Source: Pseudobdellovibrionaceae bacterium
GTDB lineage: Bacteria; Bdellovibrionota; Bdellovibrionia; Bdellovibrionales; Bdellovibrionaceae
NCBI GenBank assembly: GCA_019637915.1
Contig: JAHBUV010000001.1
Span: forward strand, 1,954,565-2,018,564
Direction of reading: 5' to 3'
DNA: 64,000 bases
Shown here: piece by piece, positions 1 to 64,000 of the stretch
Layout: each line of letters begins with the position of its first letter
How positions within the stretch are numbered: the stretch's first letter is position 1
Notes under the pieces: model-generated
Databases searched by the model: none
Told to the model about the DNA's origin: nothing
Seen by the model: the letters and a program-made list of their open reading frames with translations, nothing else
Position numbers and translations under genes: made by a program

Positions 1-1
1 T

Positions 2-472
2 TCGAACAACCTGAAAATGCGCGAAGACCGCCGTGTCGGCGTCGGCACCCAGGTCGGCGGCTCGGCGGGAATGATGGGCCTGCATGTCGAGTTGAACATC
101 GAGGATCAAGACGGCGTGTTGGCGGGTTTCGGCCTCGGCGAGGGCTTTTCGACCTTCTCTTTGGCGTGGAAACACAACTTTGAGGGCGAGTTCTTCACCC
201 CGTACACGACCATGGGCGTGTCCAGATGGTACAACTCGGCGGGAACATCCCCGGCGCGGTCCTATTTGTTGGACTCGCTCCTGACGGCCGAGGAAAAAAG
301 CAGCGGCCGCTTCGGCGTCGACTTCCTCGTCGGTTCTTTGGGGGCTCAGTACAATCAGTTGGACGGCGAACTGGCGGGCGCGAGCTTCTTCGCTCAAGCC
401 GATCTTTTCCTGGCGCCTTTCCGCGGTCAGGTCATGCCTTCGGCTTCGGTGGGCGTGACTTACTTCTTCTGA
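2..472 (+). CDS. Outer-membrane beta-barrel protein, 3' part
   Basis: The 5' end lies outside the window: the frame is open to base 2, and the internal ATG at 17 is probably not the true start. The visible part (about 156 residues) alternates polar and hydrophobic residues in short stretches rich in Gly, Ser and aromatics, and it ends VGVTYFF. A terminal aromatic residue after a final strand is the usual outer-membrane barrel signal read by the BAM complex. No enzyme motif is seen. A GC-rich hairpin with a T-run follows, so this is the last gene of its transcript. The specific function is unknown; a small porin-like or surface barrel is the best reading. Confidence 0.6.
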   Translation, partial: SNNLKMREDRRVGVGTQVGGSAGMMGLHVELNIEDQDGVLAGFGLGEGFSTFSLAWKHNFEGEFFTPYTTMGVSRWYNSAGTSPARSYLLDSLLTAEEKSSGRFGVDFLVGSLGAQYNQLDGELAGASFFAQADLFLAPFRGQVMPSASVGVTYFF

Positions 473-490
473 GGGCGGGATCCCGCCTTT

Positions 491-524
491 CCGCGCGTCG
501 ATTTCACGGGCGCGCGGCGTTTTT
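491..524 (+). terminator. Intrinsic terminator of the barrel gene
   Basis: The stem CCGCGCG (491-497) pairs with CGCGCGG (511-517), followed closely by a run of five T (520-524). It starts 18 bases after the stop of the barrel gene. Confidence 0.65.
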
Positions 525-530
525 CCCAAT

Positions 531-559
531 AAAAAACCCCTGAGGAAGTCCCCAGGGGT
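531..559 (-). terminator. Intrinsic terminator of the small histone-like gene
   Basis: Read on the minus strand, ACCCCTG (559-553) pairs with CAGGGGT (542-536), followed by a run of six T (536-531). It lies 27 bases downstream of the stop of the small gene at 587-667 and faces the plus-strand terminator, so the two convergent genes are insulated. Confidence 0.75.
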
Positions 560-586
560 CCTAGATTCCAAAGAACCTAAGAAGAA

Positions 587-667
587 CTACTTCTTCTTGG
601 TGGTCTTTTTCTTCGTGGTTTTTTTAGCAGCCTTCTTGGTGGCTTTTTTCTTGGCTTTTTTGGCCAT
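587..667 (-). CDS. 26-residue Lys/Ala/Thr histone-H1-like protein
   Basis: This very short gene reads MAKKAKKKATKKAAKKTTKK followed by KTTKKK and a TAG stop. It consists only of Met, Ala, Lys and Thr, with more than half of the residues lysine, and resembles the C-terminal tail of histone H1 or bacterial Hc1-type proteins. Two things support a real gene: a near-perfect Shine-Dalgarno AGGAGGAG (680-673) five bases before the ATG, and an intrinsic terminator immediately downstream. A nucleoid or RNA-binding role is inferred from composition only. It has no motif and no catalytic potential. Its length is far below usual gene-calling cut-offs, so it is easily missed. Confidence 0.75.
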   Translation of the reverse strand: MAKKAKKKATKKAAKKTTKKKTTKKK

Positions 668-840
668 GGTAGCTCCTCCTGTTGTCGTTGTTTTGTTTCT
701 CCAATTGCCCTTCTCAACAGAACAATCTTCGAAAACTGTTTTCCTCTTGCCTTTAAGTCTTCACGGAACGACCGAGGCCGTCAACAAAAAATTTCACTTG
801 CACTCTTCTTGCCCCGATCCGCGAGTCGGGAGGTGATTCC

Positions 841-1569
841 GTGATCATCAACATGCTGATTCCGATTTTCGGAACCGCTCTGATCGTCGTGTCCGCGCAA
901 CGAACTTCGTTCAATCAACGCCTTTCGATGAAAAACAGGCGTCGAACGTGTTTCATTTTGTCATCACTGCCGTTTCTCGGCGTGATTTTCGGACTTTCAC
1001 CCGCCGTTCTCTGGTCATTCATCGGCGCCCTGTGCCTGATCTTGAGGGGGCATGGCGCTTTTTTCGGCGCTTCGAGAGCGGATTTGACTCTGGAAGAGGC
1101 GTTGAGAGTGCTTGATCGCGCGATTCTGTCGATGAAATCGGGCCGTTCGCTGCGGATCTCGCTGCGTGAGGCGGCGCGGGAGTCGCCGCCTTTCTTGTCG
1201 CGGCTTCTTCACAACATCATTGATCGACTCGAACACGGCGCCGCGAGCGGGAAAAGCAGCGGTCTCGCCGCGGAAATAGCGCGGGAATTGCGCCGCGCGG
1301 AGCTGCGGGGCGGTCGCATGCTCGAGTCCATGGAGTCTTTCCGCCGGGATTTGCGCCTGCGCGCCGATTTTCGACATAAGTCCGGTCAATTGACTCTGCA
1401 GACGCGGGCGCAGGCGATTTTGGCGCTGTTGCTGTACCTGCCGCTGCTCGGGATTCAGATCCGCTCCGGGCACCTGTTGGCGGCGCGGACACTGGTTTCG
1501 GTGGCGTTGTTTTTCGGCGCGCAGCTCTGCATTCATCTCACCGCGAGGAGTTTCAAGTGGAAGGTCTGA
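841..1569 (+). CDS. TadB-like inner-membrane protein (T2SSF family)
   Basis: The 242-residue product starts at GTG after GGGAGGTGA. It has two N-terminal hydrophobic segments (about 3-20 and 38-66), a central helical cytoplasmic domain (about 75-190) with the TadB-like pattern LEEALRVLDRAILSMKSGRSL, and one or two C-terminal membrane segments (about 195-230). This arrangement matches TadB, the platform protein of Flp/Tad pilus assembly, which works with the ATPase TadA. The next gene, TadC-like, overlaps it by 13 bases, as is usual for tadB-tadC. No tadA, rcpA or flp gene is visible nearby. The family assignment is moderately sure; pilus function is inferred. Confidence 0.6.
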   Translation: MIINMLIPIFGTALIVVSAQRTSFNQRLSMKNRRRTCFILSSLPFLGVIFGLSPAVLWSFIGALCLILRGHGAFFGASRADLTLEEALRVLDRAILSMKSGRSLRISLREAARESPPFLSRLLHNIIDRLEHGAASGKSSGLAAEIARELRRAELRGGRMLESMESFRRDLRLRADFRHKSGQLTLQTRAQAILALLLYLPLLGIQIRSGHLLAARTLVSVALFFGAQLCIHLTARSFKWKV

Positions 1570-1988
1570 ATCCCGCCCTGAACTTGGCTTTGACGGTGCG
1601 AAGATCCCTGGAGGGCGGCGAAAGCACGCGCGCGGGGTTGCAGGCTTTCGCCCGCGAAAAAGGCGAATTGGCGGTTTTTTGCCGCCGCTGGCTGGAGCGT
1701 CGGGATCGGGGCGCGGATCACATGGCGTTGTTGCGGGAATTGCCTTCCATGCACCGCAGAACGCTTTTCATCGTTTTTGAGCGGGGTTTGCGCGGAGAAC
1801 CGATCCACGAAGCGCTTTGCGATGCGGAGAAAGAGGTGTTGGAGGCCTGCCGGCTGGAAATGGACCGCCACCTGGCCCTTTTGCCCTTCCGGATGATGAT
1901 TCCCCTGCTGCTTTTCCTGTTTCCCGCCGTGCTCCTGCTGATTCTGGCGCCCTTTTTGGACATTTTGTCGACGGGCTTCGCGCCGTGA
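1557..1988 (+). CDS. TadC-like inner-membrane protein (short)
   Basis: The 143-residue product starts at a GTG inside the end of the TadB-like gene. It has a helical soluble part (LNLALTVRRSLEGGESTRAG) that resembles half of a T2SSF domain, then one long C-terminal hydrophobic stretch (about 108-138). Typical TadC proteins are roughly twice this length, with more membrane segments, so this is a reduced form. Translational coupling with the preceding TadB-like gene supports a joint role. It could also be classed simply as a T2SSF-domain protein. Confidence 0.5.
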   Translation: MEGLNPALNLALTVRRSLEGGESTRAGLQAFAREKGELAVFCRRWLERRDRGADHMALLRELPSMHRRTLFIVFERGLRGEPIHEALCDAEKEVLEACRLEMDRHLALLPFRMMIPLLLFLFPAVLLLILAPFLDILSTGFAP

Positions 1989-2050
1989 TGACGTTGGGGT
2001 TGATTGAAAACGGCCGTGCTGGGTAGAGTGGGTGCCCGGAGGAACCCCCA

Positions 2051-2254
2051 ATGAAAAAAGCGAGCGAAGTCGAGCAGCTCATGAACGAGCTGGTGAAAGA
2101 CCAGCCGGAGTTGACGAAAGTGCGCCCCTTGGCGCGCCGCCTGGGCCTGTCTTTTCGGGGGGATCTCGTGGCTCTGATGGCGGAGGTCCTGCGCCTGTCG
2201 GAGAAGCAAACCGCATCGAAATCGATGACGAAAAAATGGGAGATGGAAGCATGA
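2051..2254 (+). CDS. Small helical protein at the head of the transsulfuration operon
   Basis: The 67-residue product, MKKASEVEQLMNELVKDQPE and onward, follows a GGAGG Shine-Dalgarno. Its stop TGA overlaps the ATG of the cystathionine beta-synthase-like gene (ATGA), so the two are translationally coupled. It is charged and helical, with no signal peptide and no recognised motif. The stretch VRPLARRLGLSFRGDLVALM could form a helix-turn-helix, but this is only suggestive. I do not recognise a family. Position suggests a regulator or accessory of sulfur-amino-acid metabolism. Confidence 0.6.
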   Translation: MKKASEVEQLMNELVKDQPELTKVRPLARRLGLSFRGDLVALMAEVLRLSEKQTASKSMTKKWEMEA

Positions 2255-3306
2255 GCGGCATTTATCAAAACATCCTGGACGTCATCGGACACACGCCGGT
2301 CGTGCGCCTGCAGCGGGTGATCGATGATTCACCCCACGAATTTTACGCCAAAGTGGAGTATTTCAATCCGGGCGGATCCGTGAAGGATCGCATCGCCATG
2401 GCGCTGATCGAAGGCGCCGAAAAGCGCGGCGAGTTGAAGCCCGGCGGGACCATCATCGAGGCGACCTCCGGGAACACGGGGCTCGGGCTCGCTCTGGTGG
2501 CGGCGGTGAAGGGCTACAAATGCATTTTCGTGATGCCCGATAAGATCAGCGATGAAAAACGCGCCATTTTGCGCGCCTATGGCGCCCGCGTCGTGATCAC
2601 CCCGACGGCGGTGGAGCCCGAGGACCCGCGCAGCTATCTGTCCGTGGCCAAAAAACTCGTGGCGGAAACGCCGAACTGCTTTCACACCAATCAATACCAC
2701 AATCCGGACAACATGAACCTGCACTACCGCAAGACCGGGCCCGAGATCTGGGAGCAGATGAAAGGGCAAATCGACGTTTTCGTGGCGGGCGCCGGGACGG
2801 GAGGCACGATTTCAGGCTGCGGCCGTTATTTGCGCGAGAAAAAGCCCGATATCCGCATTGTTTGCGCCGATCCCGTGGGCAGTATCCTGTATGACCTTTT
2901 CTATCACAAAAAAATCGTCGATCCGCCCAAGTCCTACAAAGTCGAGGGTGTCGGCGAGGACATGCTGCCGGACAACGTGCAGCTGGAAGTCATGACCGAT
3001 TTCGAGCGCGTCAGCGATGAAGAGAGCTTCGCCATGACCCGCCGTTTGATCGCCGAAGAAGCCCTTTGCGTCGGCCCGTCCAGCGCCATGGCCCTGGTGG
3101 GGGCGATCAAGTTCTCGCAAAAATTGAAAAAGCCCTCCAAGATCCTGGTGATTTTCCCCGATAGCGGCCGCTCTTATCTGAGCAAGGCCTTCAACGACCA
3201 GTGGATGACGGACAACGGCTTCCTCAAAGGGAAAGATTTGAAAACGGCCTTCAACCGCATCATGTCGGCGGACGACCTGTATGCGGAAATGGGATGGAGC
3301 TTCTGA
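2251..3306 (+). CDS. Cystathionine beta-synthase-like PLP enzyme
   Basis: The 351-residue product belongs to the fold-type II PLP family (CysK/CBS). It carries the PLP-lysine motif NPGGSVKDR (Lys45), the substrate loop TSGNTG (about 72-77) and the phosphate loop GTGGT, and has no C-terminal CBS pair. The Asp-rich C-terminal half and the sequence VEGVGEDMLP resemble cystathionine beta-synthase catalytic cores more than O-acetylserine sulfhydrylase. The reaction would be Ser plus homocysteine to cystathionine in the cytosol. The partner gene for the next step follows with a one-base TGATG overlap, giving a two-step homocysteine-to-cysteine route. The upstream in-frame extension to 2032 is rejected because 2251 gives ATGA coupling. 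Confidence 0.85.
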   Translation: MSGIYQNILDVIGHTPVVRLQRVIDDSPHEFYAKVEYFNPGGSVKDRIAMALIEGAEKRGELKPGGTIIEATSGNTGLGLALVAAVKGYKCIFVMPDKISDEKRAILRAYGARVVITPTAVEPEDPRSYLSVAKKLVAETPNCFHTNQYHNPDNMNLHYRKTGPEIWEQMKGQIDVFVAGAGTGGTISGCGRYLREKKPDIRIVCADPVGSILYDLFYHKKIVDPPKSYKVEGVGEDMLPDNVQLEVMTDFERVSDEESFAMTRRLIAEEALCVGPSSAMALVGAIKFSQKLKKPSKILVIFPDSGRSYLSKAFNDQWMTDNGFLKGKDLKTAFNRIMSADDLYAEMGWSF

Positions 3307-4469
3307 TGAAAAACGATTCCGCCAAACACGGGTTCTCCACGCGCGCCATTCACGCCGGCCAGGAGCCGGACCCCTCCACGGGCGCGATCATGACGCCGGT
3401 GTATCTGACTTCGACCTACGTGCAGGAATCCCCGGGCGTTCACAAGGGCTGGGAGTACAGCCGCACGCACAACCCGACCCGCAAGGCTTATGAAAACTGC
3501 CTTGCGAACCTCGAAGGGGGCCGTTTCGGTTTCGCCTTCGCCTCGGGCTGCGCCACCACCACCACCGTGCTGCACCTGCTGAAGGCCGGTGATCATGTCA
3601 TCGCGGGCGATGACATGTACGGCGGGACCTTTCGTTTGTTCGACAAGGTCTTGAGGCACCACGGTCTGGAGTTTTCCTACGTGGATCTCACCAACGCGGA
3701 CAACTTCGCGAAGGCCGTGAAGCCGAACACCAAACTGGTGTGGCTGGAGACGCCGACCAATCCGACCATGAAATTGGTCGATATCCGTCGCATCGCTGAA
3801 GCCGCCAAGGGCCGCGGCGTCCTCACGGCCGTCGACAACACGTTCATGAGCCCTTACTTCCAGCGTCCCCTGGAACTGGGCGCGGACCTGGTCGTGCACT
3901 CGGCGACGAAATACATCGGCGGTCACTCCGACGTGGTCGGCGGCGTGGTGGCGACGGACCGGGAGGACCTGGCGGAAAAGCTCGCCTTCTTGAGCAACTC
4001 CATGGGGGCGGTGGCTTCGCCCTTTGATTCCTTCATGTGTTTGCGGAGCCTCAAAACCCTGCCCCTGCGCATGAGGGCCCATGCGGAAAACGCCATGGCG
4101 ATCGCGCAGTATCTGGAAAAGCACCCGAAAGTGACCAAGGTGCTCTACCCGGGCCTGGCCTCCCATCCCCAGCATGCCCTGGCGCGGGAGCAAATGAGCG
4201 GTTTTGGCGGCATGATCACCTTTTATATTGAAGGCGGCATGGAGTCGGCCCGCCGGTTCCTGGAAAACGTGCGGGTCTTTGCCTTGGCAGAATCCCTGGG
4301 CGGCGTGGAGTCCCTGATTGAACATCCGGCCATTATGACGCACGCCTCCGTTCCCGCGGAAACCCGCAAGGCTCTGGGGATCGATGATTCTTTGATCCGG
4401 ATTTCCGTGGGGATCGAGGACCTGAATGACCTTCTGAAGGACCTTGATCACGCCTTTCAGAAGGCGTGA
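3306..4469 (+). CDS. Cystathionine gamma-lyase / gamma-synthase family
   Basis: The 387-residue product belongs to the Cys/Met metabolism PLP-dependent family and covers the family's full length. Motifs are YSRTHNPTRKAYE (about 51-63), SGCATTT, ETPTNPT, AVDNTF and the PLP-lysine site SATKYIGGHSD (Lys202). Next to a cystathionine beta-synthase-like gene, the likely reaction is cleavage of cystathionine to cysteine, 2-oxobutyrate and ammonia. The family also contains gamma-synthase (MetB), and the two cannot be separated from motifs alone. Start codon and upstream stop overlap (TGATG), indicating coupled translation. Confidence 0.85.
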   Translation: MKNDSAKHGFSTRAIHAGQEPDPSTGAIMTPVYLTSTYVQESPGVHKGWEYSRTHNPTRKAYENCLANLEGGRFGFAFASGCATTTTVLHLLKAGDHVIAGDDMYGGTFRLFDKVLRHHGLEFSYVDLTNADNFAKAVKPNTKLVWLETPTNPTMKLVDIRRIAEAAKGRGVLTAVDNTFMSPYFQRPLELGADLVVHSATKYIGGHSDVVGGVVATDREDLAEKLAFLSNSMGAVASPFDSFMCLRSLKTLPLRMRAHAENAMAIAQYLEKHPKVTKVLYPGLASHPQHALAREQMSGFGGMITFYIEGGMESARRFLENVRVFALAESLGGVESLIEHPAIMTHASVPAETRKALGIDDSLIRISVGIEDLNDLLKDLDHAFQKA

Positions 4470-4483
4470 GGAAATTCCCCCGT

Positions 4484-4514
4484 CGCCCGTTCCGACTGTT
4501 GACTCGGACGGGCG
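4484..4514. repeat. Inverted repeat downstream of the transsulfuration operon
   Basis: CGCCCGT (4484-4490) and CCGA (4492-4495, after one unpaired T) pair with TCGG (4504-4507) and ACGGGCG (4508-4514). No T-run follows, so it is not a standard terminator. It overlaps the possible -35 box of the tRNA promoter and could be an end-of-transcript structure or an operator. Confidence 0.5.
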
Positions 4515-4526
4515 CAGACGATAAGT
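4499..4526 (+). promoter_or_regulatory. Possible promoter of tRNA-Phe
   Basis: A TTGACT box (4499-4504) lies 16 bases before ATAAGT (4521-4526), about 30 bases upstream of the tRNA. The -35 matches the sigma-70 consensus well and the -10 only partly. Confidence 0.4.
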
Positions 4527-4556
4527 AAGAGCCTCGTTTTTGGTTCCCGTCTGAAT

Positions 4557-4632
<76 letters not shown>

Positions 4633-4681
4633 TCTTTCTCTTCCCTTGATTGCCGGTTTTTCCCCTTCTATCGTGAAAGTC

Positions 4682-5710
4682 ATGAAAAACCCCCTGAAGT
4701 TCGCTTTCATCGTTGGTTTGTTGACCCTTCCTTTCGTGGCCTTGGGATCCGATGAGGATCTCAGCGGTCCGCGCGGACCCGGTTTCGCGCAGAGTGTTTC
4801 CACCACCCTCGCGCCGGATCGCGTGGAGGTGAGTGAAGACCCGCGGGGCTGGTCGTTGTCCGTGTGGCGGGAAAAGCAGGGCCGGTTGCAGGCGGTGCCG
4901 GGTCTGGTGTTTTCAGCGCCGGTCTGCGCGGATCAGGGCTTGGCGGAAGTGAAAGCCGCGCTTCAGGATCGCCACGTGAAAGTTCAAAACCGCTGGGGAG
5001 TGACCTACCAGATCAAGGCGCGGGTGCCCTGCCAGGGTCATGTGAAACTGCTTTTTCAGCCGGACTCGCCGGCGGGTCAGGCCGTCGGGATCTGGCAGGT
5101 GACGTATCGCGCGGAAAAAATGCTGGAGGCGGAGGTGGGATTGGGTTTCTGGACCCGCACCCTGCCTTTCACCTGGCCTTCGGACGGCGACTATTACAGT
5201 TTCGGGCAGGTGAACATCACGCGCGGCGATCACTGGGACGTGGTGGGGCACGAGATGGGCCATGCCATTTACGACATGGGCGACATCGGCGCCTGGGGCG
5301 GGGGTCAGCACAAAATCGACGAGTGTTATTCCGCGGCCCTGGCCCTGTCGGAAGGATGGGCGTCTTATTTCAGCGCCTGGGTCTCGGTGGATCGACGCGA
5401 TCCGGACGCGAAGTTCGAATTTATGGTTCCACGCCGTTCGCCGATCCGGTTCGAGAATATCCCCGGGGACGTGTGCCTGGGGCCGACCAATGAATGGCGG
5501 GTGACCGGCTTTTTCTGGGATCTGATCGATTTCAACAATGACGGGGAGACGTCGGACGCGCCTTTTCAGGCGGTTTGGGAGGCGCTCACCGGCCATCACG
5601 CCAAGGACATGTCCGAAGTGCGCGAGCTACTCGAGGCGCGCGGTTTTAAAAGCGAAACCTTGCAAAGCGTGTGGGAACGGAATTTCAGTCCGTCTTCGCG
5701 AGCGCGATGA
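4682..5710 (+). CDS. Secreted zinc metalloprotease-like protein (HEMGH)
   Basis: The 342-residue product has an N-terminal signal peptide (KFAFIVGLLTLPFVALGSDE). The zinc motif VVGHEMGHAIYD is at about 180-191, with a likely third ligand Glu in ALSEGWASYF about 40 residues on, as in gluzincin-type enzymes. The second half is rich in Trp, Asp and Asn. ATG 4682 is preferred; a GTG at 4673 is also possible, and longer forms would run into the tRNA gene. Its 3' end overlaps the convergent pgeF gene by 26 bases. The substrate is unknown. Export to the periplasm or outside and hydrolysis of proteins are inferred from the motif. Confidence 0.7.
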   Translation: MKNPLKFAFIVGLLTLPFVALGSDEDLSGPRGPGFAQSVSTTLAPDRVEVSEDPRGWSLSVWREKQGRLQAVPGLVFSAPVCADQGLAEVKAALQDRHVKVQNRWGVTYQIKARVPCQGHVKLLFQPDSPAGQAVGIWQVTYRAEKMLEAEVGLGFWTRTLPFTWPSDGDYYSFGQVNITRGDHWDVVGHEMGHAIYDMGDIGAWGGGQHKIDECYSAALALSEGWASYFSAWVSVDRRDPDAKFEFMVPRRSPIRFENIPGDVCLGPTNEWRVTGFFWDLIDFNNDGETSDAPFQAVWEALTGHHAKDMSEVRELLEARGFKSETLQSVWERNFSPSSRAR

Positions 5711-6371
5711 AGCTCATCTGGCGACCGGATTGCTCGCGGTCGCGCCGGTGGGAGTGAAAGCGTTCATCCGTCCTGGTGTCAAAGCCCAGGTCCACGGTCG
5801 TGGCGGGATTCACCGCGCATTCTGCGAGTTGCCGCCGCACGATCGCGTTCAAATCGATCAGCTGCTGCCCGGCCCGCAGGCTCCGGCGGGCGCTTTCGGG
5901 AAAATCACGGCAACTCCGGATGAGTTGCCCCGCCACCTCGTCGGCGACCTCGAAAGACGGGAATTGAATGTGCGGACCGATGAAGGCCCGCAGATCGGCG
6001 GGTTCCGACCCTTCACGGACCAGGCGCTCGATGGTCCTGGGGAGAAGGCGCGAGGCGACCCCGCGCCATCCGGCGTGGATGCCGGCGACGATCTTGCGCC
6101 GGGGATCATGAAGCATGATGGGCACGCAATCCGCCGTGGAAATCAACAGGGCGAGTTCCGGTGTGCCGGAAAAATGCGCGTCGGCCTCCGTGAGGGGTTC
6201 GGCGCTGGGGGAGGAACTCGGCACGACGATGTCGGAGTGGGTCTGGCGGACGCGGGCCCAGCGCAGCGAGGAATACCGCTGTTGCAGGTGAAGGACGCTG
6301 GCGTCCCTTTTGCCGAAAAAAACCAAGGCGTCCGGAAGCTGGATTTCAAAGCCCAAAGCGGTTTCGCGCAT
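5685..6371 (-). CDS. pgeF: Peptidoglycan editing factor / multicopper oxidase-fold protein (YfiH family)
   Basis: The roughly 228-residue product has the family hallmarks RQTHSD, STADCVPIMLHDP and IHAGWRG, then IGPHIQ and the late DTRTDERFHSHRRD. These supply the His/Cys metal-site residues of the YfiH/PgeF (DUF152, laccase-domain) family, which hydrolyses misincorporated L-Ser from UDP-MurNAc peptides in E. coli and is also reported as a purine nucleoside-active enzyme. The start at 6371 sits two bases after the rluD stop; ATG 6392 or an upstream codon at 6446 would overlap rluD. It is the last gene of the long rpsB operon. Confidence 0.85.
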   Translation of the reverse strand: MRETALGFEIQLPDALVFFGKRDASVLHLQQRYSSLRWARVRQTHSDIVVPSSSPSAEPLTEADAHFSGTPELALLISTADCVPIMLHDPRRKIVAGIHAGWRGVASRLLPRTIERLVREGSEPADLRAFIGPHIQFPSFEVADEVAGQLIRSCRDFPESARRSLRAGQQLIDLNAIVRRQLAECAVNPATTVDLGFDTRTDERFHSHRRDREQSGRQMSFIALAKTD

Positions 6372-6373
6372 AC

Positions 6374-7381
6374 TCAAGGAAGAAAACCCCATTCCTGGAG
6401 CAAAAGCAAATCGGCCGCGGGCCATTCGACTTCGAACTGCTTCCATTCACCGCTGCGGGGGTGAGCGAACCCCAGGGTTCGGGCGTGCAGCAAGAAGCGC
6501 GGCAGGGCGCGGATCCGCTCGCGGAGTTTCACGGACGAAAGGCCCTTCAGCCGGCGGTCAGCCCCGTAAAGGGCATCACCCACCAAAGGGTGGCCCTCCT
6601 CCGAAAGGTGCACGCGGATCTGATGAGTGCGCCCGGTTTCCAGCTTCAGTTCGACGAAGCTCAGGCCGTGATGACGGCTCAGCCGGCGGTAATGAGTGAC
6701 CGCCCACTTGCCGGCGGACGGCGGATCCTCCTGATGGCGCAGGATTTTGCGGTCTTTGCCGGGCACCGAGGCGAAACGTTTCCGGTCCACCGGATGACGG
6801 GCGAGCCAGCTTTGGATTTTCCCGGATTCTTTCCGGAGCTCGCCGAAGCAGACGGCCTGGTAGAGGCGGTGAATGCGGCGCTCTTTGAATTGGGCGACGA
6901 GTTTTTCCTGCGCGAAGTCGTTTTTCGCGACCACCAGGAGGCCGCTCGTCTCCTTGTCGAGACGGTGAACGATGCCCGGCCGCTCTTCGCCGAAGCCCAT
7001 GGAGAAGTTTTTGATTTTTCCGACGAGGACGTTCACCAGCGTGTCGGCCTCGTGGCCCGCCGCCGGGTGAACGACCAGGCCGGAGGGTTTGTTGACGACC
7101 AGAACGTCGTCGTCCTCGAAAAGGATCTCGAGGTCGAGATCGTGGGGCAGGAGACCGACCGGTTTTTCCTCCGGGAAATCCACGACGACGCAGTCGCCCT
7201 CTTTCACCGGAGAGGATGATTTCGCCGGGCGCCCGTTCACGGCGACGCGGGTTTCATCGATCAGTTGCGAGGCGCGGGAGCGGCTGGAGATTTCGGGCCA
7301 GGTTGAGAGCCACTTGTCCAGACGGAGGCCGTCGCCGTCAGCGGCGACGGTCCGGGAGATTTTTTCATTTGCTCCGGGCAT
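6374..7381 (-). CDS. rluD: Ribosomal large-subunit pseudouridine synthase, RluD type
   Basis: The 335-residue product has an N-terminal S4 RNA-binding domain (about 10-75, GLRLDKWLSTWPEISSRSRA) and a PseudoU_synth_2 domain. Motif II GIVHRLDKETSGLLVVAK contains the catalytic Asp, and motif III GRTHQIRVHL is present. The enzyme isomerises uridines in 23S rRNA. Target bases cannot be told from sequence, so RluD is a family-level label. It overlaps the end of the J-domain/HTH gene by 17 bases and is followed closely by pgeF, a pairing common in many proteobacteria. Confidence 0.88.
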   Translation of the reverse strand: MPGANEKISRTVAADGDGLRLDKWLSTWPEISSRSRASQLIDETRVAVNGRPAKSSSPVKEGDCVVVDFPEEKPVGLLPHDLDLEILFEDDDVLVVNKPSGLVVHPAAGHEADTLVNVLVGKIKNFSMGFGEERPGIVHRLDKETSGLLVVAKNDFAQEKLVAQFKERRIHRLYQAVCFGELRKESGKIQSWLARHPVDRKRFASVPGKDRKILRHQEDPPSAGKWAVTHYRRLSRHHGLSFVELKLETGRTHQIRVHLSEEGHPLVGDALYGADRRLKGLSSVKLRERIRALPRFLLHARTLGFAHPRSGEWKQFEVEWPAADLLLLQEWGFLP

Positions 7382-8009
7382 GTTGCGGTTCGGTCCGCGC
7401 GCGGAAGATCTTCATGTAGGAATCGGCCACGGTCTTGTCGTTCAGACCAAGGAACTTCGCCACCTGAATGACGTAGCCGCGCACGAAGACCGGGGCGGGC
7501 AAGCCGCTCGGATCCATGCCTTCCAGGGCGTTCAGGTAGTAGGAGTTGATCTTGGTTTTCTCGCTCATGCGGTCGAGGCCGATGCACTTGTACTCGCGCA
7601 CTTTTTTCAGGAATTCCCCGTCCCACTCTTTGCAGTCGGAGATTTTCTTTTCGAAGATCTCATCGATTTTGTATTCGTTTTTCTTTTCCTCGGGTTTGTT
7701 CTCCGGGAAAAGGGCGCGACTGGCGGTGAGGATGGATTGATAGCTGAGTTCCTTGGGCTGCGCCTGTCCGCCGAGGAGGCGTTGATCGTAGATCCCGCGC
7801 AGGGTCTTGTTGCCCAGGATCGCGTAGGCTTCCTCGATCAAAGTCAGGAGCTCGCGCGCCTCGTGATCCGAGAAAATCGTGTAGATCGCGGGATTTTCCC
7901 CGGAGTAGGTGGCTTTCGCCCGTTCGTACGCCGTCGTCACCTCATGCTGAGGGGCCGTGGTCGGCAGTTCCAGAATTTCGTAGTAGTTGTAACGTCCTTG
8001 TTCCAGCAT
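7365..8009 (-). CDS. J-domain-like and RodZ-type HTH fusion protein
   Basis: The 214-residue cytosolic product has two parts. Residues 5-80 (YNYYEILELPTTAPQHEVTT, then EEAYAILGNKTLRGIYDQRL) match the helices I, II, III and end of a J-domain, but the HPD tripeptide that stimulates Hsp70 is missing. Residues 125-205 (EFLKKVREYKCIGLDRMSEK, later PAPVFVRGYVIQVAKFLG) match the HTH_25 domain of RodZ-like proteins. No membrane segment follows, unlike RodZ. A linker rich in Lys and Glu separates the halves. It is seven bases downstream of the MinD-like ATPase gene. A scaffold or regulator of polarity or the cytoskeleton is a plausible inference only. Confidence 0.7.
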   Translation of the reverse strand: MLEQGRYNYYEILELPTTAPQHEVTTAYERAKATYSGENPAIYTIFSDHEARELLTLIEEAYAILGNKTLRGIYDQRLLGGQAQPKELSYQSILTASRALFPENKPEEKKNEYKIDEIFEKKISDCKEWDGEFLKKVREYKCIGLDRMSEKTKINSYYLNALEGMDPSGLPAPVFVRGYVIQVAKFLGLNDKTVADSYMKIFRARTEPQHARSK

Positions 8010-8016
8010 CCTGACT

Positions 8017-8964
8017 CTATCCTACTGCTCTCAATTCCTCCGGAGCAATAAGATGTTTGCAGACCGCCAGGAACTGACCGGCGAGCGGCGTGAAAGGCTG
8101 AGCGATCAGGACCTGTTCTTTGTTTTTCACGGATTGCCAGACGGCATTGTCGAAATCGAGAGCGCCGAGGAAATCTAGACCAAGGTCATAGTACTTCGAG
8201 CACACGCTTTTCATTGAGTAGCCGAGTTCCGCGTTCACCTGGCTGCGGCAGGCGTTGATCACCAGGCGCACGGGGCTGCGGCTCAAGGCTTCGAAGTGAT
8301 CGATCTGGAAACCTTCGTGCTCGCGCAGATGGCCGCGGAATGAAAAAGGTTTTTTGTGACGGCGATGGCGGTGTTCGCGCAGGGTTTTCAGCAGGTCCTC
8401 GAAGGCCTCCGGACGGGCGGAGTCGCGCAGCGTGGAGCAGATGTAGGCCTCGAGAAAGCGGTAAGTTTTTTCGATGCTGGTGGGTTCCGGCGTCGACACG
8501 AGGATTTTTTCGTCAGCGCCGCGGAAAAGCTCCAGGTGAGCTTCCGTCGCGCCGGGGCCGAGGTCGACCAGAACGAAATCGCAACGCAGGGTGCGCAACT
8601 CGGCGGCGAGCTTGCGCATGTTTTCAACGCTCAGCTCGATGGGGCACCAGCTGTCCCACAAACCTTGGACGAAGGACAAACGGGGGAGATTGGTGGGCGT
8701 GACGATGCCGGCGAGGTCTTTTTGTCCTTCAAGCCAGTTCCGCAGGCTCACCGGGGCGGGATTCTGGCCGAGAGCCGTGTGCACGTTGGCTCCCGCGGCG
8801 TCGAGGTCGACGATGATGACGGAGTAACCGAGTTTCGTGAGGGTGATCGCCAAACTCGAAGTCACGAAGGTTTTGCCGGCGCCGCCTTTGCCCGAGGCCG
8901 TGACCCACAGGCTCGGTCCGCCGCCTTTGTTGTGCTTCTTCGCGCTATGAACGAGTTTTTCCAT
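8017..8964 (-). CDS. MinD/FlhG-type P-loop ATPase
   Basis: The 315-residue product has a deviant Walker A, SGKGGAGKTFVTSSLA (about residues 24-39), a switch I-like IVDLDAAGANVH, and DFVLVDLGPGATEAH as the switch II region, typical of the MinD/ParA/FlhG branch. An inserted His/Arg-rich segment (EHRHRRHKKPFSFRGHLREH, about 197-216) is unusual. No MinE or FlhF partner gene is nearby. It overlaps the end of tsaB by 20 bases and precedes the J-domain/HTH gene by seven. A role in positioning a polar structure or the flagellum is inferred. Confidence 0.8.
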   Translation of the reverse strand: MEKLVHSAKKHNKGGGPSLWVTASGKGGAGKTFVTSSLAITLTKLGYSVIIVDLDAAGANVHTALGQNPAPVSLRNWLEGQKDLAGIVTPTNLPRLSFVQGLWDSWCPIELSVENMRKLAAELRTLRCDFVLVDLGPGATEAHLELFRGADEKILVSTPEPTSIEKTYRFLEAYICSTLRDSARPEAFEDLLKTLREHRHRRHKKPFSFRGHLREHEGFQIDHFEALSRSPVRLVINACRSQVNAELGYSMKSVCSKYYDLGLDFLGALDFDNAVWQSVKNKEQVLIAQPFTPLAGQFLAVCKHLIAPEELRAVG

Positions 8965-9682
8965 GAACCGGGTCCTTCATGTCAGTCGAATTGAACAGAG
9001 CTCCACGCTTGTTCTCCTCGGCTTCGGAAGCCCGAAGGTAAAGGGGGACGAAGTCATTCCACCGCAAAACTCGACCTTGTCGGGCCCTCTCGGCGGCGAG
9101 GCGGCCCAGAGTGCCCGGAGTGGGGAAATCCGCGGGCGGGTCCTCACGGTGCAGAAGGCCTTTGAGGTGGTCGGAAAAGTCGGCGAGGTAAACGCCGTAG
9201 CCGTCCCCCGCGACCGTGACCTTGGTCTGGATCAGGGGGTCGAGCTCGCGCACGGGGCAAACGCCCGGACCCGACAAAGGCCGGGGCTCGTCGCCGGACA
9301 CGTCGAACAGCCCGTAGTAGACCATGTTCTTGAAAGCGTTCAGCATCGCCAGAACCGGGCGTGATCGGTCCCGGACCTGCGCCGCGATCTGCGTGAGGCT
9401 GTCGACCGTGACCAAAGGCTTGTCGTAAATGAAGCTGAAGCTTTTGCCGGCGTTCGCCGCGACCCGGATGCCGGTGAAGCTGCCGGGCCCTTGCCCGACG
9501 GCGAAGAGATCGACGTCCTCCAGGCGGAGTGAAGCGCGGGAAAGGCATTTTTCAATGAAGGGGTGGAGGAGCTCGCTGTGGCTGCGCTGGCGGTCGGTGG
9601 TTTCTTCGGCGACGACGCGGCCGTCGATGACGAGGGCCGCCCCGCCGCGCTGAGTGCTGGTCTCGAGCGCGAGGATCTTCAT
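8945..9682 (-). CDS. tsaB: tRNA t6A37 biosynthesis protein TsaB
   Basis: The 245-residue product is an ASKHA-fold protein with the N-terminal ILALETSTQRGGAAL and the signature VGQGPGSFTGIRVAANAGKS. With TsaD, TsaE and TsaC it makes N6-threonylcarbamoyladenosine at position 37 of ANN-decoding tRNAs; TsaB is the inactive partner that stabilises TsaD. Length is normal for the family. It lies three bases after the rseP stop within the long operon. Confidence 0.9.
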   Translation of the reverse strand: MKILALETSTQRGGAALVIDGRVVAEETTDRQRSHSELLHPFIEKCLSRASLRLEDVDLFAVGQGPGSFTGIRVAANAGKSFSFIYDKPLVTVDSLTQIAAQVRDRSRPVLAMLNAFKNMVYYGLFDVSGDEPRPLSGPGVCPVRELDPLIQTKVTVAGDGYGVYLADFSDHLKGLLHREDPPADFPTPGTLGRLAAERARQGRVLRWNDFVPLYLRASEAEENKRGALFNSTDMKDPVHGKTRS

Positions 9683-9685
9683 CGT

Positions 9686-11353
9686 TCAGAGCCGTTGAAA
9701 GAAGATCCGCGTGACGTCGTTGAAGAGCGCGAACACCATGAGCCCCATCAGCAGGAGCAGGCCCACCTGCTGCGCGATCTCGATTTTCTTCAGGCTGAGC
9801 GGCGATCCTTTGATGACTTCGATCGTGTAAAAAACCAGGTGCCCGCCATCGAGCACGGGGACCGGCAGGAGATTCAACACGAACAGGTTCACCGAGATGA
9901 TCGCCATCATGGTCAGGAATTTCCCGATCCCGAGCTTCATCGTCTCGCCGGCGGCCTGACCGATGGACAGCAATCCTCCCACGGTTTTGTGGGAGATGTC
10001 GCCGTTGAACAGACGCACGAAACTGAGCACCGTGATCACGGAAAATTCCCAGGACTGCTGGGCGCCGGCCACCAGGGCCTTGACGGGGTTCAGGGTGCGG
10101 ACCGTGATGACGTCCGGGGGAGCGCCCACCATCCAGGTCATGATGCCGATGGTGAAGCGGCGGTCCTCGCCGCCGTAGGCGTTCACTTGCGAAGTCATCT
10201 GCGGTTTGAGCTGCACGGACCGGGCTTCGCCGTCGCGGACGAACTCCACGGTCATCGTTTCATTTTTTTCTGGCGAGAAGGCGCCGACGTTTTTCAGGAC
10301 ATCCGACCATTGCGACACCGGTTTGCCGTCCACGGAGGTCAAGCGGTCGCCCGGCTTCAAACCCGCCTCCTGCGCCGGTGATTGAGCGACGACGCGGGCC
10401 AGGTACAGTTCCGGCGATTCCAGGCGCAGAGCCTGAAAGCCGCCTTTGGCGATTTCCGCGGGCAAGGTGAAGCTCAGCTGCTCGGGCTTTCGGCCTTCCT
10501 CGTAACGCTCGACTTTGATTTCCACGGGGGCCGCGCCGTCGTTTTGAAAGGCGGCCGGCAATTCGCGGTAGCGCGAAACGCTTCGCGCGCCGACCTGCAT
10601 GATGCGGTCGCCGGTGCGCAGGCCCAGCGCCCACAGGGGGGAATTTCGCGGGACGCCCACGATGGAGGCGCGGGAAGCCGTGGAAAATCCTTCGATGTGG
10701 CCCACCGTGGAGCGCAGGCTCAAGGGGTTCGGATTGTGCTCGGACGCGACGGCGGCGTTGATTTCGGACTCCCGCCCGTCGGCGTGAGCGACCTTGAAAC
10801 TCAAGGTCCGGCCGATGCGCTCGTCCATGATGTCGGAGACGTCATCGAAGGTCGTGGTTTCTTGGCCGTCGACGGCGAGGACGCGATCGCCGGAGCGGAA
10901 ACCGGCCTGACCCGCGATCGAGGCGGCGTCGACGTCGCCGAGCACGGGACTGCGGCGCTCTTGTCCGACCATCGCGACCACCGCGAAAATGACCGCGGCG
11001 AAAAAGAGGTTCATCAGCGGGCCCGCCAGCACGATGGCGATCCTTTGCCAGACGGTTTTGTGCGTGAACGAGTGGGCGCGCTCGGCCGCGGGGATTTCCG
11101 CGCCGGGCTGTTCGCCGAACATCTTCACGTAGCCGCCCAGCGGGATCATCGACACGCAGTACGTGGTGTCGCCGACGGTTTTTTTCCAGATCTTGCGCCC
11201 GAAACCGAGGCTGAAGACCTCGACCCGAACCCCGCACCAGCGCGCCACGAGGAAGTGACCCAGCTCGTGGACGAAGATGAGGATCCCGAGGAGGATCACG
11301 CAAGCAACCACATAAATCGACATGTCTTGGAGGTAGGAAAAAATCGTTTGCAT
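9686..11353 (-). CDS. rseP: Site-2 intramembrane metalloprotease RseP with three PDZ-like domains
   Basis: The 555-residue product is about 100 longer than E. coli RseP. The first membrane helix carries the zinc motif HELGH (residues 29-33), and the C-terminal part has the third ligand motif LDGGH (501-505). The periplasmic part shows three PDZ-like units instead of two, each with a G-D-R core: about 136-205 (AGFRSGDRVLAVDGQ), 228-300 (LGLRTGDRIMQVG) and 317-385 (AGLKPGDRLTSVDGK). The enzyme cleaves membrane-anchored anti-sigma factors or signal-peptide remnants. It sits between cdsA and tsaB, as usual for the cdsA-rseP pair. Start at 11353 is chosen for its AGAAGAG Shine-Dalgarno. Confidence 0.92.
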   Translation of the reverse strand: MQTIFSYLQDMSIYVVACVILLGILIFVHELGHFLVARWCGVRVEVFSLGFGRKIWKKTVGDTTYCVSMIPLGGYVKMFGEQPGAEIPAAERAHSFTHKTVWQRIAIVLAGPLMNLFFAAVIFAVVAMVGQERRSPVLGDVDAASIAGQAGFRSGDRVLAVDGQETTTFDDVSDIMDERIGRTLSFKVAHADGRESEINAAVASEHNPNPLSLRSTVGHIEGFSTASRASIVGVPRNSPLWALGLRTGDRIMQVGARSVSRYRELPAAFQNDGAAPVEIKVERYEEGRKPEQLSFTLPAEIAKGGFQALRLESPELYLARVVAQSPAQEAGLKPGDRLTSVDGKPVSQWSDVLKNVGAFSPEKNETMTVEFVRDGEARSVQLKPQMTSQVNAYGGEDRRFTIGIMTWMVGAPPDVITVRTLNPVKALVAGAQQSWEFSVITVLSFVRLFNGDISHKTVGGLLSIGQAAGETMKLGIGKFLTMMAIISVNLFVLNLLPVPVLDGGHLVFYTIEVIKGSPLSLKKIEIAQQVGLLLLMGLMVFALFNDVTRIFFQRL

Positions 11354-11428
11354 AGCTCTTCTTATTCTAGGGCGCGGGCGACGACAGGACTACTAAAACT
11401 CAATGCGGCTGGACCAGAGCGAGACGCA

Positions 11429-12247
11429 TCACACCAGGCGGTTCTCAAGGAGAATCGCGCCGAAGAGCAGGATGGGACTGGCGAAGAGCACCCCGTCAAT
11501 ACGGTCCAAAACGCCCCCATGCCCTGGCATGATGCGTCCGGAGTCTTTGACGTCCGCGACGCGCTTCAACTGAGATTCGAAAAGATCTCCGAATTGAGCG
11601 ACGACGGCGGTGGCGGCGGACAAAATCAAAAGCGGCAGGATGGGCTGGGCCAAAAGCCGGGAAAAGAAAAAACCGACCAGCATGGAGCAAAGCAGGCCGC
11701 CGATGGCGCCCTCGACGGTTTTTTTCGGGGAGATCATCGGCATCAGTTTACGGCGGCCGAACAGCACGCCGGCGATGTAGGCGCCGATGTCGCCGCCGAA
11801 CACGACGGCGAGCAAAGTCGAAAACCACAGGACGCCCTGGGGAAGATCGAGGATGCGCACCGCGAACGAAGGCAGCAGGCCGACGTAGAAAAACCCCAGA
11901 ATGCTTTTCGCCTGGAAAGAGGTGAGGGCCTCGAGGTTCGCGAATTTTTTCTGGGTGAGCAGGCTCATCAGGCAGAAGCAGATGGAGAAAAACGCGAACA
12001 CCAGCGCGGCGTGATCGGGGTGCAGGCAGGACAGGGTGAAAATGCAAAGCAGGAAGAAATAGAAGACGCCGCGGTTCCACAGGCTGTCGACGCCGTGGAA
12101 AAGAATGCGCACCAGCTCGTAGCCGCCGACCATCACCCCCAACAACGCCAGGATTTTCAGGCCGCGGATCTGCCCGAAGTGCCAGAAAGCCAGCACGAAG
12201 ATCACGCCGAAGACGGCGCTAATGAGTCTGGTCAGGAAGCTTTTCAT
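11429..12247 (-). CDS. cdsA: Phosphatidate cytidylyltransferase
   Basis: The 272-residue polytopic membrane protein makes CDP-diacylglycerol from phosphatidate and CTP. The family signature is complete near the C-terminus: KRVADVKDSG then PGHGGVLDRIDG. The upstream conserved SPKKTVEGAIGG is also present. Start MKSFLTRLISAVFG at 12247 is chosen because it directly begins the first helix; it overlaps the uppS end by 29 bases. Longer upstream versions are poly-Ser/Ala and unlikely. Confidence 0.92.
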   Translation of the reverse strand: MKSFLTRLISAVFGVIFVLAFWHFGQIRGLKILALLGVMVGGYELVRILFHGVDSLWNRGVFYFFLLCIFTLSCLHPDHAALVFAFFSICFCLMSLLTQKKFANLEALTSFQAKSILGFFYVGLLPSFAVRILDLPQGVLWFSTLLAVVFGGDIGAYIAGVLFGRRKLMPMISPKKTVEGAIGGLLCSMLVGFFFSRLLAQPILPLLILSAATAVVAQFGDLFESQLKRVADVKDSGRIMPGHGGVLDRIDGVLFASPILLFGAILLENRLV

Positions 12248-12953
12248 TCGATGTCTCGACGCGGCCGAAGCGGCGCTGGCGCTGTTGGTAGGATCCCAGG
12301 GCATCATGCAGGTTCTTTTGGTTGAAGTCGGGCCACAGGACATCCGTGAACCAGAACTCGGAATAAGCGGCCTGCCACAGGAGGAAGTTCGAAAGGCGGC
12401 TTTCGCCGCTGGTGCGGATGATCAGATCCGGGTCGGGCGCCGGGTGCGTCCAGAGCTTTTCCGACAACAGGGCTTCGTCGATCTTTTCGGCCGGCAGGTT
12501 CCCGGCGGCGACTTCCGCGGCAAGAGCGCGCACGGCGGAGGCGATCTCCTGGCGCGAGCCGTAACTGAGCGCGAACACCAGGTTCAGGCCCGTGCAGCGC
12601 GAGGTCGCTTGAATGGTTTTCTCCAGGGCCTCGCGCACGTCTTTCGGCAGGCGCGAGGTTTCGCCCACCACGGTGACGCGGATGTTTTCTTTCAGGAGAT
12701 TCTCGGTTTCTTTGCGCAGGTAACGCTTCAGGATGCGCATGAGCAGGGAGACTTCGCCCTGCGGGCGGTACCAGTTTTCCGTGCTGAAGGCGTACAGGGT
12801 CAGCCACTGGATGCCCAGGCGCGAGCACTCGGTGATGATCTGCTTCGCGACCCTCGTCCCCTTCACGTGACCATAGGTACGGGGCTTGCCGCGGACTTTC
12901 GCCCACCGGCCGTTCCCGTCCATAATGATCGCGAGGTGCTTCGGTAAACTCAT
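12219..12953 (-). CDS. uppS: Undecaprenyl diphosphate synthase (cis-prenyltransferase)
   Basis: The 244-residue product shows HLAIIMDGNGRWAK (catalytic Asp), YAFSTENWYRP, and the C-terminal LIIRTSGESRLSNFLLWQAA and ELWP-like VLWPDF boxes of cis-prenyltransferases. It builds the C55 lipid carrier for peptidoglycan and polysaccharide synthesis from farnesyl and isopentenyl diphosphate. It precedes cdsA with an overlap and follows frr by 15 bases, a classic order. Confidence 0.94.
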   Translation of the reverse strand: MSLPKHLAIIMDGNGRWAKVRGKPRTYGHVKGTRVAKQIITECSRLGIQWLTLYAFSTENWYRPQGEVSLLMRILKRYLRKETENLLKENIRVTVVGETSRLPKDVREALEKTIQATSRCTGLNLVFALSYGSRQEIASAVRALAAEVAAGNLPAEKIDEALLSEKLWTHPAPDPDLIIRTSGESRLSNFLLWQAAYSEFWFTDVLWPDFNQKNLHDALGSYQQRQRRFGRVETSNEKLPDQTH

Positions 12954-12968
12954 CTGGGTGTCGTGTTC

Positions 12969-13529
12969 TTACACCGTCAGGATGCTTTTTTCTTTTTCGT
13001 CGGCGATCTGATCGACTTTTTTGATGTAGTCGTCCGTCAGCTTCTGGACTTCGGTTTCGGCGCGTTTCACTTCATCCTCCGAAGCGACCTTGTCCTTGCC
13101 GGCTTTTTTGATCTCCTCGTTGGCGTCCCGGCGGGCCATGCGGATGGACACGCGGGAATCCTCGGCGATCTTCTTCACCTGCTTGGCGAGGTCCTTGCGG
13201 CGTTCCTCGGTGAGATCCGGGACTTTCAGGCGGATGACCTTGCCGTCGTTCATCGGCGCCATGCCGAGATCGGATTTCACGATGGATTGCTCGATCTCTT
13301 TCAGGATCGAGACCTCCCACGGCGCGATCAGGAAGGATTTCGCGTCCGGCGTGGAGATCGCCGCCACCTGGGAAAGGGGCGACAGGGACCCGTAGTAATT
13401 CACGCGGATGTTGTCGAGCATGGAAACTTGAGCGCGTCCGGTGCGGACTTTTTTCAGCTCTTCGGCCAGCGCCTTCACGGCGTTGTCCATTTTTTCCTGG
13501 GCTTTCTTTTTGGCGTCAGCGATCGACAT
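12969..13529 (-). CDS. frr: Ribosome recycling factor
   Basis: The 186-residue product has the standard length. It begins with a helix-rich KKAQEKMDNAVKALAEELKK and contains the domain-hinge regions VRTGRAQVSMLDNIRVNYYG and PWEVSILKEIEQ, and the C-terminal helix with KKIAEDSRVSIRMARRDANE. It splits post-termination ribosomes together with EF-G. It lies between pyrH and uppS. Confidence 0.95.
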   Translation of the reverse strand: MSIADAKKKAQEKMDNAVKALAEELKKVRTGRAQVSMLDNIRVNYYGSLSPLSQVAAISTPDAKSFLIAPWEVSILKEIEQSIVKSDLGMAPMNDGKVIRLKVPDLTEERRKDLAKQVKKIAEDSRVSIRMARRDANEEIKKAGKDKVASEDEVKRAETEVQKLTDDYIKKVDQIADEKEKSILTV

Positions 13530-13561
13530 GTGGCCTCCCGTCTCGGATTGCGCGAGTGATG

Positions 13562-14278
13562 TCAGTAAACCAAGGTGCCGGTGTTCTGTCCCTGGACGGC
13601 CTTCAGGATATTTCCCGGCTTGGCCAAGTCAAAGGTCAAAATCGGCAGCTTGTTGTCCATGCAAAGACTGATGGCGGTGGAGTCCATCACCTGCAGTCCC
13701 TGGTTCAGAACTTCGATGTAGCTGATCTTGTCGTATTTTTTCGCGTCGGCGTGCTTCACCGGATCCTTGTCGTAGATGCCGTCCACTTTCGTGGCTTTCA
13801 TCAGCACCTGCGCGTTGATCTCCATGGCGCGCAGTGAAGCGGCCGTGTCGGTGGTGAAGTACGGATTGCCGGTGCCGGCGCCGAAAATCACGATGCGCCC
13901 CTTTTCCAGGTGGCGGATGGCGCGGCGGCGGATGTAGGGTTCGGCGATCTCGGCCATGGCGATGGCGGACTGCACGCGCGTCGGAACGCCCTGTTTTTCC
14001 AAGGCGTCCTGCAGCGCGAGCGAATTGATCACCGTCGCCAGCATCCCCATGTAGTCGGAGCTGGCGCGGTCCATGCCTTCGGCGGACGCGGCGATCCCGC
14101 GGAAGATGTTCCCCCCGCCGATCACCAGACCGATTTGCACACCCGTGCGATGCACTTCGGCGACGTCCTGGGCGATTTGCTGGATGACCGAGGTGTTGAT
14201 CCCGGTGCCTTGCTTCCCCGCCAGGGCCTCGCCGCTGAGCTTGAGCAGAATGCGCTGATAAACCGGCCTGTTCGACAC
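13562..14278 (-). CDS. pyrH: Uridylate kinase
   Basis: The 238-residue UMP kinase belongs to the amino-acid kinase superfamily. The N-terminal [22 protein letters not shown], and [16 protein letters not shown] are diagnostic. It phosphorylates UMP to UDP, and in bacteria is a hexamer regulated by GTP and UTP. Two bases separate it from tsf, so it is co-translated with the rpsB-tsf group. Confidence 0.95.
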
Positions 14279-14280
14279 GA

Positions 14281-15189
14281 TCAGTGCCCTTTCATCTGGG
14301 CGGCGACTTCGGCGGCGAAATCGGTGGATTTTTTCTCGATGCCTTCGCCGAGCTCGAAGCGGGCGAAACGGCGGATCGAGACGTCACCACCGGCTTTTTT
14401 GCCGGTCTCTTTCATGTAGTCCGAGACCTTCTGGTCGGGGTTCTTCACGAAAGCCTGGTCCAAGAGGCAGGATTCGGCCAGGAACTTGCGGATCTGACCG
14501 TCCACGATCTTGTCGACCATGTCGGCTTTTTTGCCTTGCTCGAGGTTTTTGGCTTTCAGGATCTCGCGCTCTTTGGCGACGACATCGGCCGGCATCTGAT
14601 CGGCCGACAGGGCCATCGGGTTCATGGCGGCGATGTGCAGGCAGACGTCCTGGGCGAAGGTTTTCACGTCCGCGGAGGAGGACGGACCGCCCACTTCCAC
14701 CATCACGCCGATTTTGCCTTCGCCGTGGATGTAGGTGTGGATCAGGCCTTCGCCTTGCAGGTCATAGCGCAGGGTGCGGCGGACGACGATGTTCTCGCCG
14801 ATGGTGGCGATGACTTCCTTCAGGGACTCTTCCACCGTCTTGCCGGTCTTGGCGAAGTTCTGGGTGAGGATGTCGCCTTGCGGGTTGGTGAGGGCGTGTT
14901 GCGAGATGTCCTGCACGAAGGTGCGGAAACCGTCGTTGCGGGCGACGAAGTCGGTTTCGGAGTTGATCTCGACGAGCACGCCGGTTTTGCCGTTGGACTG
15001 GGCGTGGACGGCGCCTTCGGCGGCGACGCGGCCGGATTTCTTGGCGGCGGAGGCCAGGCCTTTTTTGCGCAGCCATTCGACGGCGGCTTCAAAGTCCCCT
15101 TTGGTTTCCTCGAGGGCTTTTTTGCAATCCATCATACCGGCGTTGGTTTTTTCTCTGAGCTCTTTCACGACATTGGCAGCGATCGACAT
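14281..15189 (-). CDS. tsf: Elongation factor Ts
   Basis: The 302-residue product has the N-terminal UBA-like domain with [19 protein letters not shown] and the TDFVARN motif of the core that touches EF-Tu. The Shine-Dalgarno AGGAG precedes ATG. EF-Ts exchanges GDP for GTP on EF-Tu. It is separated from rpsB by 81 bases containing a GC-rich hairpin, and is followed by pyrH. Confidence 0.96.
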
Positions 15190-15270
15190 TCAAAACTCCT
15201 AAAAAAAAGGGAGGGACGATGCGGGGAAGGAACGGGGCGCCCGCGAACGGACGCCCGGAACACGCGAACT

Positions 15271-16233
15271 TTACTCAGCGGATTCGTCGCTGGTCTCTTC
15301 GGGCTTGGTCTCGAGTTCGGCCTGGATCTCGACGTCTTCGGCGGTGCCGGCGGCGACGAGTTTACGGGCTTTGTTGGCTTTGACGACCGTCGGGCCTTCG
15401 GCTTTTTTGGCTTCGGGCTTGGCGGCAGCGGCGGCACCGCCACGAGGGCCGGCGCCACGGCGTTTCGGGGCTTCCTCGCGGGCCGGGGCGGCCTTTTCCT
15501 CTTTGTCCAGGTCCGATTTTTTATCGGTCATGGTGCGGAGTTTCTGTTCGAACTCGCGCGCGCCTTCGATGTAGGACTCGGCCACCAGGTTGGCGAAGAG
15601 TTTGATCGAGCGGATGGCGTCGTCGTTGCCCGGGATCGGGTACTCGATGGACTCCGGATCCGAGTTCGTGTCGGCGATGGCCACGACCGGGATGCCCAGG
15701 CGTTTGGCTTCGGCGATGGCGATGTGCTCTTTCGGCATATCGACCACGAACATGGCGGAGGGCATGTCTTTCATGTCGCGGATCCCGTTCAGGAACTCGG
15801 AGAGTTTCAGGGATTCCTTCTCCAGGCGGGCGCGCTCTTTTTTGGTGAGATAGTTCATCTCGCCTTTTTCGCGCATTTGATCGATGCGACGGAGGCGGTC
15901 GATCGAGGTCTTGATGGTTTCGAAGTTGGTGAGCATGCCGCCCAACCAGCGTTTGGTGACGTAGTACTGACCGCAGCGTTGGGCGGCTTCCGTCACGGGC
16001 TCGATGGCTTGTTTCTTGGTGCCGACGAAGATGATGCGGCCACCGTTGGCGGCGACTTCCTTCACGAAGTCAGCGGCCTTGTTGGCGCGCACGACGGTCT
16101 TTTGCAGGTCGATGATGTGGATGCCGCCGCGGGCGGTGTACACGTACGACTTCATCTTGGGGTTCCAACGCTGGGTTTGGTGTCCGAAATGGACGCCGGC
16201 GTCGAGCATCTCTTTCATGGTCACTTGTGCCAT
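15271..16233 (-). CDS. rpsB: 30S ribosomal protein S2 with long C-terminal tail
   Basis: The 320-residue product has a normal S2 core over residues 1-235 ([20 protein letters not shown], then [10 protein letters not shown] and [20 protein letters not shown]). The remaining 85 residues form an extra low-complexity tail, first rich in Lys, Ala and Arg with a Gly/Ala run ([20 protein letters not shown]) and ending acidic ([13 protein letters not shown]). Typical S2 is about 240 residues. S2 binds the 30S head-body junction and recruits S1. This is the first gene of the 10-kb minus-strand operon. It starts after the Shine-Dalgarno AAGGAGAAG. Confidence 0.95.
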
Positions 16234-16331
16234 GAGCTTCTCCTTTTTGTCTGGTTGAGCCTCTCACTGGACGAGCGACCCGTTCCTCCCTCCGGCAGAG
16301 CCCGATCGATGAAGGTCAACGATCAGGAGCA

Positions 16332-16365
16332 CCCCCGACAACCGGGGGACCAGGTGCGTGCCTGG
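16332..16365 (-). promoter_or_regulatory. Tandem hairpins in the rpsB leader
   Basis: Two perfect hairpins are adjacent: CCCCCG (16332-16337) with CGGGGG (16343-16348), and CCAGG (16350-16354) with CCTGG (16361-16365). They lie 99-132 bases upstream of the rpsB start. Known rpsB leaders in many bacteria are structured targets for S2 autoregulation, but I do not see the known consensus here, so this is a positional inference. Confidence 0.4.
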
Positions 16366-16473
16366 AGGTGTGTATTGATGAACGGGGTTAACACAGGGCG
16401 CAGAGAGGGGCAAATAAAAAGAACCTGGAGAACCGGTCTTGCCTGGGGGCGGGGGCTTCTTCAGACTCGGGGA

Positions 16474-17376
16474 ATGCGTGCTTTTTCCACCACCGACGTG
16501 CTGACTCAGGCCCGCCCCGTGCTTTTTGACCGGGAAAAATCCCTTGAAACCGCCCTGGCGGGCCTTTTAGCCCGCGGTCATCTCCTGATCGAGGATCTGC
16601 CGGGGGTGGGCAAGACGAGTTTCGCCCTGGTGTTGGCCAAACTTTTGGGGCTGCACTTCCGCCGCCTGCAAATGACCAATGACCTGCTCCCGGCGGATGT
16701 GCTGGGATCCATGGTTTTTTCCTCGCCGCAGGGGGTCTTTGAGTTCCGCCCCGGGCCCGTTTTCACGGAAGTTCTGCTGGTCGACGAGTTGAACCGCGCC
16801 TCCCCCCGCACCCAAAGCGCCTTTTTGGAGGCCATGGAGGAGCGGGCGGTGAGCGTGGATGGCGTCACCCGCTCTTTGCCGGCGGTGTTTTTCGTCCTGG
16901 CGACGCAAAATCCGGAGGACCAGGTCGGCACGAGCGCTTTGCCGGAAGGGCAGCTCGATCGCTTCATGATGTCCTTGCAACTGGGTTTTCCTTCGCGGGA
17001 CGCGGAGATGCGGCTCCTGCAGGAGGAGGACCCCCGGGAAAAAATCACGGCCCTGGCGCCCCTGGCGAACGCGCAATCCTTGCGGCAGGCGCAGGAAGAG
17101 GTGGCGAAAGTGTCTTTGTCACCGCATCTGGCTCATTATGTGCGCGAACTCCTGGAAGGGGCGCGACGCGACGGCTTTTTGCTGTCGCCGCGGGCCGGAC
17201 AGCACTTGGCTCGCGTCGCCCGCGCCTTCGCCTGGATGGCGGAGCGTGACCGGGTTTTGCCGGAAGACGTGAAGCGCGCCGCCCCGGCCGTCTGGGGTCA
17301 TCGCACGGGATTGGGCGCCCGACAGGGCGCCGAGAAGGTCGCCGAATGGCTGCAGAGAACGCCGATTCCCCTCTGA
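16474..17376 (+). CDS. MoxR-family AAA+ ATPase
   Basis: The 300-residue product has Walker A DLPGVGKTSFALVLA at about 47-61, Walker B VLLVDELNRASPRTQ, sensor 1 FVLATQNPED, and the QLDRFMM arginine region. MoxR ATPases act as chaperones for maturation of partner complexes and almost always neighbour DUF58 and transglutaminase or VWA genes, as here. The start at 16474 is taken from the family N-terminus; the frame is open far upstream antisense to rpsB and tsf, which is a GC artefact. It overlaps the DUF58 gene by 31 bases. It diverges from rpsB. Confidence 0.9.
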   Translation: MRAFSTTDVLTQARPVLFDREKSLETALAGLLARGHLLIEDLPGVGKTSFALVLAKLLGLHFRRLQMTNDLLPADVLGSMVFSSPQGVFEFRPGPVFTEVLLVDELNRASPRTQSAFLEAMEERAVSVDGVTRSLPAVFFVLATQNPEDQVGTSALPEGQLDRFMMSLQLGFPSRDAEMRLLQEEDPREKITALAPLANAQSLRQAQEEVAKVSLSPHLAHYVRELLEGARRDGFLLSPRAGQHLARVARAFAWMAERDRVLPEDVKRAAPAVWGHRTGLGARQGAEKVAEWLQRTPIPL

Positions 17377-18218
17377 AAAAAAAGGTCTACATCCTGCCGA
17401 CGGGATTCGGCCTGGTGTACGGCGCGAGCCTTTTTCTGATGTTGCTTTTGGCTTACACCTATCAAAGCAACCTCGCCTACGCGCTGACTTTTTTTCTGAT
17501 GAGCTTCGGCCTGGTCGTCATGCTCGTCACTCACCGCGTGGTTTCCCATTTGAAGGTGCGCGAGAAATTCATCGCTCCCGTTTACGCCGGGCGGGTTTTC
17601 CCGCCGCCCTTGATCGTGGAGGAGGGGGGCGAGCTCGACGGCGCGCCCGAGGCCGTGATTTTCAGGCCCGTCAAACCGACGAACCTGCGCGCCGGGGAAA
17701 AAGGCTGGCGCGCGGATGAGCGCGGGATCTTTGCCCTGTCCCGCGTGGAAGTGCGCAGCCTCTATCCCTTGGGTCTTTTCCAGGCCTGGAAAAGAGTGCC
17801 GGTGAACGCGCGTCTGGTGGTGGCGGCGGCCCCGATCGATCATGCTTTGCGCTCGGCGGGCGGCGGTTCGGGGGGCGAAGAAAAACCGCGAGCCTCCGCC
17901 GAGCCCCGTGAAATCGGCGAGCTGGCGGCGGGCCGCCCGGAGGATCCTCCGTCCTCCATTGATTGGCGCTCGATGGCGCGCGGCCGGGGTTGGCAGAAAA
18001 AAATCTTCCTCGCCCCCGGTCAGCGCGAGCGGCGGGTGTCCTGGGAGGAAACGGAAAGCCTGCAGGACACGGAAAAACGGTTGCAGCAGATGTCCGCGTG
18101 GATCCTGGCGGCCCAGGAGAAAAAACTGAATCTGTCCGTGGAACTTCCCGATGGCCGCCAAACGACGTCTTTGAACGAGGCCCTCACGGCCCTGGCGGCG
18201 TGGAGGGATCCCTCATGA
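17346..18218 (+). CDS. DUF58-family membrane-anchored protein
   Basis: The 290-residue product has two membrane segments near the N-terminus (about 17-60, GLVYGASLFLMLLLAYTYQS). A beta-rich soluble region with RGIFALSRVEVRSLYPLGLF follows, corresponding to the signature ahead of DUF58. The DUF58 core (SIDWRSMARGRGWQKKIF) is short and diverged. Members usually pair with MoxR and a transglutaminase, and both flank it here. The reading frame overlaps moxR by 31 bases and the next gene by four (ATGA). Exact role unknown; likely an adaptor of the MoxR system. Confidence 0.8.
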   Translation: MAAENADSPLKKKVYILPTGFGLVYGASLFLMLLLAYTYQSNLAYALTFFLMSFGLVVMLVTHRVVSHLKVREKFIAPVYAGRVFPPPLIVEEGGELDGAPEAVIFRPVKPTNLRAGEKGWRADERGIFALSRVEVRSLYPLGLFQAWKRVPVNARLVVAAAPIDHALRSAGGGSGGEEKPRASAEPREIGELAAGRPEDPPSSIDWRSMARGRGWQKKIFLAPGQRERRVSWEETESLQDTEKRLQQMSAWILAAQEKKLNLSVELPDGRQTTSLNEALTALAAWRDPS

Positions 18219-20062
18219 CGCCTTCCGTGCGGGCCGAGAAAAGACTGCTGAGGATCTTATCGTTGTTCCTCGTGGCCCTGTTGTTGGGGGAGATTCCGTG
18301 GATCTTTGTCGGCCTCGCCATGCTGGGACTCATTGTTTCGGTCCTGATCGCGGACGGATGGGTGCGTCCTCTGCCGCGTTTTCTGACCTCCGGCGCGGCG
18401 GTGCTCGCCGGGGTCGTGATCTACGCCACGTCCGACACGATGATCGGCCGCGAACCGAGCGCGGCCTTGCTGGCGGTGCTGGCTTCCCTCAAGGCCCTGG
18501 AAGCTCGCGGTCCCCAGGACGAGCGCGTCCTGGCTTTGATCGGCCTCTTCCTCCTCGCCGTGGTCGACTTGTTTCAAGCGAATTTGTGGACCACCCTGGT
18601 CTCGGTCCTGGCGACGGCCGGGTACCTGTGGCTGCTTTTGCGGTGGGCGCCGGTCGGATTGTCGCGGCGGCGGGCGATGTCCGTGCTGGGACGCTTGTCC
18701 CTGCGGGCCTTGCCCGTGGCGATGCTGCTCTTCCTTCTGGTGCCGCGGTTGCAGCACGAGGGGCTGTGGGGGGCGGCCTCGGCGGGTCCCACGGGATTCA
18801 GCGAAGAGCTGATCCCTTCCGCCGTGGAATCCATCCAGCCGGATGAAACTCCGGTGCTGCGCGCTTTGTGGTCCTACGGTTATCCGGAAAAGCCGCTTTA
18901 CTGGAGGGGCTCGGTGCTGGAGGAGCCGCAGGGTTTTTCCTGGTTCGTGCGTCCGTTGGCGCGTCAGCGCGCCCTTGATCTGAAGCCCCTGAGATTCCCG
19001 CGCTCCAACCTCAGTCGCGTCGAATGGATTCTCGAGCCGGACACGGGGCGGTGGACGTTCGCTCCGGTCGGCTCCCTGGACGTGAACGAGAAAGAGTTCA
19101 ATCGCGCCCTGGAGGGGGACCCGGAAACGGGCCTGTGGAAACTGGCGGCGCGTTCCCGCGCCCGCACGCATCTGGTGGCGGCGGTTTCGGAAGCGCCGCC
19201 CGTCAGCGTGGACGCGCGCCCCGATCTGCAGGAGATGCCGCCCTTATCGGAAGAAACCCGCCAGTGGCTGCAGAGCGCGCTGACCGGAACGAAATCCCGC
19301 CTGGAGAAAATGCGCCGTCTTCGCCGCGTGTTTTTCGATCAGGGCTTTTTGTACTCGCGCAAGCCCGGCAAGCTGCAGGATCTGGACGCTTTTCTGAAAG
19401 CGAAAAAAGGCTACTGCGAACATTACGCTTCCGCGCTGGCTTTGCTGGGTCGCGCGGCCGGCGTGCCCACCCGGGTGGTGGTGGGGTACATGGGGGGATC
19501 CTACAACCCCGTCGGGGAGTTCATCCTCGTCACGAAATCCCAGGCCCACGCCTGGGTGGAATATCTGGATGACGACAACGCCTGGCGCGCCTCCGACGCC
19601 ACGGCCGGATTGGCGGTGGAGGACGCGCTTCGCGATCGTCCCCCGGCGCGGCCCACCTCCTGGGAGGAGGCGGGGTGGTTCGATCGGCTGCACTGGGGAT
19701 TGGAAAGCCTCAACTATGAAGTCGCGGTGTTTTTCATGTCCTTTGATTTGAGCCGGCAAGTGCTGCTGTGGAACGCCTTGCGGGAAGCCGGGCCCGGCGC
19801 CCTAGCGGCCCTGTTCCTGGTTCTGCTCGCGGCCGTGATGACGAGTTTCGGCCGTCGCGGATGGAGGTCCCTGCTGCCGAGCCTCGAGCCGCGCGAGGTC
19901 CGGCGGTACCGGCGTTGGGTTCAGAAAGAAAGCAGGCTCGGCTCCGAAGTGAGCTTCATCAAAGGGCCGCTGGAAAACCTGGAAAGCGTGGAGAAAAAAG
20001 ACAAAGAGCGGGCCGAAGCGGCCCGCTCGATCGTGGATGATTACATCCGGTTTCGTTTTTAG
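18215..20062 (+). CDS. Membrane transglutaminase-like protein (TgpA type)
   Basis: The 615-residue product has about five N-terminal membrane segments (residues 10-180), a large extracytoplasmic part, and a C-terminal membrane segment near 520-540. The papain-like transglutaminase core is clear: YCEHYASALALLGRAAGVPT (Cys), QAHAWVEYLDDDNAWRASDA (His and Asp). This is the TgpA arrangement, encoded in MoxR-DUF58 operons; TgpA is essential in Pseudomonas aeruginosa, but its substrate is unknown. Start ATG 18215 gives an ATGA overlap with the DUF58 gene. The C-terminal 110 residues are cytosolic and charged. Confidence 0.88.
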   Translation: MTPSVRAEKRLLRILSLFLVALLLGEIPWIFVGLAMLGLIVSVLIADGWVRPLPRFLTSGAAVLAGVVIYATSDTMIGREPSAALLAVLASLKALEARGPQDERVLALIGLFLLAVVDLFQANLWTTLVSVLATAGYLWLLLRWAPVGLSRRRAMSVLGRLSLRALPVAMLLFLLVPRLQHEGLWGAASAGPTGFSEELIPSAVESIQPDETPVLRALWSYGYPEKPLYWRGSVLEEPQGFSWFVRPLARQRALDLKPLRFPRSNLSRVEWILEPDTGRWTFAPVGSLDVNEKEFNRALEGDPETGLWKLAARSRARTHLVAAVSEAPPVSVDARPDLQEMPPLSEETRQWLQSALTGTKSRLEKMRRLRRVFFDQGFLYSRKPGKLQDLDAFLKAKKGYCEHYASALALLGRAAGVPTRVVVGYMGGSYNPVGEFILVTKSQAHAWVEYLDDDNAWRASDATAGLAVEDALRDRPPARPTSWEEAGWFDRLHWGLESLNYEVAVFFMSFDLSRQVLLWNALREAGPGALAALFLVLLAAVMTSFGRRGWRSLLPSLEPREVRRYRRWVQKESRLGSEVSFIKGPLENLESVEKKDKERAEAARSIVDDYIRFRF

Positions 20063-20066
20063 TTTT

Positions 20067-20324
20067 TTAGGATGAAGTCGTCGTGCGGCGGGAGATCAAC
20101 ATGCGGTAGAGAGCCAGCAGGATGACCGCTCCCAAAACGGAAGCGAAGAATCCCGGGGCTTCATCCGGCAGGTAATATCCCATGCTGGAGCCGATCCAGT
20201 TCGCGACAAATGCACCGGCGACGCCCAAGAGCATCGTGATGAAAATGCCACCGGGATCTTTTCCCGGCATAACGAGTTTTGCCACTGCGCCTACAATCAA
20301 TCCGATAAATAATGCCCAAATCAT
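20067..20324 (-). CDS. GlsB/YeaQ/YmgE-family small membrane protein
   Basis: The 85-residue product has three hydrophobic helices separated by Gly-rich turns. The first is MIWALFIGLIVGAVAKLVMP, and the signature GKDPGGIFITMLLGVAGAFV is typical of the transglycosylase-associated (YeaQ/YmgE) family. These are stress-linked inner-membrane proteins without proven enzymatic activity. It converges on the transglutaminase gene with four bases between stops. Confidence 0.88.
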   Translation of the reverse strand: MIWALFIGLIVGAVAKLVMPGKDPGGIFITMLLGVAGAFVANWIGSSMGYYLPDEAPGFFASVLGAVILLALYRMLISRRTTTSS

Positions 20325-20415
20325 GAGGTCAACTTAACCCCGTCGGAGGGTCCGCGAAACCTGAAAATCCGGATGTCGCCGAATCTAGACATGGGGGCGG
20401 AAATGACGGCCTTGT

Positions 20416-21543
20416 TTAGAAAGAAGCTTCCAGAACTTCCGAGGGGTGGTGCTGTCGGGTGCTGAAACCCAGCGCGGCCAGAACCAAATGAGCCTGCAGC
20501 AAAGCCCCCGTGACCCCGCGCTCAGGGGCGAGGGCGCTGGAGGCGATCCACAGGTTGTGGGCTTCCGGCATGGTTTGGTTGCCTTTGAGTTTGAGCTCTC
20601 CGTCGCCGCCCACCATGGGGGAGACCATGATGCGCTCGCGGACCAGGCCTTCCAGGGCCTCCGGATAAGCGCGTTTGATCTGTCGCTTGATTTTTTTCAG
20701 GGCGGCGCCGACGAGCTCGCTGTCCTCGGTGACCTCCTCATCGAGGAACGTCACCCACTGCGAGGTCTGGCGCGGGCCCTGTTCGGTCTCGGTGGGCGGC
20801 ATGAAGCGGCCGGCGCAAGGGCCGATCTCGTCCTGCGTGGTGCCGTTCAGGATGTGAACCGCCTCGGAGTCGGTGACGGTTTTGTCGTGGCAAAGATCCA
20901 GGCACAGCGCCGTCCAGTAGACGTTTTTCGCGAGCTTCTGACGGGCGCGCGCCGACAGCGAATCCTGCGACATCAGGACGCTCAGGGATTTCACCGGGCC
21001 CGCGTAGATGACGTTGGCGGCGCGGATGGTTTTCGCCCCGTTGATCGTCAGGTGCTGGACCTCGTTGTTTTCGACCTGAAAGCGCGTCACGTAGGAGCGC
21101 GGCATGAATTGGCCCTGGAACTTTTCCAGCAGGAGGGAGGTCCACAGCGCCGGTTCGAGATTCAGTTTCAGGTGATCCGGATTCATGAAGGGTTTCATCT
21201 GATCGTAGAATTCCGGCGGGTTTTCGCCGAAGCCGACGAACTCTTTCAGGCGCCCTTCCTCAAAGCTCACCGGGGGGCGGTGTTCCGCGCCGGCGACGAC
21301 TTTGAGTCCGAGCAGATCCTCGAGGAACAGCAGGGCCTGGCGGTTCAATTCGGTGTCGGGAACGAAGCGCAGACCGTTGTTGATGGTGCCCGTGGGAAAG
21401 GAAATGGGACGGTTGACGCCGCCGGCCTGATCGAGGCCGTCCAGCAGAACGACGTTTTTGGTCTCTTGCGACAAACGCACGGCGCAGGCCAGGCCGCTCA
21501 ATCCGCTTCCAACGATGGCATAATCAAAGATGTGCTGACTCAT
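20416..21543 (-). CDS. FAD/NAD(P)-binding amine-oxidase-superfamily oxidoreductase
   Basis: The 375-residue product starts with the dinucleotide-binding motif YAIVGSGLSGLACAVRLSQ (residues 8-26) and the flavin-type acidic end VVLLDG. It has a C-terminal NLWIASSALAPERGVTGALL segment like the second FAD-contact region of the amine oxidase/phytoene desaturase superfamily. The substrate is unknown. The region between has no clear active-site motif. It lies 33 bases downstream of the CFI-box gene on the same strand. No carotenoid genes surround it. Confidence 0.75.
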   Translation of the reverse strand: MSQHIFDYAIVGSGLSGLACAVRLSQETKNVVLLDGLDQAGGVNRPISFPTGTINNGLRFVPDTELNRQALLFLEDLLGLKVVAGAEHRPPVSFEEGRLKEFVGFGENPPEFYDQMKPFMNPDHLKLNLEPALWTSLLLEKFQGQFMPRSYVTRFQVENNEVQHLTINGAKTIRAANVIYAGPVKSLSVLMSQDSLSARARQKLAKNVYWTALCLDLCHDKTVTDSEAVHILNGTTQDEIGPCAGRFMPPTETEQGPRQTSQWVTFLDEEVTEDSELVGAALKKIKRQIKRAYPEALEGLVRERIMVSPMVGGDGELKLKGNQTMPEAHNLWIASSALAPERGVTGALLQAHLVLAALGFSTRQHHPSEVLEASF

Positions 21544-21576
21544 GGGGAAGAGCTTCGTCGCCCGCTCGCGGCTCTG

Positions 21577-22413
21577 TCAAGAAATGCGTTTCACCGCGAA
21601 CCGCAAAACCGCTCGGATCAAGGGCTTCAAAGCGTCGTTCCTGTCCAAAAACCGGGCAATGGCGGGCGAGGTCTTTTCATAACAACGGATGAAGAGACGC
21701 CCCGCCGCATGGGGTTTCAGGGAGGAATCGCGGAAGTGCCGGAGCAGTTGCACCTCGAGCGCCCAGGGCGATTCGAAAGCGCTGGTGGCGATGAAACAAC
21801 GCGGGCGTTGTTCCGCGGCCCCTTTCAAAAAGGATTTGATGATGGCGGGGTTGCGCGACTGGCGCACGAAGGCTTCCGCCTTTTTGATGATGTCCGGGAA
21901 GATCGGCGTGAAGCGCACGAACTGCGCGAGCTGTCTGGCGGCGATCTGCTGGCGCTCGGCGTATTTGTCGCTGGTGTCGTAAATGCGCAGCAGATCCCAG
22001 TACACGGACGCGACCACGGTGAGTTCGCTCGTGCGCGCGTTGTCCTTGAACATCTCCGGGGTCAGGAACTGGCCTTTTTTGCAACCGAAAACGATTTCGA
22101 GGATCTTCAGGTATTTTTCGTAGGAGACCGCGGCCTCGGAATAATTTTTTTCCGACATCATGGTGCGGGCGCGCTTGATCAGCTGAACGCGGTTCTTCCA
22201 GAGCTGCAAACGGTGCTGCTCTTTGGCGCGCTCCTGGGCGAGCAGGGCGCCGCCCGTCGCGCGGCCCGCGGTCTTGCGCAGGTCCGACAGGCAGCCCGCG
22301 CAAATCTGCGCGGGCAGCGAGGACTCGCCCATCGACTGCAATTTGGACACGAGATCGGAATCCACGGCATGAAGCTCGGTCACTTCAATCCCGCAACGCG
22401 GACATTTCACCAT
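21577..22413 (-). CDS. Zinc-ribbon protein with C-terminal CFI-box
   Basis: The 278-residue product begins with two Cys pairs (CPRCG, then CAGC about 35 residues later), likely a zinc ribbon. A helical TPR-like middle follows (about 65-185). The last third opens with RCFIATSAFESPWALEVQLL and ends in a hydrophobic helix ending VKRIS. That is the CFI-box C-terminal domain found in varied bacterial proteins, often with the Cys-Phe-Ile-Ala-Thr core. No signal peptide is present. The function of the CFI-box is not established; a sorting or membrane-anchoring role has been proposed. It follows priA by 12 bases. Confidence 0.75.
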   Translation of the reverse strand: MVKCPRCGIEVTELHAVDSDLVSKLQSMGESSLPAQICAGCLSDLRKTAGRATGGALLAQERAKEQHRLQLWKNRVQLIKRARTMMSEKNYSEAAVSYEKYLKILEIVFGCKKGQFLTPEMFKDNARTSELTVVASVYWDLLRIYDTSDKYAERQQIAARQLAQFVRFTPIFPDIIKKAEAFVRQSRNPAIIKSFLKGAAEQRPRCFIATSAFESPWALEVQLLRHFRDSSLKPHAAGRLFIRCYEKTSPAIARFLDRNDALKPLIRAVLRFAVKRIS

Positions 22414-22425
22414 GGATTAATGGTC

Positions 22426-24456
22426 TCAAAGCAGGCTCAAGGGGTCAACGTCGACGAGAACGCGGGCCCCGTTCGGGATCCACTCCTCGTCACCGAGGAT
22501 CTGTCGGGCGAAGGCGTTCAGGCGGTCGGCCCGCGAACCTTTGATGAGCAGCTGAAAACGAAATTGGTTCTTGATGCGGGAAAGGGGCGCTTCCGCCGGG
22601 CCGAGGACTTCGAGACCTTTGTAGGGCTCCCGGGTGCCTTGAAGCGTGCGGGCGCGGTCCGCGAGCCTCTGGGCGGTGACCTGCGCTTTTTCAAGGCCGT
22701 TCGCCTGGATGCGGAAAGCGAGCAGGCGGCCAGACGGCGGGTAGTTCAATTGCCCGCGGAATTGGATCTCGCTTTCGGCGAAGCCCTCGAAATCGTGGTG
22801 CAGGGCGAATCTCAGGCTGTCGTGCTCGGTGTTGTAAGTCTGGACCACGACGGTGCCGGGCTTTTCCCCCTCGCGGATATGACGGCCGCTGCGGCCGGCC
22901 ATCTGCGTGATCAGCTGGAAACTGCGCTCGGTGGCGCGGAAATCGGGAAGGTTGAAGCCGATGTCGGCCAGCACGAGCCCGACCAGTTTGAGTTTCGGGA
23001 AATCAAGGCCTTTGGCGATCATCTGCGTGCCCACGAGGATGTCGATGTCGCCGGTTTCCATCTTTGAAATCAGGTCCTCGAGATCCGCGCGGTTCTGGAT
23101 TTCGTCGCGATCGGCGCGGGCGATGCGGGCGCCGGGGAAAAGCCGGTGCAGGTCCTTTTCCAGCAGCTCGGTGCCGAGACCGATGGCTTCCATCTCGCCC
23201 TCGCTGCAGTCCTGGCATTTGCGGCGGAAATTCTCGTGGTAATCGCAATAGTGGCAAACGAGATGGGTGCCGGCGTGCAAGGTGAGGTTGATGTCGCAGT
23301 TCGGGCATTCGCGCGTGTGCCCGCAGGAGGGGCACACCACCATGTGGGCGAGCCCCCGGCGGTTCAGGAACAAGGCCGCCTGCTCCTGCCGGGCCAGGGT
23401 GTCGATCATGTCGAGATACAGGCGCGGGCTCATCCAGAAAGGCAGGTCCCGGGGGACTTCGCGCTCGGGGGGCTCGGGCTTTCTCAGGTCCACGATGTGC
23501 ATGTCGGGGAGGCTGCGGTTGGCGACGCGGTTCCGCAGCCGATGCAGGTGGTATTTTCCCTCTTTGGCGTTGTTCCAACTCTCAAGACTGGGCGTCGCGG
23601 ATCCCAGCACGACCGGGCATTTGTGGAAACACCCCAGCATCACGGCGGCGTCGCGGCCATGGTATTTCAGTTTTTCCTCCTGCTTGAAACTGGGTTCGTG
23701 CTCTTCGTCGACGACGATGAGCCCCAGGTTCGGCAGGGGGCAGAAGAGCGCGGAGCGGGCGCCGATGAGGATTTTTTTCCTTCCCTCGATCATGTCCCAC
23801 CACTGGTTGGTGCGTTCGCGCGGGGTCAATTGCGAGTGCAGGGCCGCGATGGAATCACCGAAGCGCGAGGCGAAACGATGGATCAGCTGCGGTGTCAGGG
23901 AGATTTCCGGCACCAGCACGAGGCCCGCCTGACCCTTCTCCAGGGTTTTTTCCAGCAAGCGGAGGTAGATTTCCGTTTTCCCGGAGCCCGTCACCCCGAA
24001 CACGAGGTGCGTGGAAAAACCCTCATGACCCTCGATGGCGCCGATGCACGCGGCCTGCTCGGGCGTGAGAACCGGCGGCTCTTGCGAGGCCACCTGCGGA
24101 ATGACCGGGGCCTTGCGGGATTTCTGCTCGCGGCCCTGCTTTTTCAGAGGGGGATAGGCGAGCAAAGAGGTCATCCCCGGGGGATGGATGTAGTACTTCG
24201 ACAGCCATTCCAGCCACTGCACGAAAGGTTCGGGCAGGGTGGCGTGCTCATCGTCGATGCTCTCAATGGATTTGATCGTGAAACCCCCGGGGGCTTCCGC
24301 GGCCGGCCCCAGCACCAGCCCCTGGGTCAGGCGCTTGCCGCGGCCCAAAGGCACGTTGACGAGCTGACCGCGGTGGATGCCGAGTCCGGGCGGGGCCTCG
24401 TAGGTGAGAGCCTCGGGCATGGGGGCGTCCACCGCCACCCGCCACAATTGGCTCAT
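22426..24456 (-). CDS. priA: Primosomal replication restart helicase PriA
   Basis: The 676-residue product has an N-terminal DNA-binding domain (MSQLWRVAVDAPMPEALTYE), Walker A FGVTGSGKTEIYLRLLE, DEEH box VVDEEHEPSFKQ, and motif III VVLGSATPS. It also has the eight-Cys zinc-binding cluster (CPSCGHTRECPNCD ... CHYCDY ... CQDC), and C-terminal helicase motifs QMIAKGLDFP and QMAGRSGR. It reloads DnaB at stalled forks. Start at 24456 gives a four-base ATGA overlap with the upstream gene; longer in-frame forms are not supported. Confidence 0.95.
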   Translation of the reverse strand: MSQLWRVAVDAPMPEALTYEAPPGLGIHRGQLVNVPLGRGKRLTQGLVLGPAAEAPGGFTIKSIESIDDEHATLPEPFVQWLEWLSKYYIHPPGMTSLLAYPPLKKQGREQKSRKAPVIPQVASQEPPVLTPEQAACIGAIEGHEGFSTHLVFGVTGSGKTEIYLRLLEKTLEKGQAGLVLVPEISLTPQLIHRFASRFGDSIAALHSQLTPRERTNQWWDMIEGRKKILIGARSALFCPLPNLGLIVVDEEHEPSFKQEEKLKYHGRDAAVMLGCFHKCPVVLGSATPSLESWNNAKEGKYHLHRLRNRVANRSLPDMHIVDLRKPEPPEREVPRDLPFWMSPRLYLDMIDTLARQEQAALFLNRRGLAHMVVCPSCGHTRECPNCDINLTLHAGTHLVCHYCDYHENFRRKCQDCSEGEMEAIGLGTELLEKDLHRLFPGARIARADRDEIQNRADLEDLISKMETGDIDILVGTQMIAKGLDFPKLKLVGLVLADIGFNLPDFRATERSFQLITQMAGRSGRHIREGEKPGTVVVQTYNTEHDSLRFALHHDFEGFAESEIQFRGQLNYPPSGRLLAFRIQANGLEKAQVTAQRLADRARTLQGTREPYKGLEVLGPAEAPLSRIKNQFRFQLLIKGSRADRLNAFARQILGDEEWIPNGARVLVDVDPLSLL

Positions 24457-25277
24457 CGAAACCTCTTGTAGAACTCCTCGATGACGGGACGGGCGGGCTG
24501 GTTCTCCAGACCCTGCATTCTCCAAACGCTGTCGAGGGCGTTCGTCGACAGGGACGAAACGCCTTTGGCGGAGACATTGGTCACCCGCAGACTGACGGAA
24601 TGGGGGCCCCACTGAATGGAGCGGTTTTTCGGGAACTGCAGCCCGCGGCTGTAAGCGGAGTAATTGTCGGCCAGGATTTCGGTTTGCGAGGGGAAACGCG
24701 CTTTGCGGATCAGGAATTGATCCTGTTCGATCCACAGGCCCGGCGGCCGTTCGACGGAGCCGGGCGCGGCGGGCGCCCCGAAATCCCAGGTGATGACGCC
24801 GGCGGTGCGGCCCAGGCGCAGAAGCGGATCCGGATCGTGTTTGATGTCTTCGGCGCGGCGGGGCAGGGCTTTGCGCTGGAAGACGGAGGCCGGCGCGATT
24901 TTCAAGGCGACGATCTGCTGAAGGGCCGTCTCGAGTTGCCGCCAGTGAAAAAGGCGCTCCACGAATTCCGCCTGCACCGGGGTGGATTCCCGGCGCCCGT
25001 TTTCGCGCAGCACCCATTTCTGGCCGCCGGCGTAGAGGACCTGCAGCTTCAGGTTCGTTTCGCGCGGACCCGTCACGGTGAGTTTCAAATTGCCCGCGTT
25101 GTCGACGATCCAGGTTTCTTTCAGCGTGAGCAGCTCCGGACCGTTCGGGAACTGCACGTCCTGCTCGATGGTGTAGGATCCCGTGCCGGAATTTTCCGCC
25201 GTGCGCTCGATGATCGTGCGGGCGGGGAGGATGTAGGCGGAAGCCAGGAGCGGGAAAAGCAGAACGAGGAGATTCAT
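24453..25277 (-). CDS. Secreted protein of unknown function between galU and priA
   Basis: The 274-residue product begins with a signal peptide (MNLLVLLFPLLASAYILPA). The rest is beta-rich and basic, with repeated strands of the form TIEQDVQF, LKLTVTGP, GVITWDFG. This is compatible with a LolA-like or outer-membrane lipoprotein-sorting fold, but no signature is present. It overlaps galU upstream and priA downstream by four bases each, so all three are translated together. No catalytic motif. A periplasmic location is inferred. Confidence 0.65.
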   Translation of the reverse strand: MNLLVLLFPLLASAYILPARTIIERTAENSGTGSYTIEQDVQFPNGPELLTLKETWIVDNAGNLKLTVTGPRETNLKLQVLYAGGQKWVLRENGRRESTPVQAEFVERLFHWRQLETALQQIVALKIAPASVFQRKALPRRAEDIKHDPDPLLRLGRTAGVITWDFGAPAAPGSVERPPGLWIEQDQFLIRKARFPSQTEILADNYSAYSRGLQFPKNRSIQWGPHSVSLRVTNVSAKGVSSLSTNALDSVWRMQGLENQPARPVIEEFYKRFR

Positions 25278-26170
25278 CGTTTTCCTCCTTGCAGCCGGGC
25301 CGAGAGGCCCAGGATGTAAGACTTCAGTTCGTCGCCCAACTCCGGATTGTCGAGGGCGAGTTCGATATTGGCCTGCAGGTAGCCGAGCTTGTCGCCGGCG
25401 TCGAAACGGCGCGATTCAAAGGTCATGGCGTTCAAACCCTTGTCGCGGCAGAGCACGCGCATGCTGTCGGTGAGTTGGATCTCGCCGTTGAGGGAGGGCT
25501 TGGCGCTTTTCAGGATTTCCATAATGTGATTGTCGAAGACGTAGCGGCCCGGCAGCGCCCAACGGCTTTTGGTCTCCGTGGGTTTGGGTTTTTCAGTGAG
25601 GTCCGTGACCTTGAAAAAACCGGGGCGGATCTCGGTGGTCTCGGCGATCCCGTATTTCGAAACGTCCTTGTCGTCGACTTTCATGATCGAGATCGAGGAC
25701 ACGTTGGTGTCCTCGAAAGAGCGGCACAGCAGGTTCGTGACGTTGCCGGAGGTCGGCGTTTCGGTGGTGATCTCGTCGCCCAAAAGAACGGCGAAGGGAT
25801 CGTCGCCGACGATGGGCAATCCCGTCAGGATGGCGTGACCCAAACCAAGGGCCTGCTTCTGGCGGATGCTGATGATGTTCGCCATGTTGCGGATCCGGCT
25901 CAGTTTTTCCAGCAGGTGAAGCTTTCCGTCTTTGGCCAGGCGGTCTTCGAGTTCGTAGGAGGTGTCGAAAAAATCCTCGATGGCGTGTTTGCCCCGTCCG
26001 GCGATCAGGATGATGTCCTCGATGCCGGCCTTGATGGCTTCCTCGACGACGTAAAAAATAATCGGCGCATCGACGATGGTGAGCATCTCTTTCGGGACTG
26101 TTTTGGTGGCGGGCAGGAAGCGCGTTCCCAAACCGGCGGCCGGAATGATCGCCTTGCGGATTTTGCCCAT
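25274..26170 (-). CDS. galU: UTP-glucose-1-phosphate uridylyltransferase
   Basis: The 298-residue product has the nucleotidyltransferase motif IIPAAGLGTRFLPATKTVPK and the family's KEMLTIVDAPIIFYVVEEAI. It forms UDP-glucose from UTP and glucose-1-phosphate for polysaccharide and LPS precursors. Length and motifs are full. It diverges from the lipoprotein gene at 26271, with a palindromic operator candidate in the 100-base gap. Confidence 0.94.
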   Translation of the reverse strand: MGKIRKAIIPAAGLGTRFLPATKTVPKEMLTIVDAPIIFYVVEEAIKAGIEDIILIAGRGKHAIEDFFDTSYELEDRLAKDGKLHLLEKLSRIRNMANIISIRQKQALGLGHAILTGLPIVGDDPFAVLLGDEITTETPTSGNVTNLLCRSFEDTNVSSISIMKVDDKDVSKYGIAETTEIRPGFFKVTDLTEKPKPTETKSRWALPGRYVFDNHIMEILKSAKPSLNGEIQLTDSMRVLCRDKGLNAMTFESRRFDAGDKLGYLQANIELALDNPELGDELKSYILGLSARLQGGKR

Positions 26171-26191
26171 GCGGAATGCCCCCTTCCAAAG

Positions 26192-26206
26192 GTCTCAAAA
26201 CGAGAC
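26192..26206. promoter_or_regulatory. Palindromic operator candidate, copy 1
   Basis: The sequence GTCTCAAAACGAGAC (reverse strand GTCTCGTTTTGAGAC) fits GTCTC-N3-TTGAGAC. Outer bases extend the dyad to GGTCTC and GAGACC. It lies 64 bases before the lipoprotein start at 26271 and 21 bases before the galU start. A second small dyad, CCGTGA (26206-26211) with TCACGG (26224-26229), directly adjoins it. Confidence 0.6.
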
Positions 26207-26270
26207 CGTGACAAAGTTTTTTATCACGGGTGCGGGGCCCCATGCTAACCTGAATTTCGGGGGAACATCC

Positions 26271-27575
26271 ATGCGTCAGAAGCCATTCCGTTTCGCATCC
26301 GTGATCGTCGCGGCGCTGCTGCTTTCCGTTTCTTTCCAGAACTGCGGCAAAGCCGGTTTTGACGGACAAGATCCCTTGAGCCTCGACCTCTCCAGCAGCG
26401 ATCTCACCGGAACCCCCTTCGCTTTTGACGCCACCTTCGATCAGATTTCCTACAACTCCTGCGCCGCGAGCAATCTGGCCGGTTACTCGGGATTTTACAC
26501 CCTGATGGCCGGCGCCTACCAAAGCGGCGGCGTCTGGACCACGCCGGAATTCAAAAATTACATGAGCGGCGCTTCCGCCCCGGTCAAGCCGATCTACCCG
26601 GCGACCACGCTGACGGTGGATCAGATCAAACAGCACCTGGCGTCGACCCCCGAAAACGTCGAAGCCATCCCGCAAATGGCCCTGCGCCTGCGCACCAACA
26701 TCCAGCAGGTGCGCACGCCCAATTCCAGCGGCGCCACCGAAGGGCTTGATTACATCTCGATGCTCGGCGATCTCACCGACGACCGCTGGATGCATCCGCT
26801 GGTCAACGATCCGGGCTCGGCGTTGTTCTTCAACCTCGCGCCCAACAACGCCCGCCGTCTGGAGGCGCGCCTGACCTACAACAAGGACGAAGGATTGGCG
26901 AAGGGCCTGCGCATGGACCTGTCCTCGTCATCGGTTCTGGCGCTGACTTTCCGTGATCGCGCCGACATGGGCGATGCGACGCGCGTGCGCGTGCCTTACG
27001 TGACCAAGCCCGACGGCACCGTCGGCCCCACCGGCGACAGCACGGTCGGTTTCGGCCGCGGTTATTACCTGACCTTCGATCGCGGCCTGTCCCAGTACAC
27101 GCGCGCGATCCGCGCCACCGTCGACCCGGGCTCGGTCCCCGTGCCCCACACCTTGAATCCCGATAATCTCCTGACGGAAATCCGCGAAGTCAATTTGCGC
27201 ACGCCCTCCGCCGGCACTACGGCCACCTGGGCCTGCCCGGAATCTCGCCGCTACGTCGTCGTGCAACCGGGGGACGCGGACCAGTACTGCCCGCAGGATC
27301 CCTTCGTGTACATGAATGACCCGGCCTACCGCCTGGAATACGAAATCGTGCGCCGCCACTTGAAAAGCGAGAACTGGAGAATCAGCATCCAGTACCGCTG
27401 CGTGGTCCCGATCGAGGGCAGTTGCTACGTGACGCGCGAGCCGAGCGGCGCGGCCCCCATGATCGAATACGATCAAACCCAACCCTGTTACCAGTCCGTC
27501 AGCGATGTTTCGTACGGCAACCCCATCCCGACGAAACGCTGCGCCCAGTACGTGAGCTTCTGCAACCGCAATTGA
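26271..27575 (+). CDS. Cys-rich lipoprotein-like secreted protein, paralogue 1
   Basis: The 434-residue product has a hydrophobic leader ending in LLLSVSFQNCGKAG, with Cys25 placed where a lipid-modified Cys would be. The residues before it (Phe-Gln-Asn) do not match the usual lipobox. The mature part shares with its neighbour the block FAFDATFDQISYNSC and a Cys-rich C-terminus: TWAC, YCPQDPFVYMNDPAY, RC, GSCY, QPCY and KRCAQYVSFC. These even-numbered cysteines suggest disulfides outside the cytoplasm. ATG 26271 is chosen because it directly begins the leader. No enzyme motif. Seven bases separate it from its paralogue. Confidence 0.75.
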   Translation: MRQKPFRFASVIVAALLLSVSFQNCGKAGFDGQDPLSLDLSSSDLTGTPFAFDATFDQISYNSCAASNLAGYSGFYTLMAGAYQSGGVWTTPEFKNYMSGASAPVKPIYPATTLTVDQIKQHLASTPENVEAIPQMALRLRTNIQQVRTPNSSGATEGLDYISMLGDLTDDRWMHPLVNDPGSALFFNLAPNNARRLEARLTYNKDEGLAKGLRMDLSSSSVLALTFRDRADMGDATRVRVPYVTKPDGTVGPTGDSTVGFGRGYYLTFDRGLSQYTRAIRATVDPGSVPVPHTLNPDNLLTEIREVNLRTPSAGTTATWACPESRRYVVVQPGDADQYCPQDPFVYMNDPAYRLEYEIVRRHLKSENWRISIQYRCVVPIEGSCYVTREPSGAAPMIEYDQTQPCYQSVSDVSYGNPIPTKRCAQYVSFCNRN

Positions 27576-27582
27576 GGGCCCC

Positions 27583-28815
27583 ATGAACGGACAAGCGCGA
27601 CAGTCCATTCGGCGGATTCTCCAACGGGTGTCGCTTCTGGCGGCGGCGGGGTCCGCCGCGGTCATTTTCCAGAACTGCGGGAAGGCGGGCTTCGACGCCG
27701 ACCCCCTCCCTCTCACGCTCACGAGTTTGGACGAGTCCGGCGACACGCCCTTCGCTTTCGATGCGGCCTTCGACCAAATCACCTACAACTCCTGCTCCGC
27801 GGTCCGCGCGGGCGGAATGACTGATTTTTTCACTCTGAAGGCGGGCGCCCATGGTTCGGGGGGCGTTTCCATCACGGCGCAATTCCGGGATTACCTGAAA
27901 AGCGGCAAGGACCTCCCTTTGCACGCGCCGGGGCAAGAGCCGAGCGCGGAGCAAATCAAAAACTTCCTGGCCGTCTCGGGCAGGAACGTGGAGGCCCAGC
28001 CGCAGATGGCTCTTCGCGCGATCGCGGATGTCCAAAAAATCGTTCCCGCCTCCGGCAGTCCCGTTCAGTCCCTCCTGCTCTCCGATTTGACGGATGACCG
28101 TTGGATGGATCCCCTGGTGCGCTTCAAAGAGCCGACCCTTCATTTTGATTTGGCGCCTTCGATGCGGAGGTCCCTCGAGGGGAAATTCACCTTCAACCAG
28201 TCCGAAACCCAAGCCGAGGAATTCCGCGGTCTTTTCGCCGACAATGCCCTCATGCTGACCTTCCGGGAGCGATCTGATTTGGGGGACCAGTACGCGGCGC
28301 GCGCGCCGGACGCCGCGTCCCGAAGCGTCGCTTACGGACGCTCCTATGCGCTTTCATTCGCCCGCCCCGGGCAGAACCCCCATTCCAATCTCCTGTCGAG
28401 GATCGAGGAATTTGACCTGCGCCAACCGTCGGCCGTTCTCAAAACGTGGAATTGCGCGGACAACAGGCGCTACGTGGTGATGCACGTTCCGCCCAATCTG
28501 AGCGTTGAGGCGCAAGCGGCCGAACGCCAGAGACTTTGCCCGGCGGACCCTTTCGGCTACATGAGCGATCCGAATTACGCGCGGGAGATGAAGATCGTGC
28601 GCCAGCATCTGAAGGCGGAGGACTGGTGGGTCAGCGTGGCCAACCGTTGCGCCATCCCCCTCAAAGGCGGCTCTTGCTATCCTCTCGAGCCGGATACCAC
28701 GGAGCCGCAAATCGAATACGATCCCGGCCAGCCGTGCTATCCGGGCGTGGGCGGCGGCGCGAATCTGCCGATCAAGCGCTGCGCCCAGTACGTGAGCGTC
28801 TGCACGCGCGACTGA
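27583..28815 (+). CDS. Cys-rich lipoprotein-like secreted protein, paralogue 2
   Basis: The 410-residue product is the tandem duplicate of the preceding protein. It shares FQNCGKAGFD (Cys32), FAFDAAFDQITYNSC, LLSDLTDDRWMDPL, CPADPFGYMSDPNY, and the end KRCAQYVSVCTRD. The charged N-terminus with a long hydrophobic stretch is a signal or anchor. Between conserved blocks the two proteins differ widely, so the duplication is old. Its stop is followed immediately by the convergent stop of the M23 peptidase. Function unknown; periplasmic or surface-exposed location inferred. Confidence 0.75.
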   Translation: MNGQARQSIRRILQRVSLLAAAGSAAVIFQNCGKAGFDADPLPLTLTSLDESGDTPFAFDAAFDQITYNSCSAVRAGGMTDFFTLKAGAHGSGGVSITAQFRDYLKSGKDLPLHAPGQEPSAEQIKNFLAVSGRNVEAQPQMALRAIADVQKIVPASGSPVQSLLLSDLTDDRWMDPLVRFKEPTLHFDLAPSMRRSLEGKFTFNQSETQAEEFRGLFADNALMLTFRERSDLGDQYAARAPDAASRSVAYGRSYALSFARPGQNPHSNLLSRIEEFDLRQPSAVLKTWNCADNRRYVVMHVPPNLSVEAQAAERQRLCPADPFGYMSDPNYAREMKIVRQHLKAEDWWVSVANRCAIPLKGGSCYPLEPDTTEPQIEYDPGQPCYPGVGGGANLPIKRCAQYVSVCTRD

Positions 28816-29913
28816 TCAGCGGCGCGCCACTCTTTCCTGCAAAGATTCTTCGTAATGCGCCGGGAACATCTTCAGGTATTTCACCGGATTCACCATGCGG
28901 CCGCGCACTTTCACGGTGAAGTGCAGGTGCGGTTTCGTGCAGTAGCCGGTGCAGCCGACTTCGGCGATTTTCTGTCCCAGTTGCACGAGCTGACCTTCGC
29001 GCAGGTTCGACGGCAAACGGCGCAGGTGGTTGTAAGAGGTCTCGATGCCGTTGGCGTGCAACAGCACCACGTAGTTGCCGGCGGCGTGATTGCGGCCCAT
29101 GCGCACCACGGTGCCTTTGCGGGGGGCGTAGATGGCCTCGCCCTGCGGAAGCTCGAAATCGATGCCGAGATGGGGCTGCACGCGCCGGGTGATGGGATGG
29201 CGGCGGTCGGGTTGGAAGAGGCTCGCGATGCGCAGGTAATTCACCGGCGCGTAAAAGGGACGGTCCGACAAAAGATCCTGGGCGCTGATGAAAACCCCGC
29301 CGTTGCCGAAACGCATGAACTCCTTGCGGACCATCTGGCCGTCGATCTCAAGACCGACCTTCAGCACTTCGCCGTAGCGGATGAGGTGGGGCCCCTCGTA
29401 TTTTTTTTCCAGAGTGAGCTCGAAGCGATCGCCCGGGTGAACGCGCTCCAGATCATGCTCGAGAAGATAAGCGTCCATGAAACGCGAAGCGATCCAGTTG
29501 GAGGGCACGCGGGCCATGAGGCTGCCCATGAGGGAACCGCGGATTTCACCGCGGATGGATTCCTGCACGACGCGGAAATCCGGTTTCACCAGGTCCGCCC
29601 CGCTTTTCCCCTGTTTTTTCCACAGGACGTAGGCGACGTCGCTCTGGCTGTCGAAAATCTTCAACGAGGCGGCGTTGGAACCGCCGCTCACGAAATATTT
29701 CATCTTCGGCGTGATCATCAGCGAATCCAGCCCCGGCGCCAGTTGCAGGATCCGGGCGCGCTCCGCGGTGCTGAAACCATGGCGACGCAGCAAAGTGACG
29801 ACATTGTCACCGAGGCGGATGCTGCGGGCGGAAAAGGCGTTGTCGCTGCCGAAAGCCGTTTGGTAGGATCCGATGGTCAGAGAGAAAGCCAGAGCGAAGA
29901 CGAGGTGTTTCAA
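28816..29913 (-). CDS. M23 (LytM) metallopeptidase, periplasmic
   Basis: The 365-residue product has a signal peptide (MKHLVFALAFSLTIGSYQTA). A LysM-like or OapA-like region (about 28-75, LLRRHGFSTAERARILQLAP) and a linker follow, then a complete LytM domain (about 240-355). Zinc ligands are present: HLGIDFELPQG (His and Asp) and HLHFTVKVRG (His-x-His). This is an active-type peptidoglycan endopeptidase like MepM. The start codon is TTG (29913-29911), with AAGGA seven bases before. It is head-to-head with the barrel gene; the two start codons share base 29913. Confidence 0.88.
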   Translation of the reverse strand: MKHLVFALAFSLTIGSYQTAFGSDNAFSARSIRLGDNVVTLLRRHGFSTAERARILQLAPGLDSLMITPKMKYFVSGGSNAASLKIFDSQSDVAYVLWKKQGKSGADLVKPDFRVVQESIRGEIRGSLMGSLMARVPSNWIASRFMDAYLLEHDLERVHPGDRFELTLEKKYEGPHLIRYGEVLKVGLEIDGQMVRKEFMRFGNGGVFISAQDLLSDRPFYAPVNYLRIASLFQPDRRHPITRRVQPHLGIDFELPQGEAIYAPRKGTVVRMGRNHAAGNYVVLLHANGIETSYNHLRRLPSNLREGQLVQLGQKIAEVGCTGYCTKPHLHFTVKVRGRMVNPVKYLKMFPAHYEESLQERVARR

Positions 29914-30764
29914 TGTCCCATCCTTGGTTGCGAACGCTGATTTTGATCATCCTGATGATTCAGCTTAACCCGCTTTGGGCCTTCGCCCAAACAACTTCAT
30001 CCACGATTTCCGCTTCCAGCGCGGCAACGGCGGGTTCGGGCAGGGCTTCGGTCGAGGCGATGGACGTGCACGGACTGAATCCGGCGAACCTCGTGCATCT
30101 CCGTCACAGGGACCTGCACACCGCGACCACCCGGGATGGCTGGGTCGTCGGCGTCACCGACAACTCCCCTGATGTCCTGGTGCCGGCGGCCTTGTCTTTT
30201 GCCAAAGGCAAAACGACGTCTCAGGGCAACGAGATGTTCGAGGAGGACCTCCGCCTGGCCCTCGCGGGTCTCGTGGTCCCGCAATTGTCCGTGGGTTTGA
30301 GCGCCCACCAGTTCGAAGTGAAATCCCGCGAGAAGGTGTGGCGCCAGTTGAACGCCGATTTCGGCGCCACCTGGACGGTGACTCCCGAACTCGGACTCGC
30401 CGCCGTCGCGTATGATTTTTTGGACAGCGACCGCGAGTTGCCGGACGAGGTGCGGTTGCGGCCGCGGACCGGCTTGGGGATGAATTACGTGTACCGGAAC
30501 TTCATGCGGGCGCGGGCCGATATCGTGTCCGATGGGGGCAATCATTTCGGCCGCCGAAGCCTGCTTTTGGGTTTTGAGACCTATATGAACAAGTATTTTT
30601 TGGCCCGCCTGGGCTGGGGGGATGAGCGGGCTAACGACCGTCAGATCGGAACCATTGGTTTCGGGCTCGATTTACCCCGGTTTCGGCTGAATTATGCCTA
30701 TCAAACGGCCCTAAAAGGGGAACTTGAGAACTGGCATGCCATTGACTTGGGCATTCCCTTTTGA
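29913..30764 (+). CDS. Outer-membrane beta-barrel protein
   Basis: The 283-residue product has a signal peptide (LIILMIQLNPLWAFAQ). After it comes a Ser/Ala-rich stretch with the GSGRASVEAMDVHGLNPANL pattern seen in some outer-membrane proteins. The C-terminal half has amphipathic strands and ends in LENWHAIDLGIPF with a terminal Phe. GAGG lies six bases before the ATG. It probably forms a small barrel. No transport specificity can be read. Followed by the small basic gene 33 bases on, likely in the same transcript. Confidence 0.65.
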   Translation: MSHPWLRTLILIILMIQLNPLWAFAQTTSSTISASSAATAGSGRASVEAMDVHGLNPANLVHLRHRDLHTATTRDGWVVGVTDNSPDVLVPAALSFAKGKTTSQGNEMFEEDLRLALAGLVVPQLSVGLSAHQFEVKSREKVWRQLNADFGATWTVTPELGLAAVAYDFLDSDRELPDEVRLRPRTGLGMNYVYRNFMRARADIVSDGGNHFGRRSLLLGFETYMNKYFLARLGWGDERANDRQIGTIGFGLDLPRFRLNYAYQTALKGELENWHAIDLGIPF

Positions 30765-30797
30765 TATTCCGCTTCATCTGACTTTGGAGGTTATCCC

Positions 30798-30929
30798 ATG
30801 GCGTCGAAAACCAAACGCACCGAACTGATCCGCAAGCACAAAAAAGCCCGCGCTGGCGCCAAGCATAAAGCCGCTCGCCGCAATAAAGGCACGAGCAAAT
30901 CGCCCAAAGTTCTCTTCGGCGATAAATAA
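30798..30929 (+). CDS. 43-residue basic protein
   Basis: The product starts MASKTKRTELIRKHKKARAG and ends KSPKVLFGDK. About 17 of 43 residues are Lys, Arg or His, clustered in two helices. A strong Shine-Dalgarno (TTTGGAGG) sits seven bases before ATG. It converges on tonB with only three bases between stops. The composition resembles small ribosome-associated or nucleic-acid-binding proteins, but no family is recognised. It is a second tiny basic protein in this window besides the gene at 587-667. Confidence 0.7.
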   Translation: MASKTKRTELIRKHKKARAGAKHKAARRNKGTSKSPKVLFGDK

Positions 30930-30932
30930 GGC

Positions 30933-32324
30933 TTAGAACGACGACGTTTCCGCAGGTTTCTGCGAAAGTTTCCGGCGGCCCAAGGCAGACGACTCTTGCG
31001 GGCCGCCTCTCAAGTCCCAACGGATGGGGATTTCGACCCATCCTTCCTGTCCCGGATAAAATTTCCAACGTTTGAGGGCATCCAGGGTTTTGCTGTCCAG
31101 GTTCGCGTAACCCGTGGAACGGGTCTGTTTGAACTGCGACGGCAGGCCATCCCGGCCCACGTAGGCCATGAAGACCACGTCACCTTGTTGTTGCGCGGCC
31201 CTTTCCTCTTCCGTGTAGGACGGACGGGGATTGCCCGGCATTTGGCGCAGTTGATCGATGGTGCGCACGCCGCCGGCGACACCCGCCGCGGGACCGGCGA
31301 TTTTTTCACCGCTCGAACCGGATCCAGCGCCCTCGGCGCCGGTGCCGGACCCTTCGCCCTGTTGGGTCGTTTTTCCCGCCTGGGCCGTTGCCGCCGCCAG
31401 GGCGGCGGCTTTCTCTTTTTCGGCCTTGGCCGCGGCGGCCTTCGCTTGCGCTTCAGCGGCCTCTTTCGCGATTTTTTCGGAGTGCGCCTTGCGAGCCGCC
31501 GCCGCGGCGGCCAGCGCCGCCTGTTGGCGGTCGTTTTCCGCGGCGAGTTCGGCCGCGGCCACGGCCTCGTCGTCATCCATGGCCTGCTTGTCCTGATCCA
31601 TTTCCTGTTGGAGCGCCGTCGTTTTTTGAGCGTGCTGCTCGTCGACTTTGGAAAAACCGTCGCTCAAGTCGGAATCATCCATGTCCTTCGTGACCGTGGC
31701 GATGGGCGGCTGGGGCTCGTCCAATTCGGGGGCGTCCAGATCATCCAAAGTGGCCGGGGGCATGGGCTTCGCGGGCGACGCCGCGACCGGCGCCTTCACG
31801 AACGGAGAGGGTTTGGCGACGGGCTGGGGTTTCACCTCTTTCACGGCCGGTTTGGTCGGCGGCGGGGGAGGAGGCAATTTCGTGGTTTTCACCGGCTCGG
31901 GCGCCGGAGCCGCTTGGGGCGCGACGATGTCCTCTTTGTCCGCGCTTTCTTTTTCAGCCACGACGGGTTTCGCGGGTTCCGGAGGAGTGGTTGTGGGCGT
32001 CGGCACGGGCGTGGTCACGGAGCCTGTGGGAGCGCCGGCGGCGCCTTCCGTGTCGGGACCGGCCTGTCCATCGGCGATGGCCACGGGGCCCACGGAGTCG
32101 GTGAGTTCGATGGTCACGGTTTCCATTTTCGGTTCGCTCAAGGCGCGGGCGGACAGATAGATCACGCCGGCGGCCAGGGCGGTGTGCAGGGCGATGGAAA
32201 AAGCCACGAAGCGCGGGGAGCGGTTGGCGACGATCGGCGGATAGGCCGACGCCCACTTGTGACGGTGGGGATTGCGGAACGATTTCTCCTCGGGCGTGGT
32301 CTTTTTCAGGTCCTCATGGGCCAT
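30933..32324 (-). CDS. TonB-like energy-transducing protein
   Basis: The 463-residue product has a single N-terminal membrane segment (about 38-58, FVAFSIALHTALAAGVIYLS). A long periplasmic spacer follows, with Pro/Lys-rich (PPPPPPTKPAVKEVKPQPVA) and Ala/Glu-rich coiled-coil parts, and a C-terminal TonB domain (about 380-450, with DVVFMAYVGRDGLPSQFKQT and DALKRWKFYP). It would link the proton-motive force via ExbBD to outer-membrane receptors, but no exbB or exbD is nearby. Start at 32324 is chosen for its AGGAGGAG Shine-Dalgarno. It is longer than E. coli TonB; the spacer accounts for this. AgmX/gliding-motor relatives share the same domain. Confidence 0.82.
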   Translation of the reverse strand: MAHEDLKKTTPEEKSFRNPHRHKWASAYPPIVANRSPRFVAFSIALHTALAAGVIYLSARALSEPKMETVTIELTDSVGPVAIADGQAGPDTEGAAGAPTGSVTTPVPTPTTTPPEPAKPVVAEKESADKEDIVAPQAAPAPEPVKTTKLPPPPPPTKPAVKEVKPQPVAKPSPFVKAPVAASPAKPMPPATLDDLDAPELDEPQPPIATVTKDMDDSDLSDGFSKVDEQHAQKTTALQQEMDQDKQAMDDDEAVAAAELAAENDRQQAALAAAAAARKAHSEKIAKEAAEAQAKAAAAKAEKEKAAALAAATAQAGKTTQQGEGSGTGAEGAGSGSSGEKIAGPAAGVAGGVRTIDQLRQMPGNPRPSYTEEERAAQQQGDVVFMAYVGRDGLPSQFKQTRSTGYANLDSKTLDALKRWKFYPGQEGWVEIPIRWDLRGGPQESSALGRRKLSQKPAETSSF

Positions 32325-32442
32325 GAGCTCCTCCTGCAACAGGGAAAGCCTTTCCAAATCCCGGGCCAGGCGAGGGGCCCGTGATTGGCGTTTAAAGAGC
32401 GCGGAAGGGTAAAAACAACAGGGACGTCGCGGATTTCGTCGA

Positions 32443-32907
32443 TCAGAACTGGCGGAAAGTGGTGCAGTTCAGGCGTTTTTTGAGGGGACCGGCGGCGAAC
32501 TCGTTCGAGAAGAAAACCATTTTGGCTTCAAAGCTGGAACGCGCGCCGTTGGGGATCTTGGTTTTTTTCAAGGTCGACGGGATGGCGTAGAGCTCAAGGC
32601 TGAGGCTCAGCGGGGAGTTTCTGGTGTTCGCGGCCAGGGTGTAAACGCCGACGTCGAGATCCTCGACGATTTTCACGGAGGCGTTTTCCTCGGTCTGCAG
32701 GGTGGTCTGGTTCACGAACGAAAAAAAGCGCGATTCGCGCCCGCCGTTGAAGACCTTGAGGTCGAATTCGGCGAGATCGCCGGGAACCTGGCCGTCGACG
32801 CGGATTTTTTTGTCGGCGGACGAGCATTTCAGCGTCGTGTTCGAGGCGCCGGCGGCGGATTGCAGGGAAAAGAGAATGATTCCGGCCCCGATGAAAAATT
32901 TCGACAT
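32443..32907 (-). CDS. Small secreted protein of unknown function
   Basis: The 154-residue product has a signal peptide (MSKFFIGAGIILFSLQSAAG). The mature part is beta-rich with two Cys (LKCSS and RLNCTTF), consistent with one disulfide. No motif is recognised. A hairpin lies just upstream of the ATG. It may be co-transcribed with nagZ, 112 bases upstream. Confidence 0.6.
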   Translation of the reverse strand: MSKFFIGAGIILFSLQSAAGASNTTLKCSSADKKIRVDGQVPGDLAEFDLKVFNGGRESRFFSFVNQTTLQTEENASVKIVEDLDVGVYTLAANTRNSPLSLSLELYAIPSTLKKTKIPNGARSSFEAKMVFFSNEFAAGPLKKRLNCTTFRQF

Positions 32908-32913
32908 GAAAAC

Positions 32914-32945
32914 AACCCCCGTTGTTTGAAAAGAACTTGGGGGTT
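32914..32945 (-). promoter_or_regulatory. Leader hairpin before the 32443-32907 gene
   Basis: On the minus strand, AACCCCC (32945-32939) pairs with GGGGGTT (32920-32914) across an 18-base loop, and GTTTTC then leads to the ATG at 32907. The 3' arm holds the only G-rich stretch that could act as a Shine-Dalgarno. It could be a weak terminator after nagZ or a translation-masking structure. Confidence 0.45.
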
Positions 32946-33019
32946 CTACGAAATTTTTTTGGAAATGGAAAGAGCGCTCGCGCCGCCGGGGAAAAATTCA
33001 AAGAGTGTTCAAAAAATTG

Positions 33020-34126
33020 TCACTCGGGCTGCAGGCCGGCGGGCGATTCGCCTTTGGCGATGGCGGCGGCCAGGCGCAAATGATCGGGATGACCGATGAT
33101 TTTCATCGCCAGATCGAGGGGCGGCGGATCCGGCTGCCGCAGTTTTTCTTTTTTGAGCTCGAAGACGCGGTCGCGGATCGATTCGATCTCGGCTTTTTTC
33201 AAGCGTCCCTGGGCCACGGCCTCGGTGACGGCATCGAGGGCGCGCGGCGGGGCATCGGGTTCGTTGCAGTACAAAAGCAGGTCGGCGCCCGCTTCGATGG
33301 CGCGCACGGCGACCTCTTCCACGCTGTAGTGCTTGGTCAGGGCTTTCATGCCGAGGTCATCGGTGATGATGAGGCCGCGGTAGCGCAATTCCTTGCGGAG
33401 GATGTCCTTCAGGAAAATTTCCGACAAAGTGGCGGGCCACACGGGATCGATTTTCGGGAAACGGATGTGCGCGGTCAGAACCATGTCGACGCGCGCGCGG
33501 AACGCTTTTTTGAAGGGCGGAATCTCGATCTCGTTGAGGCGCCGCAGATCCAGGTCCTCGATCGGCAGGTCCTCGTGGCTGTCGAGGAAGGTGTTGCCGT
33601 GCCCGGGGAAGTGCTTGGCGCAGCTGATGATGCCGGATTTCACGTAACCGCGGACCAGCGCCGAGGCGTGTTTTTCCACGAGCTCGAGGTCGGACCCGAT
33701 GGAACGGTCGCCGATCACTTTGTTCTGCGGGTTGGTGAGAATGTCCACTGACGGGGCGAAATCGAGATTGATGCCGGCGGCGAGGAGTTCCTGCCCCATC
33801 TTTTGCGCGAAGTGAAAGGTCACCGTGGGATTGTCGATTTGCCCGAGCTTGGCGACGGCGGGCCAGACGGTGAAGGGCGGTTTCAGACGGTGGACTCGCC
33901 CGCCCTCCATGTCGATGCCGATGAAAAGCGGGGCGCGGTCCGCCTGCTGATGACGCAGGGATTGGATCTCGGCGCAAAGATCGCGGACCTGCTTGGGTTC
34001 GGCGACGTTGCGGCCGAACAGAACGACGCCGCCGATGTTGTTTTCAACGATGAATTTCTTTTCGTCCGCGGTGAGGGCATGACCCGAGATGCCCATGAAC
34101 ATCAGCTGTCCGATGAGGGGATTCAT
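33020..34126 (-). CDS. nagZ: Beta-N-acetylhexosaminidase, NagZ type (GH3)
   Basis: The 368-residue GH3 enzyme has the NagZ catalytic motif CAKHFPGHGNTFLDSHEDLP (the flexible-loop Asp-His dyad) and the nucleophile site GLIITDDLGMKAL. In peptidoglycan recycling it removes GlcNAc from GlcNAc-1,6-anhydroMurNAc peptides in the cytosol. No signal peptide is seen, consistent with cytosolic NagZ. It overlaps the upstream secreted-protein gene by four bases. AmgK/MurU-like genes lie 6 kb away, at 40498-42509. Confidence 0.9.
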   Translation of the reverse strand: MNPLIGQLMFMGISGHALTADEKKFIVENNIGGVVLFGRNVAEPKQVRDLCAEIQSLRHQQADRAPLFIGIDMEGGRVHRLKPPFTVWPAVAKLGQIDNPTVTFHFAQKMGQELLAAGINLDFAPSVDILTNPQNKVIGDRSIGSDLELVEKHASALVRGYVKSGIISCAKHFPGHGNTFLDSHEDLPIEDLDLRRLNEIEIPPFKKAFRARVDMVLTAHIRFPKIDPVWPATLSEIFLKDILRKELRYRGLIITDDLGMKALTKHYSVEEVAVRAIEAGADLLLYCNEPDAPPRALDAVTEAVAQGRLKKAEIESIRDRVFELKKEKLRQPDPPPLDLAMKIIGHPDHLRLAAAIAKGESPAGLQPE

Positions 34127-34965
34127 TTCGAAGCGCCTCCGCTTTTGCCCGGAGCCGGGGCCGGCGTCGCGGGGAGGGCCTCTTCCTTCGCGGCCTGGGA
34201 CAGGGGATTGGTCGTGCCCACCGGCACGTCGCCGAAAACGCTTTTCATGATCGCCGCGTTCATGCCGAAGCCGCCGACGGCCTCGTTGGGTTTCGCCACC
34301 AGTTCGACGTTGATGCTGTTGGCCGGGGTGACGGTGCCCAGGACGCCGCCCTTTTCGGCGACGTAGCTGGTGAATTTGGAGTCCTTGAAGCGGTTGAGGA
34401 TTTTGTAGGCCGCGAAGCCTTTGTACTTCTCCTCCTTTTCCACCAGGGCGTCGCCCTTGACGATGCTGGCGTCTTCCTCGGCGATGGCCGTGTACTCGTA
34501 GCGCGTGCCGGCCTGCAGGCCGTTTTTGCTCTTCAGCATCAGGTAGACCAGGAAATTGCTGAGGAAGGTCCCTTTGGGGAGATCATTGCGGATGGTTTTG
34601 GATTTTCCCTCTTCCGTCAGCACGGCGGTCATCTTGTCCTTGCTGAATTTGGCGTCGATGGTTTTGGTTTTTTTGCCGACCATCGAAGTGTACTCGTAGG
34701 AGACCGGCTTGAGATCGACGTCGGCGACGGCCTTCAGGCTCTCGGTGACGTCGGAACCCAGGGCGCCGGTTTTCAGGAAGTAGGCGCCGCGGAATTGTTT
34801 TTTCCGCGGGTCGTATTCGTAACGGGAAACCACGTAGCCGACGTGCACGCCGCCCGAGAGGATTTTCGAATAGCCCTCGAAGAGGACGTCGGCCCGGGCT
34901 TTGGGCGCGCCGAGAGCGGCCAACAGGAAAACAACTGTCGCGATTTGAGACGATGCACGGACCAT
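34123..34965 (-). CDS. Secreted protein of unknown function (DUF3108-like?)
   Basis: The 280-residue product starts MVRASSQIATVVFLLAALGA with a signal peptide ending ARA. The mature part is beta-rich (GYVVSRYEYDPRKKQFRG and similar strands) and ends in a low-complexity Ala/Pro tail. The layout is reminiscent of DUF3108-type periplasmic proteins, but this is not certain. Start 34965 is preferred over a longer frame because of the signal peptide and GGAG ten bases upstream. Four-base overlap with nagZ shows coupling. Confidence 0.6.
   Translation of the reverse strand: MVRASSQIATVVFLLAALGAPKARADVLFEGYSKILSGGVHVGYVVSRYEYDPRKKQFRGAYFLKTGALGSDVTESLKAVADVDLKPVSYEYTSMVGKKTKTIDAKFSKDKMTAVLTEEGKSKTIRNDLPKGTFLSNFLVYLMLKSKNGLQAGTRYEYTAIAEEDASIVKGDALVEKEEKYKGFAAYKILNRFKDSKFTSYVAEKGGVLGTVTPANSINVELVAKPNEAVGGFGMNAAIMKSVFGDVPVGTTNPLSQAAKEEALPATPAPAPGKSGGASK
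34937..34951. promoter_or_regulatory. Palindromic operator candidate, degenerate copy 4
   Basis: GTCGCGATTTGAGAC differs from GTCTC-N3-TTGAGAC by one base. It lies inside the first codons of the minus-strand gene and 111 bases before the TadG-like start at 35063. Confidence 0.3.
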
Positions 34966-35062
34966 GGTCGAGTCTCCCCGTGGAAAAGAATCTTCCCAAA
35001 GTCTGTCCTCGAGGGAAACAGAAGTCAAAAAAATCAAAGTCGAGTAGACTGTTTGAACTGTC

Positions 35063-37273
35063 ATGCGGAAAATTCTGTCCCTCCTCAACAACCGTTCCCT
35101 CTCGGATCGTCGCGGGCAAGTGGCGATTTTCATCGCGTTGATCTTTCAACTGTTGTTCTTGTTTTTCGCCATGGTCGTGAACGTCGGCCTGCTCGTCCAC
35201 CACAAAATCAACCTGCAGAACTCGGTGGATCTCGCGGCCTACTACGGCGCGATGAAACAATCCGAGGTGATGAACGCGATCGCGCACACGAATTATCAGA
35301 TCCGCCAGAGCTACAAACTGATGACGTGGCGTTATCGGGTTCTGGGGACGGCCGGGGTTTTCCCGACGCAAGTGGACCCCCCGGGCGGTCACCCGACGCA
35401 CAAAAACAGCAGCGAGGCGGTGAACAGCGGCCGGAACGGCGCCGTCATCCGTTACAGCGACGAGGACGGCTGGCCGCGGGAGAACGACAAGCTCAAGGAT
35501 TTCTACGAACGCCCGGCTTTTTGCCTGGGCTTCAAACCCTTCAAGGAAGTCCCGCCGGGCGAGAGCTCCTGCCGGGCCCCCAAGGGGCAGAAAATCGACG
35601 CCCTGAGGAGCGCGCCCATCATCGCCGGATACCTGGGGGCCGCGCACGTGGCCAAGCGCGTGACGGAACTCGCGAACACGTCGAAGGACATGCGCTGCGA
35701 GGACGCGGGTCCTTTCAACTACGTGGCTTTGGGCCGCTTCATCGTGGGGTTCAACATCGACCAGGGCGATCGCAAGATGCTGATCTACAAACTGGCCAAC
35801 AACATGAGCCAGTCGACGGAGGACTTCATCGACATCGAGGGCGAACGCGCTTCCGAGGGCATCCGCAAAACCCTGGATGGCAACTTCACGTCGGCCAACA
35901 AGGAGTCCTTGAAGGAGTTCAAAATTTTCAACTCTCTGGCTTCCGGTCGCTGCGGCAACAGCGGCGGCAACGGCTCGGCTCCCCCGGGGTGGCTGGCGGA
36001 GGTTTCGATCTTCCCGCGCGCCACCTACAAAATGTGCGCGGGCGTCGGCGGGGATTCCAATTTGCATCCCAAAAACATCGATTACCGCCCGAGCAAGGAC
36101 GACGGCAGCGGCAATCCGAACGTGAACAACGAGAAGAAGCTCAAACCGCAGATCGATTACCTCGAGCAGTACATCGCCCTGGCCACGCCGGGCAGCGTGT
36201 TCCGGCCGTCCCTGGGGGTCGAGAAGAACCCTTGGTGCATGTCCTACGTCGGCGTTCGCGCTGAAACCGAACCCAGCATCCCCTTTTCCCTGGGCAAGAT
36301 CCGTCTGAAGGCCGTGGCTTTCGCCAAACCTTTCGGCGGCCGCATCGGTCCCTGGTACGGCAAGAAGTGGCAGCCGGGCATCATGGAATCCAGCGGCAGC
36401 GGCGAGGAGGAGCGAAGCGATCCGCGCACGCCCACCCGCTGCGCTTTCGGGAACATCAGCAACTGCACGGTTCAGGGCCAGGACGCGGTCACGACTTTGA
36501 ACTACAGCCGATTCCCCGGCGACCCGGTGGGCCTCATGTCCCGGGCGATCCACGGCCAATACGCCAAAGCCATCTATGATCTGGGCAATCCGAGCCTCGA
36601 AGCCTGGGAGGGGATCGAGTACGGTCCCGCCGCCCGCGGCGGCGAGTGGGACCTTCTGTCCTGGGGGGATGAGGCGGATAAAAAGATGCGGCGCCTGGAG
36701 ATCGCGTCCGTGGTGCCGGACATTTTCGATCTTTCGTACTATTCCATCGATCCGGATTTTTATAACAACTACTTCGTTGGACGCCTGGAAAACTACCTGA
36801 AGAAACACCCGATCTCGGCGGAGGGCGGCTACATTCCCCGCTTGGACATCGGCAGCCGTCAATCCGGGGATTCGCTGTCCGGGGGACGCCCGTCGCGGTC
36901 CTTCAACATCAAGGATCAGATGGATGTCGCGCAAAGCCTGCAAGGATCTTCGAACAACGGTTATGACATCGATTGGAGTTCGAAGTTGATGTACGCCGTC
37001 GTCGGTTCGCGGAACTTCGAGCAGGTTCTGACCGGGTGGATCTCCAAAAAAGACCTGACCACTTACGACTTGGATACCGAGCGCTTCGGCCGCTGCGCTC
37101 GGGCGGCCGGCAAGGACGCGCCGGTGCCGGGCGGCTGCGAGCACGGCGGCCGCACCGGGTATTCCGTGAAATTGGTGTCGTCGGATTATCTGGCGGGCAA
37201 TCACAAACTCGGCGGCGAAGGCTCCTCATCGGCGCGCATCCTGAATCCGCCCAACGAGGATTTCCTGAAGTGA
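35063..37273 (+). CDS. TadG/TadE-like pilus-assembly secreted protein
   Basis: The 736-residue product has a short basic N-terminus (SDRRGQVAIFIALIFQLLFL, about residues 13-32). One long hydrophobic segment then runs into NSVDLAAYYGAMKQSEVMNA, the prepilin-like pattern of TadE/TadG (Flp pilus) proteins that keep one membrane anchor and a large periplasmic part. The rest is rich in Gly, Asn, Asp and aromatics, with several Cys. No von Willebrand domain is seen. The next gene starts with GTG overlapping the stop (GTGA), so it is coupled to the protein-glutaminase-like gene. Whether it works with the TadB/TadC-like pair at 841-1988 is unknown. Confidence 0.65.
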   Translation: MRKILSLLNNRSLSDRRGQVAIFIALIFQLLFLFFAMVVNVGLLVHHKINLQNSVDLAAYYGAMKQSEVMNAIAHTNYQIRQSYKLMTWRYRVLGTAGVFPTQVDPPGGHPTHKNSSEAVNSGRNGAVIRYSDEDGWPRENDKLKDFYERPAFCLGFKPFKEVPPGESSCRAPKGQKIDALRSAPIIAGYLGAAHVAKRVTELANTSKDMRCEDAGPFNYVALGRFIVGFNIDQGDRKMLIYKLANNMSQSTEDFIDIEGERASEGIRKTLDGNFTSANKESLKEFKIFNSLASGRCGNSGGNGSAPPGWLAEVSIFPRATYKMCAGVGGDSNLHPKNIDYRPSKDDGSGNPNVNNEKKLKPQIDYLEQYIALATPGSVFRPSLGVEKNPWCMSYVGVRAETEPSIPFSLGKIRLKAVAFAKPFGGRIGPWYGKKWQPGIMESSGSGEEERSDPRTPTRCAFGNISNCTVQGQDAVTTLNYSRFPGDPVGLMSRAIHGQYAKAIYDLGNPSLEAWEGIEYGPAARGGEWDLLSWGDEADKKMRRLEIASVVPDIFDLSYYSIDPDFYNNYFVGRLENYLKKHPISAEGGYIPRLDIGSRQSGDSLSGGRPSRSFNIKDQMDVAQSLQGSSNNGYDIDWSSKLMYAVVGSRNFEQVLTGWISKKDLTTYDLDTERFGRCARAAGKDAPVPGGCEHGGRTGYSVKLVSSDYLAGNHKLGGEGSSSARILNPPNEDFLK

Positions 37274-38004
37274 CGCGGTTTTTCCCCTTTGTCGCTTTCA
37301 GCCTTTTTTTCGCGCCCGTCGCGTCCTGGTCCCAGGAAAACACGAAGTTCGAGTCCATGGACGCCCTGATGGGATCCATCGATGAATTGAACAGATTCGA
37401 CGGCACCGTGGGCGCGAAACCCGTTTGCGAACCCGCCGCCGTCAAAACCGCTCCCGCCAAGACCACCACCACCGCCGTGGACCGCAACGGGGACCGCTTG
37501 GAGCTGAGCGTCCTCACGGAGGCGGAGGCTTGGGAGATTTTCAAGGACATCCGCCGCGAAAAATTAGCCCTGAAAAACTGGGAAGTTTGCGCCCAGCGCG
37601 CGCACCGGATCGGTTTTTTGCTGGACCGGTACGGCATCCAATCGGGGAAAGTTTTCGTCCATGCCGGCCTGGGGTCCCTGGTTCCCGACATCAAGGGCAA
37701 CGAAAACGGCGGATTGCGCTGGAAATACCACGTGGCCCCCATGGTGATGGTGCGCCGGGGTGATCAGATCGTCCCTTATATTTTCGATCCGGCGGTCTTT
37801 GACGCTCCCGTTCCCCAAGCGGAGTGGGAGCGGATGCTGAAAAGCCACCCGAAAACGAGTTTCGGCAGGGTGGAGTTGACCAATCGTTACGTGTACCTTC
37901 CGAGCCAGTCCTCCCGGAAGATGCAGGCCTATGATCCGGAGGATCTGATTCAGGCGGCGGACGCCATGAATCGCGGCAACTCCCGGAGCTTTCGGGGTTT
38001 CTAG
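37270..38004 (+). CDS. Secreted protein-glutamine deamidase (protein glutaminase)-like enzyme
   Basis: The 244-residue product has a signal peptide (FFPFVAFSLFFAPVASWSQE). The catalytic layout matches the protein-glutaminase family: Cys107 in WEVCAQRAHRIGFLL, His154 in WKYHVAPMVMV and Asp173 in VPYIFDPAVFDAPVPQAEW. From memory, the Chryseobacterium enzyme has the closely similar blocks CYARAHKM, WSYHVA and IIDPSLF. The reaction would be deamidation of protein-bound Gln to Glu outside the cytosol. A proregion (about 22-100) precedes the core, as in the secreted proenzyme. The start is GTG 37270, overlapping the TadG-like stop. Family assignment rests on these three blocks. Confidence 0.75.
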   Translation: MTRFFPFVAFSLFFAPVASWSQENTKFESMDALMGSIDELNRFDGTVGAKPVCEPAAVKTAPAKTTTTAVDRNGDRLELSVLTEAEAWEIFKDIRREKLALKNWEVCAQRAHRIGFLLDRYGIQSGKVFVHAGLGSLVPDIKGNENGGLRWKYHVAPMVMVRRGDQIVPYIFDPAVFDAPVPQAEWERMLKSHPKTSFGRVELTNRYVYLPSQSSRKMQAYDPEDLIQAADAMNRGNSRSFRGF

Positions 38005-38029
38005 GTGACGAACTTGTCGTCAAGGGGGC

Positions 38030-38044
38030 GTCTCAAGTTGAGAC
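38030..38044. promoter_or_regulatory. Palindromic operator candidate, copy 2
   Basis: GTCTCAAGTTGAGAC is a perfect 7+1+7 palindrome, 63 bases before the ATG at 38108 and 25 bases after the deamidase stop. It indicates that the next gene has its own promoter. Confidence 0.65.
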
Positions 38045-38107
38045 GGACGCACGAACTCTCTCAACTTCCCTGGGCTTTTGTCCGAAAATGAAGACAGGGG
38101 GAATTTC

Positions 38108-39496
38108 ATGTCCGCATCCCGGGGGATCCTGTCAAAGGCTGTCCACCTCGTCGTGTTGACGGGGCTCGCGATGTTCGCGACGCCCGCGGGCGCGCAGACC
38201 GGCACGACCTCGAACACACTCAATCAAAGCTGCCTCGCCAACAGCAACCTGGATTCGGGACCCGTGGTCGCGGCGGAAAGCGCCGCCCAGGCGATTTCAA
38301 GCGCCGGCGGCGCGAGCCTCACGTCCGAAATCTCCGCCTGGAAAAACAAACGCGAAACCTGCAAAGACCGCAACTACACCGCCCAACAGCAGTGTTACGA
38401 GGCCTGTTCGAAACACGCCCAAGGGGCCCAGTCGGGCGCCGGCGCGATCGGCAGCATGATCAACATCCTCACCGGGCTCACGAATCAGACTTGCAACCAG
38501 CAGGGCGACGCCGCCCAGACTTTGCAAAACGGCTATCAGAACTACACGGCCGCCTGCAAAACCGCGCAGAGCGCTTGCAACGAATCCTGCGGCAAGGAAG
38601 TCGAAGAGACGAAGAAAGCCATCGAAGCCAAATTGAAAACGGCCTGCGCCTCCGCAAAAAACGCCTCTTCCTGCGCGGCTCAAGTGACGGCCCTGCAAAA
38701 CGCCCTGAAGATGGACGACAAAACCGACAGCGCTTACATCGCCGGGAAAAAACAGCAGTGTGAAAAAGAATTCTCCAGCATGATGAACAACGCCGCCCAG
38801 CTTTTGGGGGAACTCGGAAAAATGCTGGCGGGCGCGAAAAAATGCGATGAGGACAGCGATTCCTCCTCCGATGACGCGGCCACGGCCGACGCGACCCTGG
38901 ATTGCAGCGTCGAACCCAACCGCAGCTCGAACAAAACCTGCATCTGCCAATGGGATCCCCGCCGCAGCGGCTGCGAGAACGCCGAGGATTTCCAGAGCGC
39001 CGACAAATCAAGCTTCGGTTCCGATCCCTCGGAAACGGCGCTCAAGTCCGCGACGGACAGCGTGAGCAATCAGAACAACGCCGAGAATATTTTCCCGACG
39101 AGCGCCGCCGATGGCGCGGGCGGCGCCGGTGTCGGCGGTGGTTACGTGGGCGGAAACTCCGGCGCGGCCGGCGGAACGTCTTCCAACGCGGAAAAAGGCA
39201 AAGAGAAAAAAGGCCTCAGCGCCAATGTCCTGAGCGGTGAGGAATCCGGCGGTGGCGGCGGTGGCGGGGGCTGGAGTTTCAACTCCGCCGGAGCGGGCGC
39301 CGAAAACGGCAAACGGACCGTGTCGGGCGGTCTCGCGCCCAATGCGGCCGGTGGTCAATTCAGCAATCAGGTGACGGGCCCTGGGGGGCGCGACAATTTC
39401 CTCAAAGTGAAAACCCGCTATGTCGAAAATCAACCGACTTTCGAGCTGAACGCGGCGAGCGCCCCGTCCACCGGCGTGCTCACAAAGGGTAAATAG
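38108..39496 (+). CDS. Cys-rich low-complexity secreted protein
   Basis: The 462-residue product has a signal peptide (HLVVLTGLAMFATPAGAQ). A helical Cys-rich region follows (about 35-285), with pairs such as CYEACSKH, CNESCGK and CICQWDPRRSGC. Then comes a Gly/Ser/Asn-rich spacer (about 340-400, including GGGGGGGGW) and an ordinary tail. Spacing of Cys suggests helical hairpins held by disulfides. The Shine-Dalgarno AGGGGG is six bases before ATG. It is followed by another secreted protein after nine bases. No known family; surface or matrix protein inferred. Confidence 0.65.
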   Translation: MSASRGILSKAVHLVVLTGLAMFATPAGAQTGTTSNTLNQSCLANSNLDSGPVVAAESAAQAISSAGGASLTSEISAWKNKRETCKDRNYTAQQQCYEACSKHAQGAQSGAGAIGSMINILTGLTNQTCNQQGDAAQTLQNGYQNYTAACKTAQSACNESCGKEVEETKKAIEAKLKTACASAKNASSCAAQVTALQNALKMDDKTDSAYIAGKKQQCEKEFSSMMNNAAQLLGELGKMLAGAKKCDEDSDSSSDDAATADATLDCSVEPNRSSNKTCICQWDPRRSGCENAEDFQSADKSSFGSDPSETALKSATDSVSNQNNAENIFPTSAADGAGGAGVGGGYVGGNSGAAGGTSSNAEKGKEKKGLSANVLSGEESGGGGGGGGWSFNSAGAGAENGKRTVSGGLAPNAAGGQFSNQVTGPGGRDNFLKVKTRYVENQPTFELNAASAPSTGVLTKGK

Positions 39497-39505
39497 AGGT
39501 CCGTG

Positions 39506-40501
39506 ATGAGAAAAATCCTGCGACAGACGATGGCTGTGATGTTCGCCCTGCAAAGCACCGCTGGGGCCTCCTCCTGGCAGGACATCAGCGCGCCTCCGGG
39601 AGTGCAACCCGCGCCGGCCGCGAGTCCGACCCCGTCGCCGGCGCCGGCGACCGCCCCCGCGACCGCGCCGGGTCCCGCCGCGCAACCGAATGTCTCCACG
39701 CCTTCGCAAAACCAGGCTTCGCAAGGCAGCCAGGGACAGAACAATTCCTCCAGTCAGATCGCGCAGCAGGTGGGTCAAGGCCTGCTCAGCGCGGGCACGT
39801 CCATGATGTCGTCCTGCGCGGCCTCGCAGTGCAGTTGTTGTCCGGCGGCGGCCGCTTTGATCGGCATGGGCTTGATGGGACTGGCGCAATCCGGAGCCAA
39901 CAAAGGGGCGGGCGGGCAAAACGGCTACGTCGCCGGCATCAGCGCGGCCGGTTACGATCCTTACGGCGGCAACTACGACACCTCCGGCAGTCTCGACAAC
40001 ATCGAGCCTTTTAAACCGTCCTCGGACGCGGTGAAAAACCTCAGCAATATCCTGGCAAAAGACGGTGTGAAATTCGACGGCAAAAAAATCACCCTTCCCG
40101 ATGGAAAGTCCATCAACGTGAGCGATATGGGCAATCGCGAGTCCATGGCGGCGGCGGGCATCAGCCCGTCCGATATCAACAAAGCCATGAACCTCGCCGC
40201 GGAACTCGAGAAAAAAGCCGCCGCGGAAGTGGAAAAGGTCGGCTCTCACACGGCGAGCTCCGGCTTTTCCGAGGGCGGCGGCGGTTCGGGCCGTTCGGTG
40301 GCGAGCACGGACACCTCTGGTGGTGGCGGCTCGGGCCTGTCCGCCGCGGATCCGAAACCCACGGTGGCCGGCATGACCCGCAATTACAACGGCGAAAACA
40401 TCGGCGTCGCCGGCGACAGCATTTTCGCGATGATGGCCCGCCGCTACGAGATCAAGAAAAAAGAAGCGGTCTTCCTGCCGCCGGATTCGACGCCGAATTA
40501 A
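39506..40501 (+). CDS. Low-complexity secreted protein
   Basis: The 331-residue product has a signal peptide (ILRQTMAVMFALQSTAGASS). A Pro/Ala-rich stretch follows (about 30-60, PTPSPAPATAPATAPGPAAQ), then a short Cys cluster (SCAASQCSCCPAAAAL) with a hydrophobic segment, then a charged C-terminal part. Start ATG 39506 is used; GTG 39503 is an alternative. It ends four bases into the convergent MurU-like gene. It probably works with the preceding Cys-rich protein. Function unknown. Confidence 0.6.
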   Translation: MRKILRQTMAVMFALQSTAGASSWQDISAPPGVQPAPAASPTPSPAPATAPATAPGPAAQPNVSTPSQNQASQGSQGQNNSSSQIAQQVGQGLLSAGTSMMSSCAASQCSCCPAAAALIGMGLMGLAQSGANKGAGGQNGYVAGISAAGYDPYGGNYDTSGSLDNIEPFKPSSDAVKNLSNILAKDGVKFDGKKITLPDGKSINVSDMGNRESMAAAGISPSDINKAMNLAAELEKKAAAEVEKVGSHTASSGFSEGGGGSGRSVASTDTSGGGGSGLSAADPKPTVAGMTRNYNGENIGVAGDSIFAMMARRYEIKKKEAVFLPPDSTPN

Positions 40502-41484
40502 GACAAAATCAAACCGTGCGTGGGTTGTCCCCGCGCGCGCAAAATCAGATTTTCACCGACGACCGCCTGGTGCAGGCGCGCGCCGGCCTCAACGCGCGTG
40601 CGGCGTCCGATGACGGCGAAGTCGGCGATTTCCACGGAGGAATCCACCGAGGCCCCGGGCAGCACGAGGCAGGGGACCTGCCCCGCCCTCCATGACCAAC
40701 CTGGCGCCTGCCGGTCCAGCAGGGTCGAAAGGAAACTTTTCTGGGCGGCCGGCCCCTGGCGCAGGACCTCGAGGCCGGAGCGCGTGGCTTCGAGCAAATC
40801 GCTTTCATTGCCGGTCTCATGCCACCAGCCCTCCACCGGGTGGACGGCGACGCGCGCGCCCTCCGCCAGCGCCTTCATGACGCCGTCGTGAAGGATGTTG
40901 CCCGGTCCCTCGGGTAAGGCCTGCAGGATGCGTTTGGAAAGAATGGCGGCGCCGATGTAATGCCAACCATGATGGGATCCGGACAGGGCGTTTTTGCCGA
41001 CGCCGAGGATTTTTCCCGAGGAATCCGTCCAGATGCCGCCGAATTGATGGCCGACGCCGGGATGATTCATCACGAACAAGGTGGCGGCGCGGTGTTCATG
41101 ACGGTGCACGCGCAAAGCCTCCGTGAGAAATCCCGTGTGGCTTGGCAAGAAGACCTCATCACCGTTCATCAGCAGAAAGGACTCTTCTTCGCCCAGGATG
41201 GCGGCGGCTTTTTGAACGCCTCCGCCCGTGCCCAGCAGCAGGGGCTGCTCGTCGGAGAAAAGAACTTCCCGCGCGCCGTGATCGAAGCCGTGGAAAAGGG
41301 AATGAATCTGATCCGCCAGGTGATGGGTGTTCACGACGAGTTTCTTGACGCCGATTTCCCGCGCCCACTCCAGGGCGTAGGCGGCCAGCGGGACGCCGAG
41401 AAAAGGAATGGCGGGTTTCGGTTTGATCAGCGTGTGGGGACGCAGCCGAGTGCCTTCCCCGGCGCAAAGAAGCATCAAGTTCAT
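40498..41484 (-). CDS. MurU-like sugar-1-phosphate nucleotidyltransferase
   Basis: The 328-residue product has the nucleotidyltransferase start MLLCAGEGTRLRPHTLIKPK and FLLMNGDEVF (metal-binding Asp). The C-terminal 100 residues contain a short left-handed beta-helix-like stretch (VLPGASVDSSVEIADFAVIG), absent from minimal MurU. It follows an AmgK-like kinase with an ATGA overlap. The AmgK-MurU pair converts MurNAc to UDP-MurNAc in peptidoglycan recycling. The alternative is another hexose-1-phosphate nucleotidyltransferase. Start at 41484 is set by the overlap; the frame extends further but without support. Confidence 0.75.
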   Translation of the reverse strand: MNLMLLCAGEGTRLRPHTLIKPKPAIPFLGVPLAAYALEWAREIGVKKLVVNTHHLADQIHSLFHGFDHGAREVLFSDEQPLLLGTGGGVQKAAAILGEEESFLLMNGDEVFLPSHTGFLTEALRVHRHEHRAATLFVMNHPGVGHQFGGIWTDSSGKILGVGKNALSGSHHGWHYIGAAILSKRILQALPEGPGNILHDGVMKALAEGARVAVHPVEGWWHETGNESDLLEATRSGLEVLRQGPAAQKSFLSTLLDRQAPGWSWRAGQVPCLVLPGASVDSSVEIADFAVIGRRTRVEAGARLHQAVVGENLILRARGQPTHGLILS

Positions 41485-42509
41485 AAGCTGTCGTAATTCT
41501 TTTCCAGGGCGCCCGAGTCGATCAGCACGTCGGCCATGATCTTGTATTCCGGGAACGAATTCAGGGCCTTGAAGACGCGTTTCAAGGTCGGCATCAGGTA
41601 CTTCAAATAACGCCGGTCCTGGCGCTGGTGGTAGAAGCTCGCGAAGCTGCCGCAGGCCTTGAAGCAACGTTGCACGCTCTGCAGCTCGTAAATGCGCAGG
41701 AAGTGCTCTTTGGAGAAATCCTTCGGCAGGAACTCTTTGGATTTCCCCAGGTAGTCGTCGATCAGGATCCCGCACATGCGCTCATCGAGATTCGTGTAGG
41801 AATCGCGCAGCAAGCTCACCAGGTCGTATTGCACCGGGCCCAAGCGCGCGTCCTGGAAGTCGATGACGATCATCTCGTCGAGTTTGATCATCAGGTTGCG
41901 GGAGTGGTAATCGCGGTGGGCGATTTTTTTCGGCTCCTGGTCGAGGCGCAGGCAGATGTCCGTGAAGGCCTTCTGCAATTCGGCGGCCCTGGAGGCCGGC
42001 GGCTGATGCTTCAGCACGCCGTTGATCAGGTTGTCCTTGCCGTAGTTCATCTCCCACAGGAGTTTTTCCGTGTCGAATTTGATCTGGAAAGCGGTGCAGG
42101 GGCCCTTCAGGGCGGTGGCATGATGATGGATGCGGATCATCTGATCGATGGCCATGCGGTAAAAGACCAAAGAGTCGTCCTGCGAGCGGCTTTCCCAGAA
42201 ACGCCGTTCCAGCGTCAGATCGCCCAGGTCCTCCAGAAGGACGACCCCGACCCCGGGATCCATGCCGATGACTTCGGGCACGCGCGCGCCGGCGTTTTTG
42301 AAATGCCGGAGAACGCTGAGAAAGGGGTAGTTGTCCGGCTCGAAAGGGTCCCAGCGCATCAGCACCCAGGAGTTGTGCTCGCGCACGACGCGGTAGTAAC
42401 GGCGGTTGGAGGCGTCACCGGCCAGGGGGAAGACTTTGAGTCCATCCTCGCCCAACGTCCGGTTCAGGAATTCCTGGACGGGTGTTTCGAGAGGCAACAT
42501 ATGCTTCAT
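41481..42509 (-). CDS. AmgK-like sugar kinase (aminoglycoside phosphotransferase fold)
   Basis: The roughly 342-residue product has the phosphotransferase catalytic loop IAHRDYHSRNLMIKLDE and the metal site VIDFQDARLGP, with an N-terminal GDASNRRYYRV nucleotide loop. This is the AmgK type, which phosphorylates the anomeric position of MurNAc (and GlcNAc). Start is uncertain: 42509 or 42500 are ATG, while a TTG at 42536 is also open. Overlap with the MurU-like gene and the presence of nagZ in this window support a cell-wall recycling role. Confidence 0.75.
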   Translation of the reverse strand: MKHMLPLETPVQEFLNRTLGEDGLKVFPLAGDASNRRYYRVVREHNSWVLMRWDPFEPDNYPFLSVLRHFKNAGARVPEVIGMDPGVGVVLLEDLGDLTLERRFWESRSQDDSLVFYRMAIDQMIRIHHHATALKGPCTAFQIKFDTEKLLWEMNYGKDNLINGVLKHQPPASRAAELQKAFTDICLRLDQEPKKIAHRDYHSRNLMIKLDEMIVIDFQDARLGPVQYDLVSLLRDSYTNLDERMCGILIDDYLGKSKEFLPKDFSKEHFLRIYELQSVQRCFKACGSFASFYHQRQDRRYLKYLMPTLKRVFKALNSFPEYKIMADVLIDSGALEKNYDSL

Positions 42510-42548
42510 GCTGCCCGAGGGGGGAGGCAAAAGCAAGTTGGCGGGCGC

Positions 42549-43406
42549 TCAGGCCCGGCCTTGAGCCTCGAAGAACATGAGGGCCAGCACTTCCCGCAAG
42601 CCGTGCTCGGTGAGAGGGGAGCAATCAAGCTCCAAAGCGTTGGTGGTGATCTCGTCGCGGAAGGCGGGGAGAAGTTCCGGGGCCTCCGCCAGATCATCCA
42701 AAGTCCGCGGCGAGGACGTCACGAACAGCGGGTCTTCCTGGGAACGGGGGCTCGAGACGTACTCCAAAATCACTTCCTGCATGTAAACCGGCAGGTTCTC
42801 GATGCCGTCGATGTGGATGGTCAGAGCGCCCAAACGCAGGATGTCTTCCAGCGAATGCAAACCATGGTTCAGGTCGGCGTAAGGGACGAACGCCCAACGA
42901 CCGGTCATTTCATGGAGCAAAAGAGCGGCTTTTTTCAGGCGTTGAGGATCATGGGCCTGAAGGTGCAAAAGATTGGAGATCAATTTCGGTTTTTTGAGCT
43001 CGCCCCCGGCTTCGTCCAGCCCCGGCAGGGCGGGTTCGTTAAAAACCGACAGATTGTCCGTCGTCAGCTCGGGCGATTCAGCCAGGATGCGCAGGTTGCC
43101 CTCGCGGCGCTCGAGGTACTCGCGGTACAGCGTGGGCTCCAGAACCATGCGCACGATCTGCGCGATCTGCAAATGCTGCTCGCCATCCAGGGAAGCCCCG
43201 CCGGAAATCACGGCGGTTCCCAGGAACGCGTCCTTCACGTTCAAAGGAATGTAAAGGTCCGAGCCCTTCAGGCTGAAACCCCGTTCCCCCGGAATGGTGG
43301 CGTTCAAGCCGATGAGCTGACGAAGCTCGAAGCTCTTTTGAAAACGGCTGGCCAGGATCTGGCGCAGCTTCTCGACGGAATGGACGGAATCGGCGTTTCT
43401 CAGCAT
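42549..43406 (-). CDS. Degenerate sigma-54-activator-like protein lacking a P-loop
   Basis: The 285-residue product has an N-terminal region that may be GAF-like (DLYIPLNVKDAFLGTAVISG) and a C-terminal region resembling a collapsed AAA+ domain. LTIHIDGIENLPVYMQEVIL lines up with the Walker B region of NtrC-type activators (LFLDEIGDLPLDLQ), and DPLFVTSSPRTLDDL with the sensor region. Walker A, GAFTGA and the HTH are missing. It follows the intact activator gene on the same strand. ATG 43406 has AGGGG upstream. A regulatory pseudo-ATPase is a reasonable guess; unrelated origin is possible. Confidence 0.55.
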   Translation of the reverse strand: MLRNADSVHSVEKLRQILASRFQKSFELRQLIGLNATIPGERGFSLKGSDLYIPLNVKDAFLGTAVISGGASLDGEQHLQIAQIVRMVLEPTLYREYLERREGNLRILAESPELTTDNLSVFNEPALPGLDEAGGELKKPKLISNLLHLQAHDPQRLKKAALLLHEMTGRWAFVPYADLNHGLHSLEDILRLGALTIHIDGIENLPVYMQEVILEYVSSPRSQEDPLFVTSSPRTLDDLAEAPELLPAFRDEITTNALELDCSPLTEHGLREVLALMFFEAQGRA

Positions 43407-43461
43407 TCAGTGTTACCCCTGAAAGAGCCCTCTTCCAAAAGCTGTGCCGAGAAATGTCATT

Positions 43462-43485
43462 CCTGGAATCAAGAGTGATTCCAGG
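43462..43485. promoter_or_regulatory. 10-bp dyad between the activator and its degenerate neighbour
   Basis: CCTGGAATCA (43462-43471) and TGATTCCAGG (43476-43485) are perfect arms with a four-base spacer. It lies 56 bases upstream of the 43406 start. It looks like an enhancer-type operator. A weak sigma-54-like box, CGGCAC-N5-TTGG, is read on the minus strand between it and the gene; its -12 element has GG instead of GC. Confidence 0.45.
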
Positions 43486-43498
43486 GTTTTGAAAAAAG

Positions 43499-43522
43499 AA
43501 AAGCCCCGGTTTCCGGGGCTTT
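43499..43522 (-). terminator. Terminator after the sigma-54 activator
   Basis: AAAGCCCCGG and CCGGGGCTTT form a 10-bp stem with a three-base loop. On the minus strand the stem is followed by TTCTTTTTTC. It lies 35 bases beyond the activator stop. Confidence 0.85.
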
Positions 43523-43556
43523 CAGGACCATCAACTTCTAAGCGTTCACGAAAATC

Positions 43557-45122
43557 TTACCGGGCGATTTTGCGCTTATCGAGGCCGTATTTCTCGACCT
43601 TCATGATCAGACCGGCGCGGCTGATGCCGAGCTCCTTGGCGAGCTTCGATTTGTTCCAACCCGTGCGGCGCAGGCCTTCGCGGATCATCTCGCGTTCGAG
43701 CTCTTCCAGGGCGTCCTTCAGCTTGCCTTGCAGGCGGGAGCCTTGGACTTTGTTCTTCTCGCCGGCCTCGAGGATTTTCGGGGACAGATGCTCGGCCATG
43801 AGTTTGCTCTCGTCGCCGGACAGGACGCAAAGGCGTTCGATCTCGTTCTGCAGTTCGCGAACGTTGCCCGGCCAGGCGTAGTCATAGAGTTTTTCCAGGG
43901 CGCGCTTGGTGAGGACCTTTTTCGCCGCGCCGGGATTTTGCTCGTGCACGCGTTGCAGGAAGTAGTCCGTCAGATACGGCATGTCCTCTTTGCGCTCGCG
44001 CAGCGGGGGCACGCGGATGTTGATGACGTTCAGGCGGTAGTACAAATCCTCGCGGAAAGTGCCTTGTTCCACCATCTCCTTGAGATTGCGGTTGGTGGCC
44101 GCGATGATGCGCACGTCGACTTTTCTCATCTCCGTGGAGCCGACGGGCATGAAGGTGCCTTCCTGCAGGACGCGCAGGAGTTTCACCTGCATGGTGGGCG
44201 AGGTGTCGCCGATCTCGTCGAGGAAGAAAGTGCCTTTGTCGGCCATCTCGAACAGACCCTTCTTGTCCTTCACGGCGCCCGTGAAGGAGCCCTTGATGTG
44301 ACCGAAGAGCTCGGATTCGAGGAGGTTGTCGTTGAAGGCCGAACAGTTCTGGATGACGAAGGGCTTGTCCTTGCGGCCGGAATTGTAGTGGATCGAACGG
44401 GCGATCAATTCTTTACCGGTTCCGTTCTCGCCTTGGACGAGGACCGTCGTTTCGGCGTTCTTGATCTTGTCGAGCAAGGCGTAGAGGGACTGCATCGGCT
44501 TCGATTTCCCGATCATGTTGTCGTAGCGGAAACGGTTGCCGAGCTCCTTGTTCAGTTCCTTGATGCGGTTTTCGCGGGAGCTGATTTCCAGGTGCAGGGT
44601 GACGATTTCCTGGGCGACGAGTTCGCAGAGCTCGCAGAAGTGCGTGCGGTCGGCGTCGTCGAGGAATTTCAGCTTCGACATGCACTTCTCGATGACTTCG
44701 CTGGTGCAGGCGAGAGCGGCCAAACGGTCGCGGATCTCCTGCATGCGCGAGGTCTGATCGTTGTCGCGGAAGAAGCCCATGGCGACGACGGTGCCGACGA
44801 AATCGTTGTCGATGAGAATCGGGAAGACGCCGACGTCGAAACCGGCCATGTCCCATTTCTTCAGGACGTAGCGGTTGCTGGAGGTGCGCAGGTCATCGAT
44901 GGATTTGGTGACCAGGTCGGCGATGGATTGCTGTCCGACTTCTTTGCTCATGAGATGGGCGATCGCCGGGTTGTTGAAAGGGGTTTTTTCGTTATCAAAT
45001 CCTTTCAGCAGACCGCGTTCGTCCGTGAACACCACGTCGATGTTCCACCAGGCACCCAGGATGTGCTTCAGCTTTTTAATGACGTGAATATGTTCAAACT
45101 CATCCCAATTGATCATGGACAT
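43557..45122 (-). CDS. Sigma-54-dependent transcriptional activator with PocR-like sensor
   Basis: The 521-residue product has an N-terminal sensory domain (about 5-175, INWDEFEHIHVIKKLKHILG) resembling PocR ligand-binding domains, with FCELCELV and other Cys. The central AAA+ domain has Walker A VQGENGTGKELIARSIHY, ELFGHIKGSFTGAVKDK (the loop that contacts sigma-54 is GSFTGA rather than GAFTGA), and Walker B GTFFLDEIGDTS. The C-terminal Fis-type HTH is TGWNKSKLAKELGISRAGLI. AAGGAG precedes ATG. It activates sigma-54 promoters. Targets are unknown; the neighbouring dyad and AmgK/MurU genes are candidates. Confidence 0.9.
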   Translation of the reverse strand: MSMINWDEFEHIHVIKKLKHILGAWWNIDVVFTDERGLLKGFDNEKTPFNNPAIAHLMSKEVGQQSIADLVTKSIDDLRTSSNRYVLKKWDMAGFDVGVFPILIDNDFVGTVVAMGFFRDNDQTSRMQEIRDRLAALACTSEVIEKCMSKLKFLDDADRTHFCELCELVAQEIVTLHLEISSRENRIKELNKELGNRFRYDNMIGKSKPMQSLYALLDKIKNAETTVLVQGENGTGKELIARSIHYNSGRKDKPFVIQNCSAFNDNLLESELFGHIKGSFTGAVKDKKGLFEMADKGTFFLDEIGDTSPTMQVKLLRVLQEGTFMPVGSTEMRKVDVRIIAATNRNLKEMVEQGTFREDLYYRLNVINIRVPPLRERKEDMPYLTDYFLQRVHEQNPGAAKKVLTKRALEKLYDYAWPGNVRELQNEIERLCVLSGDESKLMAEHLSPKILEAGEKNKVQGSRLQGKLKDALEELEREMIREGLRRTGWNKSKLAKELGISRAGLIMKVEKYGLDKRKIAR

Positions 45123-45234
45123 CGCTGTCTCCTTTGAAATCGAAACTTTCTGTCAAAGGATTCATCGTCAAAATTTTGGGCAGACTTGAGGCGGGAGCGT
45201 CTGGATTTTCGACAACTGGACGGAGGTCCTGGCG

Positions 45235-46956
45235 TCAGGATTTGGCCTGCAGGCGCCAGAAGCGCGAGTAGTGACCGTCCCGATCCACCAGATCGGCGTG
45301 CCGGCCTTCCTCCACGATGCGTCCGTCACGCATCACGATGATGCGGTCGGCGTTCTGGACCGTCGACAGGCGGTGGGCCACGACCAAGGACGTGCGGCCT
45401 TTCATCAGCTGGTCCAGGCCTTTTTGCACCTCTTTTTCACTGGAGCTGTCGAGGGCGCTGGTCGCCTCGTCCAGGATCAGGATCGGAGCGTCCTTGAAAA
45501 TGGCGCGGGCGATGCTGATGCGCTGTTTTTCGCCGCCGGACAGGAGGCTGCCGCGGTCGCCGACGCGGTTTTCGTAGGCGTTCGGGATGCGGGAGATGAA
45601 ATCGTGGGCGTTGGCGCTCCTGGCGGCGGCGCTGACGCCGCGGCCTTCGCGCTGGAAGTCGCCGGCGTGGATGTTGCGCTGAATGGTGTCCGAGAACAGG
45701 AAGACGTCCTGGCTGACCAGGGCGATGTGCTGGCGCAGGTCTTTCAGGTCGAAATCGAACAGCGAGGTGTCGTCGATCAGGATCTGCCCTTCCGTGGGGT
45801 CATGAAAGCGGCCGAGCAGGTTGACTAAAGTGGACTTGCCGCTGCCGCTCTCGCCGACGAGGGCGATCTGCTCGCCGCGGCGGATCTCGAGATCGATGTT
45901 TTTCAGGGTCAGGGTGTCGCCGTAGGCGAAGCTGACATTGCGGTAGACGATCCTGGACCAGTTTTTCGGGAAAGGCAGGTTCTTGCCGCCGACGGGAACC
46001 TCGGAAGCCTCGTCCAACAGATCGTAAACGCGCCGGGCGGCCACCACGGTCTCCTGGATGCGCACGTAACTCTCCTGCAGCTTCTTGATCGGGGCGTTGA
46101 TCATCAGCATGGAGGCGATGTAGGCGAGGACGTCGCCGGGCGTCTGGTTGCCCTTGGCGATCTCGACGCTGAAATAAAAGAAAATGCCCAGGATCAGGCA
46201 GGTGGCGACGAACTCGGTGACCGGGCCCATGACCTCGATGCGCGAATGCACCCGTGAGCGGATTTTCAGGTATTCATCCGTCTGGCCGGTGAGTTTCTCG
46301 CTCATGACGTTTTCGAGGTTGAAGGATTGGATGGTGCGGACGCCGTCCAGGCTTTCCTTGATCGTCGAGGTGATTTGCTCCTGGTTTTCCTGTCCCCACA
46401 GCACGTACTTGCGCAGGCTGCGCGAGATCCGGCGCAAAAACCACAGGATGGGCGGCACGACGATGAGGATGGCGAAGGTCAGGCGCCAGTTGAGGTAGAA
46501 CAGGTTTCCGACCAGGAGCACGGCGAGCAAAGGCTCGCGGAAAAAGTCGGCCACCATGCGCAAGCCGTCCTGGATGACTTTGATGTCATTCAAGATCCGG
46601 CTCATCAGGCCGCCGGAGCCCGTGGCGTAATTGGCGTGAAATCCCAAAGAGAGGTTCATGAACTTCCTCTGCAGCCGCAGCCGCAGGTTGTTCACGATGC
46701 GCTCGGCGATCATGTTCATCGTGTAGATGTGGAAGTAGCGCGAAACGCCGACGACGAGCGCGAGGCCCAGGATCATCAGCGCGGTCCGGGTGAGATGATG
46801 CTGCTCATTGGCCTGGAAGCTGTTCTGGATCTGCCCGATGAAAAGAGCGATGCGCGAATACGCCGCGGAATAAAAAACCCCGGTGACGGCCACCAGGATC
46901 ACTTGGCTCTTGTACGGGCGAAGCTCCTGGAGGAGCCGCCGGATGACATCGTTCAT
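45235..46956 (-). CDS. MsbA-like ABC exporter (fused membrane and ATPase domains)
   Basis: The 573-residue half-transporter has six membrane helices (about 20-320) and an ATPase domain with Walker A LVGESGSGKSTLVNLLGRF, signature LLSGGEKQRISIARAIF and Walker B ILILDEATSALD, plus the H-loop VVAHRLSTV. This is the MsbA/lipid-A flippase or multidrug exporter type; the substrate is not readable. It overlaps the end of uvrA by four bases, so it is the last gene of the PBP1A-uvrA-exporter operon. Confidence 0.88.
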   Translation of the reverse strand: MNDVIRRLLQELRPYKSQVILVAVTGVFYSAAYSRIALFIGQIQNSFQANEQHHLTRTALMILGLALVVGVSRYFHIYTMNMIAERIVNNLRLRLQRKFMNLSLGFHANYATGSGGLMSRILNDIKVIQDGLRMVADFFREPLLAVLLVGNLFYLNWRLTFAILIVVPPILWFLRRISRSLRKYVLWGQENQEQITSTIKESLDGVRTIQSFNLENVMSEKLTGQTDEYLKIRSRVHSRIEVMGPVTEFVATCLILGIFFYFSVEIAKGNQTPGDVLAYIASMLMINAPIKKLQESYVRIQETVVAARRVYDLLDEASEVPVGGKNLPFPKNWSRIVYRNVSFAYGDTLTLKNIDLEIRRGEQIALVGESGSGKSTLVNLLGRFHDPTEGQILIDDTSLFDFDLKDLRQHIALVSQDVFLFSDTIQRNIHAGDFQREGRGVSAAARSANAHDFISRIPNAYENRVGDRGSLLSGGEKQRISIARAIFKDAPILILDEATSALDSSSEKEVQKGLDQLMKGRTSLVVAHRLSTVQNADRIIVMRDGRIVEEGRHADLVDRDGHYSRFWRLQAKS

Positions 46957-49895
46957 GCGGACTCAATATAGCGCTTCAAATACTGGCCGGTCAGGCTTTT
47001 TTTGCTCTTCATGATCTCCGACGGAGTGCCCTGGGCGACGATCTGGCCGCCTTTTTCGCCCGCCTCGGGCCCCAGATCGATGATGTAGTCGGCCCCGCGG
47101 ATGACGTCCTGGTTGTGCTCGACGACGATGACGCTGCCCCCGGCCTCGATCAGGCGGTGAAGGACGCTCATCAACAGGTCGATTTCGCGGAAATGCAGGC
47201 CCGTCGTGGGCTCGTCCAGGATGTACAGGGTCGATTTCTGCTGCACTTGCGAAAGCTCTTTGGCGATCTTCAGGCGCTGCGACTCCCCGCCGGAGAGCGA
47301 GCTCGCCGGCTGTCCCAGGGTCAGGTACTCGAGGCCCACTTCCTTCAAAACGGCCAGAGGCTTGCGGATGTGGGGATGGGCGACGAAGAAATTCATGGCG
47401 TCCGCCACGGTCATGGCGAGGATCTGCGCGATGTTCTTGCCCTTGTATTCGATCTCGAGGATCTCGTCGCGGTACTTCTTGCCGTCGCAGACGTCGCAAG
47501 GGATGACGACGTTGTCCATGAACATCATGTCGATCTCTTCGAACCCCGTGCCTTTGCAGGCGGGGCAGCGACCGCCGTCGACGTTCAGGCTGAAAGTCCC
47601 CGGCGTGTAGCCGCGGGCTTTGCCTTCAATGGTCGCGGCCATCAGGGCGCGGATGGCGTCGAACGCCTTCAGATAAGTGATGGGCGAGCTGCGCGCCGAT
47701 TTGCCGATGGGGGATTGATCGATCAGGACCACGTTCTTGATGTTGTCCACGCCCTCGATGCCTTTGAACGGCTGGGCTTGCAGGAATTCGATATCGAGCG
47801 CCCGCGCCAGGGCGGGATAAAGGGTCTTCGTGATCAAGGTCGATTTCCCCGAACCGCTGACGCCGGTGACGGCGACCAGGCGGTGCAGGGGGAACACCAC
47901 GTTCAGGTTTTTCAGGTTGTGGCCGGAAGCGCCCTCGAGGGTGATCTTGAAACGGTAGTTGTCGAGATCCACCGGGCGCACGTCGCGCGCGGCGCGGGAG
48001 TTTTTCTTCGGCTTCAGGTACTCGGCCGTGTTCGATTCCGGGAAATCGTAGAAATCCTTCGTCGGTCCCGAGTAAACCACCTCGCCGCCGAGGGATCCGG
48101 AGCCGGGACCCATCTCGATGATGTTTTCGGAGCTGTTGATGACGTCGTGATCGTGCTCGACGACGACCAGGGTGTTGCCGAGATCGCGCAGGTCTTTCAG
48201 GATCGAGATCAGGCGGTCGTTGTCGCGGGGATGCAGGCCCACCGTCGGTTCATCGAGGACGTAAAGGGTCTGCGACAAACCCATGCCCAGCTGGTTGGCC
48301 AGAATCAGGCGCTGATACTCGCCGCCGGAGAGGGTGCGGGTCTCCCGCGCCATGCTCAGGTAGTGCACGCCCACGCGCATCAGGAATTCCAGGCGCGAAC
48401 GGACTTGCTTCAGCACCTCGCCGGCGACTTCCAGCTGATGTTCGGGCAGTTGCAAATTCTTGAAAAAATCGCAGAGCGCTTCGACGGTGATCGAGGACAG
48501 GTCGCTGATGGAGCGGCCGTCGATGGTGATGGAATTCACTTCCTTGCGCAGGCGCGAGCCTTTGCAGTCCGGGCACAGGAAGGGGCTGCGGTAGCGCGAG
48601 ATGAAAACCCGCACGTGCATTTTGTATTTGATCTGATCCAGGTACTCGAAAAGCCCTTTCACGCCGAAGAAACCCTCGGTGCCGTTCCAGATCATGTCCC
48701 GCGTGGACTTCGGCAGATCCTGCCAGGGCGTCTTGGTGTCGATTTTGCGCTTCTTGCAGAACTCGAGCAGTTTTTTGCGCTCGTAAGCGGCGCTCGGCAT
48801 GGTGAAGGGATGCAAGGCCCCGCCGGCCAGGGACAGGGTCGGGTTCGGGACGACTTTGTTCTCGTCGAGATCGAGGATGTTGCCGAAGCCCTTGCAGGTG
48901 GCGCAGGCCCCGATGGGACTGTTGAAGCTGAACAGCTTCGAGCTGATCGGCGGCGGCGTGTAGCCGCAGATCGGGCAGGAGGCGTCCTCGCTGACCCGCA
49001 GGCGGGCGCCTTCGCTGGTCAGGATCACGGCGCTGCGGGCGACCGTGCCCATGTTGTATTTCACGCTGGCTTCATAGGCCTGGTTGATCGAGTCGGCCAG
49101 GCGGCCGCGCTCGCCTTCGGAAAAGGCGATGCGGTCGATGACCAGGTAAAAGCGCGAAGCCGGCAGGCCCTTTTTGACGGCGGCGGGTTCGCTGATCTCG
49201 ATGATCGTGCCGAGCTCTTCCGCCGTCACGCCCGACGGGTTGGCGACCTCGGGGGGGGCTTCCGCGAGCGCCGCGGTTTTTTTGGTCGTCTTGCCTTTGC
49301 CCTTCGTTTTGGCTTTGGCCTTGGCGGCGGGGGCCGGAGCGGCGGACTCTTTCGGCAGGTAAATGCGCAGGTAGCCGTCCTGCAAAAGCAAAGAGTGCAG
49401 CTTCTTGCCCTGGGCGACCCGGTTGTCCTCCGAGATCTCGGTCAGGATGTAACCGCGCTTGCCGTTGAACAAGTCGAGGGTTTTGATCACGGCTTCGGTG
49501 ACGCTCTCTTTTTGCACCGGCACGTGGTGGGTGGGGCAATGGGCCAGGCCGATTTTTTCGTAAAGCAGGCGCAGGTAATCGATGATCTCGGTCGTCGTGC
49601 CGACCGTGGAGCGGCTGCTTTTCACCGTGTTTTTCTGCTCGATGGAGATCGCCGGCGGGATGTTGGTGATGCCTTCGATGTCGGGCTTCGGCGCCTTGTT
49701 CAGGAACTGGCGCGCGTAGTTCGACATGCTTTCGATGAAACGGCGTTGACCTTCCGCGAACAGGGTTTCGAAAGCCAGGGAACTTTTCCCGGAACCCGAG
49801 GGACCGCACACCACCGTCATCTGACCGACGGGCACGCGGACCTCGACGTTCTTCAGGTTGTTCTGTTTCACCCCCCAGAGGTGAATATCGCGCAT
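46953..49895 (-). CDS. uvrA: Excinuclease ABC subunit A with Lys/Ala-rich insertion
   Basis: The 980-residue product has Walker A1 CGPSGSGKSSLAFETLFAEG, the zinc modules CPICGYTPPP...CATCKGFG and CPACKGTGFEEID...CDVCDG, both ABC signatures (RTLSGGEYQRL, SSLSGGESQRLK), and Walker A2 TGVSGSGKSTLI. Nucleotide-excision repair: it finds distorted DNA and loads UvrB. An unusual insertion in the first half, about residues 181-225 (AAKAKAKTKGKGKTTKKTAA), interrupts the UvrB-binding region. Typical UvrA is about 940 residues. The gene starts eight bases after the PBP1A stop. Confidence 0.95.
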   Translation of the reverse strand: MRDIHLWGVKQNNLKNVEVRVPVGQMTVVCGPSGSGKSSLAFETLFAEGQRRFIESMSNYARQFLNKAPKPDIEGITNIPPAISIEQKNTVKSSRSTVGTTTEIIDYLRLLYEKIGLAHCPTHHVPVQKESVTEAVIKTLDLFNGKRGYILTEISEDNRVAQGKKLHSLLLQDGYLRIYLPKESAAPAPAAKAKAKTKGKGKTTKKTAALAEAPPEVANPSGVTAEELGTIIEISEPAAVKKGLPASRFYLVIDRIAFSEGERGRLADSINQAYEASVKYNMGTVARSAVILTSEGARLRVSEDASCPICGYTPPPISSKLFSFNSPIGACATCKGFGNILDLDENKVVPNPTLSLAGGALHPFTMPSAAYERKKLLEFCKKRKIDTKTPWQDLPKSTRDMIWNGTEGFFGVKGLFEYLDQIKYKMHVRVFISRYRSPFLCPDCKGSRLRKEVNSITIDGRSISDLSSITVEALCDFFKNLQLPEHQLEVAGEVLKQVRSRLEFLMRVGVHYLSMARETRTLSGGEYQRLILANQLGMGLSQTLYVLDEPTVGLHPRDNDRLISILKDLRDLGNTLVVVEHDHDVINSSENIIEMGPGSGSLGGEVVYSGPTKDFYDFPESNTAEYLKPKKNSRAARDVRPVDLDNYRFKITLEGASGHNLKNLNVVFPLHRLVAVTGVSGSGKSTLITKTLYPALARALDIEFLQAQPFKGIEGVDNIKNVVLIDQSPIGKSARSSPITYLKAFDAIRALMAATIEGKARGYTPGTFSLNVDGGRCPACKGTGFEEIDMMFMDNVVIPCDVCDGKKYRDEILEIEYKGKNIAQILAMTVADAMNFFVAHPHIRKPLAVLKEVGLEYLTLGQPASSLSGGESQRLKIAKELSQVQQKSTLYILDEPTTGLHFREIDLLMSVLHRLIEAGGSVIVVEHNQDVIRGADYIIDLGPEAGEKGGQIVAQGTPSEIMKSKKSLTGQYLKRYIESA

Positions 49896-49903
49896 GATCT
49901 TTC

Positions 49904-52579
49904 CTATTCGGTGAGATCCTGCTTGTAGAAGTCTTTTTCTTCTTCAACCTGACTCGCGGATTCGGTGGGTTCGGTTCCTTCCACGAAGGCCTGGCGCAGG
50001 ATCGTTTTCGTGCTCGCCGACGCGAGTTTCCCCGTGTCGCTGTCCACATTGGCAAACACGATACCGTCGGGCACCGGCAATGTCATCTGGGGAAGGCCTT
50101 CATGTGCAGATTTCATGTATTCGACCCAGATCGGCAAGGCGGAACGACCGCCCACTTCTCCGCGACCGAGGCTGCGTTCTTTGTCGAACCCCACCCACAC
50201 GCCGGTGGAGATCTGCGCGGTATAACCGATAAACCACGCGTCAAAGTAGCCGTTGGTGGTGCCGGTTTTTCCCGCCACTTCCCGGCCGATGGCGCGCGCC
50301 CGGCCGCCCGTTCCCATGCGGTCTTCCACGACCCCTTTCAACAGGGAAGTCATGACGTACGCGGTTTGCGGGCTGATCAACTGATCCGGCTCATCGCTGA
50401 AGAAATGCCTGTCGGGGCGGGCTTTTTTCGGGTCCGTCGGCTGGTCCGGGTTCGGCGAAGCGGCCTTGGCCTCAAGGTAAGCTTTTCTCCGGTTCTCGAA
50501 CTCGTCGTCCAAAGGCTTGAGCTCTTTTTCAAAGCGCAGATCCAGGGACACGTTCTGCAGGAGGGTCTTGCCGGTGCGGTCCTCGACTTTGCGGATTAAC
50601 ACAGGACGCAGGCGTTTGCCCAGACGGCCGAACTCGGCGAAGACCTTGGTCATCTCGTACAAGGTGACGCTGCTCGAGCCCAGAGCCAGGGTGAAGTCCG
50701 GATTCAACGGGCTGAAGATCCCCAAACGTTTGGCGTAGTCGGTGGCCCAGGGCACGCCCACATCTTCCATGATCTTCACGGTCGGGATGTTCAGCGAACG
50801 CACCAGGGCGTTGCGGAAGGTGAGCTCGCCGCCGAAGGTTTTCCCGTGGTTGCTGGGCTTCCAGACGCTGGTTTCCTCCTGGCCTTCGGCATCGTCCTTG
50901 GTTTCCTCGTAGACCACGGGCACGTCCATCAGGATCGTCGAGGGGTTGTAGCCCTTGTCCAGGGCCGAGGCGTAAACGATGGCCTTGAAAGAGGAGCCCG
51001 TCTGGCGGGCGGCCTGCAGGGCGCGGTTGTATTCGTTGCGCTGGAAGTTGTAACCGCCGACCAGGGCGAGGACGTCCTGGTTCTGCTGATCGAAAGAGAT
51101 CAGGGCCCCTTCCGCCACCGGCTCCTGATCCAGATCCAAAGCGATCAGCTGGGTCAGGTCGGGGCCTTGAGGCGTTTCCGGGACATTGGCTTTTTTGTTT
51201 TTCGGCGGGCTCTTCACCGTCAGCAGGGCTTTTTCCGCGACGATCTTCACCAGGATCACGTCGCCGGCTTTCAGCGCGTCCGAGGGTTTTTTGATCTGAT
51301 CCAGGTCGTAGCGTTTTTCCGTGTTGGGCCGGCGGGCCCACTTCATCGTTTCGAAATCGATCAGGCCTTTGGCGTCGGCGATGTCGACGCGCACGTAACC
51401 GAGGGCGTCGTTCACCTCGCGCACGACGCCTTCGACGCTCTGGCCGATTTTCAGGAAGGGCGGCAGCAGGCTGGCTTTTTCCGGCATCGGCGCGATCTCG
51501 GCGAACTTGCCGTCGGGCATGATGGTGCGTTCCGGGGTCGAATCCGCCAGCAGCTTCTTGCGCTGCTGTTTCAGGAATTCCTCGATCTGGGTTTCCTCAT
51601 CGAGCTTGCGGAGCGCCCCGCGGAAACCCTGGCGCTTGTCGAGTTCCTTGAGCCCCGCGATCACGGATTCGTTGGCGGCCTTTTGTTTCTCGATGTCCAG
51701 GCTCGTCTGGATGCGGATGCCGTGGTCGAGAACGACTTCCTCGCCCAGTTGCTGCACCAGCATCTGGCGCACGGTCTCGAGGAAAAAGGGCGCGAAGTCC
51801 TCGTAGGTCTCGCGCACGTAAACCTTGATCGGCTTTTGCGTCTCGGCGCTCGCGACGTCTTTCGCGATGAAGCCGACCTCCGCCATCCGGTGCAGGACGT
51901 AGGCTTGACGTTCTTTCGCGCGGGACGGGTTTGACACCGGCGAATAAGCGCTCGGCGCCTTCGGCAGGCCGGCGAGCATCGCCATTTCGCTGAGTTCCAG
52001 CTTCTGCACGGGCTTGCGGAAATAGGTCTGCGCGGCGTTTTCGATGCCGTAGGCGCCCTGGCCGAAGTAGATCTGGTTCAGGTACAGGTACAGGATCTCT
52101 TCTTTGCTGAGGTTGTTTTCCATCTGCTGCGACAGCATGGCCTCGCGCAGTTTGCGCAGCAGGGTTCTTTCCGAGGACAGGAACAGGGTTTTCGCCACCT
52201 GCTGGGTGATCGTCGACGCCCCCTGCACCGTGTGCCCGGCCCGCAGGTTCGCGACCGCCGCCCGCAGGATGGCGATGTAGTTGATGCCGCCGTGCTGGAA
52301 GAAGGTGTCGTCTTCCGCCGCGAGGAAGGCATTCACCAGGTCCTTGGGGATTCGATCGTAAGGCACCAGCGTGCGGCGCTCACGCGCGAACTCGCCGATC
52401 TTCTTGTTGTTGCGGTCGTAAACCGGCGACACCAGCAGGGGCTTGTAATCCTGGATGGTGATCAGTTGCGGCAGGCTCGCCTTCACCGACTGGTACACCA
52501 GCACGGAGCCGACGATCAGGATGATGAAAGAGGCCGAAATGAAGAGGGCAAAGCGAATCCAGAACTTGCGTCCAAGCAT
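49904..52579 (-). CDS. Penicillin-binding protein 1A (bifunctional)
   Basis: The 891-residue inner-membrane-anchored enzyme has a membrane segment at about 10-32. The GT51 glycosyltransferase domain has LAAEDDTFFQHGG, QGASTITQQVAKTL and KEEILYLYLNQIYFG. An OB-like insertion follows (about 370-450), then the transpeptidase domain with SxxK TGSSFKAIV, SxN RSLNIPT and KTG VAGKTGTTNGYFD. It polymerises and cross-links peptidoglycan. The C-terminal tail is Glu-rich. The start codon directly abuts a terminator-like hairpin. It is the first gene of the operon with uvrA and the exporter. Confidence 0.94.
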   Translation of the reverse strand: MLGRKFWIRFALFISASFIILIVGSVLVYQSVKASLPQLITIQDYKPLLVSPVYDRNNKKIGEFARERRTLVPYDRIPKDLVNAFLAAEDDTFFQHGGINYIAILRAAVANLRAGHTVQGASTITQQVAKTLFLSSERTLLRKLREAMLSQQMENNLSKEEILYLYLNQIYFGQGAYGIENAAQTYFRKPVQKLELSEMAMLAGLPKAPSAYSPVSNPSRAKERQAYVLHRMAEVGFIAKDVASAETQKPIKVYVRETYEDFAPFFLETVRQMLVQQLGEEVVLDHGIRIQTSLDIEKQKAANESVIAGLKELDKRQGFRGALRKLDEETQIEEFLKQQRKKLLADSTPERTIMPDGKFAEIAPMPEKASLLPPFLKIGQSVEGVVREVNDALGYVRVDIADAKGLIDFETMKWARRPNTEKRYDLDQIKKPSDALKAGDVILVKIVAEKALLTVKSPPKNKKANVPETPQGPDLTQLIALDLDQEPVAEGALISFDQQNQDVLALVGGYNFQRNEYNRALQAARQTGSSFKAIVYASALDKGYNPSTILMDVPVVYEETKDDAEGQEETSVWKPSNHGKTFGGELTFRNALVRSLNIPTVKIMEDVGVPWATDYAKRLGIFSPLNPDFTLALGSSSVTLYEMTKVFAEFGRLGKRLRPVLIRKVEDRTGKTLLQNVSLDLRFEKELKPLDDEFENRRKAYLEAKAASPNPDQPTDPKKARPDRHFFSDEPDQLISPQTAYVMTSLLKGVVEDRMGTGGRARAIGREVAGKTGTTNGYFDAWFIGYTAQISTGVWVGFDKERSLGRGEVGGRSALPIWVEYMKSAHEGLPQMTLPVPDGIVFANVDSDTGKLASASTKTILRQAFVEGTEPTESASQVEEEKDFYKQDLTE

Positions 52580-52607
52580 AAAAAAAGGACCTCCGCAGGG
52601 GGTCCTT
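52580..52607 (-). terminator. Terminator-like hairpin abutting the PBP1A start codon
   Basis: On the minus strand AAGGACC (52607-52601) pairs with GGTCCTT (52591-52585), and a T-run follows to the ATG at 52579. The Shine-Dalgarno GGAGG (52594-52590) overlaps the 3' arm. It can end transcription from the upstream secreted-protein gene or mask the PBP1A ribosome-binding site. Confidence 0.75.
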
Positions 52608-52675
52608 CATCTTAGCAAGCGCGGGGGGCCGGGTCTATGGCTGTCACGCGCCCCGGCCTCGACGGAAGTCGGGGG

Positions 52676-54217
52676 CTATTTGGTGCCGCTTTTCTTTTTT
52701 CCGGTGGTGACAGCGTTAAAGTTCTTTTCGATATTTTTGGCCTCTTTCTGACAGAAAGAGGATTCTGAGTAGGGCTTTTTAGCGCAGCAACGAACCGAAC
52801 CTGTCGTTTCGTCCTCCTCCGTCCAGTTGGCGAAAGTTTTTCCGGCGGACATGTAGTCAATGACGGCCCGTTGGGCGTCGCTCCAGCCAGTGCGCGACCC
52901 GCTCTTGGGAGCGGGGCCCAATTTCGCGAGATCCGCTTGCAACGTGGCGATCCGGGTCATTAGGGTGGTTTGCTTTTGTTGCAGGGCGAGTTGCTTCTGT
53001 TGACTGATGGTAGCCAAGCTATTCAATTCATTTTGGGATCGCGTCATCATGTCATTGAGGGCTTTTTGAGCATTGGTGATGCGCGTGTCCTGGCTTGCCA
53101 AAGACTCTTGGAGATTTTGGTTCATGGTCGACAACTGTTGGTTCGCGTCAGCGATGCTTTGTTCAATATTTGAAATGTCATGCATCGCGCCGGACAAATA
53201 GTTCGAGCGCTGTTCGACCAACTGCAGACGCTGCTGCCGAATGTCGGCGACGCAGACATCATATTGCACTTGCAAGGCCTTGCGTTTCTCTTCCGCGCTG
53301 GCCAAGGAGTTCAAGCCGCCGCTGCCGGATCCAAAAACGCCGTCTTTTTCAAGCTCGGCGCGATACTTCATGACGTTGGTCAGACACTTCTTTTTCCCCA
53401 GCTCTTCATTCAGGGCGTTGAGGCTGCGGGTGTGATTGCGCTCATAGGCATTGATGGCGTTGCGTTTTTCAAGCAATTTGGTGTTCGCATCGCGGATTTG
53501 GGAGGCCGTTTCCGATTGCATTTTCGTGAACTGGGCCGTTTGTTCGCGTTTTTGCTCGGAGACGTCGATCTTCGTGCTTTCGATTTCCTTGTTGGCCTCA
53601 TCAATGGCCTTTTGAGCCTCAGTGAATTTCTCCTGGAGGTCTTTTTTCTCTTCGGCGATCTCTTTTTCAAGATCGGCATGATCGCTTTGCGCCTCTTTGA
53701 TTTCCCTGTCGATCCGGGACTTTTCGTCGGCGTAATCACGGGATGACATATTGGGGCATTTTTTTTCCGAAGGCGTGATGGAAGATGCGAGACTGCCAAG
53801 ATTCATTCCGAAGGCGCTTCCCGCGGAACCAAGCATCGACGTGAGGCTGCTCCAGTCAGTTCCCTTCGCGACCTCGGGCTCAATGCATTCTTGGACCCTG
53901 TTGACACACTCAGATCCCATGCTCGCTTCCGAGCAAGCTTTGTTTTTTTCTTTTTCCGCCTCGACGAGCCTGCGCCAGCGGTCTTTGCAGCCGTCATCAT
54001 TTTCAATTGCCGTCTTACAACCTTTAAATTTCCCATTTTCATCGTAGACGGGATCCTGACGACTGCTGCAGGGATTGCCATTTGGGTTGATCAGCGGGTT
54101 GCTTTGAGTTTGAGCTTGAGCTTGATGAATAGCCAGGCAGCAAAGGGAAAGAGACAGTGCGCCGACCACCACCCCTTTGACACCTGAAAAGAAAGCCTTC
54201 AGCCAGAGTCCGTTCAT
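52676..54217 (-). CDS. Secreted coiled-coil protein
   Basis: The 513-residue product has a signal peptide (GALSLSLCCLAIHQAQAQ). A Cys-containing region follows (NPCSSRQD, GCKTAIENDDGCKD, CSEASMGSECVNRVQECIEP), then a long heptad-like coiled coil (about 165-440, EIKEAQSDHADLEKEIAEEK). The short C-terminal domain has VRCCAKKPYSESSFC. It resembles the Cys-rich helical protein at 38108-39496 in style. Start ATG 54217 has GGAGGAG upstream. It lies near the third palindromic operator. Unknown function; a structural periplasmic or surface role is inferred. Confidence 0.65.
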   Translation of the reverse strand: MNGLWLKAFFSGVKGVVVGALSLSLCCLAIHQAQAQTQSNPLINPNGNPCSSRQDPVYDENGKFKGCKTAIENDDGCKDRWRRLVEAEKEKNKACSEASMGSECVNRVQECIEPEVAKGTDWSSLTSMLGSAGSAFGMNLGSLASSITPSEKKCPNMSSRDYADEKSRIDREIKEAQSDHADLEKEIAEEKKDLQEKFTEAQKAIDEANKEIESTKIDVSEQKREQTAQFTKMQSETASQIRDANTKLLEKRNAINAYERNHTRSLNALNEELGKKKCLTNVMKYRAELEKDGVFGSGSGGLNSLASAEEKRKALQVQYDVCVADIRQQRLQLVEQRSNYLSGAMHDISNIEQSIADANQQLSTMNQNLQESLASQDTRITNAQKALNDMMTRSQNELNSLATISQQKQLALQQKQTTLMTRIATLQADLAKLGPAPKSGSRTGWSDAQRAVIDYMSAGKTFANWTEEDETTGSVRCCAKKPYSESSFCQKEAKNIEKNFNAVTTGKKKSGTK

Positions 54218-54291
54218 TCGCTCCTCCGCTCCGTGGGGAATAAAAATGCAAATCCAGTTCCAATTATCGCAACTCCGACGCCAAGTTGCAC

Positions 54292-54306
54292 GTCTCATGT
54301 TGAGAC
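54292..54306. promoter_or_regulatory. Palindromic operator candidate, copy 3
   Basis: GTCTCATGTTGAGAC lies between two divergent genes, 74 bases before the secreted coiled-coil gene (minus) and 50 bases before the 84-residue gene (plus). Confidence 0.65.
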
Positions 54307-54356
54307 TCTTCGGGCTTCTTGCCCCAAGGTCGGGCCGGTGTTAAATATTGGAAATC

Positions 54357-54611
54357 ATGCTTCGAGGTCACAACTCCGACATCACGGTTCGCGGCAAGCG
54401 CTATCATATCCAGACGGAAGACTGGGGGATGCAGAATCCTTTTCTGGTCAGCCGGGTGTTTTGCAACGGCGCCGTCGTGAAGACCTTGAAGGTTCCCTAC
54501 GAGGATGCGCTGAAGGCGGCCTCGATCCGCACGGCGGAGGCGATCAAGATGGCCCTGCAGAAGCAGCACAGCGATGTGATGGATGCCCTGATCGAAGGGA
54601 AGCTGGCCTAA
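54357..54611 (+). CDS. Small conserved-looking protein, unknown function
   Basis: The 84-residue product begins MLRGHNSDITVRGKRYHIQT EDWGMQNP. The pattern of an antiparallel beta-hairpin followed by FLVSRVFCNGAVVKTLKVPY and a C-terminal helix recalls small proteins of myxobacteria and Bdellovibrio whose N-termini include a YHVQTED-like block. No function is known to me. A TTG three codons upstream is an alternative start. The gene diverges from the coiled-coil secreted protein. Confidence 0.6.
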   Translation: MLRGHNSDITVRGKRYHIQTEDWGMQNPFLVSRVFCNGAVVKTLKVPYEDALKAASIRTAEAIKMALQKQHSDVMDALIEGKLA

Positions 54612-54740
54612 GGAAAAATCACTTCAAGAAACCGGACGAGGGTCTTGCCCCGCCACCCCTCAGTCCGCCGCGGACAAGCGCCGTGTCATCGGGCTTTGAA
54701 ATCCCCACCCGTCCGAGGTCCTGACGTCAGCACGGCGGGA

Positions 54741-54769
54741 TTGGTGCGGCGAAGCCCGCGTTCTACAAT
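54741..54769 (+). promoter_or_regulatory. Promoter of the ftsE operon
   Basis: TTGGTG (54741-54746), 17 bases, then TACAAT (54764-54769). The ATG at 54775 is only five bases downstream, so transcription would begin at or within the start codon. A perfect 10-bp palindrome, CTGACGTCAG (54721-54730), sits upstream. Confidence 0.5.
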
Positions 54770-54774
54770 GGGGA

Positions 54775-55437
54775 ATGATCGAATTTTCCCATGTCTACAA
54801 AACTTATCCGGGGCCCGTGCATGCTTTGAAAAACGTCGATCTCAGCATCGGCAAGGGGGAGTTCGTCTTCCTCACGGGACCGAGCGGCGCGGGCAAGAGC
54901 ACGTTGTTCCGCATGATCTCCGCCTTCGACCTCGTGACTTCGGGGCATTTGCTGGTGTCGGGCTACGACCTCACCCGCATGTCGGCTTCGGAAATTCCCT
55001 ACTTCCGGCGCCGCATCGGCGTGGTCTTCCAGGATTTCCGTTTGCTGAAAAACCTCACGGTGGCCGAAAACGTCGCGCTGCCGTTGCGCGTGCGCGGGGA
55101 CACGGAGTCGCAGATCCGCCGTCGCGTGGCGGAGATGCTGGAGCAGGTGGGACTGCCCCACAAGCAGGATCAGTTTCCCGAAATCCTGTCCGGCGGGGAG
55201 CAGCAGCGCACGGCCATCGCGCGGGCGCTGATCCATCAGCCGGGCGTGCTGATCGCGGATGAACCGACCGGGAACCTGGATCCGGAGTTGAGCGAGGAGA
55301 TCATGGACCTGCTCGAGCGCGTCTGCGCCCAGGGGACGACGGTGTTCGTCGCGACCCACGATCATGAGATGGTGAAACGCCGGAACAAGCGCGCCGTGCG
55401 CATCCGCGCCGGCATCCTCGAAGGGGACTGCCGATGA
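54775..55437 (+). CDS. ftsE: Cell-division ATPase FtsE
   Basis: The 220-residue product is an ABC-type ATPase with Walker A TGPSGAGKSTLFRMISAF, Q-loop VVFQDFRLL, signature ILSGGEQQRTAIARAL and Walker B VLIADEPTGNLDPE. With FtsX it controls septal peptidoglycan hydrolases by ATP hydrolysis. It overlaps ftsX by four bases. Length and motifs are normal. A possibly leaderless message is suggested by its promoter position. Confidence 0.93.
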   Translation: MIEFSHVYKTYPGPVHALKNVDLSIGKGEFVFLTGPSGAGKSTLFRMISAFDLVTSGHLLVSGYDLTRMSASEIPYFRRRIGVVFQDFRLLKNLTVAENVALPLRVRGDTESQIRRRVAEMLEQVGLPHKQDQFPEILSGGEQQRTAIARALIHQPGVLIADEPTGNLDPELSEEIMDLLERVCAQGTTVFVATHDHEMVKRRNKRAVRIRAGILEGDCR

Positions 55438-56321
55438 GGGAACTGCGCCACCGTTTGTTCCTGCGCCTGACGACCTGGCTCACCCTGACGGCCTGCTTCG
55501 CCGTGCTGTCGTCGGCTTTGCTGCTGGCGCTGAACCTGTCCATGGTCATGACCCTGTGGGGGGACGACATCCAAGTGACGGCCTATCTGAACCAGGATGC
55601 GGGTCCCGATCGTTTGCGGGAGATCGAGGGGATCCTGAAGCGCGATGCCCGCATCGGTCGTTTCGAATACACCAGCCGCGAAAAAGCCCTGACGGATTTC
55701 CGCGCCCAGATGGCGTCCTACGCGCCGGATCTGGCGGCGGATGACGATCTCCTGAGCCTGATCCCCTCGAGTTTTCAGATCAGCCTCGCCGGATCGGCGC
55801 CGGCTGATCGCCTCGAAGACCTGGCCCATGACCTGAAGAACGTCGCCGGCGTCGAGGAAGTGCGCTACGGGCAGGAGTGGCTGAAGAAATACTCGGCCGT
55901 GCTGTCGGCCTTGAAGGGATCCGTGGGACTGATCGGCGGCGTCCTGTTGGTGGCGGGTCTTCTGGTGATCGGCAATGCCGTGCGCGCCTCAGTGGAGGCC
56001 CGGCGCAACGAAGTCGAAGTGCTGGAAATGATCGGCGCCACCTCATGGATGATCCGCAAGCCCTTTTTGATGGAAGGCGCGACCCTGGGATTTCTTTCGT
56101 CCTTGTCGGCGGTGATCCTGACCTTCGGCGGATTTCTGGCCGTGCAGGGCGTGATCCGCGATGAATTGAATTTTCTGAACCTGGCCCAGCACGTGCGCTA
56201 TTTCCCCCTGTGGGGAGTGGCTTTCGCCGTGGTGGGCGGCACGGTCCTGGGCGCGATGGCGTCTTATCTGTGCATCCGCCGTTTGAACGACGGCTGGGCG
56301 GCGGCCGGGGGACGGCGGTGA
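55434..56321 (+). CDS. ftsX: Cell-division membrane protein FtsX
   Basis: The 295-residue product has a first membrane helix at about 15-40, a large extracytoplasmic loop (about 45-165, including IQVTAYLNQDAGPDRLREIE), and three further helices in the C-terminal half (GGVLLVAGLLVIGNAVRASV, then two more). This is the FtsX/MacB-type permease fold. It passes ATP-driven changes from FtsE to an EnvC-like activator. It overlaps ftsE and the next gene by four bases each. Confidence 0.92.
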   Translation: MRELRHRLFLRLTTWLTLTACFAVLSSALLLALNLSMVMTLWGDDIQVTAYLNQDAGPDRLREIEGILKRDARIGRFEYTSREKALTDFRAQMASYAPDLAADDDLLSLIPSSFQISLAGSAPADRLEDLAHDLKNVAGVEEVRYGQEWLKKYSAVLSALKGSVGLIGGVLLVAGLLVIGNAVRASVEARRNEVEVLEMIGATSWMIRKPFLMEGATLGFLSSLSAVILTFGGFLAVQGVIRDELNFLNLAQHVRYFPLWGVAFAVVGGTVLGAMASYLCIRRLNDGWAAAGGRR

Positions 56322-57448
56322 ATTTCGCGGGCTGGATAATTCTGTTGTCGGCGCCGATGGCGTGGGCCATTGCGCCGACGTCGCGCCCGGCCGTTCCCGT
56401 CCTGGAAAAGATCGCCGAAAACATCGAAAAATCCCGTCAGAAGATCGAAAAAGAGGAATTGAAGCGTCGCCAGGTGCTGTCGGCTTTGTACGAGATCAAT
56501 AAGAAAATGCGCCAGACGGTGTCCGAAAAATCAAAGATGCGCGCTGAACGCAACTCCCTCGAGGACAACATCGGTCGCCTGAGCGAGCGCGTGAACGAGC
56601 TCGATGAGACGTCGAAAAAACTGCAGACCCGGTTGGCCGAGCGCCTGCGCACCATCCACCGCCTGGGCGGCCCGTCGACGGCGCGAATGCTGCTGTCGGC
56701 TTCGAGCTCCTCCCAGCTGGACCGCGACCTGAAAATCATGGGCCTGATCGCCACGCGTGACCGGGATTTGATCCGCGAGTACCAGGCCGTGCGCCGGGAA
56801 GTCGGGCAAAAGCGCGAGCGTCTGGCCCAGCGCAAATCGCGTCTGCAGAACATCGAACGCGGCCTCAAGAGCCGCGAGACCCGCCTGGCCTCCGAGCAGA
56901 ACCTGAAAAGCCGTCTCCTGGACGGCATCCGGCGCAAGAAAATCTTCGCCCTCCGCAACATCCAGGAGCTGAAGGATCAAACCAAAGAGTACGCGGTGGC
57001 CGACGACGCCGTGCTGGACCTGCTCTTGCGCCCCTCTTTCGCCGAGGAAAAGGGCCGTCTGAACAGCCCCGTGAGCGGCGTGCTCAAGCGCGACTTCGGC
57101 ATGGAAAAATCCCATGAGCAATCTTGGATGATCGCCCACAAGGGCGTGCGCTGGGCGGTCCCCGCCGGTCAGCCCGTGCGCGCCGTTTTCAGCGGCAGCG
57201 TGGCCTGGGTGGGACAGGTTCCCGGCCTGGGCCAGGCGGTGATCCTCGATCACGGTGACCATTATTATTCCGTCTACGGGGAAACCCAGAACGTGCGCGT
57301 GCGCCCGGGCGATGAGGTCCGTCGCGAGCAGGTGATCGCGAGCGTCGGCGCGGCCCGCGGCGGCCAGGGCGCCGGTCTGCATTTTGAAATCCGCCATTTT
57401 TCAGAACCTGAAGATCCGAAAACCTGGATGAAAGGAACCGCCCTATGA
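56318..57448 (+). CDS. EnvC-like LytM-domain amidase activator (degenerate metal site)
   Basis: The 376-residue product starts at a GTG that overlaps the ftsX stop. Signal segment (FAGWIILLSAPMAWAIA), a long coiled coil (about 30-240, ENIEKSRQKIEKEELKRRQV), and a C-terminal LytM domain (about 255-376). The zinc-binding His-Asp pair is replaced: HKGVRWAVP instead of HKGVDI, and GLHFEIRH in place of the His-x-His. E. coli EnvC has the same kind of inactive LytM domain and acts as an activator of AmiA and AmiB downstream of FtsEX. Gene order FtsE-FtsX-this protein supports the same role. Confidence 0.85.
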   Translation: MNFAGWIILLSAPMAWAIAPTSRPAVPVLEKIAENIEKSRQKIEKEELKRRQVLSALYEINKKMRQTVSEKSKMRAERNSLEDNIGRLSERVNELDETSKKLQTRLAERLRTIHRLGGPSTARMLLSASSSSQLDRDLKIMGLIATRDRDLIREYQAVRREVGQKRERLAQRKSRLQNIERGLKSRETRLASEQNLKSRLLDGIRRKKIFALRNIQELKDQTKEYAVADDAVLDLLLRPSFAEEKGRLNSPVSGVLKRDFGMEKSHEQSWMIAHKGVRWAVPAGQPVRAVFSGSVAWVGQVPGLGQAVILDHGDHYYSVYGETQNVRVRPGDEVRREQVIASVGAARGGQGAGLHFEIRHFSEPEDPKTWMKGTAL

Positions 57449-58800
57449 AAACGCTCTTCGCCGGAACATTCCTGGCCGCCCTGGTGGCGCTGCTGGTGCA
57501 ATCAGGCAGTCAGATCGAGGCTTACGCGCAAGAGCGGTACGCCGATCTGCAGAATTTCAGCAAGGTGCTGAACCTCATCCAGCAGTATTACGTGGAAGAG
57601 GTCGACACGAAAAAACTCGTCTATGGCGCCATCAAGGGCATGCTGCGGGAGCTCGACCCGCACACGAACTTCATGCCGCCCGAGATGTTCAAGGATTTCG
57701 AAACCGAAACCAGCGGCGAGTTCGGCGGTCTCGGGATCGAGATTTCATTGCAAAACGGCGTGCTCACCATCATCTCCCCGATCGAGGACACGCCCGCCTG
57801 GAAAGCCGGCATCAAGCCCGGTGACAAGGTCATCGCCATCGACGGCACGTCCACGAAGGGTCTGAGCCTGGTCGAAGCCTCGCAACTGATGCGCGGCAAG
57901 CGCGGCGCCAAGGTGGTGTTGCGCATCGTCCGTGAAAAAGAGGACCAGCCCCGCGACATCGCCATCATCCGGGGCAGCGTGAAGATCAGGTCGGTGAAGT
58001 ACACCGACCTCGACGACGGCTACGGTTACGTGCGCATCACGAGCTTCATCGAGAACACGGCGAAGGACCTCGAAAAAGCCATCGACGCCCACGTGTCGAA
58101 GCATAAAAAAGTCGAAGGCATCCTCATCGACCTGCGCCGCAACCCGGGCGGTCTCCTCGATCAGGCCATCAAGGTCAGCGATCTGTTCCTGAAAGAGGGC
58201 ACCATCGTCAGCACCATCGGCCGCGACAAGAACAACAAGGAAGTGACCAGCGCCACGAAGCGCGGCCGCTTCACCGAGTTCCCGGTCATCGTGCTGGTGG
58301 ACGAGTACTCGGCGAGCGCCAGCGAAATCGTCTCGGGCGCTTTGCAGGACAACAAACGCGCCCTCATCGTCGGTGAAAGGACCTTCGGGAAAGGCTCCGT
58401 GCAATCCGTCGTGCGCCTGGCGGACGGCAGCGGCCTGAAATTGACCGTGGCCCGCTACTACACGCCGAGCGGCATTTCCATCCAGGCCGAGGGCATCACG
58501 CCTGACATCACCATCGACGACGTGGACGCCGACGCCTTCGCCAAAGCGGTGGTGAAGAGCAAGGGCACGCGCGAACAGGACATCGCGGGCCACTTGCGCG
58601 GCGACCGGGAGAAGACGGCCCCCGCGAAAAAATCGCGCGGCACGGACGAGGAAGGATTGACCGCGTGGTGGAAGGACGTCGCTTCGAAGAAGGATGACAA
58701 CCTCAGCCCGAAGGAAAAACTTTTCCGTGCGGACTACCAGGCCTACCAGGCCTACAGCTACCTGAAAGCCTGGAAGACGCTGAAAAACCTCGTGCGTTGA
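57445..58800 (+). CDS. Carboxyl-terminal processing protease (S41)
   Basis: The 451-residue product has a signal peptide (FAGTFLAALVALLVQSGSQI), a PDZ domain (about 85-165, WKAGIKPGDKVIAIDGTSTK) and an S41 protease core with Ser in VDEYSASASEIV and Lys in GERTFGKGSVQS. It is a CtpA/Prc-type periplasmic protease that cleaves C-termini of envelope proteins, in some species including peptidoglycan hydrolases. It overlaps the EnvC-like gene by four bases. A Lys/Asp-rich C-terminal tail follows the core. It ends the operon before a strong terminator. Confidence 0.93.
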   Translation: MKTLFAGTFLAALVALLVQSGSQIEAYAQERYADLQNFSKVLNLIQQYYVEEVDTKKLVYGAIKGMLRELDPHTNFMPPEMFKDFETETSGEFGGLGIEISLQNGVLTIISPIEDTPAWKAGIKPGDKVIAIDGTSTKGLSLVEASQLMRGKRGAKVVLRIVREKEDQPRDIAIIRGSVKIRSVKYTDLDDGYGYVRITSFIENTAKDLEKAIDAHVSKHKKVEGILIDLRRNPGGLLDQAIKVSDLFLKEGTIVSTIGRDKNNKEVTSATKRGRFTEFPVIVLVDEYSASASEIVSGALQDNKRALIVGERTFGKGSVQSVVRLADGSGLKLTVARYYTPSGISIQAEGITPDITIDDVDADAFAKAVVKSKGTREQDIAGHLRGDREKTAPAKKSRGTDEEGLTAWWKDVASKKDDNLSPKEKLFRADYQAYQAYSYLKAWKTLKNLVR

Positions 58801-58842
58801 TGTTGAAATGAAAATCTAGACTCGCTGTCAGTCGAGTCCAGA

Positions 58843-58868
58843 ACCCGGCCTTCGTGCCGGGTTTTTTT
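58843..58868 (+). terminator. Terminator of the ftsE-ctpA operon
   Basis: ACCCGGC (58843-58849) and GCCGGGT (58856-58862) form the stem, followed by T7. It lies 42 bases beyond the protease stop. Confidence 0.9.
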
Positions 58869-59140
58869 ATTTTTTTCCCCTCTCAAAAGTCGTGGTTTTC
58901 CCCTTTCGTCTTAAGACTTTGGGTCACTCGACGAGACGGGTAAAAAGTCCGTACGGACCTTCCGTCACTCGGAACAAAGTCGAGTCGAGTCCGAAGGCGA
59001 AAGGCCTGAAATCCGGACTCTGGTCCCGTTTAATTCCGCCCTTTTCGCCCGAAATGTTTGTTGTGACCGGCAAGAAGTCGGTCGAGAAACGGACCAAGGA
59101 GCAGGTGATGAACTAAACGGAGTCAATCCAGGAGGAAGTT
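58869..59140 (+). promoter_or_regulatory. Upstream region of the flagellin gene
   Basis: No gene is convincing here. It holds palindromes GTCTTAAGAC (58908-58917) and GTCCGTACGGAC (58947-58958), a direct repeat GTCACTCG (58923-58930 and 58964-58971), and a weak sigma-28-like pair, TTTAAT (59029-59034) and GCCCGAAA (59047-59054). A strong Shine-Dalgarno AGGAGGAAG precedes the flagellin ATG. Confidence 0.4.
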
Positions 59141-59974
59141 ATGGGAATGAGAATTACGACGAACGTGAGTGCCTTGAATGCGCAACGCAACCTGATCGGT
59201 TCGCAGCGCGAGATCTCCAAGTCCATGGCCCAGATGTCGAGCGGCAGCCGCATCAACAAGTCGGCCGACGACGCCGCCGGTCTGGCGATCTCTGAAAGCC
59301 TGAAATCGCAAGTGCGCTCCGCGGTGCAAGCCCGCCGCAACGCCAACGACGCCATCTCGATGATTCAGACGGCTGAGGGCGGCGTGAATGAAATCAGCAA
59401 CATCATCGTCCGTTTGCGCGAATTGGGCATCCAAGCCGCGTCCGACACCGTCGGCGACACCGAGCGCGGGTTCCTGAACAAAGAAGTCGTGCAATTGAAA
59501 GAAGAAATGAACCGGATCGCCAACGTCACCAGCTGGGGAACCACGAACCTCTTGAACGGCCAAGGCCCGAAGTTCGAATTCCAGGTCGGCTTGTACGGCG
59601 GCGCCGATGACAACCGCATCTCCTTCTCGGCCTCCGACATCGACGTGTCCATCGGCACCTTGGGTCTGGACGGGGTCGACTTCAGCACGAAAGAGGGCGC
59701 CCAAGAGGCACTCGCCCTGCTGGATGCCTCGCAAAGTACCGTGAACTCCAACCGCTCGATGCTCGGCGCTTTCCAAAACCGCCTTGTCTCGACGTCGGAC
59801 AACCTCGCCATCCAGGAAGAAAACCTGTCGGCCGCCAACTCGCGCATCCGCGACACCGACGTGGCCCAGGCCTCTTCCGAAATGATGCGTAACCAGATTC
59901 TGCTGCAAGCGAGCGCTTCGACCCTCGCCCAAGCGAATCAGACCTCGAACCTTGCTTTGAAATTAATCGGCTAA
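59141..59974 (+). CDS. fliC: Flagellin
   Basis: The 277-residue product has the conserved N-terminal D0/D1 (RITTNVSALNAQRNLIGSQR, then SSGSRINKSADDAAGLAISE) and C-terminal D1/D0 (ENLSAANSRIRDTDVAQASS, then LAQANQTSNLALKLIG). The central variable domain is only about 60 residues, so this is a small flagellin. It is exported by the flagellar type III system and polymerises into the filament. Only one copy is in the window, with no other flagellar genes. A strong Shine-Dalgarno and a following terminator mark it as a single-gene transcript. Confidence 0.96.
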   Translation: MGMRITTNVSALNAQRNLIGSQREISKSMAQMSSGSRINKSADDAAGLAISESLKSQVRSAVQARRNANDAISMIQTAEGGVNEISNIIVRLRELGIQAASDTVGDTERGFLNKEVVQLKEEMNRIANVTSWGTTNLLNGQGPKFEFQVGLYGGADDNRISFSASDIDVSIGTLGLDGVDFSTKEGAQEALALLDASQSTVNSNRSMLGAFQNRLVSTSDNLAIQEENLSAANSRIRDTDVAQASSEMMRNQILLQASASTLAQANQTSNLALKLIG

Positions 59975-59980
59975 GGACTG

Positions 59981-60039
59981 CCGACTCCGTGACCGGCGGA
60001 CTCATTCCCCGCCGGTCTTTTTTCTCTCTTCCGGAGTCG
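59981..60039 (+). terminator. Nested terminator after flagellin
   Basis: The inner stem GACCGGCGG (59991-59999) pairs with CCGCCGGTC (60009-60017) and is followed by T6. An outer 8-bp stem, CCGACTCC (59981-59988) with GGAGTCGG (60032-60039), encloses the inner hairpin and the T-run. The inner part alone is a normal terminator. Confidence 0.85.
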
Positions 60040-60058
60040 GTTGGTGCTTGGTACGGGG

Positions 60059-60130
60059 GTTCTTTGTTTTCGAATGGGCGTCAAAAACGCTCAGACATGC
60101 GTTTTCGCCGCCCATTCGAAAACAAAGAAC
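60059..60130. repeat. 22-bp perfect inverted repeat with inner hairpin
   Basis: Arms at 60059-60080 and 60109-60130 are perfectly complementary over 22 bases. Inside, AAAACGC (60084-60090) pairs with GCGTTTT (60099-60105) around an eight-base loop, with a symmetric 3x3 mismatch between stems. The whole forms one long hairpin. No T-run follows. Confidence 0.85.
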
Positions 60131-60155
60131 GCCTTCATCCAGAGACAGAAACGAA

Positions 60156-60212
60156 TCCCAAAAACGAAAAAAGACGCCGAGTCACTCGAGCGTCTTTTTT
60201 GCATTTTTGGGA
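60156..60212. terminator. Bidirectional terminator in an extended palindrome
   Basis: The core stem AAAAAAGACGC (60167-60177) and GCGTCTTTTTT (60190-60200) gives a T-run on either strand. CGAG and CTCG (60078+100 region, 60178-60181 and 60185-60188) pair at the tip. The outer arms TCCCAAAAA (60156-60164) and TTTTTGGGA (60204-60212) also pair. It serves both fliC read-through and the end of the tig transcript. Confidence 0.85.
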
Positions 60213-60244
60213 ATAGGTGCGCTGGTTTTTATAATGATGAGGTC

Positions 60245-60388
60245 GGAGAGCTGGGCTGGGGGCGGGGGCTGCCTTTTGGGGGACCTCCGCGGGGTCTGGA
60301 AGACCCTCGACCGCGAAGCGGTCGAAGCGGAAGAGGCATGGAGGCCGTGTCCCCCAAAAGGCAGCCCCCGCCCCCAGCCCAGCTCTCC
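60245..60388. repeat. 39-bp perfect inverted repeat enclosing multi-hairpin tip
   Basis: Arms at 60245-60283 and 60350-60388 are perfectly complementary over 39 bases. The inner 66 bases contain CCTCC (60284-60288) with GGAGG (60340-60344), GGGTCT (60292-60297) with AGACCC (60301-60306), and TCGACCGC (60307-60314) with GCGGTCGA (60318-60325). The arm carries runs of G3, G5, G5 and G5, a G-quadruplex pattern. It ends 20 bases beyond the tig stop and would lie in the tig 3' untranslated region. No open reading frame within it is convincing. Confidence 0.9.
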
Positions 60389-60408
60389 GGCCGGGCGTCG
60401 TTTGAAAA

Positions 60409-61722
60409 CTAGATCTGCTCTTCTTTCAAAGCGGAGGCCGGGACCTCTTTCACTTTGGCGGATTTGTTGAGCAGATCGATGACCTTTTCTTCGGTGATCA
60501 TGTAGGTGAGACGGCTCATCTGTTCCGGTTTGGCGTAGAATTCGCGGATGCGGGATTCCTCGATGCCGGTTTGCTGGGCGTACTCTTTGAACTTGTTGTC
60601 GACGTCTTCCGGTTTGCAGACGAGGTCGTGCTTGCGGGCGATGGCGTCGATCAGGAAGCTCGACTGGATCATTTCAGCGGCGGTCTTTTCGAAGTCCTTG
60701 TCCCACTTCTGGACGTAGCTTTCGAATTCGGCGTGCGACAGGCCTTGCTCGTGCATGCGCTTGTGGAAGTCCTCGATGAGGGCGGCCTTCTGGTCTTTCA
60801 GCAGGCTCGGCGGAACGTCGAGGGGGTTTTCTTTCACCAGTTGCTTCAACAGGCGGTTTTTGAAACCTTCGTCAATGCGGCGTTGCTCGTTGTTTTTGAG
60901 GTCGTCGCGGATCGAGTTTTTCAGGTCATCGAGATTTTTCGGGCCGCCCAGGGTGGCGATGAATTCGTCATTCAGCTCGGGCAGGTCTTTCTTTTTCAGG
61001 GCCTGCAGCTTCACTTTGAATTCGACCGGTTTGCCGGCGAGTTCGGCGGAGTGGTAGGGGGTCGGGAATTTCAGGTTCAGGGTGGTGGAACCGCCGACCT
61101 TCATGCCGGTGACGCCCTCTTCGAAACCCTCGATGAAGGAGTTGGTGCCGAGCTCGAGCTCGTGGTTCTGGCCGGCGCCGCCTTCGAGGGCCTGGCCGTC
61201 GACGAAGCCTTCGAAGTCGATGACGGCGACGTCGCCTTTCTGGGCCGGACGGTCATCCAGCACGTCGACGAGGGAGGCGCGCGAGGCGCGGATGTTCTCG
61301 AGGACCTGGTCGACTTTTTTCTCGTCGATTTCCAGTTTTTCTTTTTCGACCTCGAGGCCTTCATATTTTTTCAGATTGATTTCAGGACGCACGTCAAACA
61401 CCGCCGTGAATGAAAAGTTTTTGGTTTCGGAAGGGTCTTCAAATTCGAATTCGGGGGAGGAGATGGGATCCAGTTTGTGCTCCGACAAGGCTTTGCCGTA
61501 GTTCGATTGGATCAGTTCCTGGGCCACGTCCTGGGTGACGCGGTCGCCGTACAGGCTCTTGACGGTGGCCAGGGGGGCTTTGCCTTTGCGGAAACCTTTG
61601 ATGGTCACTTCCCGTTGGATGCCCTCAAACACGCGTTTGTAGGCGGAGGCCACGGCTTCGGCCGGGATCTCGACATTCAGTTTTCTCTGCAAAGAAGAGA
61701 CTTTATCAACACTCGATTTCAT
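60409..61722 (-). CDS. tig: Trigger factor chaperone / peptidyl-prolyl isomerase
   Basis: The 437-residue product has the ribosome-binding signature GFRKGKAPLA (N-terminal domain), an FKBP-like domain starting GDVAVIDFEGFVDG (about 150-240), and a helical C-terminal arm. It binds at the ribosomal exit tunnel through L23. ATG 61722 with GGAG upstream is preferred over a GTG at 61734. Usually followed by clpP and clpX; here it is not, and the downstream region consists of inverted repeats. Confidence 0.95.
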   Translation of the reverse strand: MKSSVDKVSSLQRKLNVEIPAEAVASAYKRVFEGIQREVTIKGFRKGKAPLATVKSLYGDRVTQDVAQELIQSNYGKALSEHKLDPISSPEFEFEDPSETKNFSFTAVFDVRPEINLKKYEGLEVEKEKLEIDEKKVDQVLENIRASRASLVDVLDDRPAQKGDVAVIDFEGFVDGQALEGGAGQNHELELGTNSFIEGFEEGVTGMKVGGSTTLNLKFPTPYHSAELAGKPVEFKVKLQALKKKDLPELNDEFIATLGGPKNLDDLKNSIRDDLKNNEQRRIDEGFKNRLLKQLVKENPLDVPPSLLKDQKAALIEDFHKRMHEQGLSHAEFESYVQKWDKDFEKTAAEMIQSSFLIDAIARKHDLVCKPEDVDNKFKEYAQQTGIEESRIREFYAKPEQMSRLTYMITEEKVIDLLNKSAKVKEVPASALKEEQI

Positions 61723-61836
61723 TGAATTCTCCACGGGAAAAAGGTCGGCCGATCCTAGGGGATGCCCCTCTGAAAGGCAACATTTTTAGCGCAAAGCGCA
61801 ATGCGCCGGTCACACAAGCGCGAGAGACTGCGACTC

Positions 61837-62688
61837 ATGACGGAAGAGATTCACTTCGTGACGGGAAAAGGCGGTGTCGGCAAGTCCGTGGTGGCCGCCT
61901 CCCTGGCCCTGAAAGAGGCCCGTCGGGGACGCAAAACCCTGCTCGTGGAGCTCGGGGAGAGAAGTTTTTACAAGGATTTCTTCTCGCTCGGCCGCGAGGT
62001 CGGTTATGCGCCCGTTCAAATCGCCGAAAATCTCGATCTGGCGCTGTGGAGCGGCCGGGACAGCCTGCGCGAGTACGCCCATCACCTTTTGAAGGTGGAG
62101 GCCCTGGTGAAGCTGCTGTTCGAAAATTCCGTGAGCCGCAGCCTGATCGACATCGCGCCGGCCCTGCCGGAGCTGGCGATCCTGGGCAAGGCCACGAGCG
62201 GACCGCGCCGTCACGGACCGCCCGCGCCCCATCAGGTCTTGATCATCGACGCCTTCGCCACCGGGCATTTCCTGGCGTTGTTGCAAGCCCCCCGCGGCAT
62301 GGCCGAGGCCGTGCGTTTCGGCCCGATGGGCGAACAGAGCCGCGCCATCGAAGCCGTGCTGACCGACCCGAAAGTGACCCGCGTGCACGTGGTGAGCCTG
62401 CCAGAAGAAATGCCGGTCAAAGAGAGCGAGGAGCTGACGGAAGCGCTGACCACGCGTTTCGGTTTGCGTCCCGACATCATCCTGAACAAAACCATCGACC
62501 TGGCCGGCGTTTCCGACCGCGCCCTGAATACGCCCCATCCTTTCGCCGTCCACATGAAGGACGTCAAAGACCGGCAGAACGAGATGCGCGATCGCCTGCT
62601 GAAAACCGGTTGCCCTTTGCGGGAAGCGCCCTTGATTTTGAGCGATGACCCGTGGGCGCTGACCGGCAAGATCGCGGAGGTCTTGTGA
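61837..62688 (+). CDS. ArsA/Get3-family ATPase, first of pair
   Basis: The 283-residue product has the deviant Walker A HFVTGKGGVGKSVVAASLAL and an ArsA-like LIIDAFATGHFLALLQAP, where a DxxxTGH block is typical of Get3/ArsA. The metal-binding Cys of arsenite pumps is not seen. Start MTEEIHFVTG at 61837 is used; ATG 61801 is an alternative. It overlaps the second ATPase gene by four bases (GTGA). The pair may act as a heterodimer. Role unknown; no arsenic genes nearby. Confidence 0.8.
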   Translation: MTEEIHFVTGKGGVGKSVVAASLALKEARRGRKTLLVELGERSFYKDFFSLGREVGYAPVQIAENLDLALWSGRDSLREYAHHLLKVEALVKLLFENSVSRSLIDIAPALPELAILGKATSGPRRHGPPAPHQVLIIDAFATGHFLALLQAPRGMAEAVRFGPMGEQSRAIEAVLTDPKVTRVHVVSLPEEMPVKESEELTEALTTRFGLRPDIILNKTIDLAGVSDRALNTPHPFAVHMKDVKDRQNEMRDRLLKTGCPLREAPLILSDDPWALTGKIAEVL

Positions 62689-63743
62689 CGGCGACGACGA
62701 CGACTCAAGTGATGGTGTTCGTCGGTTCGGGCGGCGTGGGGAAAACCACCCTCGCGGCGGCGGCCGGATTGCTCGCGGCCCGGGCCGGGAAAAAAGTCCT
62801 CGTGCTGACCATCGATCCTTCGCGGCGGCTGGCGAGCACCCTGGGCATCGAAGGCTCGACGGAAGCGACGAAGGTTCCGGGCTTCGAAGGGCCCGGGGAG
62901 TTGTGGGCCTCGATCGTCGATCATCGACGCACCTTCGATGAGTTCGTGATGAAAGCCGCCAAGCACGCGCCCGGCGCGGAGAAGATCCTGAAGAACGGTC
63001 TTTACCGCCAGCTCACGACGACGCTGGCGGGTTCGCAGGATTTCAGCGCGCTGGAAAAACTCTACTCCTGCTACAAGGACGGCGGTTACGACGTGCTGAT
63101 CCTGGACACGCCCCCGGCCCAGCACGCGCGCGAGTTCCTGGAGGCGCCGGCCAAGATCGCCGCGCTTTTCCAGGAGGGCATCGCGCGCTGGTTCCGTGAC
63201 CCGCAGAGCGGCGGCGCGGGTTTCCTGCAAAAGATCGTCAGCACCGGCACGCGCCAGGTTCTGAAGGTGCTGGAGACGCTGACGGGTTCGGACTTCATCC
63301 GCGAGCTCGGGGATTTTTTCCGCACCATCGAGGGCTGGCAGGGGCGGTTGCAGGAACGCACCACCGCCGTGCATCGTTTGCTCGTGTCCGATGAAACGAG
63401 ATTTTATCTGGTCACGGGCTTCGACCGGGCCAAATGGCTCGAGGCCGAAAGCTTCGCCCGGGACATCCGCCAGGCGGGCTACCACCTGGGACGGGTCATC
63501 GTGAACCGCGCCTGGCCGCAATGGCTGGCGGAAAAGACCGAGGCGCCGCTGGACCCCGAACTGGAGCCCTTGCACCAGCGCTTCGTCGAGTACGACCGCA
63601 AACGGGCCGAAGCCCTGGATCGTTTCACCGCCGATTGGCGCGGGGAGCAGAAAGTCTTAAGACTCCCCGAATTGTCGGAACGGGTTTATGATCTGCAAGG
63701 ATTGGCAAAAGTCGCGGAAGCTTTGTCTCGGGGAGGGTGGTGA
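62685..63743 (+). CDS. ArsA/Get3-family ATPase, second of pair
   Basis: The 352-residue product has Walker A FVGSGGVGKTTLAAAAGLLA, the switch I motif LTIDPSRRLASTLGI and DVLILDTPPAQHAREFLEAP. These resemble Get3 and ArsA switch regions. Its P-loop begins GSGG rather than GKGG, so the intersubunit Lys of the deviant Walker A is missing, whereas the first ATPase keeps it. GTG start at 62685 overlaps the stop of the first ATPase gene. Downstream, a lipoprotein gene overlaps by one base. Confidence 0.8.
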   Translation: MTATTTTQVMVFVGSGGVGKTTLAAAAGLLAARAGKKVLVLTIDPSRRLASTLGIEGSTEATKVPGFEGPGELWASIVDHRRTFDEFVMKAAKHAPGAEKILKNGLYRQLTTTLAGSQDFSALEKLYSCYKDGGYDVLILDTPPAQHAREFLEAPAKIAALFQEGIARWFRDPQSGGAGFLQKIVSTGTRQVLKVLETLTGSDFIRELGDFFRTIEGWQGRLQERTTAVHRLLVSDETRFYLVTGFDRAKWLEAESFARDIRQAGYHLGRVIVNRAWPQWLAEKTEAPLDPELEPLHQRFVEYDRKRAEALDRFTADWRGEQKVLRLPELSERVYDLQGLAKVAEALSRGGW

Positions 63744-64000
63744 TGGTCTGTCGTGCGATCGTCGGTTTGATGGCCGGCCTTCTGTTCGCGTCCTGCGCCC
63801 AATTGGCGACGAAACCCGCGGCCCCGAAAAAAGTCTCCCCCACCGCCCAGGAGGACCGTTTCGGCAAAGCCCGCGAGCTGGAGGACAAGGCCCGCTGGGG
63901 GGAGGCCGAGAGCGAGTACCGCTCGATTCGCGACGTCACTCTCGAGCGCGAACCGGAGCTGGCGGCCCTTTCGGAATGGCGTCTGTCCTTCGTCGCGGAA
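63743..64000 (+). CDS. Lipoprotein with TPR-like start, 5' part
   Basis: The gene runs off the end of the window; 86 codons are visible with no stop. It begins MVCRAIVGLMAGLLFASCAQ with a good lipobox (Phe-Ala-Ser-Cys at about 15-18). A helical, charged region with KARELEDKARWGEAESEYRS follows, like a tetratricopeptide repeat. The ATG overlaps the stop of the second ArsA-like gene (TGATG), so the three are one operon. Outer-membrane or periplasmic location is inferred. Confidence 0.75.
   Translation, partial: MVCRAIVGLMAGLLFASCAQLATKPAAPKKVSPTAQEDRFGKARELEDKARWGEAESEYRSIRDVTLEREPELAALSEWRLSFVAE

Follow-up and report, generated by a model that had tools for sequence, protein, structure and literature searches.

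To test whether two neighbouring genes of a Pseudobdellovibrionaceae bacterium (GCA_019637915.1, contig JAHBUV010000001.1) indeed share an unusual lipobox-like sequence, we examined them in the 64,000-nucleotide stretch that contains them (positions 1,954,565 to 2,018,564 of the contig, hereafter the window) and then compared the two genes with genomes of the same order, Bdellovibrionales, and of the rest of the phylum. The original prediction, that two diverged tandem proteins share a Phe-Gln-Asn-Cys (FQNC) box, the block FAFDA..FDQI.YNSC and a Cys-rich C-terminus containing KRCAQYVS.C, was confirmed. The two products, ORF1 and ORF2, are 44% identical (BLASTP, 428 columns, E 5e-108), and in both FQNCGKAGFD follows a charged/hydrophobic leader, of 21 and 28 residues before the Phe, respectively. 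Each mature protein carries nine cysteines, namely the Cys of the FQNC box and eight others that are invariant in 28 aligned family members. The coordinates of these features, and of those found elsewhere in the course of this work, are given in Table 1.

Table 1. Features of the window, of the genome that contains it (G000, contig C1) and of individual loci (L numbers) fetched from other genomes.
Sequence	Coordinates	Strand	Feature
window	24453-25277		262-274 aa protein without Pfam match, beside putative priA
window	25274..26170	-	nucleotidyl transferase (PF00483)
window	26271..27575	+	ORF1, 434 aa putative lipoprotein of an order-specific family with eight invariant mature Cys
window	26271..26342	+	signal peptide of ORF1 up to the Asn of FQN
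window	26334..26345	+	FQNC box 1 (Phe-Gln-Asn | Cys); G000:C1:1980898-1980909
window	27583..28815	+	ORF2, 410 aa tandem paralogue
window	27583..27675	+	signal peptide of ORF2 up to the Asn of FQN
window	27667..27678	+	FQNC box 2; G000:C1:1982231-1982242
window	28816..29913	-	M23 peptidase family protein
G000:C1	1312784-1313671		second LspA, fused to a C-terminal membrane extension
G000:C1	3091263-3091679		third, standard-length LspA, above the TIGR00077 cut-off
L248	3735-4523		counterpart in the reduced genome G208 of the window's 24453-25277 protein
L284	793-3900		1036-aa Cys-rich protein (55 Cys) with a YQQC box, near the fused lspA of genome G201
L285	3543-4967		neighbour of fused lspA, FQN followed by F
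L326	904-3969		neighbour of fused lspA, FQN followed by M
L332	1-3828	-	neighbour of fused lspA, FQN followed by F
L335	1382-3841	-	neighbour of fused lspA, FQN followed by G

We next asked to which family the two proteins belong. Neither matched a Pfam or NCBIfam model at E 1, and no PDB sequence match below E 0.29 was obtained. An AlphaFold2 model was confident (pLDDT 89, pTM 0.85), yet it showed no clear relative among solved structures, the best Foldseek match having an E of 0.51 and the best VIA-align match, to a C2 domain, a Z of only 4.2, as part of a list of weak C2-like arrangements under Z 5. No function could be assigned by family or by fold. A search of the genome itself for homologues beyond the pair gave only a weak third match (E 0.03), and a search for related loci gave one named relative, a Bdellovibrionaceae MAG. 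The family was found in 50 of 53 order genomes and in 0 of 138 other genomes of the phylum drawn, mostly as one copy, and the tandem pair of the window is sister in the family tree (99/59), so it looks like a recent duplication. The neighbourhood is conserved as well, since the protein without Pfam match lies beside putative priA, near the FQNC-family gene, both here (with the nucleotidyl transferase gene in between) and in G208.

FQNC boxes across Bdellovibrionales

To examine whether the FQNC box arises by chance, we counted the codon pattern TTYCARAAYTGY in the genome and found it 12 times, against 3 for the reversed pattern, with 8 of the 12 located directly after a hydrophobic leader of an ORF. 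We then searched for ten codons without A at the second base followed by FQNC. This pattern gave 675 matches against 25 for the reversed control in the 53 order genomes, and 86 against 26 in 138 genomes of the phylum outside the order (per-genome tables were transcribed by hand for these sums and for the co-loss statistics below, and the reversed control is only approximate for codon composition). One order genome, G007, has 56 such matches, far above the median of about ten, indicating an expansion of the class. Fifty-seven such proteins, collected from fetched loci of seven order genomes, fall into 32 clusters that share no mature sequence at E 1e-3; their leaders differ in sequence and length and only the box is constant. 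The residue after the Cys is S, A, G or T in 57 of 57, and the residue before the Phe is S, A or G in 43. Where recognizable, their domains are cytochrome c, DUF1592-type planctomycete domains, von Willebrand A, PA14, carbohydrate-binding and cellulase domains, as expected outside the cytoplasm.

Notably, FQNC behaves as a lipobox. The FQNC proteins have the positively charged start and the hydrophobic stretch ending at a conserved Cys that are typical of lipoproteins, though FQN departs at -3, -2 and -1 from the consensus [LV][ASTVI][GAS]C (PMC8689077). Among 84 family rows, 69 have Asn at -1 (58 FQNC, 6 YQNC and one each of VQNC, HQNC, FNNC, FENC and YLNC), while 15 do not, most of these having textbook boxes such as LSGC, LAGC, LGGC, VSGC and LISC at the same Cys (three rows have FNAC, and the boxes of genomes G272 and G257 are uncertain). 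These rows do not include order genomes for which no orthologue was fetched, nor genome G240, which was left out beforehand because its N-terminus was not resolved. Within a single genus, g2, the same gene has FQNC in two genomes and LAGC, VSGC, VFSC or LISC in four (genomes G002, G021, G027, G031, G034 and G230). In a 400 kb sample of G036, a genome of the same family as that of the window, 24 leader-Cys candidates were found, 18 with A, G or S at -1, two with N (both FQN) and four with other residues, such that two discrete classes live side by side. The total number of cysteines is odd in 83 of 84 family rows; however, this parity does not mark the FQNC class, as ordinary [GAS]C lipoproteins in the G036 sample and the window show it as well (15 of 16 complete).

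A second, fused LspA and its association with polar lipoboxes

Having characterized the box, we searched for an enzyme that may recognize it. The residues F, Q and N are on the part that would be cut off, and so we infer that only Lgt and the signal peptidase, besides export factors, can read them. Most of 59 relatives carry at least two lspA genes, a standard one near 175 aa, found in nearly all of them, and a longer one of about 300-320 aa, which comprises a complete LspA domain and a C-terminal membrane extension ending in SHR.AGP.YAFE...LKLR.GDEFKHLE; further copies occur in several relatives. Pfam recognizes only the LspA part of the fused protein (PF01252, 83.2 and 80.7 bits, cut-off 25), and the protein misses the cut-off of the NCBIfam equivalog TIGR00077 (48.4 and 44.6 bits, cut-off 73.95), whereas the 159-aa standard-length copy scores 90.8. 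Nevertheless, the LspA active-site residues, including the two presumed catalytic Asp, D117 and D135, are invariant in 15 aligned rows, the protein was aligned to the LspA of 9emz, and an AF2 model (pLDDT 77, pTM 0.60) matches the LspA crystal structures 5dir, 6ryp and 6ryo (Foldseek E 2.7e-7 to 7.4e-6; 5dir E 2.7e-7, TM-score by target 0.73).

We next compared the occurrence of the fused LspA with that of FQNC. Of 140 order genomes, 118 have an intact-looking fused LspA, 6 a degenerate one and 1 a fragment, and in 15 none was found. Remarkably, the ten genomes of one clade (genera g47, g148, g154 and g155), of which 4 lack the fused LspA and 6 have a degenerate one, have leader-FQNC counts of 0,0,0,0,0,0,0,0,1,2. 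The copy of G272 lost both catalytic Asp, and others lost the N.G or GN..DR motifs. Nine of these ten genomes have a recovered orthologue of the window's family, and none of the nine has Asn at -1. The genes stayed while the signal changed, so loss of genes in small genomes does not explain the pattern, and small genomes outside the clade keep more matches (Mann-Whitney p 2e-4). That said, the nine orthologues form one branch of the family tree (99/81), so the joint loss is about one event, and it goes with genome reduction. Of the other 130 genomes, 11 that bear FQNC show no fused LspA where incompleteness predicts 9.8, but two of these, G230 (99% complete, 21 matches) and G056 (98%, 14 matches), are hard to excuse (expected 0.75 among 68; P 0.17). 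Conversely, three genomes with an intact fused LspA have only 1-2 matches (G039, G037 and G235) and one 61%-complete genome (G253) has none, and in four genomes of genus g2 and in genome G055 family members have ordinary boxes although the fused LspA is intact (it is present in five of the six g2 genomes and was not found in G230).

The fused LspA does not occur only with FQNC but is wider in the phylum, and we examined its gene neighbourhood outside the order. There, 33 loci with long fused-LspA matches were fetched. In the first 13, polar boxes were seen beside lspA in 8, and in one more (L250) on a looser scan. We then fetched 20 further loci and 400 kb of control stretches, and, using the criterion of N, Q or H at -1, set before reading them, found such a protein in 10 of the 20 new loci, whereas the control had one in 17 candidates, ADQC, without an aromatic residue; an eleventh locus appeared on the looser scan. 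With a single scanner for (F/Y/L/H/W)(Q/N/T)(N/Q/H)C, a motif fixed after reading the loci, a polar-lipobox protein was found in 20 of 33 fused-lspA loci outside the order (27 proteins in 7 unrelated clusters), in 0 of 13 standard-lspA loci, in 0 of 15 fused-lspA loci inside the order, in 0 of 6 degenerate loci and in 0 of 20 control stretches. The boxes include FQNC, YNQC, YNHC, YTQC and YQNC, and in 18 of the 20 loci the protein is encoded on the same strand within 68 nt of, or overlapping, lspA. G201, which first looked like a counterexample, has a YQQC protein with one gene between it and the fused lspA. In addition, a second small polar-lipobox protein (about 200-225 aa), a few kb from fused lspA, recurs in seven loci as a family of its own (L316, L318, L320, L321, L323, L325 and L327). 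Thirteen of the 33 loci lack a polar Cys box by the scanner, and four of them (L285, L326, L332 and L335) have a neighbour with FQN directly after a leader but F, M or G instead of Cys, which LspA theory does not predict and which reflects either a non-lipidated use of the same cut signal or decayed boxes.

Interpretation and relation to known systems

To summarize, these data support the original prediction of a lineage-specific sorting or lipidation signal, and the signal is confined mainly to one order plus fused-LspA loci elsewhere in the phylum, though neither lipidation nor sorting is shown; the probable enzyme and its operon linkage to polar-lipobox proteins lay beyond that prediction. 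We favor the explanation, at a probability of roughly 0.77 and without an examination of Lgt or data on lipids or N-termini, that FQNC is an alternative lipobox, in which Lgt would lipidate the Cys and the fused LspA, as a dedicated signal peptidase II, would cut between Asn and Cys. This enzyme would accept a bulky polar residue (N, Q or H) at -1 and an aromatic one at -3, while the ordinary LspA copies handle the [GAS]C lipoproteins of the same cell, and the two window genes would be a recent tandem duplicate of an order-specific, probably disulfide-rich lipoprotein family that uses this signal. In other families of the phylum the fused LspA often comes as an enzyme-substrate operon, whereas in Bdellovibrionales its gene stands alone and would serve about ten proteins per genome (median of intact genomes 10.5). 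More tentatively, Bdellovibrionota may run two orthogonal maturation lines in one cell, ordinary LspA for [GAS]|C and fused LspA for (F/Y)(Q/N/T)(N/Q/H)|C, the second having begun as single enzyme-substrate operons and grown into a class of about 10 to 50 proteins in Bdellovibrionales, possibly with its own destination (for example, the predator's outer surface); the FQN-without-Cys neighbours would then mean that the enzyme can act without lipidation.

Other explanations appear less likely. FQNC could be handled by the ordinary LspA, or an altered Lgt, with relaxed specificity, while the fused LspA does something else. Asn at -1 is reported for verified spirochete lipoproteins, for which changes in Lgt/Lsp are proposed (PMC4758666), ordinary-length LspA is nearly ubiquitous among the relatives, and G230 and G056 have FQNC without a detected fused LspA. 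However, relaxation predicts a smear of -1 residues, unlike the distribution in the G036 sample, polar boxes sit beside fused and not beside the 13 standard lspA loci, and the loss clade keeps ordinary LspA matches yet has no Asn at -1 in the family; we consider this rival unlikely. It is more doubtful still that FQNC is not processed, with the leader remaining as a membrane anchor and the Cys free, disulfide-bonded or used otherwise. The four loci with FQN but no Cys fit this view, and processing has not been measured, but a leader Cys is kept in the family rows, orthologues swap to textbook boxes at the same Cys (the G272 assignment being unsure), and the odd total of cysteines fits a Cys outside the disulfides.

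The many unrelated mature domains that share the box could also suggest a mobile module, in which one ancestral leader was copied onto many proteins and its conservation reflects descent rather than recognition. This is very unlikely given the variety of the leaders, and since outside the order the boxes vary as FQN, YNQ, YNH, YTQ and FTH in a chemically coherent way, which points to selection. Least likely of all is breakage of the Asn-Cys bond by Asn cyclisation without a peptidase; Q and H replace N at -1 outside the order, His cannot cyclise this way, and the linkage to an LspA gene would be unexplained.

If the favored explanation holds, this would be a second lipobox code with its own peptidase, coexisting with the standard one, and Bdellovibrio lipoproteomes predicted with the standard lipobox would miss the class. 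It offers a natural pair for studying how LspA chooses substrates and an orthogonal tag for membrane display, and it marks a core set of envelope proteins of predatory bacteria whose functions are unknown. In our literature searches (papers consulted include PMC11003981, PMC10127604 and PMC7511926), which did not cover subscription literature, no listed paper described, by title and abstract start, an FQN lipobox or a fused LspA with its own lipobox, and, judged in the same way, the listed papers containing the string FQNC concerned vasopressin and other unrelated sequences.

Compared with known systems, the proposed pair shares with bacterial lipoprotein maturation by Lgt and LspA the charged start, the hydrophobic stretch, the Cys at the expected distance and an LspA domain with intact catalytic residues, but all three residues before the Cys depart from the consensus, with Asn (also Gln or His outside the order) at -1, and the proposed enzyme carries a C-terminal membrane extension. 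In Leptospira, bulky or polar residues likewise occur at -1, with changes in Lgt/Lsp proposed to match (PMC4758666), yet there the -1 position is loose, whereas here a fixed alternative motif coexists with ordinary boxes and goes with a separate LspA paralogue. Myxococcus xanthus also has several LspA in one genome, of which two are called housekeeping and two belong to an antibiotic gene cluster, without a stated lipobox specificity in the text consulted (PMC8689077). Finally, MYXO-CTERM/myxosortase and the MrtJ/JDVT-CTERM two-gene pairs offer a parallel of logic, namely a dedicated membrane protease with dozens of clients in some lineages and a two-gene enzyme-target pair in others, with proposed Cys lipidation before cleavage (PMC11980579), though they employ a C-terminal tag and a CPBP-family protease, as opposed to the N-terminal signal peptide and LspA-family peptidase considered here.

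Follow-up and report, generated by a model that had tools for sequence, protein, structure and literature searches.

A dispersed hairpin family with a conserved tip and variable stems, represented beside tig in a Pseudobdellovibrionaceae genome

Downstream of tig in the genome of a Pseudobdellovibrionaceae bacterium lies a long palindrome, which raises the question of whether it is a regulatory element of its neighbor, a mobile element or a palindrome without function. The analyzed stretch of 64,000 nucleotides is referred to as the window. An initial annotation had described a perfect 39-bp stem with a branched tip and a G-rich arm in the 3′-untranslated region of tig, for which no known family came to mind. 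Here, the palindrome was firmly assigned to a previously undescribed, dispersed hairpin family of Bdellovibrio-like predatory bacteria.

Structure and position of the palindrome beside tig

An inverted-repeat search identified two arms of 44 nt each (60241-60284 and 60349-60392) with a complementarity of 98%, which form the longest inverted repeat of the window. The only pair that is not of the Watson-Crick type is T60243-G60390, a G.T wobble. The stem is therefore real and slightly longer than the 39 bp first described. The minimum free energy of the element was calculated to be −143.6 kcal/mol compared to −82.1 kcal/mol (sd 4.5) for shuffled sequences (z = −13.6; none of 200 shuffles was equal). 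The inner hairpins with GGA and GAA loops and the additional 5-bp stem were found again by folding (Table 1).

Table 1. Features of the intergenic region and the palindrome in the window.
Feature	Position	Strand	Evidence or remark
Second long palindrome	60056-60133		35-nt arms, 91% complementary
Terminator-like hairpin	60157-60210		on the far side of the element from tig
Left arm of the stem (sequence varies within the family)	60241..60281	+	inverted repeat (the 44-nt arms also cover the tip's first bases), fold
Conserved branched tip, GACC...GTGTC	60282..60351	+	fold, alignment with other tips, covariance model R2, BLAST in relatives
5-bp stem TCCGC/GCGGA around hairpins A and B	60286-60290/60327-60331	+	fold
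Hairpin A, GGGTCT-GGA-AGACCC, loop GGA	about 60292-60306	+	fold
Hairpin B, TCGACCGC-GAA-GCGGTCGA	about 60307-60325	+	fold
Small third hairpin GGC-ATGGAG-GCC, loop ATGGAG	about 60335-60346	+	fold
Right arm of the long stem	60352..60392	+	inverted repeat, fold
tig (trigger factor)	60409..61734	−	Pfam Trigger_N, FKBP_C, Trigger_C; stop codon 60409-60411

As described before, the element is located between the stop codon of tig, from which it is separated by 16 bp, and the terminator-like hairpin. The 3′-end of tig faces the element, an arrangement that is usual for the right-hand neighbor of the hairpin family. The four G-runs noted in the left arm are present as well. The arms of other copies are often rich in A and T (e.g. 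in genome G309), so the G-rich arm belongs to the stem of the window copy only, and a G-quadruplex was ruled out as a conserved feature because the stems of the other copies are not G-rich.

The second long palindrome of the same intergenic region was also searched for in the genome. Its center (about AACGCTCAGACATGCGTTTT) recurs once, at G000:C1:2748870-2748897 (25 of 27 bases, E 5e-4), within a further long hairpin, the stem of which differs. Both could possibly belong to a second family with a fixed tip and a variable stem.

A dispersed family with a common tip and a preferred strand

A BLAST search with the whole element in its own genome resulted in the self-match only. The tip alone (about 60280-60353) matched sequences in relatives with E values down to 7e-9, and each of these matches is carried by its own long stem of different sequence. 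A covariance model (R2, replacing model R1, the structure of which was wrong) was built for the tip and detected it in 26 of the 66 genomes of the bacterial family and additionally in G309, G069 and G081, which represent three other families of the same order. The window tip, being one of the nine training sequences, reached 79.7 bits in its own genome (E 3e-17). The initial annotation had named a single unconserved copy as the result that would speak against its reading; the search of the own genome and of relatives revealed a dispersed family instead. A single-copy oddity or an assembly artefact was ruled out, as the family is present in many independent assemblies.

The own genome contains four real copies, namely the one beside tig and those at C1:1052516, C1:1321844 and C1:1134067. 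The tips of the last two are identical in 69 of 70 bases and share the inner stem, whereas their outer stems are different yet fully paired. An additional match at G000:C1:2113437 (R2 E 0.01) lacks a long stem and was discarded as false. Elsewhere, the copy number was 8 in G055, 14 in G309 and 11 in G007. Inverted pairs of copies, 160–430 bp apart, were observed at G006:C1:1313747/1314168, G033:C1:2598263/2598642, G036:C1:1191866/1192190 and G309:C57:51884/52044.

A scan of 84,980 species with the exact tip pattern resulted in matches in Bdellovibrio, by which the main genus of the family was named, and in one match in Nocardioides that is probably due to chance. On viral contigs, the tip pattern was not found. 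No credible Rfam family match was obtained for the window element, and matches to microRNA families below the Rfam cut-off merely reflect the long hairpin. The idea that the arms are anti-phage spacers was rejected after 34 arms had been compared to 50,697 phage records with no match.

On the + strand, the consensus of the tip is GRCCTYNG, P2, hairpin A (loop NGGAN), an optional hairpin B, P2′, GAGGC, AGGAN, GCC and GTGYC. The stems underneath comprise 25–70 bp and differ in sequence from copy to copy. Many copies also contain the foot motif AATTTG...CAAATCCCCGC and, close to the tip, an internal loop rich in purines. In one subfamily, a tip stretch, CCTTCGCGGGG, is complementary to CGAAGG and CCCCGC, two motifs of the foot; this match was discounted, since it is lost when the tip changes.

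In the ungapped stem core of 105 distinct copies, 92% of the pairs are of the Watson-Crick type. The mismatches were found to be strand-biased, with A·G in 99 cases versus C·T in 7 and G·T in 71 versus A·C in 32, and the bias survives the removal of the subfamily richest in A·G. Folding thus matters on the + strand, which is the transposase-sense strand of the insertion sequence described below. According to simple ORF calling, the right-hand neighbor points with its 3′-end toward the element at 43 of 57 sites and is usually antisense to the + strand. A 3′-UTR function in the facing gene would favor the other strand. An RNA with the sense of this gene was dropped as a candidate after the mismatch count, and the assignment of the element to the tig 3′-UTR was not supported. 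The best account is that the working form is the transposase-sense strand, either as RNA or as single-stranded DNA. The excess of A·G over G·T mismatches suits DNA slightly better, which is not decisive.

Turnover of the stems, gain at new sites and association with an insertion sequence

Orthologous copies could be compared at two sites, in about ten species each. One is located between genes which we take, from their sequences, to be prpD and prpB, and the other upstream of the SRP RNA gene (ffs, identified by Rfam) and a gene presumed to be dnaX. At the ffs-dnaX site, all 252 stem cells (28 pairs in nine species) are paired, and most stem positions occur in three or four Watson-Crick types. 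Counted on a MAFFT alignment, in which one row is shifted by a single base, 93.7% of the cells are paired compared to 55.8% in shuffles, and 26 of the 28 pairs have changed on both sides, a number reached by none of 500 shuffles. When the partner was slid by one column as a control, the pairing was about 50%.

The flanks and the tip diverge smoothly between species. In contrast, the arms are either near-identical or near-random at equal flank divergence. At the prp site, the arms of G049, G053 and G058 are 94–100% identical versus 41–69% for G057, with flanks of 86–94% identity throughout; the pairwise identities of such short random arms are inflated by the alignment. Since some arms are also mosaics, this points to a replacement of blocks in both arms and not to slow single compensations only. 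Recent copies in G007 differ by compensated single changes. The initial annotation had taken the perfect arms as a sign of recent origin, gene conversion or selection; they do reflect a continuing maintenance.

In 28 relatives, including a genome of the same genus, no such element was found downstream of tig, which is ended there by ordinary short terminators. The element is hence not special to the tig-fliC interval. The gene junction that carries an element at locus L043 in G055 is empty in 18 relatives. With relatives lacking the element at both places, the copies must have been gained. After the tig terminator of G045, a different long hairpin (AGGGCAAGATGCAAGGCGG...CAGTCAGCTTGCCCT) is present, which seems to be a repeat of another, unrelated type.

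In G007, four closely similar copies with unrelated flanks end in repeats of the type GAAACTGGCCCC...GGGGCCAGTTTC. For three of them, direct repeats of 7–11 bp were read by eye (AAATAAAAACG, TTCTAGTTT and TAAAGAA). The terminal repeats of these solo copies match those of the resident insertion sequence (IS) group, and the end of one (L089) is nearly the same as the right end of the resident IS, a sequence likeness that suggests mobilization in trans. In G039, three copies are located within a common IS, which is complete or decaying. It consists of a left end AAACTGATCC, a gene for a 290-aa transposase with a zinc ribbon, a helix-turn-helix (HTH) and DDE-like motifs, the hairpin and the right end GGATCAGTTT. 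The transposase matches the NCBIfam IS1 model NF033558 with E 2e-11 and 44 bits (cut-off 100) and Pfam DDE_Tnp_IS1 with a score of 16.7 (cut-off 24.1). Judged by these matches it is a distant relative of IS1, and as the curated models are not reached, it was not filed as IS1.

Among the transposase loci scanned, the nearest subfamily has six members from five species, all of which contain a long hairpin between the transposase stop codon and the right inverted repeat. The conserved tip was found in five of them (one weak, E 0.07); in the sixth, the foot is the same but the tip has changed. More distant transposase relatives, which end in GGGGCCAGTTT, have no hairpin; two of them belong to the own genome, in which only hairpin-less relatives were found. 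Terminal repeats were not recognized in most solo copies, and in G055 and G309, which contain many hairpin copies, no transposase of the nearest subfamily was found. The statement that no known small-RNA family fits the element holds for Rfam; that on mobile-element families was overturned by the dispersed copies, the gain at empty sites and the hairpin built into an IS1-like IS.

Two copies of an IS1-like IS without a hairpin in the own genome (G000:C1:970496-971326 and 154155-154985) have long terminal repeats AAACTGGCCCCTTAG.GTGGAGATGG. Their left ends are located directly at TAA or TAG (TTTTAA, CTTCTAG), which suggests an insertion at stop codons. A duplication was additionally observed around the gene of a distant IS1-like transposase (G000:C1:501000-505500 and 2416000-2420800), with identical sequences for 218 bp on the upstream side of this gene and for at least 1.5 kb on its downstream side.

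Origin of the hairpin and its possible roles

Taken together, the element beside tig is probably a solo copy of an IS-derived dispersed mobile hairpin of Bdellovibrionota, similar to a miniature inverted-repeat transposable element (MITE). Since neither recognizable terminal repeats nor a target duplication were seen at the window copy, we infer its mobilization and mode of arrival. The autonomous form would be an IS with a terminal inverted repeat of the type AAACTGRYCC, a distant IS1-type DDE transposase, the hairpin after the stop codon and a right inverted repeat. It would tend to insert next to convergent genes, with its right end at their 3′-ends. The hairpin might spread with or by the IS1-like transposase and be tolerated at gene 3′-ends. 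The working parts could be the tip, in which hairpins with NGGAN loops surround three-way junctions, and the internal loops that many copies have at the foot and near the tip, while the stem may serve as a spacer of free sequence with pairing kept on one strand. Selection for the folded transposase-sense strand most likely keeps the stem paired, hypothetically helped by a correction process in which one arm of the hairpin is the template for the other. The tip may act in transposition or control the transposase transcript; its first candidate binding partner would be the transposase. Solo copies seem to outlast the loss of transposase and terminal repeats, and some have been kept for long at fixed places (prpD-prpB and upstream of ffs-dnaX). 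These long-lived orthologous copies suggest a role in the host as well, and the best reading is a mobile hairpin that is partly domesticated and the arms of which turn over together. A more far-reaching version is possible, though not probable: the hairpin is used by the DDE-type IS as a cofactor or end, either in RNA form within the transposase transcript or in the form of single-stranded DNA, and a hairpin-templated process rewrites the stem blockwise in both arms, so that a fixed head is combined with a renewed stem.

Several known systems resemble the hairpin family. Like its copies, MITEs and further non-autonomous elements derived from bacterial ISs are short, palindromic, dispersed and gained at empty sites, and the G007 copies have terminal repeats in common with a resident IS and are flanked by direct repeats. 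Here, however, a branched tip is conserved on a long stem that is unconserved in sequence, most copies have no visible terminal repeats, and the hairpin is an internal module of a full IS. With IS1, the common features are the zinc ribbon, the HTH and a model match below the curated cut-off, and direct repeats of 7–11 bp overlap the IS1 range. The sequence is very distant, and a structured hairpin of about 150–200 bp after the transposase gene is not known from classical IS1. In integron attC sites, folding on a single strand likewise outweighs the stem sequence, but there the base is conserved and the tip variable, whereas the hairpin family has a conserved tip. Skipping-rope RNA (Rfam RF02924) is also a long hairpin with a conserved junction; no match above its gathering cut-off was obtained in 60 relatives or in the loci, in a search run without a positive control.

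A host regulatory RNA or 3′-end device that stabilizes or terminates the neighboring transcript (here tig), of which the IS merely acquired one, is the strongest rival, although an unlikely one. It would explain why gene 3′-ends are the usual site, why the places at prpD-prpB and ffs-dnaX were kept over about ten species and why covariation at the latter is complete. The stem mismatches, however, favor the strand antisense to the facing gene, the element upstream of ffs is located between divergent units, and tig of the relatives is ended by ordinary short terminators. In addition, none of eight published attack-phase small RNAs of Bdellovibrio (PMC3627812) overlaps a copy by coordinate in G036, which was taken to be HD100. 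A still less probable alternative is an RNA of the CsrA type with the GGA loops of the + strand as putative CsrA sites. Both conserved loops on the folded strand read NGGAN and the third hairpin of the window reads CATGGAGG, but there are only two such loops per RNA, mostly of five and not six bases, and by eye no conserved promoter was seen beside the copies; this explanation is very improbable.

Two further explanations are both improbable. REP/BIME elements are, like the hairpin family, extragenic hairpins often found at 3′-ends, fold on one strand and sometimes occur in inverted pairs. A REP-type repeat that a RAYT (Y1/HUH transposase) moves in the form of a single-stranded DNA hairpin would fit the folding bias, and Y1_Tnp genes are common (21 of 24 genomes of the genus, two genes in the own genome). 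The ten Y1_Tnp genes with the best scores, however, have no copy within 1.5 kb, and no Y1_Tnp match was obtained in G039, which has very recent copies, or in G069. Direct target repeats together with terminal inverted repeats fit a DDE element, and the hairpin is linked to the IS1-like gene instead. Its stems are variable in sequence and comprise 25–70 bp compared to about 20 nt in REP elements. A neutral palindrome without function, kept perfect solely by arm-to-arm mutational correction (quasipalindrome template switching), would account for arms that are near-perfect though unalignable between orthologues, for block-like changes in both arms and for paired changes already present in the recent G007 copies. 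It predicts equal mismatch classes on both strands, the opposite of what was observed, and conserved tips, conserved internal loops and strand-biased mismatches are unexpected without selection. Correction alone would also leave the dispersal unexplained.

Repeat families are normally recognized by their sequence. In this family, most of the hairpin is unalignable between copies and kinship is visible via the structure and a short tip only, which is why repeat finders and Rfam miss such elements. If the strand bias stems from a folded intermediate, the life of a DDE-type IS would involve a structured nucleic acid; RNA components of other IS groups (IS200/IS605, IS110) currently attract wide interest. 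With their apparently blockwise changes, the arms provide a natural system in which the correction of palindromes in bacteria can be measured.
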